A stretch of 24,880 nt of DNA from a virus. The stretch is from positions 1 through 24,880 of the IMG/VR virus record IMGVR_UViG_3300019886_000023; one strand, given 5' to 3'. A model generated the notes under the pieces. That model had not been told where the DNA came from. It made no database searches and was given only the letters and a program-made list of their open reading frames with translations. A program made the translations under genes and the position numbers. Below are positions 1-24,880 of this stretch, in pieces (the first letter of the stretch is position 1; each line of letters opens with the position of its first letter).

Positions 1-744
1 GCGCGGCACAGGCCTGGCGGCATGCAGGGGCTGTTCGTCGTCGGCGGACTTGATCCTGCGCCGGAGAATTACACGGCGGTCGTCATCTTGGGGATCGATC
101 GCCAGACTACACGACGTTATGTGCTCGACGTGTGGACGATGCGTCAGGCATCTCCGCGCACGGTCCGCGAGACCGTCCAGGGCATGACTCAGAAGTACGG
201 GGTCATGGAGTGGCGGATCGAGGAGAACGGTTTGAACAAGTACATCAGCCAGGACGAGGACATGGTGCGGTGGCTGCGCGGCCGCGGGGTGACCGTCCAG
301 GGGCATGTGACCGGCCGCAACAAGTGGGACCCGATGTACGGGGTGGCGTCGATGGCGAACCTGTTCTACGGGCACGAGGGCGGCGGGTCTCTGATCGAGC
401 TGCCTTCCCCCCGCAACCATCCGGGCGCGGCGGTGCTGCGGGAGGAGCTGCTGTCATGGTTCCCGACCCCGTCGCAGGCGAAGATGCCGAAGCAGGACTG
501 CGTGATGGCACTTTGGTTCGCGGAGCTGAGGGCCAGGACGATCTGCGACCAGTTCGACCACGTGACCCACTTGGAGTCGGACATGCTGTCTCCGCTGGAC
601 CGGGAGGAGCAGATGACTGTGGACATGGACGCGTTCCTGGGGCAGCAGTCGGGCGGCTCCCAGTACATGATGATCGATGACTGGATGCGTGCCCAGCCGG
701 GCGCGGACCCTGCGTCTTCGTGGAGCTCCGGGACGTTCTGGTGA
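1..744 (+). CDS. terL: Terminase large subunit, C-terminal nuclease part (5' truncated by window)
   Basis: This is the end of the packaging motor ATPase/nuclease that cuts concatemeric phage DNA and drives it into the prohead. The frame is open from base 1, so the visible ATG at base 22 is probably internal and the ATPase half lies outside the window. Counting from that Met, the RNase H-like nuclease signature can be read: Asp11 in GGLDPAPENYTA, Glu67/68 in WRIEENG and Asp159 in PKQDCVMALWFAEL. These are spaced like the metal-binding acids of TerL nucleases. It is followed by a four-base GTGA overlap with the next gene and then the portal, the standard packaging order. The C-terminal 40 residues are hydrophilic and low in complexity. 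The family call is firm; the missing N-terminus cannot be assessed. Confidence 0.88.
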   Translation, partial: ARHRPGGMQGLFVVGGLDPAPENYTAVVILGIDRQTTRRYVLDVWTMRQASPRTVRETVQGMTQKYGVMEWRIEENGLNKYISQDEDMVRWLRGRGVTVQGHVTGRNKWDPMYGVASMANLFYGHEGGGSLIELPSPRNHPGAAVLREELLSWFPTPSQAKMPKQDCVMALWFAELRARTICDQFDHVTHLESDMLSPLDREEQMTVDMDAFLGQQSGGSQYMMIDDWMRAQPGADPASSWSSGTFW

Positions 745-926
745 CCGGCATTGCATGGCGCTGCCAGTTCTGCGGGGAGTGGGTGGCGCAGCCGTGGCTG
801 CCGCACCTGTCCGCGGGCGATGTGAGGAAGAACTTTGCACTGCAGGTCGACGCACACGTCGACTTCCACGTGGACCTCCTGGTGGAGGAGATAAGGGAGG
901 AGACCAGTGGCGAAGTCCCCGGCTGA
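741..926 (+). CDS. Small CxxC protein between terminase and portal
   Basis: This unassigned protein of 61 residues begins with GTG at 741, which overlaps the terminase stop as GTGA; a second GTG at 720 would add seven residues. I prefer 741 because of the four-base overlap typical of translational coupling. The N-terminus has a Cys pair in the context WRCQFCGEW, the shape of half a zinc knuckle, followed by His residues in the middle (HVDFHVD) and an acidic C-terminus. The last 20 bases overlap the portal start. CxxC microproteins are common next to actinophage terminase and portal genes, but I know of no established function. The frame is supported by tight packing and a coherent peptide, not by homology. 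Confidence 0.62.
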   Translation: MTGIAWRCQFCGEWVAQPWLPHLSAGDVRKNFALQVDAHVDFHVDLLVEEIREETSGEVPG

Positions 927-2793
927 CGTGGCACGCTACGTCAAGTCCCTGCAGATGCGCAACATGGCCCGCGATCAGCGGCTCGGCAACGTGCGCGCGG
1001 CCCGCGCGGGCGAGATCCAGCGGGTCATGCCCGGCATGCTCCCGGATGCGTGGCCGAGGCCGATCGTGAAGAACATCATCGACAACGCTGCGCGCATGTT
1101 CTCGGAGCAGGCCGGGGTGATGCCCCTGGTGTCCTGCACGGCCGGGGTGATGGTGTCGGACCGGCAGAAGAAGTACGCGCAGAAGCGCACCCTGATCGCG
1201 AATCACTACGTCGGCGAGTCGCGGCTGAAGAAGGCGCTCGTGGGGGCGATGGACTGGTACGACACGTACGGGTTCCTTCCGATCATCGCGGAGCCGCATT
1301 TCGGCGACGCGGAGTGCCAGCCCGGTCCGAGGATCCGGTTCGAGAACCCGCTGGGCTGCTACTACGATCTGGACGCGTACGGCAAGTGCAAGACGTTCGT
1401 GAAGGTGTACACGGAGGACGTGGGGGCTCTCGCGAAGCGTTTCCCGCACCTGGCGTCGAAGCTGGTCGATTCCCCGGACGAGCTGACCACGGGCCGCCAG
1501 CTCGAGATGGTCATGTACATGGACCACGAGCAGTCGCTGGTGTACCTGCCGGCGAAGAACAATCTGGTTGTGCTGCAGTTGGCGAACGCCATGGGCAAGC
1601 TCACGGTGGAGATCGCGGAGCGTGCCAGGTTCGACGGCGAGTCCAGGGGTTCGTACGACGACACGGTGTGGATCCATCTGGCGAAGGCCAGGTTCGCCCT
1701 GTACGGCCTGGAGGCCGCGAAGAAGTCCGTGTACGCCCCGCTGGCGATCCCGTCGGATGTGCAGTCTGTTCCGTTGGGCCCGGATGCGGTGATCCGCTCC
1801 AACACTCCGGAGAAGATCCGCAAGGTCGGTATGGAGATGTCTCCGGCGGCTTTCCAGGTCGGGCAGATGCTGGATGCGGAGGCTTCGCAGTCGGCGCGCC
1901 TGCCGGGTGTCGCGGAGGGCAAGTCTCCGGGTTCGATCGTCACCGGCAGTGCGGTGGACGCACTGAACGGCACCGTGGACCTGAAGGTGAAGACGGCGCA
2001 GGAGGCTGTGGGCTGGTCGCTGTCCGAGGTGCTCACGATGTGCTTCGAGATGGACGAGAAGTTTTGGCCGAACACGTCGCGCTACCTGCGGGTGAAGGTC
2101 AACGGGAACACCTATGAGGAGCAGTATGTCCCGTCGAAGGACATTGCTGGCGTCCATCAGGTGGATGTCACGTATGGCATGGCGGCGGGCATGGACCCGA
2201 ACCGGGCGCTCGTGTTCCTGCTCCAGCTGCGAGGAGACAAGGGGATCTCGCGGGACTTCATGCTGCGCAACATGCCATTTGATGTGAACATCGACCAGGA
2301 AATGGAGAAGGTCGACAACGAGGAGCTGGACGACGCCCTGAAGCAGGGTATCGCCGGGCTTGCGGGCGCGGTCCCCCAACTGGTTTTGGCGGGCCAGGAC
2401 CCGATGGATCTGATCGTGAAGTTGGCGGACATCGGCAAGCAGCGCGAGAAGGGCCTGTCTCTTCGCGACGCGGTCTTGAAGGCGTTCACCCCCAAGACCC
2501 CCCCGCCGGGCTCTGTGCCTCCTGGTGCGGCCGATCAGCAGCAGCCTCCGGGCGGCGCTGGCCCCGGTATGCAGGCACCCGGCGGGGGCGCTCCTCCTGG
2601 CCCCGGGCAGGCCCCTGGCGGGCCTCCTGGGGGCCCCGGCGGAGGCGGCCTGCCTCCCGGTGCAGGCGCCCCGGGCCAGGCGAGCCCGGGCCAGGCTGGC
2701 GGCCCGGACGTGATGCAGATGTTGGCGAGCCTCAGCGGCGGCGGTAGTCCGACCCTCGGTGCGAGGGTCTCACGGAAGGTGGGCGGTCCCTGA
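907..2793 (+). CDS. Portal protein
   Basis: This 628-residue protein is the right size and in the right place, directly after the terminase, for the dodecameric portal at the unique capsid vertex, which serves as DNA channel and tail attachment site. It starts at GTG 907, preceded by a strong purine-rich site (AGGGAGGAG, 894-902). The N-terminal helical region around residues 40-70 (RPIVKNIIDNAARMFSEQ) and the following beta-rich stretch (RFENPLGCYYDLD near residue 143) resemble actinophage portals. The helical central part ends near residue 535. The last 90 or so residues are almost entirely Pro, Gly, Ala and Gln, a disordered tail probably facing the capsid interior. It overlaps genes on both sides, by 20 bases upstream and one base downstream. 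Confidence 0.82.
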   Translation: MAKSPADVARYVKSLQMRNMARDQRLGNVRAARAGEIQRVMPGMLPDAWPRPIVKNIIDNAARMFSEQAGVMPLVSCTAGVMVSDRQKKYAQKRTLIANHYVGESRLKKALVGAMDWYDTYGFLPIIAEPHFGDAECQPGPRIRFENPLGCYYDLDAYGKCKTFVKVYTEDVGALAKRFPHLASKLVDSPDELTTGRQLEMVMYMDHEQSLVYLPAKNNLVVLQLANAMGKLTVEIAERARFDGESRGSYDDTVWIHLAKARFALYGLEAAKKSVYAPLAIPSDVQSVPLGPDAVIRSNTPEKIRKVGMEMSPAAFQVGQMLDAEASQSARLPGVAEGKSPGSIVTGSAVDALNGTVDLKVKTAQEAVGWSLSEVLTMCFEMDEKFWPNTSRYLRVKVNGNTYEEQYVPSKDIAGVHQVDVTYGMAAGMDPNRALVFLLQLRGDKGISRDFMLRNMPFDVNIDQEMEKVDNEELDDALKQGIAGLAGAVPQLVLAGQDPMDLIVKLADIGKQREKGLSLRDAVLKAFTPKTPPPGSVPPGAADQQQPPGGAGPGMQAPGGGAPPGPGQAPGGPPGGPGGGGLPPGAGAPGQASPGQAGGPDVMQMLASLSGGGSPTLGARVSRKVGGP

Positions 2794-3017
2794 TGGCCGA
2801 GATCCTGTTGGAGGACCTGAAGGCCGCCCTGGCGGCCGAGGGGCACAAGTTCAAGGAAGACGTGATCGACCGCGTGTTCCGCAAGCTGGCGAACCCGTCC
2901 GGGTGCCACTACTGCGGGTCGAACACGATGGTCGGCGTCGCTTCCGCAACGAAGATCGTCACTGCTTGCTGCAACACGAAGGTCGCCGACGTGGCGCCCG
3001 AACCGAAGGGAACCTGA
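2793..3017 (+). CDS. Small zinc-ribbon-like protein
   Basis: This 74-residue protein starts on the ATG that overlaps the portal stop (TGATG), with GGAAGGTGGG upstream. The first 33 residues look helical and charged. The second half carries CHYCG (Cys38, Cys41) and ACCN (Cys59, Cys60), a spacing consistent with a small four-cysteine zinc ribbon. No catalytic motif is visible. Its role is unknown; the position suggests a head-associated or packaging accessory protein. The coding call is supported by one-base coupling, a clean RBS and a sensible composition. Confidence 0.72.
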   Translation: MAEILLEDLKAALAAEGHKFKEDVIDRVFRKLANPSGCHYCGSNTMVGVASATKIVTACCNTKVADVAPEPKGT

Positions 3018-3018
3018 C

Positions 3019-3279
3019 ATGGCCGGTGGTACCGAGTTCAAGCAGCCGAACTACGGCGACGCGATCCCCCCGACTCCGGTGCGGCAGGGCGGGCACGCGG
3101 AGCCGAACTACGTCGACGAGCACACCTTCGAGTCCGGGCAGGCCCCGGATGCCCGCGCCCCGATCGAGTCGGACTGGATGGGCATGGTCAACACCAACGG
3201 CCTGAACGGCGGCCCGGTCGACGGGTTCCACACCGACGGCGTCGGCGGCAGCTTCAACCCGGGCAACGCCAAGTCCTAG
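3019..3279 (+). CDS. Hypothetical small protein, Gly/Pro/Asn-rich
   Basis: This 86-residue product starts one base after the previous stop, with GAAGGGA about ten bases upstream. It has no predicted membrane segment or long helix. It is rich in Gly, Pro, Asn and Asp (for example FKQPNYGDAIPPTP and GLNGGPVDGFHTDG), as in extended or disordered virion accessory proteins. I do not recognise a family. The gene sits between the portal and the ejection-type genes on the same strand without a break, so a structural or assembly role is plausible but unproven. Confidence 0.65.
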   Translation: MAGGTEFKQPNYGDAIPPTPVRQGGHAEPNYVDEHTFESGQAPDARAPIESDWMGMVNTNGLNGGPVDGFHTDGVGGSFNPGNAKS

Positions 3280-3296
3280 AACCGCTGGAGGGGTCC

Positions 3297-3584
3297 ATGT
3301 CCTACGACGACGACGACGCGGCACTTGACGACCCGGTTTTTGCGCGCATGGTTCCCCGCAGGTTCAACCGGTGGATCTTTGCGACGATCGCGTGCGAGCT
3401 GGCGACGAACGTGACGCGCGCCGCGGCGGACGCCCTGGCCGACCTGACGACGGTGTTCTCGCAGCAGTGGAACTACGCGGACGACCAGCAGAAGTTCCGT
3501 GCCGAGATCGGCCGGGACCTGGAGGCGCTCGACGGCGGTTTCGAGGTCGAGTGGGCGGAGGACCCCGATGCCTGCTCCGAGTAG
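3297..3584 (+). CDS. Hypothetical small acidic protein
   Basis: This 95-residue protein starts at an ATG with a strong RBS (GGAGGGGT, six or seven bases upstream). It opens with a run of aspartates (SYDDDDAALDD), followed by a helical region around residues 20-60 (RWIFATIACELATNVTRAAA) and an acidic C-terminus. The hydrophobic stretch is too interrupted by charge to be a convincing membrane segment. Its end overlaps the next gene by 17 bases. I recognise no family; the context suggests a head or neck accessory protein. Confidence 0.68.
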   Translation: MSYDDDDAALDDPVFARMVPRRFNRWIFATIACELATNVTRAAADALADLTTVFSQQWNYADDQQKFRAEIGRDLEALDGGFEVEWAEDPDACSE

Positions 3585-4110
3585 TCCCGCACCCGCCTCC
3601 GGGCCCGGTGCGCTCAGCAAGCGTACGGACGGCGGTCCGGCGCAGAAGCTGGCCGCGCTGCCGGATGCGAAGTACGGGGAGAACGCCACGTACATGGGGG
3701 ACCAGCGCGGGGCGCCTCTGGCGCAGACCCCGACACCGCCCGCTACGGCGCCCCCTACGGGGGGCCCTGGTCCGCAGCAGCCGAATCCGGCGATGCAGAA
3801 CGTGGTGCCCCTGGATGCGCCTACGCAGCGCCCGGGGGAGCCGGTGACGTCCGGCGCGGACCTTGGTGCGGGCCCGGATTCGTCGGCGCTGGGCATCGCG
3901 CCACAGCAGGTCGAGTCGCAGGACATGAACAACATCGGGCAGTACCTGTCCGTGCTCAAGTTCGTGTCGAACCTGCCCAACGCTTCACCTGGTTCGCGGA
4001 TGCTCGTGAACCTGCTCCAGGCCAATCAGGGACCGCCTAGCGGGCCCTCTCAGGGGCCCGGGGCGCAGCCGCAACCCCAGCCTCCGATGGGCGGTCCTTC
4101 CGCCCAGTAG
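3568..4110 (+). CDS. Pro/Gln/Gly-rich virion-associated protein
   Basis: This 180-residue product starts at ATG 3568, chosen over upstream codons in the same frame because GGAGGA lies five bases before it and the upstream extension reads as an Arg-rich shadow of the preceding gene. The first 110 residues are low-complexity Pro, Ala, Gly and Gln. A short helical island follows (MNNIGQYLSVLKFVSNLPNA, then MLVNLLQANQG), and the tail is again Pro/Gln-rich. This layout suggests a flexible linker with one binding helix. It ends in TAG, after which the same frame stays open for 63 more codons to the next stop, covered by the next gene. The function is unknown. Confidence 0.68.
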   Translation: MPAPSSPAPASGPGALSKRTDGGPAQKLAALPDAKYGENATYMGDQRGAPLAQTPTPPATAPPTGGPGPQQPNPAMQNVVPLDAPTQRPGEPVTSGADLGAGPDSSALGIAPQQVESQDMNNIGQYLSVLKFVSNLPNASPGSRMLVNLLQANQGPPSGPSQGPGAQPQPQPPMGGPSAQ

Positions 4111-4125
4111 TGGAAGAAGACCTTC

Positions 4126-4302
4126 GTGGCCGCGACGCCGAACTCTCTCGCCAACCTTCTGGGCAACCTCCTGTACAAGATCCAGGGGGACCCGGCTACC
4201 GCCCAGCTCGGCAAAGGCGCGGGAATGATCTTCGATCTGGCGGCGAACGCCCCCGTCGGGCTCGCCCAGAACGTCCCCCACTACGTGCACGAGGCGGCGT
4301 AG
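4126..4302 (+). CDS. 58-residue small protein (GTG start), helical
   Basis: This short gene is easy to miss because of its size and GTG start. GGAAGAAG (4112-4119) lies six bases before GTG 4126, and the stop TAG is one base before the ATG of the giant gene. The peptide reads naturally, with amphipathic helices (SLANLLGNLLYKIQG, then GMIFDLAANAPVGLAQN) and an ending in HEAA. It lies in the same frame as the preceding gene, directly downstream of its amber codon, so it could also be appended to that protein by readthrough. An overlapping open frame from base 4110 gives an Arg/Pro-rich shadow and was not chosen. The role is unknown; it may pair with the neighbouring 1496-residue protein. Confidence 0.68.
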   Translation: MAATPNSLANLLGNLLYKIQGDPATAQLGKGAGMIFDLAANAPVGLAQNVPHYVHEAA

Positions 4303-4303
4303 C

Positions 4304-7300
4304 ATGGGCGGCTGGGGCTGGAATCCGCTCAGCGACATCGAGAAGGCCGCCGGGGACGCTTCGTCGTTCGTCGGCAGAGACGTGGTCGCGAAGATCCCCG
4401 GCGGCACCGCCGTGGCGAACGCGCTCAACGTCCCGTACACGTACCTGATCTCCCGGCCGATCACCACGTTCGAGAACGTCGTCAACGAGAACACGTTCCA
4501 GGCGATCAAGCACAACGACGTGTCGGCGGGCGGCGGCGGGCCGATGGGCCTGTTCTCCGCGCACAACTGGCGCGAGGCGTGGGACAACTCCGAACACGAG
4601 TCCCCCGGGCAGGGCCTGGTCATCGGATTCAACAACACGATCAACCACAAGGGTGCGATCGACCCGTACAACCAGGCTGCCCGCGACAGCTTCTTCCAAA
4701 ACAACTCCGTGGCCGGGGTGGCGTCCGGGACGCTCGACGCGGGCGCCAGGGTCATGGACCCGGCGAGCCTTGTCGGCAAGGCCGCCTCCGCCAAGGTCGG
4801 CGACGCGCTCAAGGGCAAAGTCACACCCAAGTCCAGTATCGACGATGTCATCGCGCACCCGAAGACCCAGGCCTTCATCCAGAAGGTCCCGGACATGTCG
4901 TTCAGCCAGCTGGCGAACTCGGCGATCCTGAAGGCGTCCCCGCAGCGCTTCCGGGCCGCGGCACTGCTGTCGAACGCGAAGAACGCGGCGCAGGCCGAGT
5001 CCCTGATGCGCATCGGGTTCGGCGACATGGACGAGTATGAGAAGGTCGGCGCGGACGCGCACGCCCTCGCCCAGGCGAAGCAGGGCCTGTCGGACGCCTC
5101 ACAGGGCACCCCGGCGATCGACGGCATCCCGGACGAGCTGGCGTCCATGCGCATCGCGCAGGTCGTCGACAACATGGACCTGGACCTGAAGTCGAACCTG
5201 ATCGACCTGGATACTGAGGGCCTGTCGAAGTTCAGCGTCGACTCGGGTAAGGTCGTCACGAACATGGCTCAGCGCTCGCTGCAGGCGAACGTGGACACGC
5301 TGCGTTCCGCGCAGGAGCTTTTCCAGCAGATGAAGGGCCGCTCCCGGCAGGGCGGCCTGTCCGGCGGGCAGTTGGGCGATTGGCGCGCGGCGAAGAGTAT
5401 CGCCAACTCGAACGCCACCACGCTGGGGTCGGTGTACGACCCGGGCACGGTGATGTCGGTGATCAAGAACCATGTGACGGACCCGATGATCCGCGTGTAC
5501 CACACGCTGAACGACCGCGCCTACCAGTCGCTGAACGACCCGCGGCCGACGAAGTACGTCGACTTCACCCGGGACGACTCGGTGAACAACGTGCGGGCGC
5601 TGCTGAACACGTATCCGTCGCTGCTGCCCGCCGACCGCGAGGCTATGGCCGCGAAGTATGCCGGGGCGGATCAGGCCGGGCGGCAGCGGGTGTTCAACGA
5701 CATCGAGAAGAAGGCGATCACGCAGACCGCAGCGGCCCACGGGGTGTCGGCGGATCATGCGCTGGCCATCTACCGGGAGTCTGCGACCCGCCGCGGGGCC
5801 TACCTGCAGAACGTGAAGAACCGCGCCTACGGCTCCCTGCAGGACGCCGACGGTGGTGACCTGGGGTCCGCGCACGTCCCGGGGGACTCGGGGCATGTGG
5901 TCACGGACGCGTACCTGGACACGCAGATCGCCCGCGGGGCGATGCCGTTTCTGGACGGCCGGGACCTGGATCTGGCCCTGTCCCGCATGGACGAGGCCGG
6001 GATCACGGCGAAGCTGCACCATTTCGGCGAGGCCGGGGGGCGCATCGCCAACGAGATGTTGGACAAGGTTTACGGGGTGTGGAAGCCTCTTGTGCTGCTG
6101 ACGGGGCACCGCGCCTACAACCATGTGGGCGATGATGCGCTGCGTTCGCTGTCGAAGCTGGGAGCGCTGGCGACGGTCGGCAACGTGGTGGAGGGTGCGG
6201 GCAACTTCCTGCGGAACCGGGTCAGCCGGTTCACTCCGTCGCACTGGGTGCGCAACGTCCAGGCCGCGCACGACACGCAGGTCGGTGATTTGAAGGCGGC
6301 GTTCCACGCCACGGTGGCCAGGCACAACGCTCAGAACCAGGCTTTGGCGGCCGGGGTGCATGTGGATCCGGCGAACCGGGTCGGCCCGGCCGAGGTGGGT
6401 TCCGCGCTGAAGGCGTACAGGGACACGCGTGACGCCGGTCCTCAGTTCGTGCAGCCGAAGAACCGGTTGGGGCAGGGTACTATCCGTGTGCCGGGTACGT
6501 CCATGTCGGTTCCGGATTTGTTCGGCGGTGCGGATGCGGAGTATCTGCGCAAGGTGCTGTCGTCGGATTCGACGTTCAACGATCTGTTCGATGATCATTC
6601 GAAGAACGACTTCAACTCGCTGATGGCCGCTACCGACCACGACATGATTACTGCGCGTGACGGCGCGAAGGTGCATGCGAACGCGATCATCCGGTACGTG
6701 AACAACCAGTTGCGCAACGACGCGGTGGCGAAGAGGCTGCTGAACGGCGAGAACGAGCACGCGGTACGCGGCTGGATGCTGAAGACCCCGGAGGGGCAGG
6801 CCCGCATGCGGGCGCTGCACCTGGGGGAGCCGATGGACAACATCGAGATGATCCACGACATGATCACGAAGTTCCTTCCGTCGAACACGCTGAAGCGCGC
6901 CGCAATGGACGGCAAGTTCTCGGCGAAGCACATCGAACAGCAGTGGCCGTCACCGTCTTCCCGCCCGGAGGTCTCCGGGAACCTGGCGCTGCTGGCGCAC
7001 GGCGGTTCACCGGCGACGGGGTACCTGAAGCACGTCACGGGCAAGATCATGAAACTGACCGGTACGATGCCGGACGACATCCTGGTCAGGCATCCGTTGG
7101 CGAACACCCTGTACAAGGGCAACTTCATCGACAACATCAAGCAGATCCAGGCGCAGCGCGGCGAACACGCCCTGCTGTCGCAGGCGGACCTGGACCTGGC
7201 CCGGAAGTCTTCACTGGGGCAGGCCCGGGAGACGATGAGGAACCTGATCTACGACACGTCGCGGTTCACGTCGGCGGGTTCGACCCTGCGGTTCGTCAGC

Positions 7301-8794
7301 CCGTTCTTCAACGCCTGGCACAACGCCATCACGTCGTGGACGCACCTGATCGCGGAGAACCCGCAGCTGGTCGCCCGCGGAGTGCAGGCGAAGCGGGCGC
7401 TGTGGAACTCGCCGATGGCCGTGGACGCGTCGACGGGGCAGCGCGCGAACAGCGGGACGTCTCTGGACAACCTGGCGTTCGTCATGCATCTTCCGTCGGG
7501 TTTGGCGAAGAGCCTGGGCATGGGGTCGGACAACTATATTCCGATCGCGGCCTCGACGCTGATCTCCCCGACGTACGCGGACTCGATCGGCAACCCCGGG
7601 TTCGGTCCGCTGGTGACGGTTCCCGTCAACCAGCTGGTGAAGAACCATCCCGGATTGTTGGACAACCATCTGGCGCAGATGGTGACCGGCGGCAGGGTGT
7701 CGCAGAACAGTTTCGCGTCCGTGATCCCCTCCGGGGTGACCGACTTGCAGAACCTCGGCGGCATCCTGGGGATCTCCGGCAACCCCGACGACGTCAACAG
7801 CCGGGCGTCTCTGCAGTGGACCCTGTACCAGGAGCAGTACTACGATTTCCTGAACGGCAAACGGCAGGCTCCGCCGAAGTGGGCCGACGTCAGCAAGCAG
7901 GCGTCGTGGCTGACGGTCGTCGGGTCGCTGGCGAACCGGGTGCTGCCGTTGGGGTACAAGCCGCGGGGGGACCATCAGTTCCTGGTGGACCAGTACAAGC
8001 AGATGCTGGATGCCGATCCGAAAAACGCGCAGCAGAACTTCTACGACAAGTACGGTTCTGCGGGGTTCATGTTCACGCAGTCGCTGTCTCAGAACAAGAC
8101 GGTGAACGGCGACCCGGGGATTCCGGCTACGGTCGGCGCGACGGAGGCGTACAAGCGCTATTCGGCGGTCATCAAGGAGAACCCGGAGTTGGCGGCGGTC
8201 GTGGTGGGGCCGGAGGGTGACGGCAGTTTCAACGACGCGGCGTACCAGTGGGAGAAGGCGAACGGCCTGCGTTCGTCTCTTTCTCCGCAGGACGCGGCGA
8301 AGATGGAGCAGCAGAACTTGGGCTGGACCCAGTACGCGAAGATCATGTCGAACCTGAACTACCAGGTGCAGGCGCGCGGGCTGACCAGCATCAACCAGTC
8401 CGGGGCGAAGGACCTGGCGGGTGTCAAGAAGGCGTTCGTGGACGCCACCGGCGACCAGACGTCCCAGTACTACAATCCGGCGTTCTATGCGGCCTACAGC
8501 GGCTACAACCAGGGCGACTACGACGTGCGCATCCAGGGCATCCAGAAGATCGCCCAGGATCCGGCGCTGCTGTCGAACCCGGCACGCAGCGATATCCGGT
8601 CGTTGAACGCCTATTTCCAGTTGAGGGACCAGGCCCGGTCGTATATGGCGCCGGGTTCGACGGTCGGCGCGACGAAGAACCAGGGCGCCAAGGACTGGTT
8701 CGACTACCAGGTGGCGCAGCTCATCCAGTCTGACACGAAGTTCGGGCCGCTCTACGAACGGTATCTGGCCAAAGACGATCTCAAGCAGCCGTAG
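4304..8794 (+). CDS. Giant internal virion / DNA-ejection-type protein (1496 aa)
   Basis: At 1496 residues this is the largest product in the window. It starts with MGGWGWNPLSDIEKAAGD, which lacks a signal peptide. The protein is mainly helical, with no long coiled-coil repeat or periodic tape-measure pattern. Recognisable blocks include WKPLVLLTGHRAYNHVGDDA (about residues 595-615) and RFVSPFFNAWHNAITSWTHL (about residues 995-1015). They resemble segments I associate with large actinophage minor-capsid or internal virion proteins. I see no confident catalytic motif. Position between portal and wall-hydrolase genes, great length and absence of other tail-length genes point to an internal protein ejected with DNA, analogous in role to T7 gp16. 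A MuF-like minor capsid protein is the main alternative. Coding is certain; the function is inferred. Confidence 0.75.
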   Translation: MGGWGWNPLSDIEKAAGDASSFVGRDVVAKIPGGTAVANALNVPYTYLISRPITTFENVVNENTFQAIKHNDVSAGGGGPMGLFSAHNWREAWDNSEHESPGQGLVIGFNNTINHKGAIDPYNQAARDSFFQNNSVAGVASGTLDAGARVMDPASLVGKAASAKVGDALKGKVTPKSSIDDVIAHPKTQAFIQKVPDMSFSQLANSAILKASPQRFRAAALLSNAKNAAQAESLMRIGFGDMDEYEKVGADAHALAQAKQGLSDASQGTPAIDGIPDELASMRIAQVVDNMDLDLKSNLIDLDTEGLSKFSVDSGKVVTNMAQRSLQANVDTLRSAQELFQQMKGRSRQGGLSGGQLGDWRAAKSIANSNATTLGSVYDPGTVMSVIKNHVTDPMIRVYHTLNDRAYQSLNDPRPTKYVDFTRDDSVNNVRALLNTYPSLLPADREAMAAKYAGADQAGRQRVFNDIEKKAITQTAAAHGVSADHALAIYRESATRRGAYLQNVKNRAYGSLQDADGGDLGSAHVPGDSGHVVTDAYLDTQIARGAMPFLDGRDLDLALSRMDEAGITAKLHHFGEAGGRIANEMLDKVYGVWKPLVLLTGHRAYNHVGDDALRSLSKLGALATVGNVVEGAGNFLRNRVSRFTPSHWVRNVQAAHDTQVGDLKAAFHATVARHNAQNQALAAGVHVDPANRVGPAEVGSALKAYRDTRDAGPQFVQPKNRLGQGTIRVPGTSMSVPDLFGGADAEYLRKVLSSDSTFNDLFDDHSKNDFNSLMAATDHDMITARDGAKVHANAIIRYVNNQLRNDAVAKRLLNGENEHAVRGWMLKTPEGQARMRALHLGEPMDNIEMIHDMITKFLPSNTLKRAAMDGKFSAKHIEQQWPSPSSRPEVSGNLALLAHGGSPATGYLKHVTGKIMKLTGTMPDDILVRHPLANTLYKGNFIDNIKQIQAQRGEHALLSQADLDLARKSSLGQARETMRNLIYDTSRFTSAGSTLRFVSPFFNAWHNAITSWTHLIAENPQLVARGVQAKRALWNSPMAVDASTGQRANSGTSLDNLAFVMHLPSGLAKSLGMGSDNYIPIAASTLISPTYADSIGNPGFGPLVTVPVNQLVKNHPGLLDNHLAQMVTGGRVSQNSFASVIPSGVTDLQNLGGILGISGNPDDVNSRASLQWTLYQEQYYDFLNGKRQAPPKWADVSKQASWLTVVGSLANRVLPLGYKPRGDHQFLVDQYKQMLDADPKNAQQNFYDKYGSAGFMFTQSLSQNKTVNGDPGIPATVGATEAYKRYSAVIKENPELAAVVVGPEGDGSFNDAAYQWEKANGLRSSLSPQDAAKMEQQNLGWTQYAKIMSNLNYQVQARGLTSINQSGAKDLAGVKKAFVDATGDQTSQYYNPAFYAAYSGYNQGDYDVRIQGIQKIAQDPALLSNPARSDIRSLNAYFQLRDQARSYMAPGSTVGATKNQGAKDWFDYQVAQLIQSDTKFGPLYERYLAKDDLKQP

Positions 8795-8802
8795 GGGGCG
8801 AC

Positions 8803-9810
8803 ATGGCCAATCCGGGCGATTCCGCCATCAGCAATGCTTTGAACGGCGGCTCTGCGGGTACGGCGCCGCCAGTGCCCGGCTATGACGGTTCCGTGGCCCC
8901 GGGCGCGGCCCCGTCGACGGGCTTGACGGTCGCGGTCGGCTCCTACAACCTGTCGCTGAACAGCGGGGTGAAACCCACCGACCAGGTGATGATCGGCGGC
9001 GGCCACCAGACGGCCACGGTCGCGGGCAGGCAGCTGCTGGACAACGGCGGCGGCGTACAGACGAAGGCGTCGGTTGCGACCGCGAACACGGCCACCGTGG
9101 CATCCCAGTTGCAGGCGTTCAACTCGTGGTCGACGAACGACTACCAGAAGTTCCGCGACCAGGCTTACGCGATGGGCCTGACCGCGTCGAAGTCGGCGGG
9201 CAAGGCCGAGGTGCTGGTTGCATGGCAGACGGTAGTCGAGGAGGCCGCGAAGGAAAACAAGGCCATCCCGGACATCGTCAAGGTGGCGTCCGCCGGCGGC
9301 TGGTCCGCGTTGAAGCCGCAGATCGTCCCGGCGGACAACGGCCTGGGCGGTACGGGCAACGCCAACAACTCGCCTGACGCGAGCAACTCGACGTCTCAGA
9401 CGAACTACGTCTCGTACATGGATCCGGCTACCGCGCAGGGCACTTTGGCGGACTCGTTCCAGAAGCTCCTGGGCCGGGCGCCTACCGGCGCCGAGTATCA
9501 GGCGTTCCTGAACTCCCTGTACTCGTACCAGGATGACGAGAACACGGGCAAGTTCGAGGCGAAGTCGTCTACTTCGGCGAACCCCGGCCAGGCCACGGAC
9601 GCTTCCGGGGGCTCGGGGGCTTCGTCGAATACGACGACGAACACGGTTTCGCAGCGGCAGGTGGGTGCGCGCGGTGCGGGGTTCTTGGCGGATCAGGCGG
9701 CTATCGCGAACCCGGCCGAGGGCGCCTACCAGGCTGCTACTACTTATTTCAACGCCTTTCAGAAGGCCCTGTCGGGGCCTGCTGCGGGCATGGCGCCCTC
9801 GGGGCCGTAA
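8803..9810 (+). CDS. Putative internal virion protein (335 aa)
   Basis: The start ATG follows AGGGGG by about five bases. The first 100 residues are Gly/Ala/Ser/Thr-rich and probably flexible. Two compact helical segments follow: one around residues 105-150 (NDYQKFRDQAYAMGLTA, then AEVLVAWQTVVEEAAKE) and one around 210-240 (LADSFQKLLGRAPTGAEYQA). The latter has the look of a short helical repeat found in large actinophage virion proteins. The C-terminus is again low in complexity. No enzyme motif is visible. It sits between the giant internal protein and two murein hydrolases, so I infer a component of the same ejection complex. No family name can be given from sequence alone. Confidence 0.68.
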   Translation: MANPGDSAISNALNGGSAGTAPPVPGYDGSVAPGAAPSTGLTVAVGSYNLSLNSGVKPTDQVMIGGGHQTATVAGRQLLDNGGGVQTKASVATANTATVASQLQAFNSWSTNDYQKFRDQAYAMGLTASKSAGKAEVLVAWQTVVEEAAKENKAIPDIVKVASAGGWSALKPQIVPADNGLGGTGNANNSPDASNSTSQTNYVSYMDPATAQGTLADSFQKLLGRAPTGAEYQAFLNSLYSYQDDENTGKFEAKSSTSANPGQATDASGGSGASSNTTTNTVSQRQVGARGAGFLADQAAIANPAEGAYQAATTYFNAFQKALSGPAAGMAPSGP

Positions 9811-9825
9811 CGGAATGGACAGCTG

Positions 9826-11421
9826 ATGGCTGGGATCTCCGGGCAGGACCTGGTCAACTACGCCCTGGGCTTCCTGGGCACCCCGTACGTGTGGGGCGGG
9901 ACCCGCCCCGGCGGGTTCGACTGTTCCGGGCTCATGCAGTACGTGTACGGGCATTTCGGGCTGAGCATCCCCCGCGTCACGTTCGACCAGGTGAAGGCCG
10001 GGCGTACGGTGGCGAACGTGCAGTCGGCGCAGCCCGGGGACCTGGTCTTCTTCGACTCGGACCACAACGGCACGCCCGCGCACGTGGGCATGTACATGGG
10101 CAACAACCAGATCGTGGTTGCGGACCATACGGGCACCCCGGTCCGTATCCGGTCGCTGTCGCAGGAGGACAAGGTCCTCTCGATTCAGCGCATGAACGGC
10201 GTGGTTGCGACGAACAGCAACTACGGGCCGCAGTCCAACTATGCGCAGCTGCTCGGTCTGACGGGTTTGAACGGGCACTCCGGTGCGGCAGCGCTGCCCG
10301 CGGCGAGGCCTACGTTCGACTGGTGGTCGGGTATGGGCGTCCAGTCGGCCAACACGTCCGAAGCAGACCAGAACGTGGGTTTGATCAAGGCGTTCATCCA
10401 GAACGACCCCGAGCTGGGGAACCTCTACTCGGAGGCTGTCGGCGGCAACTGGTCCCAGGACCAGTTCATTAACGCCTTGCACGCTACGGACTGGTGGAAG
10501 ACGAACTCGGCTACGGTCCGCCAGAACCTGTCTACGAAGGCCACCGACCCGGCGACCTGGAACCAGCAGACGCAGGCGGAGACGTCGAAGGTGCAGGAGT
10601 TGGCGACGAAGCTCGGGGTGCCGCTGTCGGCGAACGCCCTGCAGAATGTCACCAACACGGCGCTGCTGTTCGGATACAACGACTCCCAGCTGCAGAACAT
10701 GCTGGGCGGGTACCTGAAGGACGTCAAGCAGGGCTGGTTCGGCGGCTACGCCGGGCAGGTCCAGCTGGCGATCAAGGAGTACGCGGCCGATCAGGGGATC
10801 CCGGTCAGCGACCAGTACGTGAACAGCAACGTGCAGTCGATCGTCGCGGGGTCGAACTCGCTGAACGCGATCCGGGCGAGTATCGCCACGCAGGCCGCTG
10901 CGGCGTTCCCGGCGTACTCGGACCAGATCAACAAGGGCACCACGGTGGGCGCCATCGCGAAGCCGTACGCGTCTGCCCTGTCGCAGATCCTGGAGCAGAA
11001 CCCGGACAGCGTCGACTTGTACAACCCCCTGTTGCGGGGGGCGATGCAGTACAAGGATCCTAAGACGGGCCTGCCCGGGGTGAAGCAGCTGTACGACTAC
11101 GAGCGGGAGCTGCGGCAGAACCCGAAATGGCTTGGCACGAACAATGCCCGCGAGGGCCTGATGGCCGGCGCCCAGCAGGTACTCGGGGATATGGGCGTGT
11201 TGACGGCGGATGTGGGCGCGGCTCCGCAGACCTCGCCGGATTCGCTCACGAACCTGTCGGCGTCGATCGCCGGCCAGTCCACGGGGCTGTCGGGGATGAC
11301 GGGGTTCTCGACTCTGCAGGGCAAGGAGGCGCTGTCGAATCCGGCGCCTCCGGTAACTACCGCTGCGGCATTGTCGCCTGATTCCAGTTTCACTTCTTTG
11401 GGCACCAAGCAGACGGGATAG
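9826..11421 (+). CDS. NlpC/P60 peptidase with virion C-terminal module
   Basis: This 531-residue virion-type peptidoglycan hydrolase has an N-terminal NlpC/P60 cysteine peptidase domain at residues 1-120. The domain reads GTPYVWGGTRPGGFDCSGLM, with nucleophile Cys33, then QPGDLVFF, then AHVGMYMG with catalytic His86; His101 in ADHTG is the likely third residue. This family cleaves D-Glu/meso-diaminopimelate-type bonds in stem peptides. Residues from about 185 to 460 form a separate helical module that recurs in the next protein: DPATWNQQ, FPAYSDQIN and a LGDMG end. There is no signal peptide, and the position is inside the structural operon, so it likely opens the wall during DNA entry and not at lysis. 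The start is ATG 9826, with only a weak RBS. Confidence 0.87.
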   Translation: MAGISGQDLVNYALGFLGTPYVWGGTRPGGFDCSGLMQYVYGHFGLSIPRVTFDQVKAGRTVANVQSAQPGDLVFFDSDHNGTPAHVGMYMGNNQIVVADHTGTPVRIRSLSQEDKVLSIQRMNGVVATNSNYGPQSNYAQLLGLTGLNGHSGAAALPAARPTFDWWSGMGVQSANTSEADQNVGLIKAFIQNDPELGNLYSEAVGGNWSQDQFINALHATDWWKTNSATVRQNLSTKATDPATWNQQTQAETSKVQELATKLGVPLSANALQNVTNTALLFGYNDSQLQNMLGGYLKDVKQGWFGGYAGQVQLAIKEYAADQGIPVSDQYVNSNVQSIVAGSNSLNAIRASIATQAAAAFPAYSDQINKGTTVGAIAKPYASALSQILEQNPDSVDLYNPLLRGAMQYKDPKTGLPGVKQLYDYERELRQNPKWLGTNNAREGLMAGAQQVLGDMGVLTADVGAAPQTSPDSLTNLSASIAGQSTGLSGMTGFSTLQGKEALSNPAPPVTTAAALSPDSSFTSLGTKQTG

Positions 11422-11424
11422 CGG

Positions 11425-12708
11425 ATGGCTAGTTTGGCGGATTCGCAATTCCAGGCTTTCTTGAATGCGGAGAAGGCGCAGGAGTCCGGGGGCAATTACG
11501 GGGCGAGGTCTCCTGCCGGGGCGTTGGGCGCCTACCAGGTGATGCCCGCGAATATCGCCGGGTGGTCGAAGCAGATCCTGGGCTATTCGATTTCGCAGCA
11601 GGAGTTCATCCAGAATCACGCTTTGCAGGACACGATTGTTGCCGGGATCTTGTTGCAGTATGTGAACAAGTACGGTTACCAGGGCGCGGCGGCGATGTGG
11701 TTCTCGGGGCAACCGAACCCGAACTCGTCTGCGTCCGACGGCGGCACCACGGTGTCGAAGTATGTGCAGTCCGTCATGTCCCGCATGGGCAGCGGCGGCG
11801 GCTCGGGCAGCAGTCAGATCGGCGCGGTCGGCACGTCTACGCCGATACTGTCCCTGGATTCGCTGCGGTCTTCGTCCCCGCTGGTGGCCGCGCTGGTGAC
11901 TTCGGTTCCGGAGTTGAACGGGATTTTCCAGCAGGCGGTGTCGGGGCAGTGGAGTACCGACAAGTTCATCTCTGCCGTGCAGAACTCGCATTGGTGGGCG
12001 ACCCACTCGACGTCGGCTAGGAACGCGTTGGCGACGATGAAGTCGGATCCGGCGACCTGGAACCAGCAGGTGACCCAGTTGCAGGCGACGTTGACGAACC
12101 TTGCGGCGCAGCTGGGTGCGATTCCGACGGCGCAGCAGGTGAACGCGCTCGCGGTGGACGCGTTGACGAACGGGTACGACGGCAATCAGGCGGTTTTGCG
12201 GCAGAAGTTCGCGCAGTATGTGAACCCGGTGTCCGGACTGCATTTCGGCGGCGAGGCGGGTTCGGATGAGACACAGCTGCGGCAGCAGATGATGCAGTTG
12301 GGCGTGTTCCTCCCGGAGAACCAGCTGGATGCGAACATCAAGAAGATGATCGCGGGGCAGACGGACGCGAACGCGGTGGAGGGGCAGTTGCGCACGCAGG
12401 CGGCGGCCACTTATCCGGCGTATGCGAAGCAGATCAACTCGGGGATGAATGTGTCGGATATCGCCGACCCGTACATTCAGCAGGCTTCGCAGCTGCTGGA
12501 GAAGGGCCCGGGCGAGGTGAACATCATGAATCCGATGATCAAGCAGGCTTTGCAGAATACGGTTAACGGTAAACCGGCGCCGTTGTCTCTGACGGATTTC
12601 GAGGTCCGGATGCGGCAGCAGCCGGATTGGCTGCATACGAGCAACGCGCAGGATTCGGTTATGTCTACCGCGCACAAGGTTCTTCAGGATATGGGCTTCG
12701 CCTACTGA
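11425..12708 (+). CDS. Lytic transglycosylase (SLT-like) with shared virion module
   Basis: This 427-residue protein begins three bases after the previous stop, with GACGGGA six bases upstream of ATG 11425. Residues 10-90 look like a soluble-lytic-transglycosylase fold: AEKAQESGGNYG with candidate catalytic Glu20, then GALGAYQVMP (residues 32-41), and later AAAMWFSGQPNP. Such enzymes cut the MurNAc-GlcNAc glycan backbone with anhydro-product formation. After a Gly/Ser linker near residue 120, the rest matches the C-terminal module of the preceding peptidase (SDPATWNQQ, YPAYAKQIN, DWLHTSNA, VLQDMG). It has no export signal. With the peptidase it would cover both the glycan and the peptide bonds of the host wall during ejection. 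Confidence 0.84.
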   Translation: MASLADSQFQAFLNAEKAQESGGNYGARSPAGALGAYQVMPANIAGWSKQILGYSISQQEFIQNHALQDTIVAGILLQYVNKYGYQGAAAMWFSGQPNPNSSASDGGTTVSKYVQSVMSRMGSGGGSGSSQIGAVGTSTPILSLDSLRSSSPLVAALVTSVPELNGIFQQAVSGQWSTDKFISAVQNSHWWATHSTSARNALATMKSDPATWNQQVTQLQATLTNLAAQLGAIPTAQQVNALAVDALTNGYDGNQAVLRQKFAQYVNPVSGLHFGGEAGSDETQLRQQMMQLGVFLPENQLDANIKKMIAGQTDANAVEGQLRTQAAATYPAYAKQINSGMNVSDIADPYIQQASQLLEKGPGEVNIMNPMIKQALQNTVNGKPAPLSLTDFEVRMRQQPDWLHTSNAQDSVMSTAHKVLQDMGFAY

Positions 12709-12721
12709 GTAAGGGTTCTAT

Positions 12722-13810
12722 ATGGCCAGTTACAAGGTGCGCAAGGGGGACACCCTTAGCGCTATCGCCCGGGCGCACGGAATGTCTCTGGCCCAGCTGG
12801 AGAAGCTGAACCCGCAGTTCGCTAAGAACTGGAACGCGATCATGCCCGGGCAGAACGTCACCCTGGTGCAGGCCGCCGCGGCCCCCGTGAAGGCGCCGGT
12901 GAAGGCGCCGGTGAAGGCGGCGCCGAAACCGCCCGCCCCGGCGCTCACCCCGTACCAGACGCTCCTGAACAAGCTGCAGGGCGTGAACGGCACGGAGAGG
13001 GACGCGTACGCCGCCCTCTCGACCCTGTTCACCTCGTACGGGCTGACCACGTTGGCGCCGAAGATCCTCGACTTCCTGCAGCAGGGGTTCGGTGCCGACA
13101 CGATTACGACGCTGCTGCAGCAGACCCCCGAGTATCAGGCGAGGTTTTCGGGGAACGCGGAGCGTATCAAGCAGGGTTTGCAGGTGTTGACTCCGGCCGA
13201 GTACCTGTCGACGGAGGCCAGCTACAAGCAGGCCCTGCGTGTCGCGGGGCTGGATCCGTCGCTCCAGTCGCAGAAGCAGTATGCGGACTGGATTGCGAAC
13301 GATGTGTCTCCGACGGAGTTGCAGGACCGGGTAAATCTGGCGACGCAGGCGGTGACTACGGCCCCGCCGGAGTTGACATCGGCGTTTTCGCAGATGGGTA
13401 TTGCGCACGGTGATCTTACGGGGTTCTTCTTGAACAAGAATACTCCGCTGCCGCAGTTGCAGCAGAAGATGAACCAGGCGCAGATCATTCAGGCGGGGAT
13501 GCAGACGGGTCTCCACGTGGATACGGCGAGCGCGGAGCATTACGCGCAGGAGGGCACCACGTACACGCAGGCGCAGTCGGCGTATCAGAAGATCGCGGAT
13601 CTGCTGCCGGAGGCGAACAAGCTGTCCTCGATCTACGGCAACCAGCCTAAGTACGGGCAGGCGGAGGCCGAGCAGGAAACGATGGGTTCGTCGGGTGCGG
13701 CGCAGTTGGCCAGGGAGAACCTGGGGCAGCAGGAGCAGGCGGCGTTCTCCGGTCAGGGCGGCGTGGGACAGAAGTCGTTCTTGCAGCAGACTTCAGGCAC
13801 GGGATTCTAG
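12722..13810 (+). CDS. LysM-domain virion protein
   Basis: This 362-residue protein has one LysM domain at residues 4-48 (YKVRKGDTLSAIARAHGMS, then LNPQF and MPGQNVTLVQ), the classic peptidoglycan-binding fold. A tandem Ala/Pro/Val/Lys linker (KAPVKAPVKAAPK) follows around residues 56-74. A helical middle region (YGLTTLAPKILDFLQQG, then LLQQTPEYQARF, then DVSPTEL) resembles a segment I associate with large actinophage virion proteins. The C-terminus is Gln/Gly/Ser-rich. AAGGG lies six bases before ATG 12722. It closes the five-gene block and is followed by a strong hairpin. It probably tethers the ejection complex to peptidoglycan. The LysM call is firm and the structural role is inferred. 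Confidence 0.84.
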   Translation: MASYKVRKGDTLSAIARAHGMSLAQLEKLNPQFAKNWNAIMPGQNVTLVQAAAAPVKAPVKAPVKAAPKPPAPALTPYQTLLNKLQGVNGTERDAYAALSTLFTSYGLTTLAPKILDFLQQGFGADTITTLLQQTPEYQARFSGNAERIKQGLQVLTPAEYLSTEASYKQALRVAGLDPSLQSQKQYADWIANDVSPTELQDRVNLATQAVTTAPPELTSAFSQMGIAHGDLTGFFLNKNTPLPQLQQKMNQAQIIQAGMQTGLHVDTASAEHYAQEGTTYTQAQSAYQKIADLLPEANKLSSIYGNQPKYGQAEAEQETMGSSGAAQLARENLGQQEQAAFSGQGGVGQKSFLQQTSGTGF

Positions 13811-13820
13811 TTTTACCCAA

Positions 13821-13850
13821 GTGATCCGGGCAGGTCCCGGATCACGGTTT
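13821..13850 (+). terminator. Strong hairpin, terminator-like, between ejection genes and tRNA
   Basis: A perfect 10-bp inverted repeat (GTGATCCGGG at 13821-13830 and CCCGGATCAC at 13836-13845) encloses a five-base loop. It is followed by GGTTT, only a short T-run, so it is an imperfect intrinsic terminator. It lies 11 bases after the LysM stop and six before the tRNA. It could terminate or attenuate transcription, or serve as a processing site that frees the tRNA 5' end. Confidence 0.6.
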
Positions 13851-13927
13851 AGCGGGATGGCGCAGTTCGGTAGCGTGCTGGGCTCATAACCCAGAGGCCG
13901 CAGGTTCAAATCCTGCTCCCGCCACCA
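13851..13927 (+). tRNA. tRNA-Met (anticodon CAT), initiator-like, CCA encoded
   Basis: The 77-base cloverleaf has acceptor strands at 13851-13857 and 13917-13923, discriminator A and an encoded CCA (13925-13927). The anticodon CAT is at 13885-13887 in loop CTCATAA. The T arm is GCAGG-TTCAAAT-CCTGC. Three consecutive G:C pairs flank the anticodon loop (GGG with CCC) and position 1-72 is an unpaired A-C; both are initiator hallmarks. The D-stem pair 11-24 is C:G, as in elongators, instead of the A:U of initiators. Overall it reads very like actinobacterial tRNA-fMet. I call it initiator-like; formylation and use in initiation are unproven. Confidence 0.93.
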
Positions 13928-13963
13928 GGTCACTTCTTCCGGCACCACACAGCACGTTAGGCC

Positions 13964-13989
13964 GTCACGGCGCTCACAGATCGCGTGAC
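13964..13989 (+). promoter_or_regulatory. Inverted repeat downstream of tRNA
   Basis: GTCACG(g)CG at 13964-13972 pairs with CGCGTGAC at 13982-13989, giving eight pairs with one bulged G around a nine-base loop. There is no T-tract after it. It may be a weak terminator, a tRNA 3' processing structure, or an operator-type dyad. Confidence 0.35.
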
Positions 13990-14053
13990 AGTCGCTCCGA
14001 TCGCGCCCCCCAGTACGCGATTGTGTATCTCATTCTGGGCATCAGATGGGAGC

Positions 14054-14075
14054 CAGGAACCTCCGCGTGTTCCTG
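14054..14075 (+). promoter_or_regulatory. Short hairpin in the scaffold-gene leader
   Basis: CAGGAAC at 14054-14060 and GTTCCTG at 14069-14075 form a seven-pair stem with an eight-base loop, ending about 30 bases before the scaffold start. It could influence leader stability or translation; chance occurrence is not excluded. Confidence 0.3.
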
Positions 14076-14106
14076 TGGCCCTTGAAACCGCGAGAAAGGC
14101 TCAGTC

Positions 14107-14562
14107 ATGAGCGAAAACGAGTTCGAAGAGTTCGACAACGACAACAGCCCCGCAGGGCTGCGGAAGGCCCTCAAGGAGCAGAAGAAGCAGAACAAGGAGC
14201 TCAACGAGCGCCTGGCTGCCCTTGAGTCCGCTAACTACGGGACCAACGTCAGGGACGCGCTCTCGGCTCGTGGGCTGAACCCCGGGGTGGCGAAGTTCTA
14301 CCCCAAGGACCGGCCGACCACCGACGATTCGGTGGATGAATGGGTGGAGGACAACCGGGCGGTGTTCGGTTTCAAGGCGAAGGCCTCGCCTGAGACCGCG
14401 CAGTCCGATATCCCCACCAACGTCCAGGCAGGTTACGGCGTGCTGAAGCAGCTTCAGGCTGCGGAGGCTTACACGGAGATGGATTTCCAGTCGAAGCTGG
14501 ACGCCTGCGAGTCCCCGGATGCGGTGTTCGCACTGTTGAAGGACTACTCGCCCCCCGCGTAA
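14107..14562 (+). CDS. Capsid scaffolding protein
   Basis: This 151-residue acidic protein lies immediately before the major capsid gene, the usual scaffold position. Residues 1-17 are strongly acidic (SENEFEEFDNDNS). Residues 18-47 form a charged coiled coil (KALKEQKKQNKELNERLAAL), and a helical C-terminal part ends in VFALLKDYSPPA. Scaffolds guide assembly of the procapsid shell and leave before or during packaging. The start is ATG 14107, with GAAAGG about eight bases upstream. The call rests on position, size, acidity and coiled coil, as these proteins diverge rapidly. Confidence 0.8.
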   Translation: MSENEFEEFDNDNSPAGLRKALKEQKKQNKELNERLAALESANYGTNVRDALSARGLNPGVAKFYPKDRPTTDDSVDEWVEDNRAVFGFKAKASPETAQSDIPTNVQAGYGVLKQLQAAEAYTEMDFQSKLDACESPDAVFALLKDYSPPA

Positions 14563-14596
14563 CAGCGGGCCCCATCTGATTTCCAGACATGAAAGT

Positions 14597-14610
14597 AGGT
14601 GACATCACCT
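14597..14610 (+). promoter_or_regulatory. Dyad overlapping the RBS of the major capsid gene
   Basis: AGGTGA and TCACCT at 14597-14602 and 14605-14610 are perfect complements separated by CA, ending directly before ATG 14611. The left arm is the only visible Shine-Dalgarno sequence for the capsid gene. A two-base loop is too tight for a full RNA hairpin, so pairing would lose at least the inner pair. Confidence 0.4.
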
Positions 14611-15564
14611 ATGGCTAACGCCTATACCAACACGACCGCACTGGCCAACCTGGTACAGCCCGCATACGACCGGCTCGTCGAGTTCTCCCTGCGTGCGCAG
14701 CCCCTCCACCGCGAAGTCGCGGACAAGAAGCCCGCCCAGCAGGCGATGCCCGGCAGCTCGGTTACGTTCGAACTGTACCAGGACCTCGCTGTCGCAACGT
14801 CCACCCTGACCGAGACCACGGACCCGGATGCTGTCGCGATCGGCAACCCGACGACCGTCTCCGTCACCCTCGCCGAGTATGGCAACGCCGTGCTGCGGAC
14901 CAGGCTGCTGAACCTGTTCAGCTTCTCGGACGTGGACCCGGCGATCGCCAACATCGTGGCGTTCAACATGGTCGACTCGCTTGACGCGGTCGTCCTGAAC
15001 GCCCTGGTCGCGGGCACCAACGTCATCCGCGAGGCTGGCGGCGCCATGCTGATCAACACGGGCGCGAACTCGTCGATCACCGCTGCGGACACCCTGAAGT
15101 CGCGCGACATTTTCGCTGCTACGGCGAAGCTGCGGGCGAACAAGGCGCTTCCGCGCAAGGGCTCCCTGTACTGGGCTGCCGTGCACCCGGAAGTGGCGTA
15201 CGACCTGAAGCAGGAGGGCGGCACCATCTCCGGGTGGCTCGCCCCGCACGTGTATTCGGCCCCGGGTTCGATCTGGGCTTCGGAGATCGGCTCCTACGGG
15301 GGCGCGTTTTTCGTCGAGACTCCGCGCGCGTACAACGACCTGACCGGCGCCGGCGGTACCACCCGCGTGTTCACGACCCTTGTCGCGGGCCAGCAGGCCC
15401 TGGCGGAGGCTGTGGCGGAGGAGCCGCATGTGGTTGTGGGCCCGGTTGTGGACAAGCTGATGCGGTCCCGGCCGATCGGCTGGTACGGGGTGCTCGGTTG
15501 GGCCCTGTACCGCCAGGCCGCGCTGTACCAGATCCGCACCTCGTCGACCATCCACTCCACCTGA
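14611..15564 (+). CDS. Major capsid protein (N4-gp56-like)
   Basis: This 317-residue protein is inferred to build the icosahedral shell. I start it at ATG 14611 (MANAYTNTTALANL) because AGGTGA lies eight bases upstream; the in-frame GTG at 14599 lacks a well-spaced RBS. Blocks typical of N4-gp56-type HK97-fold capsid proteins can be followed: YDRLVEFSLRAQPL near residue 20, a beta strand VTFELYQDLAV near 50, then LTETTDPDA, VTLAEYGNAVLRTRLL near 88 and LDAVVLNALVAGTNV near 128. A C-terminal region with GWYGVLGWALYRQAALYQIR closes the protein. Placement right after the scaffold supports the call. Expression is expected to be the highest in the window. Confidence 0.86.
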   Translation: MANAYTNTTALANLVQPAYDRLVEFSLRAQPLHREVADKKPAQQAMPGSSVTFELYQDLAVATSTLTETTDPDAVAIGNPTTVSVTLAEYGNAVLRTRLLNLFSFSDVDPAIANIVAFNMVDSLDAVVLNALVAGTNVIREAGGAMLINTGANSSITAADTLKSRDIFAATAKLRANKALPRKGSLYWAAVHPEVAYDLKQEGGTISGWLAPHVYSAPGSIWASEIGSYGGAFFVETPRAYNDLTGAGGTTRVFTTLVAGQQALAEAVAEEPHVVVGPVVDKLMRSRPIGWYGVLGWALYRQAALYQIRTSSTIHST

Positions 15565-15585
15565 GCTAGGGGTGATCCGAGTCTC

Positions 15586-16476
15586 ATGACGGCCATCCGT
15601 TTTACTTCCGCGAGTACGGCTTCCGCAGCAACCTCTATCACGGTGGCGCTCGGCGGAACGCCCGCGGTCGGGGACCTGGTGGTCGTCTGGCTCGGCATCT
15701 CGAATCAGATTGTGGTGGAGCCTCCGGGCTACAACGGGACCAACCAGTGGTTACAGGCCGGGGGGCTGTTCGGGCCGTCCAACGGGACGTGCCTGCGCTT
15801 GTTCTACCACACGTGGAATGCGGCGGATGCGGGTTCGCCCGTGTTCGCCTTCTTCCCGGCGCCTTCTCTGGGTGTCGGGGACGGCGATCTGAGTTCGGCT
15901 TCGGCGGTCGCTGTTGCGGTCGTCGTCGCCGGGCCTACCGCCCCGCTCGACTTCGCCTTCCAGGGGGTCCTGGAGGCACGCAAAACGGTTCCCCTTCCCC
16001 CAGTGAAGAGGGCGGCGAGTTCGGCGCTCACGGGCGCTTACAGCGCCTCGGGGGGGTCTTGGTCCGCCACGTCCGGCACGGTGTTGTTGACGGCGACCCT
16101 CGGGCCGCAGGTTTTGACCGTGTTCCAGAACCTGGCGGCGATCCCCATCAACTACTCGCCGGCCTTTGCCGAGACGGCGGCGGGGGATCTGATCCTCGCG
16201 GGGCTGTCCCTGTCGGACGCCGGGGCGCAGGTGTACAACCCTCCGGTGATCCAGGAGGCCCCTGTGGCCGAGGACGCCTTGTTCATGCGGTACAAGCTCA
16301 CCAGGGCCTACACGGTCCTGAACAACGCCGGGGTCTACACGGCGCAACGGTACCTGTCCACGGACCAGGTCAACGCCGCCGACGCGGTGTACACGAACAA
16401 CGCCCCCGTGACCACTGCGGTCCGTACGGCGATCCTCGCTTCCGGAGTCGGCGGCGACTTCAGAGCCCAAGCCTAG
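15586..16476 (+). CDS. Beta-rich virion accessory protein (decoration or fibre)
   Basis: This 296-residue product is dominated by small residues and alternating hydrophobics, as in beta-sandwich proteins. The N-terminal part (TSITVALGGTPAVGDLVVVW, residues 16-36) resembles a sandwich domain found in phage and bacterial surface proteins. A charged joint (EARKTVPLPPVKRAAS) near residue 135 separates it from a second half ending in an aromatic and polar region. AGGGGTGA lies about ten bases before ATG 15586. Next to the capsid gene, it is most likely a head decoration or head-fibre protein; tail attachment is possible. No enzyme motif is seen. Confidence 0.72.
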   Translation: MTAIRFTSASTASAATSITVALGGTPAVGDLVVVWLGISNQIVVEPPGYNGTNQWLQAGGLFGPSNGTCLRLFYHTWNAADAGSPVFAFFPAPSLGVGDGDLSSASAVAVAVVVAGPTAPLDFAFQGVLEARKTVPLPPVKRAASSALTGAYSASGGSWSATSGTVLLTATLGPQVLTVFQNLAAIPINYSPAFAETAAGDLILAGLSLSDAGAQVYNPPVIQEAPVAEDALFMRYKLTRAYTVLNNAGVYTAQRYLSTDQVNAADAVYTNNAPVTTAVRTAILASGVGGDFRAQA

Positions 16477-16484
16477 GAGCAGGC

Positions 16485-16805
16485 ATGCCCGGTATCTCCG
16501 ATATCGCCAACCCGACCGCGCTGCGTTTCGTCACCGGCGCGTACACGATGACCCCGCTCGACTCGGTGATCTTCGCCTCGCGCACCGGCGCGTACACGGT
16601 CACCCTCCTTCCGGCCACCGCGGTCCCCGGGGCGCAGGTCACTGTCGCTGCGGATACTGCGGGCGCGAACCTGATCACCGTGTCCGGCGGTGGCACCAAC
16701 ATCGACGGCGCCGCGACCGACGTCACCCTGCTGGGTACCGCCACGTTCCACGCGCTGACGCTGGTGTCGAACGGGACGATCTGGCGCAGGGTCTCCTTCG
16801 TCTAA
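16485..16805 (+). CDS. Small beta-strand virion protein
   Basis: This 106-residue protein starts at ATG 16485 with TAGGAGCAGG just upstream, eight bases after the previous stop. A longer open frame extends upstream, but it is an Arg-rich shadow of the preceding gene. The peptide is almost all beta-prone, with a repeated TGAYT strand motif (TGAYTMTPLDSV, TGAYTVTLLPAT), then VTVAADTAGANLITVSGGG and an ending in WRRVSFV. This style is common in phage fibre, collar or decoration proteins. It has no Cys and no membrane segment. Confidence 0.75.
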   Translation: MPGISDIANPTALRFVTGAYTMTPLDSVIFASRTGAYTVTLLPATAVPGAQVTVAADTAGANLITVSGGGTNIDGAATDVTLLGTATFHALTLVSNGTIWRRVSFV

Positions 16806-16831
16806 ACCACACACCGACCAGGAGGAGACTC

Positions 16832-17173
16832 ATGGCTACCGCACCGAAGAAGTCCGGTTCGTCCGGCAAGAGCGCAGCGAAGGGCGGCGCCAAGGCCGCC
16901 CAGTCGAAGGGCGCGCCCGCCAGGAAGGCCGCGAGGCCCGCCACCACCGCCGCGCAGCGCAAGTCCTCGGCGAAGAAGCCCGCACCGTCCGCGAACAAGG
17001 CCGCGAAGGCGAAGAACACGGCTTCCCCGGCGAAGGTGTCCCCGACCCCGAAGTCGCGTGCGCCGATGGCCCCGCCGAACCCGATCGGCAGCAAGATGGG
17101 CTCCGGCAGCATCCCGTTCCAGGGCGTCGTGCCCCCGAATGGCGGCGGCTCCGCCGGAATCGGCGGCGTGTAA
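16832..17173 (+). CDS. Histone-H1-like basic protein
   Basis: This 113-residue protein is preceded by one of the strongest RBS in the window (AGGAGG, six bases before ATG 16832), suggesting abundant synthesis. I count 16 Lys and 4 Arg and no Asp or Glu. Residues 5-80 are built of Lys, Ala, Ser and Pro (for example KSAAKGGAKAAQSKGAPARK), like the tails of eukaryotic H1 or bacterial Hc1/HU-tail proteins. The last 35 residues are a Gly/Pro-rich segment (SGSIPFQGVVPPNGGG) that may be a separate anchor. It likely binds DNA or another polyanion. Whether it is in the capsid, ejected, or acts in the cell is unknown. The stop overlaps the next start (TAATG). Confidence 0.78.
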   Translation: MATAPKKSGSSGKSAAKGGAKAAQSKGAPARKAARPATTAAQRKSSAKKPAPSANKAAKAKNTASPAKVSPTPKSRAPMAPPNPIGSKMGSGSIPFQGVVPPNGGGSAGIGGV

Positions 17174-17535
17174 TGCCCGGCCGTCCCGGTACTCCCCGTT
17201 TCGGCGTCCCGAAGGACCTGCACACGGCGAAGCCCGACGTGAACGGCCGCGACGTCCTGCCCCTGCAGGTCGCCGACGACCATTTCAACGAGCAGCATCA
17301 GCTGCTCAACCCCGCACAGCTTTCACGCACCCCCCCCGCCCCCCCGGGGAAGGCGTACGTGGTGGAGGACAACCAGTACGAGGCGCCGTGCAACCACGAC
17401 GACTATGAGGGCGGCGACGCCCACATCTCGCAGCTCGACGAGTTCAAGGTTCTGCGCAACACGGTCCTGTCGGTGAAGGTCAAGTTCTCCGACGACATGC
17501 AGCACATCCACGGCTCGGACGAGGCGACCGCCTGA
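17173..17535 (+). CDS. Hypothetical protein, translationally coupled
   Basis: This 120-residue product starts on the ATG that overlaps the upstream stop. The N-terminus (PGRPGTPRFGVPKDLHTAKP) is extended and basic, followed by a region with DDHFNEQHQLLNPAQ and a more acidic second half (NHDDYEGGDAHISQLDEF). No membrane segment or known motif is seen. It ends in TGATG, sharing one base with the 23-codon mini-ORF. It belongs to the small-protein cluster between the capsid and adaptor genes; the function is unknown. Confidence 0.72.
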   Translation: MPGRPGTPRFGVPKDLHTAKPDVNGRDVLPLQVADDHFNEQHQLLNPAQLSRTPPAPPGKAYVVEDNQYEAPCNHDDYEGGDAHISQLDEFKVLRNTVLSVKVKFSDDMQHIHGSDEATA

Positions 17536-17606
17536 TGGCGCCCGATCGCACTTCGTGCGCATCTAGGGCGCTGTCCAGCAGCCTCAAGCTTGTTGAGGTT
17601 GCCTGA
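17535..17606 (+). CDS. 23-residue mini-ORF coupled on both sides
   Basis: ATG 17535 overlaps the preceding stop, and its own TGA (17604-17606) overlaps the next ATG, so both junctions are TGATG. The peptide (MAPDRTSCASRALSSS, then LKLVEVA) has no recognisable family. The DNA under it folds into two hairpins. It could be a real microprotein, a translational bridge that lets ribosomes reach the next gene, or an accident of an intergenic RNA structure. Confidence 0.4.
   Translation: MAPDRTSCASRALSSSLKLVEVA
17538..17571 (+). promoter_or_regulatory. Long hairpin between coupled genes
   Basis: Three nested complementary segments form one stem: GCGCCC (17538-17543) with GGGCGC (17566-17571), GAT with ATC, and CGCAC with GTGCG. 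This makes 14 pairs with small bulges around a TTC loop. There is no T-tract after it. It may be an mRNA stability or processing element, or a brake on ribosomes. Confidence 0.5.
17579..17601 (+). promoter_or_regulatory. Hairpin holding the RBS of the 131-residue gene
   Basis: CAGCCTCAA (17579-17587) pairs with TTGAGGTTG (17593-17601), nine pairs including one G:U, around loop GCTTG. The GAGG that would serve ATG 17606 lies in the 3' arm, so free ribosomes should be blocked unless translation of the mini-ORF opens the stem. Confidence 0.45.
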
Positions 17607-18001
17607 TGGCCTGCCGCACGGGGTGCGCCACCCGGGACCATGCTACGTGGGGCGACTGCGCGAGGGCCTCCGGTATCCGGGTGGGCTGGTCGAACTCGGC
17701 CAAGGGCCTGGACCGCACCACCGAGAAGAACCTCCAATCCGAACTGGACGCGTACGCGCGTGCACGCGCGGGGGGCATCCAGCCTGACGGCACCACGCGC
17801 AAGAAGGTGGAGTTCGCGGAGAAGATGTCGGAGCAGCACGGCGGCACCTACGGGGAAGAGTTCCGTGTCATGCCGAACGAGAAGCGCACCGGCTTCGACG
17901 CCGTGTTCAAGAAGGACGAGAAGGCCCTGATGGGCGAACTCAAAGCCATGGATCATGACGTGATCCGGGAAACCGCAACCAAGCACGGAATCGAGGTCTG
18001 A
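17606..18001 (+). CDS. Cys-rich N-terminus small protein
   Basis: This 131-residue protein begins with a compact Cys/His motif: Cys3, Cys7, His12 and Cys18 (MACRTGCATRDHATWGDC). The pattern could bind zinc, and I recall it from uncharacterised actinophage proteins near tail genes. The rest is charged and helical (EKNLQSELDAYARARAGG, then RKKVEFAEKMSEQHGG) and ends in VIRETATKHGIEV. The RBS is weak and hairpin-masked; expression is likely coupled to upstream translation. It shares one base with the next gene (TGATG). The function is unknown. Confidence 0.74.
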   Translation: MACRTGCATRDHATWGDCARASGIRVGWSNSAKGLDRTTEKNLQSELDAYARARAGGIQPDGTTRKKVEFAEKMSEQHGGTYGEEFRVMPNEKRTGFDAVFKKDEKALMGELKAMDHDVIRETATKHGIEV

Positions 18002-18789
18002 TGGAAGTCCAGCCCGTCGGCACCCCGGCAAACCAGGTATTCTACAGCGGGGCAGTGCCGATCACCGTCGGCGTCCTGAACCCGACGAACTCCGCCCAAA
18101 CCGTCTGGGACGTCGGTACAGCATACCTGTACGCCTCGATCACCACCGTGGTCACCGGCGCCCCGACCTCGTTCACGATCCTGCTCGAGGGATCCCTCGA
18201 CGGCGTCGCCTGGTTCACCCTCGCCACCGCCTCCAATGTCGCCGGGGAAACCCAGTTCTCCCCCGGCACTGTGCCGTTCGCGGTCCTGCGCGCCCGATGC
18301 ACGGCCGTATCCGGCGGCACTGCGCCGACTGTCGCGGCAGCCGTAGTCGCCTACCAGGGCGCCCCCGCGGCGATCACCGGCGGCGCCGCACCCGGGTCCG
18401 CTGCGGGCGCCCCGTTCACCCCGTCCGGGGCGAACATCCTGAACGGGTTCGCCGTCCGCTCGAACACCGTCGCAAGCCTGGCGTTCCTCACGGTTCCGGC
18501 GGGGCGCACCTGGTTCGGGTGCGTGAACGTGGTGTGCTCGAACGACGGGGCGATCGGGGCGAACGATACCGCGCAGGTCCTCACCGGCGGCACGGGGGTC
18601 ATTCCGACGTCCGGCAACATCATCGCCGCGGCCATCGACTCGGGTGCCGCGGGCACGTCCGGGCAGCCGGGCTATGCGGGGGCCGTGTATGTTCAGGCCC
18701 CGGCGGGCAATGCGGTGAACCTGCTCCTGCTCAACTCGACTGCGACCACGTTCTCTTCGCTGGCGACCGCCAACGGCGTCCTACTGTAG
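18001..18789 (+). CDS. Beta-rich virion protein with SLDG-type domain
   Basis: This 262-residue protein starts at the ATG that overlaps the upstream stop. Residues 1-120 form one beta-sandwich-like domain containing SFTILLEGSLDGVAWFTLAT (about 58-77), then VPFAVLRARCTAV (about 91-103). The same pattern recurs in the small protein at 23762-24097. A Gly/Ala/Pro hinge (residues 120-140) leads to a second beta domain with PAGRTWFGCVNVVCSNDG. There is no signal peptide. Its position just before the adaptor gene suggests a neck, fibre or decoration subunit. The repeated domain is visible in sequence; the role is inference. Confidence 0.72.
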   Translation: MEVQPVGTPANQVFYSGAVPITVGVLNPTNSAQTVWDVGTAYLYASITTVVTGAPTSFTILLEGSLDGVAWFTLATASNVAGETQFSPGTVPFAVLRARCTAVSGGTAPTVAAAVVAYQGAPAAITGGAAPGSAAGAPFTPSGANILNGFAVRSNTVASLAFLTVPAGRTWFGCVNVVCSNDGAIGANDTAQVLTGGTGVIPTSGNIIAAAIDSGAAGTSGQPGYAGAVYVQAPAGNAVNLLLLNSTATTFSSLATANGVLL

Positions 18790-18798
18790 GAGAACCGG

Positions 18799-19698
18799 AT
18801 GCCCACACTCCAGGATATCGCGTCCCGGACGAAGATGAACCTGTTCGGGTACTCCTCGAAGCAGCAGCAGTGGTCCTACCTGACCCAGTCGGTCACCGCC
18901 ACGGACCTGACGTTCACGGTGAACGACGCGTCGCAGATCTCCCGGGGCCTGATCGAGATCGGCGGGTCCGAGCTGATGCTGGTGAAGTCTGTGAACCGGC
19001 AGACGAACACGGTATCCCTGGAACCGGGCGGCCGGGGGCAGTTCGGGTCTACTGCGGCGGTGTGGGCGGCGAACGTCCTGATCGAGAACAACCCGATCTT
19101 CCCGTTCGTGCGCATCCGCGAGTCCGTGAACGACGCACTGAACGCCCTGTACCCGGACCTGTTCGCGGTGGGCACCTCGAAGTTCCCGAAAATCTCCGTG
19201 GTGTTCAACTATCCGCTTCCGGCGGACTGCGAAGAAGTCATCAACATCAAGTACCAGCTGATCGGCCCGTCCAACATCTACCCGTGGTGCCGTTCCTACA
19301 GGTACGACAACACGGCGGACACGACCACGTTCCCCACAGGGAAGTCGGTCAATGTCCTCGAGGACATCACTCCCGGCAGGGAGATCCAGGTGACGTACAT
19401 GAAGGAACCTTCGCTCCTGTCGCTGCCGGGGGACGATTTCGCTACGGTCACGGGCCTGCCGGGGTCTGTGGCGGACCTGGTGTTCTATGCGTGTATGACG
19501 AAGATGCTCCCGGCGCTCACCGGTCCGCGTCTGATCCTGGATTCGGTCGAGGCGTCCGAGCGGGCTTCTGCGGTGCAGCCGCAGCAGATCGCGCAAGTCT
19601 CCCAGTACTACAACACGCTTTATCAGGAGCGGTTGCAGAAGGAAGCCCGGAAGCTCGCCGACCGGTACAAGCGGCCCCTATTCTATACGGAGAGCTAG
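18799..19698 (+). CDS. Head-tail adaptor (short-tail connector)
   Basis: This 299-residue protein has AGGAGAA about six bases before ATG 18799. An N-terminal helix and FGYSSKQQQW are followed by a beta domain (LTFTVNDASQISRGLIEIGG, then GRGQFGSTAA). A helical region follows (RIRESVNDALNALYPDLF, about 110-127), which resembles the core helices of portal-binding adaptors. The C-terminus is a helix pair (ILDSVEASERASAV, then YNTLYQERLQKEARKLADRY). This architecture and size resemble tubular protein A of T7-like tails, although direct sequence similarity is not claimed. It likely docks beneath the portal and holds the nozzle encoded at 21144-23162. Confidence 0.72.
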   Translation: MPTLQDIASRTKMNLFGYSSKQQQWSYLTQSVTATDLTFTVNDASQISRGLIEIGGSELMLVKSVNRQTNTVSLEPGGRGQFGSTAAVWAANVLIENNPIFPFVRIRESVNDALNALYPDLFAVGTSKFPKISVVFNYPLPADCEEVINIKYQLIGPSNIYPWCRSYRYDNTADTTTFPTGKSVNVLEDITPGREIQVTYMKEPSLLSLPGDDFATVTGLPGSVADLVFYACMTKMLPALTGPRLILDSVEASERASAVQPQQIAQVSQYYNTLYQERLQKEARKLADRYKRPLFYTES

Positions 19699-19826
19699 AC
19701 GATGCCCACCGGACAAACGGACTACCGGGGGCCGTAGTCGCCGCGAGTAAAGCTCGCAGTCCACAGCCAGCAGCCCGGGGTCCACTGGACCTTCTCCCAG
19801 AACCTCATCTGCGCAGTCTCGTCCAT
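19678..19826 (-). pseudogene. HNH homing endonuclease remnant (N-terminal part, frameshifted)
   Basis: On the - strand an ATG at 19826 opens a 34-codon frame. It reads RFWEKV, then GCWLWTASFTRGDYG, the conserved opening of many phage HNH endonucleases (FW.KV....CWLWTA....GYG). A stop follows at 19724-19722. One base of slippage near the five-base G run at 19727-19731 opens a second frame reading VVRLSGGHRLALRI, which fits the next part of the family before a stop at 19680-19678. The catalytic His-Asn-His portion is missing. The tail lies antisense to the end of the adaptor gene. I infer decay of a former mobile endonuclease; a chance match is possible. Confidence 0.5.
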
Positions 19827-19852
19827 TACGACAGCGTAGCATATATTTGGAG
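19699..19852. other. Gap between adaptor and tail fibre genes
   Basis: This 154-base stretch breaks otherwise tight packing. On the + strand it holds only an 11-codon frame (ATG 19702). On the - strand it holds the HNH-like fragment. It ends in an AT tract (ATATATTT, 19841-19848) unusual for this genome. A TATATT at 19842-19847 could be a -10 box, but no matching -35 is seen. Confidence 0.5.
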
Positions 19853-21130
19853 ATGATCCACATCCCCCAAGGACAGCAGTTCTCCTCCACCGCCGTACAG
19901 GCCAACCTGCAGGCGACCATCAACGGCGCAGCCACTACCTGCATCGTCGACTCCACCTCCGGGTTCCCCGCGGTCCCGTTCTCCGTCGTCGCCGACCCGG
20001 GCCAGGCCAACCAGGAAGTGTGGGACGTCACCCTGGTGACCGGCCTCACCCTGACGATCACCCGGGCCGTGGACGGCACCACGGCGCAGACCCATTCGAT
20101 CGGCGCGAAGATCGTCCACGTCGGCATCGGCCGCGACTTCCGCGAGTACCGTTCGCACGTGGACGCGTCCCAGTCCAACGATGTCTCGGGGCATGCGGTG
20201 CACGGCCTCGGGGTGGGTTCCGCGGTGGTGGGCACCCTGGATGCGCAGACCCTGTCGAACAAGACGCTGACCACTCCGGTGGTCAACGGCACGGGCGGGC
20301 TGCTGACGCTCCCCGCGGGGCCGACTACCCTGGTGGGGCGCAACACCACGGATACCCTGACGAACAAGACCCTCACCTCGCCCGTGCTCACGGGACCCAC
20401 CACGGACACCCTGACGGCAACGGGGGAGATTGTCGCCGACGACTTCTCCGCCACGGGCCTGACGGGCGCCACGGTGGCCTCCAGGACAGCCGGGGCCACT
20501 GCGGGCGGGCCGCCCACCACGGGCTCGTTCCTGCTCGGGGACACCGTGGTAGACACGGTGAACGGGATCACGTGGATCTGTATCACCGCAGGGTCGCCAG
20601 GAACATGGCGCCCGTCCGGGATGGCTGTGATCAACGAGCAGGTTCTAGGTTCCGCCGCGGCGTCGGTGTCGTTCTCGTCGATCCCGCAGTACTTCAAACA
20701 CCTGAAGCTGATCATTTCCGCGAGCTGCAGCGACGCCGTGAACGAGGAAGACCTTTCCCTCCAGATCAACGGGGTGTCCACCGCGAGCTACGCGTCCAGG
20801 TGGGTGCAGATCGGCCCGAACAGCTCGACTATCACCGGGCAGACCCCGGGGCTGTCGACAAAGGGCGTGATCGGGCCGTGCGCCGGGTCCTCGAACGGCG
20901 GCCCGTTCGGAAACATCGAGGTCACGTTCCCGAACTATTCGGTGACAGTCGCCGGCGGCCGCACGTGGCTGTGGCAGGGCGGGGTCGTCGCGGGCTCTAC
21001 CCTGTGGGAGACGGAGCAGGGCGCCGGGAACCTTTCGGTCACGGGCGCCATGACTTCGCTCGTGCTGACGACCGCGAACGCGTCGAACTTCATAACCGGT
21101 TCGACTTTCACCCTGCTCGGTATCGGCTAG
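19853..21130 (+). CDS. Tail fibre protein
   Basis: This protein of about 425 residues starts at ATG 19853, or at TTG 19847 with two more residues. Neither start has a correctly spaced RBS; GGAG directly touches the ATG. The N-terminal domain (QFSSTAVQANLQATINGAAT, about residues 8-27) is followed by beta-rich sequence. Two copies of a fibre repeat follow: TLSNKTLTTPVVNG (about 133-146) and TLTNKTLTSPVLTG (about 168-181). This motif is common in trimeric phage fibres. A beta-rich C-terminal domain (residues 255-425) probably recognises the host surface. It lies between the adaptor and nozzle genes. The fibre call is good; the start is uncertain. Confidence 0.76.
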   Translation: MIHIPQGQQFSSTAVQANLQATINGAATTCIVDSTSGFPAVPFSVVADPGQANQEVWDVTLVTGLTLTITRAVDGTTAQTHSIGAKIVHVGIGRDFREYRSHVDASQSNDVSGHAVHGLGVGSAVVGTLDAQTLSNKTLTTPVVNGTGGLLTLPAGPTTLVGRNTTDTLTNKTLTSPVLTGPTTDTLTATGEIVADDFSATGLTGATVASRTAGATAGGPPTTGSFLLGDTVVDTVNGITWICITAGSPGTWRPSGMAVINEQVLGSAAASVSFSSIPQYFKHLKLIISASCSDAVNEEDLSLQINGVSTASYASRWVQIGPNSSTITGQTPGLSTKGVIGPCAGSSNGGPFGNIEVTFPNYSVTVAGGRTWLWQGGVVAGSTLWETEQGAGNLSVTGAMTSLVLTTANASNFITGSTFTLLGIG

Positions 21131-21143
21131 AAGGCGGGACGGC

Positions 21144-23162
21144 GTGCCGAACATCTCCTACACGGCGTTCAACACGCCGTCCATTGTCCAGCCGATCCCG
21201 TTCGCGCTGCCGGGGCTGCCGAACCTGTTCGCAGCCGGGTACGCCCTGACGGACATCGCCTACGACTATGCGATCGGCGGCATCCCGTTCCTCGGCGGGC
21301 AGTCCCTGCGCGGAACCTACTTCCGCAGGCAGTACGAGCGGGATTTCGCGACGATCCGCAAGGACCAGTTCGACAACCAGCAGGTCCCGGGGGAGCAGTC
21401 GATCCTGGGCTGGTGGCTGCGCTCCCAGTCGGACTTCGCCGGAGGCGCCGGGGTCCAGTACCTGGACACTTCGGAGGACAACACCCTCGGCATGCGGTTC
21501 GCCTACTCGGAGCATGTGGATGCCCTGGGCACCCCGGGGAATCTCGGGCTGCTTCCGGCGTCGAAGCTCGCGCTGGCGTCGGTGAACACGAACCTGATCC
21601 TTCGCGGGGTGAACTACAACGGCACCGACCAGGTTCTTGTCGCGGACGGCTCGGTTCTGAAGCTGGTCACCGACACGGGCGTGTCCCCTTACACGATGCC
21701 GGGCGGCATCACGAGCATCGTGTCGCTGACGGACGACGGCACGAACTACTACTTCGCGGACTCGACCGGGGTGTGGAAGGGCGCGCTCAACAGCTTCGCT
21801 GCGGCAACGAAGCTGTGGAACGTTCCGTCCGCGTCCGGGAACAACATCCTGGGCTGGGTGAAGGGCCGCCTGGTGGCGGGCCTGGACAACGGCGTGTATG
21901 AGCTTGTGGGCGGGGTGCCCCCGGTGCTGCCTACGCCGAAGTTCACCCATTTCAACCCGGCGTGGGTGTTCAACGGTGTAGCGGAGACCCCGACGGACAT
22001 CCTCGTGTCGGGTTTCGCGGGGCACGCCAGCCAGGTGCACAAGTTCACCCTGGACACGGGCGGCAGCCTGCCGGTGCTCACCTCCGGCCAGGTCGCCTTG
22101 GAGCTGCCGGTCGGCGAGCGCATCAACTCGATCTACGGCTACCTGGGCACGTTCGTCGGCCTGGGGACCTCGAAGGGTTTCCGGGTGGCGTCGGTAGACC
22201 CCTCCGGGGCGCTGACCTACGGGCCGCTGGCGGTGCAGACGCAGCTGGGGGTCACGGCGGTCTCCGGGTACGACCGGTTCCTGTTCTTCGGAAACACCAA
22301 CAATGCGGCGCTGCCGCAGCCGGGATTCATCAACCCGCCGAACATCTCGGCGACGTCGATGCTCACGCGCCTGGACTTGTCCCAGAATACTTCGTCGGGC
22401 GGGTACCCGTACGCGAACGACCTGGATTCGCATGTCACGGGCACGGTCTTGTCGTGCTGCAACTTCGGCAACAGTGTGGCGGTGGCCGGGCGCATGGCGT
22501 ATTCCGTGTCCGGGCAGGGCGTGTATCTGGCCGACACCGCGAACAAGGAGCCCACAGGGGTCCTGTACACGGCGAGGATCCGGTACAACACGCTCGAGCC
22601 GAAGCATTTCAAGTACATGTACATGCGTACCGCCCCGGTGTCGGACGGTTCGATCTCGGTGATCGCCCTGGACCCGGGGGGAGGTTCGACGTCCGTCTAC
22701 TCGCAGGCGTCGGGCACCTCGACGGATCCGATCCTGATCGGCAACGAGGGCAACCAGCAGGAATGGCTGCAGCTCGGGTTCTCGTTCGCCAGGGGAACGG
22801 CGAACCACAACACGACGCCGACCCTGTTCGGCTACCAGCTGCGCGGCCTGCCCGGGGTGAACCGGCAGATCGTGATCACGCTGCCGCTGTCGTGCCACGA
22901 CGTGGAGATGGACAAGTTCGGGCAGGTCAGCGGCTACGACGGGTACGCGTATGCGCGTATGACCGCGTTGGAGGCGCTGCTCGCGTCGGGCAACATCGTG
23001 CAGCTCCAGGACTTGAACTACAACACGTCGAGCCTGGTTATCTGCGACGACTACCATTTCGAGCAGCAGGCGAACGATCAGCCTAAGGCGGCGACCGCCG
23101 GGGGGCAGGACTCGAACGCCCTCGGCGGCTACATCGTGCTAACACTCAGGACGGTTCAGTGA
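21144..23162 (+). CDS. Tail nozzle-like / tail tubular protein
   Basis: This 672-residue beta-rich protein starts at GTG 21144, with AAGGCGGG about seven bases upstream. The N-terminus (PIPFALPGLPNLFAAGYALT) is followed by charged FRRQYERDFATIRKDQF. Successive blade-like segments follow: DQVLVADGSVLKLVTDTG, NYYFADSTGVWKGAL, VKGRLVAGLDNGVYELVGG and VSGYDRFLFFGNTNN. The recurring pattern suggests a beta-propeller, the fold found in short-tail nozzles such as T7 gp12. The C-terminal third (EWLQLGFSFARGTANHNTTP) is a separate beta domain. Its stop overlaps the next ATG. Assignment as nozzle is by fold impression, size and position; a receptor-binding fibre is the alternative. Confidence 0.68.
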   Translation: MPNISYTAFNTPSIVQPIPFALPGLPNLFAAGYALTDIAYDYAIGGIPFLGGQSLRGTYFRRQYERDFATIRKDQFDNQQVPGEQSILGWWLRSQSDFAGGAGVQYLDTSEDNTLGMRFAYSEHVDALGTPGNLGLLPASKLALASVNTNLILRGVNYNGTDQVLVADGSVLKLVTDTGVSPYTMPGGITSIVSLTDDGTNYYFADSTGVWKGALNSFAAATKLWNVPSASGNNILGWVKGRLVAGLDNGVYELVGGVPPVLPTPKFTHFNPAWVFNGVAETPTDILVSGFAGHASQVHKFTLDTGGSLPVLTSGQVALELPVGERINSIYGYLGTFVGLGTSKGFRVASVDPSGALTYGPLAVQTQLGVTAVSGYDRFLFFGNTNNAALPQPGFINPPNISATSMLTRLDLSQNTSSGGYPYANDLDSHVTGTVLSCCNFGNSVAVAGRMAYSVSGQGVYLADTANKEPTGVLYTARIRYNTLEPKHFKYMYMRTAPVSDGSISVIALDPGGGSTSVYSQASGTSTDPILIGNEGNQQEWLQLGFSFARGTANHNTTPTLFGYQLRGLPGVNRQIVITLPLSCHDVEMDKFGQVSGYDGYAYARMTALEALLASGNIVQLQDLNYNTSSLVICDDYHFEQQANDQPKAATAGGQDSNALGGYIVLTLRTVQ

Positions 23163-23518
23163 TGACCGGACAGCTGAGCTACATGGTCAACATCCTGCTC
23201 GCAGCAGGATGGTTCGGCACGTTCTTCACCGCCAGGAACAAGGCCAAGAAAGCCGGAGTCGACCAGCTCGAGGCAGAGGCCTCGAGGGCGGCACTGGACC
23301 TGATACGGGTCCAGAAGGAGAAACTGCACCTGCTCTCCAGCCAGAACGAGCAGCAGCAGAAACTCATCGACGAACTCACCGAACGCGTCTCCTACCTCGA
23401 AGGGCTGGTGCTGCGTGGCTCCAAGCTGGTGGAACCGGGATCTCTACCAGACGTGCGAAGGTCCGGACGTGCTCGCCCTCCAGGCCATCCTAAGAATAGC
23501 CCAGACGGGAGTTTTTGA
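23162..23518 (+). CDS. Membrane-anchored coiled-coil protein
   Basis: This 118-residue frame starts at ATG 23162, which overlaps the preceding stop (TGATG). One hydrophobic segment (SYMVNILLAAGWFGTFFTA, residues 6-24) is followed by Lys/Arg, then a long coiled coil at residues 34-84 (LDLIRVQKEKLHLLSSQNEQ, then LIDELTERVSYLEGLVL). From residue 85 the frame overlaps the peptidoglycan-binding gene and turns Arg/Pro/Gly-rich, as an out-of-frame shadow would. One membrane span plus a coil suits a spanin-like, holin-associated or membrane-tethering role at lysis. The first 84 residues are convincing; the last 34 may not represent the functional protein. Confidence 0.65.
   Translation: MTGQLSYMVNILLAAGWFGTFFTARNKAKKAGVDQLEAEASRAALDLIRVQKEKLHLLSSQNEQQQKLIDELTERVSYLEGLVLRGSKLVEPGSLPDVRRSGRARPPGHPKNSPDGSF
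23191..23211 (+). promoter_or_regulatory. Perfect 9-bp inverted repeat inside membrane-protein gene
   Basis: CATCCTGCT (23191-23199) and AGCAGGATG (23203-23211) are exact complements separated by CGC. The repeat begins 29 bases after the ATG, inside the codons for the membrane segment. It could be an RNA hairpin affecting early elongation or a dimeric protein binding site; coding constraint alone rarely gives such symmetry. Confidence 0.4.
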
Positions 23519-23672
23519 TGCCGATACAGGACGATCCGTACGCGGCCAGCAACGGCTGCGCGGACTCCCTGCCACCGGAGGAGTCGACGAGCGGACCGCT
23601 GACGCGCTCGGAGAGTCCTACTGGTATCGGCCGCCGGGTGGCGGCAGCGATGCGAAGCTCCGAATTCAGTGA
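23415..23672 (+). CDS. Peptidoglycan-binding domain protein
   Basis: This 85-residue product starts at GTG 23415, with GAAGGG about ten bases upstream, inside the end of the coiled-coil gene. It opens with APSWWNRDLYQTCEGPDVLA and continues with LQAILRIAQTGVFDADT, then VRGQQRLRGLPATGGVDERT. This is the pattern of PG_binding_1 domains: a DV..LQ..L helix, TGVFD..T, a VR..Q helix and G.VD..T. The fold normally guides wall hydrolases to peptidoglycan. As a stand-alone gene it would need a partner, such as the GH25-like enzyme downstream. It could also be joined to the upstream membrane coil by a frameshift. The domain call is good; the gene boundaries are uncertain. Confidence 0.72.
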   Translation: MAPSWWNRDLYQTCEGPDVLALQAILRIAQTGVFDADTGRSVRGQQRLRGLPATGGVDERTADALGESYWYRPPGGGSDAKLRIQ

Positions 23673-23775
23673 CTCGCACGTGTCCGGGCTGCCGGTGCGC
23701 AGGCAGGGTACGGGTTTGAACGTGTCGTACGAGTCGGCGATGGAGATGCTGGGGTTCGGGTATGGCGACGTATAG
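23650..23775 (+). CDS. 41-residue hypothetical protein
   Basis: This short frame fills the gap between the peptidoglycan-binding and beta-sandwich genes. Its coherent part reads SGLPVRRQGTGLNVSYESAM, then EMLGFGYGDV. I start it at ATG 23650, overlapping the previous gene by 23 bases. The same frame is open back to ATG 23518, overlapping the coiled-coil stop as TGATG, but that extension runs out of frame across the peptidoglycan-binding domain and looks like a shadow. The RBS (GGTGGCGGC) is poor. Its stop lies inside the next gene by 14 bases. No family is recognised. Confidence 0.42.
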   Translation: MRSSEFSDSHVSGLPVRRQGTGLNVSYESAMEMLGFGYGDV

Positions 23776-24097
23776 CTCCACCACGGACGTCCTCACCCTG
23801 GCCAACCTTGCGCCCACAGGCGCCGGGGCGCAGCCCAAGACGTTCTGGGCGGACCGGTTCGGGCGCATCCAGTCCTTCTCCGTGTGGACCGTCCAGACGG
23901 TCGCCGCAGGCGCCGTCTCCGTGACGGTCCAGGGAAGCCTGGACGGCAACACGTGGGTGACGATCCCCGGCGGCACCAACCCCGTCGTTGCGGCGGGCGT
24001 GGCCTCCGTCGGGACGGCCGGCGTGGCCTTCCCGTACATCCGGGCGCTGGTGGGCGCAGGAGCTACCGTAACTGTGCTGGCCGTGGGCGTGAGCTGA
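23762..24097 (+). CDS. Small beta-sandwich protein with SLDG domain
   Basis: This 111-residue protein starts at ATG 23762. It contains VSVTVQGSLDGNTWVTIPGG (about residues 52-71), then VAFPYIRALVGAGATVTVLA. The same order of elements occurs in the N-terminal domain of the protein at 18001-18789 (EGSLDGVAWFTL, VPFAVLRA). It has no Cys, no membrane segment and no signal peptide. Such single-domain beta-sandwich proteins are often virion decorations or carbohydrate-binding adhesins; here it sits among lysis-region genes. It shares its last base with the next ATG (TGATG). Confidence 0.72.
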   Translation: MATYSSTTDVLTLANLAPTGAGAQPKTFWADRFGRIQSFSVWTVQTVAAGAVSVTVQGSLDGNTWVTIPGGTNPVVAAGVASVGTAGVAFPYIRALVGAGATVTVLAVGVS

Positions 24098-24312
24098 TGC
24101 GGGCGGTCCTGCACGTGCTGGGTGTGGACGACGCCTCCGGCGCCTGGTACCTGTGGTGGTCGGGCGTCTTCGCGGACGTCTCGATCCTCGCCGCCCCGCT
24201 GGTCCTGTTCTTCCGCCACGTCTGCCACGAGGCCGGGTGCTTCCGCATAGGCAAGCACCGGCTGGAGGGCACCCCATACACTCTCTGCCGCAAGCACCAC
24301 CCGGACACATAG
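24097..24312 (+). CDS. Single-span membrane protein with Cys/His tail
   Basis: This 71-residue protein starts at ATG 24097, which overlaps the previous stop; a longer upstream extension in frame is an Arg-rich shadow. Residues 17-40 (WYLWWSGVFADVSILAAPLV, then LFFR) make one membrane segment. The soluble tail carries Cys43, His44, Cys48, His54, Cys64, His67 and His68 (HVCHEAGCFRIGKHRLEGTP, then LCRKHHP), a likely metal site. I recall the GC.RIG.H...GTPY..C.KHHP pattern from uncharacterised small membrane proteins near lysis genes of Streptomyces phages. A holin or holin-regulator role is possible but unproven. Confidence 0.75.
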   Translation: MRAVLHVLGVDDASGAWYLWWSGVFADVSILAAPLVLFFRHVCHEAGCFRIGKHRLEGTPYTLCRKHHPDT

Positions 24313-24320
24313 GAGAACCC

Positions 24321-24880
24321 TTGAAGACCTGGTATGACGGGGTTACGGCCTCGAGGCTGCCCTCCGGGGCGCAGATGGTCGCCGGGTACGTCGACGGCAC
24401 CTACAGGTGGTCCACGGCGGACTGGGCCCGGTTTCCGAACGCGGTGAAACTGCAGATTGCCGTGCACGCGACTACGGTCGCGGACATCCTGGACGTGGAG
24501 ACCGGCAACGACATGACCCCGTCACACTGGGTGTCGTGGGTTCGGCTGTGCCGCACTGCGGGGCGCAGGCCGACCGTGTACATGAACGGTTCCACGTGGC
24601 CGTCGGTGCGTTCCGCGTTCCGTAGTGCGGGTGTGGCCGAACCGGACTACTGGGTCGCACAGTATGACGGGAATCCGGCGATCCCCGCAGGCGCCGTCGC
24701 GAAGCAGTATGCGACCAACAACGACTACGACACGAGTTCCGCCCTGGACTCGTGGCCCAGTGGCTCCCCTGCACCGACCCCCACCAGCGAGGATGAGGAT
24801 ATGCACATCGATTTGAAGGTGGGCGTCGCTGTGGCGTTCACGAACCCGGCCGCCGTTCGCGGCGGCACGTACGCCCTGTG
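24321..24880 (+). CDS. GH25-like wall hydrolase / endolysin, 3' truncated by window
   Basis: This frame starts at TTG 24321, chosen because AGGAG (24311-24315) lies five bases upstream and the peptide is coherent from there (KTWYDGVTASRLPSGAQMVA). It remains open to the window edge for 186 codons. The first 150 residues resemble a GH25-type lysozyme barrel. LDVETGND carries the Asp58-x-Glu60 pair expected of the catalytic site, followed by PTVYMNGSTWPSV, DYWVAQYDGNPAIP and KQYATNNDYDTSSALDSW. These match the strand pattern of muramidases acting on the glycan backbone. A Ser/Pro/Thr linker (SGSPAPTPTSEDEDM) then leads into a second domain cut by the edge. It may be the endolysin or a virion-borne lysin. 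Confidence 0.72.
   Translation, partial: MKTWYDGVTASRLPSGAQMVAGYVDGTYRWSTADWARFPNAVKLQIAVHATTVADILDVETGNDMTPSHWVSWVRLCRTAGRRPTVYMNGSTWPSVRSAFRSAGVAEPDYWVAQYDGNPAIPAGAVAKQYATNNDYDTSSALDSWPSGSPAPTPTSEDEDMHIDLKVGVAVAFTNPAAVRGGTYAL

Follow-up and report, generated by a model that had tools for sequence, protein, structure and literature searches.

Gene organization of the locus

The DNA analyzed (the window) is the whole of a metagenomic virus record, IMGVR_UViG_3300019886_000023, of 24,880 bp, and represents a 24.9-kb fragment of the genome of a phage that has a short tail and infects soil actinobacteria. The terminase gene is represented by its end; after it lie genes for a portal, a 1496-aa protein, a 335-aa protein, two enzymes and a LysM protein, then a single tRNA, a gene at the scaffold position, and genes for the major capsid protein and for an adaptor like that of SU10. 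The Beephvirinae (cluster BF), podoviruses of Streptomyces, show an identical order of genes. The two enzymes, P0001 and P0002, are each composed of a catalytic head and a C-terminal module, here called M, and their reading frames lie at 9826-11421 and 11425-12708, as an earlier note made from the sequence had placed them. The features considered below are the following:

4304..8794, + strand, large 1496-aa virion-type protein (gene 9 position, PHROG 10618)
8803..9810, + strand, 335-aa protein upstream of P0001 (gene 10 position)
9826..11421, + strand, P0001, NlpC/P60 head plus module M, 531 aa, counterpart of Beephvirinae gene 11 'peptidase'
9877..10164, + strand, NlpC/P60 catalytic head, P0001 residues 18-113 (Pfam PF00877, E=2.1e-26)
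10357..11199, + strand, module M copy 1, P0001 residues 178-458 (BLASTP, profile alignment)
11200..11418, + strand, additional C-terminal stretch of P0001 (residues 459-531), present in the window's lineage and absent in cluster BF
11425..12708, + strand, P0002, SLT-like head plus module M, 427 aa, counterpart of Beephvirinae gene 12 'glycosylase'
11449..11790, + strand, SLT-like head 'type A' (lytic transglycosylase/lysozyme fold), P0002 residues 9-122, predicted catalytic Glu20
11851..12705, + strand, module M copy 2, P0002 residues 143-427, predicted all-helical
12722..13810, + strand, gene K (gene 13 family, PHROG 8424), directly 3' of M, with an N-terminal LysM
18799-19698, SU10-type adaptor

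The tandem of NlpC-M and SLT-M, followed by K, lies in the window between the large protein of gene 9 and the genes for the capsid, in a block located between the portal and the scaffold/major capsid genes. The two-gene tandem is kept in 29 Streptomyces podovirus records and in nearly all of the IMG/VR loci described below, and a pattern scan of 84,980 species genomes detected no prophage. In the Beephvirinae, genes 11 and 12 are annotated as peptidase and glycosylase (HWB41_gp11 and HWB41_gp12 in Immanuel3, for example) or as 'minor tail protein', and the proteins of the window are 31-37% identical to their products. PHROG 6654, a family that carries no function, matches both P0001 and P0002. 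The NlpC-M/SLT-M pair is already known as Beephvirinae genes 11/12, and the resemblance between its members is implicit in this PHROG. Electron microscopy has shown BF phages to be podoviruses; in Destructrice the tail measures 16 nm and a tape measure could not be identified (PMC13097060, PMC9753666).

The endolysin gene of Immanuel3 is located between terminase and portal, away from the block of genes 11 and 12, and that of Abafar is likewise between terminase and portal (PMC11536984). The corresponding interval of the window (745-906) contains no endolysin gene, and no endolysin could be identified for the window phage. An 85-aa ORF at 23415-23669 (+ strand), which overlaps the end of another ORF, encodes a PG_binding_1 domain (PF01471, E=1e-7) and is possibly the wall-binding part of a lysis gene. 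Downstream of K, a tRNA-Met occupies 13851-13927; the same site holds arrays of 15-22 tRNAs in cluster BF phages, 21 in locus L044 of that other lineage, and, in the relatives of the window, either one tRNA (Pro or Ala) or no tRNA. The five virion-type proteins encoded at 4304-13810 contain a single cysteine in total, the catalytic Cys of the NlpC head.

The C-terminal parts of P0001 and P0002 are homologous

The earlier note had proposed that both enzymes are built on the same C-terminal module, listing eight motifs common to them. All eight were recovered in the same order in both proteins: WSQDQFINA/WSTDKFISA, DWW/HWW, DPATWNQQ/DPATWNQQ, AAAAFPAYSDQIN/AAATYPAYAKQIN (matching AAAxxPAYxxQIN), SQILEQNP/SQLLEKGP, NPLLRGAMQ/NPMIKQALQ, RQNPKWLGTNNA/RQQPDWLHTSNA (matching RQxPxWLxTxNA) and VLGDMG/VLQDMG, given in each case for P0001/P0002. 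BLASTP aligned residues 187-457 of P0001 with 154-424 of P0002 (99/273 identical, 36%, E=1e-58), and the local alignment score of the modules, 501, lies 68 sd above that of shuffled sequences (mean 42.6, sd 6.8, maximum 73 among 500). A profile-profile alignment of the two modules, each represented by its family of relatives, which had been set as the test of the proposal, was significant over 282 columns (probability 100, E=1.8e-98). The modules of P0001 and P0002 are homologous. M comprises about 270 residues and reaches the C-terminus of P0002; P0001 bears a further, non-homologous tail of 73 residues.

The heads, which had been described as unrelated, gave a local score of 33 against 27.9 (sd 4.9) for shuffled sequences, that is, background. 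Together, these results strongly support a duplicated M carrying different catalytic heads. Other candidate copies of M were rejected by profile comparison, namely parts of the 335-aa and 1496-aa proteins, and gene K (profile probability 1); a short BLAST match between K and M (E=4e-4), in which residues 3-43 of the LysM were aligned to a portion of M, did not hold.

The catalytic heads

In the NlpC head, the catalytic residues are Cys33 and His86, conserved among the heads of relatives in 51/51 and 52/52 cases, respectively, with Val98 at the usual third position of the triad. This position (head region 9826-10164) is occupied by Val or a similar residue in the window's lineage, where a conserved Asp follows two residues later; in cluster BF it is His in several members and Asp or Glu in others. 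The NlpC head matches phrog_329 and phrog_400, which are tail proteins.

The head of P0002 scored 18.2 bits against Pfam PF01464, below the cut-off of 21.3, which is passed by its homologue in Immanuel3, gp12 (24.2). Foldseek related this head to GH23/LT structures (GH23 chitinase, MltE, Slt) with a probability of 1.00 but an E of 0.12, and the predicted catalytic Glu20 is invariant in 30/30 relatives.

Predicted structure of module M

An AlphaFold2 model of P0002, computed from a 77-row alignment, reached a pLDDT of 90.9 and a pTM of 0.60. It consists of a lysozyme-like head, a disordered linker (approximately 125-137) and an all-helical module from about residue 144; the pTM leaves the placement of the head against the module unsure. 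M itself, with pLDDT of about 90-97 over most of its length, is confidently modeled as all-helical. The earlier note had held that different predicted folds would speak against a common module; the P0002 model, whose alignment holds both paralogues, gave an all-helical M and no such difference, a partial check since P0002 was the protein modeled.

When the P0002 model was compared with the PDB, plausible matches were obtained for the head only, and M matched no solved fold; the only match to a T7 core protein (9jyy_I) was not significant (E=2.4, probability 0.15), and a profile search of solved structures with M returned nothing convincing. Among predicted viral structures, M matched the FlowerPower minor tail protein and uncharacterized phage proteins, one of them of 271 aa, the size of a headless module. 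No membrane-spanning segments were detected in P0001-P0005 (maximum Kyte-Doolittle mean over 19 residues, 1.12).

The head of the second gene is exchanged among relatives

Scanning IMG/VR with module M yielded 79 loci. The head of the first gene was NlpC in all 70 cases in which it could be identified. The second gene carried a head of type A (the SLT type of the window) in 41 cases, type B (canonical SLT, PF01464) in 20, type C (SLT_3, PF18896) in 6, a shortened B in 3, none in 5 and another head in 2; these counts include contigs that are nearly identical, as well as L085 and L086, which have a single module. The three shortened B heads are devoid of the ESG motif that holds the catalytic Glu and, judged from this, are apparently inactivated. 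On the second module of locus L020, positions 1153-1887 encode a head with the motifs AEGGNW and NPLNTT and no Pfam match, possibly another wall hydrolase.

On a tree built from the module only (62 distinct modules), the second head changed at least 11 times. Compared with L010, of its own clade, P0002 shows an identity of 17-27% for the head and 53-87% for the module, and the step falls at residue ~140; compared with L044, of the BF lineage, identity per block is 47-80% over head residues 31-120 and 17-50% for the majority of module blocks. Since identity jumps at the boundary between head and module, we conclude that heads have been exchanged; the comparison goes further than the earlier note, which had proposed swapped catalytic domains, in showing that the second head is exchanged between phages. 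Rapid divergence in place, with A, B and C being one lysozyme-like family that drifted beyond recognition, would also leave all three matching lysozyme-like Pfam models (SLT, SLT_3), as they do, and they could have a distant common ancestor. However, profile comparison aligned none of the three with another (probability 2-18), and a head nearer to L044 than the module is, with the reverse against L010, is a two-way mismatch predicted by exchange and not by divergence in place; uneven rates do not easily produce both patterns, so that this alternative is very improbable. Because the second enzyme is swapped, broken or missing in relatives while the module stays, the module, and not the enzyme, looks like the fixed part of the particle.

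Headless modules, gene K and the history of the two copies

Modules lacking an enzyme are present in L046, L079-L081, L085 and L093-L095, and the distant phages L085, L093, L094 and L095 possess a single M. M must therefore have a role of its own. The duplication with different catalytic heads that the earlier note had described is upheld by the E values reported above; its term 'tool holder' understates a module that exists without an enzyme. In L086/L088 and L089, a stand-alone NlpC gene lies just upstream of a headless M, and L090/L091 and ct2KA10 retain only the second half of M. These arrangements suggest that M was originally a structural gene with NlpC as its neighbor, duplication and fusion coming later, a direction that is not proven. 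The M family belongs to podoviruses of actinobacteria, with a single headless gene in distant relatives and duplicated, enzyme-fused copies in the window and BF lineages.

K is directly 3' of M in all distant single-M phages, and M and K co-occur in the same 30 named phage records. In the window, the LysM of K spans 12731-12859 (residues 4-46). It is also present in several relatives of the same lineage (confirmed with Pfam in L028; LysM-like start in L014, L022, L023, L025, L029 and L032); elsewhere the N-terminus of K is coiled-coil-like (cluster BF), Pro-rich or without extension. K, too, combines a variable head with a constant body and is the third gene of this kind.

In three trees, the two copies of the window's lineage grouped together, and the deep topology shifted from tree to tree; the first two trees also paired the two cluster BF copies with each other and not first with first and second with second. 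An AU test of one old duplication gave p=0.177 without the distant rows (not rejected) and p=0.035 with them (borderline). One duplication with early exchange between the copies, two duplications, and parallel adaptation to a common partner are all possible. Recent gene conversion between the copies was rejected because conserved residues share synonymous codons as often as codon usage predicts (observed/expected 1.06; 52 versus 50.9 in the window).

Relation to known systems

The exchange of enzyme heads on virion proteins is a known theme, as is the movement of hydrolase domains between ejection proteins, and the M pair is a variation on T7 gp16 and K1E gp35. Like P0002, T7 gp16 is a podovirus protein in which an SLT-type head at the N-terminus precedes a helical virion part; in contrast, no significant match in sequence or fold extends beyond the head, and M, which is present in two copies, lacks membrane segments. 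Membrane-spanning elements are a conserved property of gp14- and gp16-like ejection proteins, and the transglycosylase domain carried by T7 gp16 has its counterpart in K1E/K1-5 in a lysozyme activity on the gp15-like gp35 (PMC8954989). This relocation of a hydrolase domain between ejection proteins is the closest published precedent (PMC8954989), a likeness drawn from its description: there, one hydrolase activity has different carriers, whereas in the M system two hydrolases ride on paralogous carriers and one slot has been exchanged repeatedly. The virion-associated lysins of Gram-positive siphoviruses (tail-tip and tape-measure proteins) share the NlpC and SLT families with the M pair (phrog_329, phrog_400), but their carrier proteins are others, and the M pair occurs in a podovirus without a tape measure.

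The Beephvirinae genes 11/12 agree with the window in tandem order, kinds of head, homologous modules, downstream K, tRNA site and capsid genes; the window differs in a longer linker and the 73-aa tail on P0001, the LysM on K, and one tRNA versus 15-22. Neither the Beephvirinae annotations nor the papers in the open-licence PMC literature state the shared module and the head exchange, and in the same literature we found no description of a carrier that is duplicated, one slot being fixed and the other exchangeable, and that has natural headless and degenerate versions.

Probable role of module M in passage of the cell wall

We consider that M is probably a duplicated structural domain, of the ejection apparatus or short tail, that carries optional wall enzymes through the thick actinobacterial wall. 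This role is favored because of the position of the genes, the separate endolysin of relatives, the optional enzymes on a constant module, the constant K and the precedent of T7 and K1E. By analogy with these phages, M may work like a hydrolase-bearing ejection protein, which we hold with moderate confidence. We infer a location in the virion, ejection, co-assembly of the M copies on a common partner, catalysis and an order of action as follows. M, its constant downstream partner K (with LysM in this phage) and the gene-9 protein would most likely form an internal or short-tail ejection apparatus. After adsorption, the M proteins would exit via the short tail and extend a channel across the thick wall, where the NlpC head would cut stem peptides and the SLT head glycan strands, both locally, while the LysM of K would hold the complex on the wall. 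More tentatively, the two paralogous copies could form a mixed ring or channel by which any N-terminally fused wall-active domain is carried to the wall, an arrangement we regard as doubtful.

Against the favored role count the annotators' name 'minor tail protein', the Val at the third triad position of the NlpC head, the score of the P0002 head below the Pfam cut-off, the lack of membrane segments and of any significant sequence or structure match of M to known ejection proteins, and the absence of ejection proteins from phi29-like phages of Gram-positives (PMC8954989). Alternatively, M would be a fixed external component of the tail, a hub or the scaffold of a spike, and would not leave the particle; the enzymes, at the tail tip, would only thin the wall on contact. 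The name given to both proteins in Beephvirinae entries and the tail-protein families matched by the NlpC head fit this alternative, and many Gram-positive phages bear hydrolases at the tail tip. Nevertheless, the block has portal and capsid genes on either side and lies apart from the SU10-type adaptor and the downstream tail genes, and the tail-protein matches involve the head only; neither point is decisive, and we regard a fixed tail part as unlikely, while still a serious contender. That P0001 and P0002 are endolysins acting from within, their shared C-terminus being a cell-wall-binding domain and not a virion part, would agree with the modular build and C-terminal binding of endolysins and with the LysM in the adjoining gene, but is scarcely credible given the separate endolysin gene of relatives, the occurrence of M without an enzyme, its place in the structural operon and its lack of a match to Pfam wall-binding families.

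Known ejection machinery comes mostly from thin-walled, two-membrane hosts, and in open-licence PMC papers we found no description of how the DNA of short-tailed phages passes through thick actinobacterial walls. The constant module, with its fixed and exchangeable slots and its headless and apparently inactivated versions, constitutes a natural experiment, and relatives of the window phage have already been isolated and grown on laboratory strains of Streptomyces. The function-less PHROG 6654 can now be split into a structural module and a head. If the more tentative reading, with its mixed ring or channel, is true, M would be an ejection module for cargo that has not been described before in podoviruses of thick-walled actinobacteria, and the combination of a fixed NlpC slot with an exchangeable one would allow the phage to follow changes in the wall chemistry of its host.
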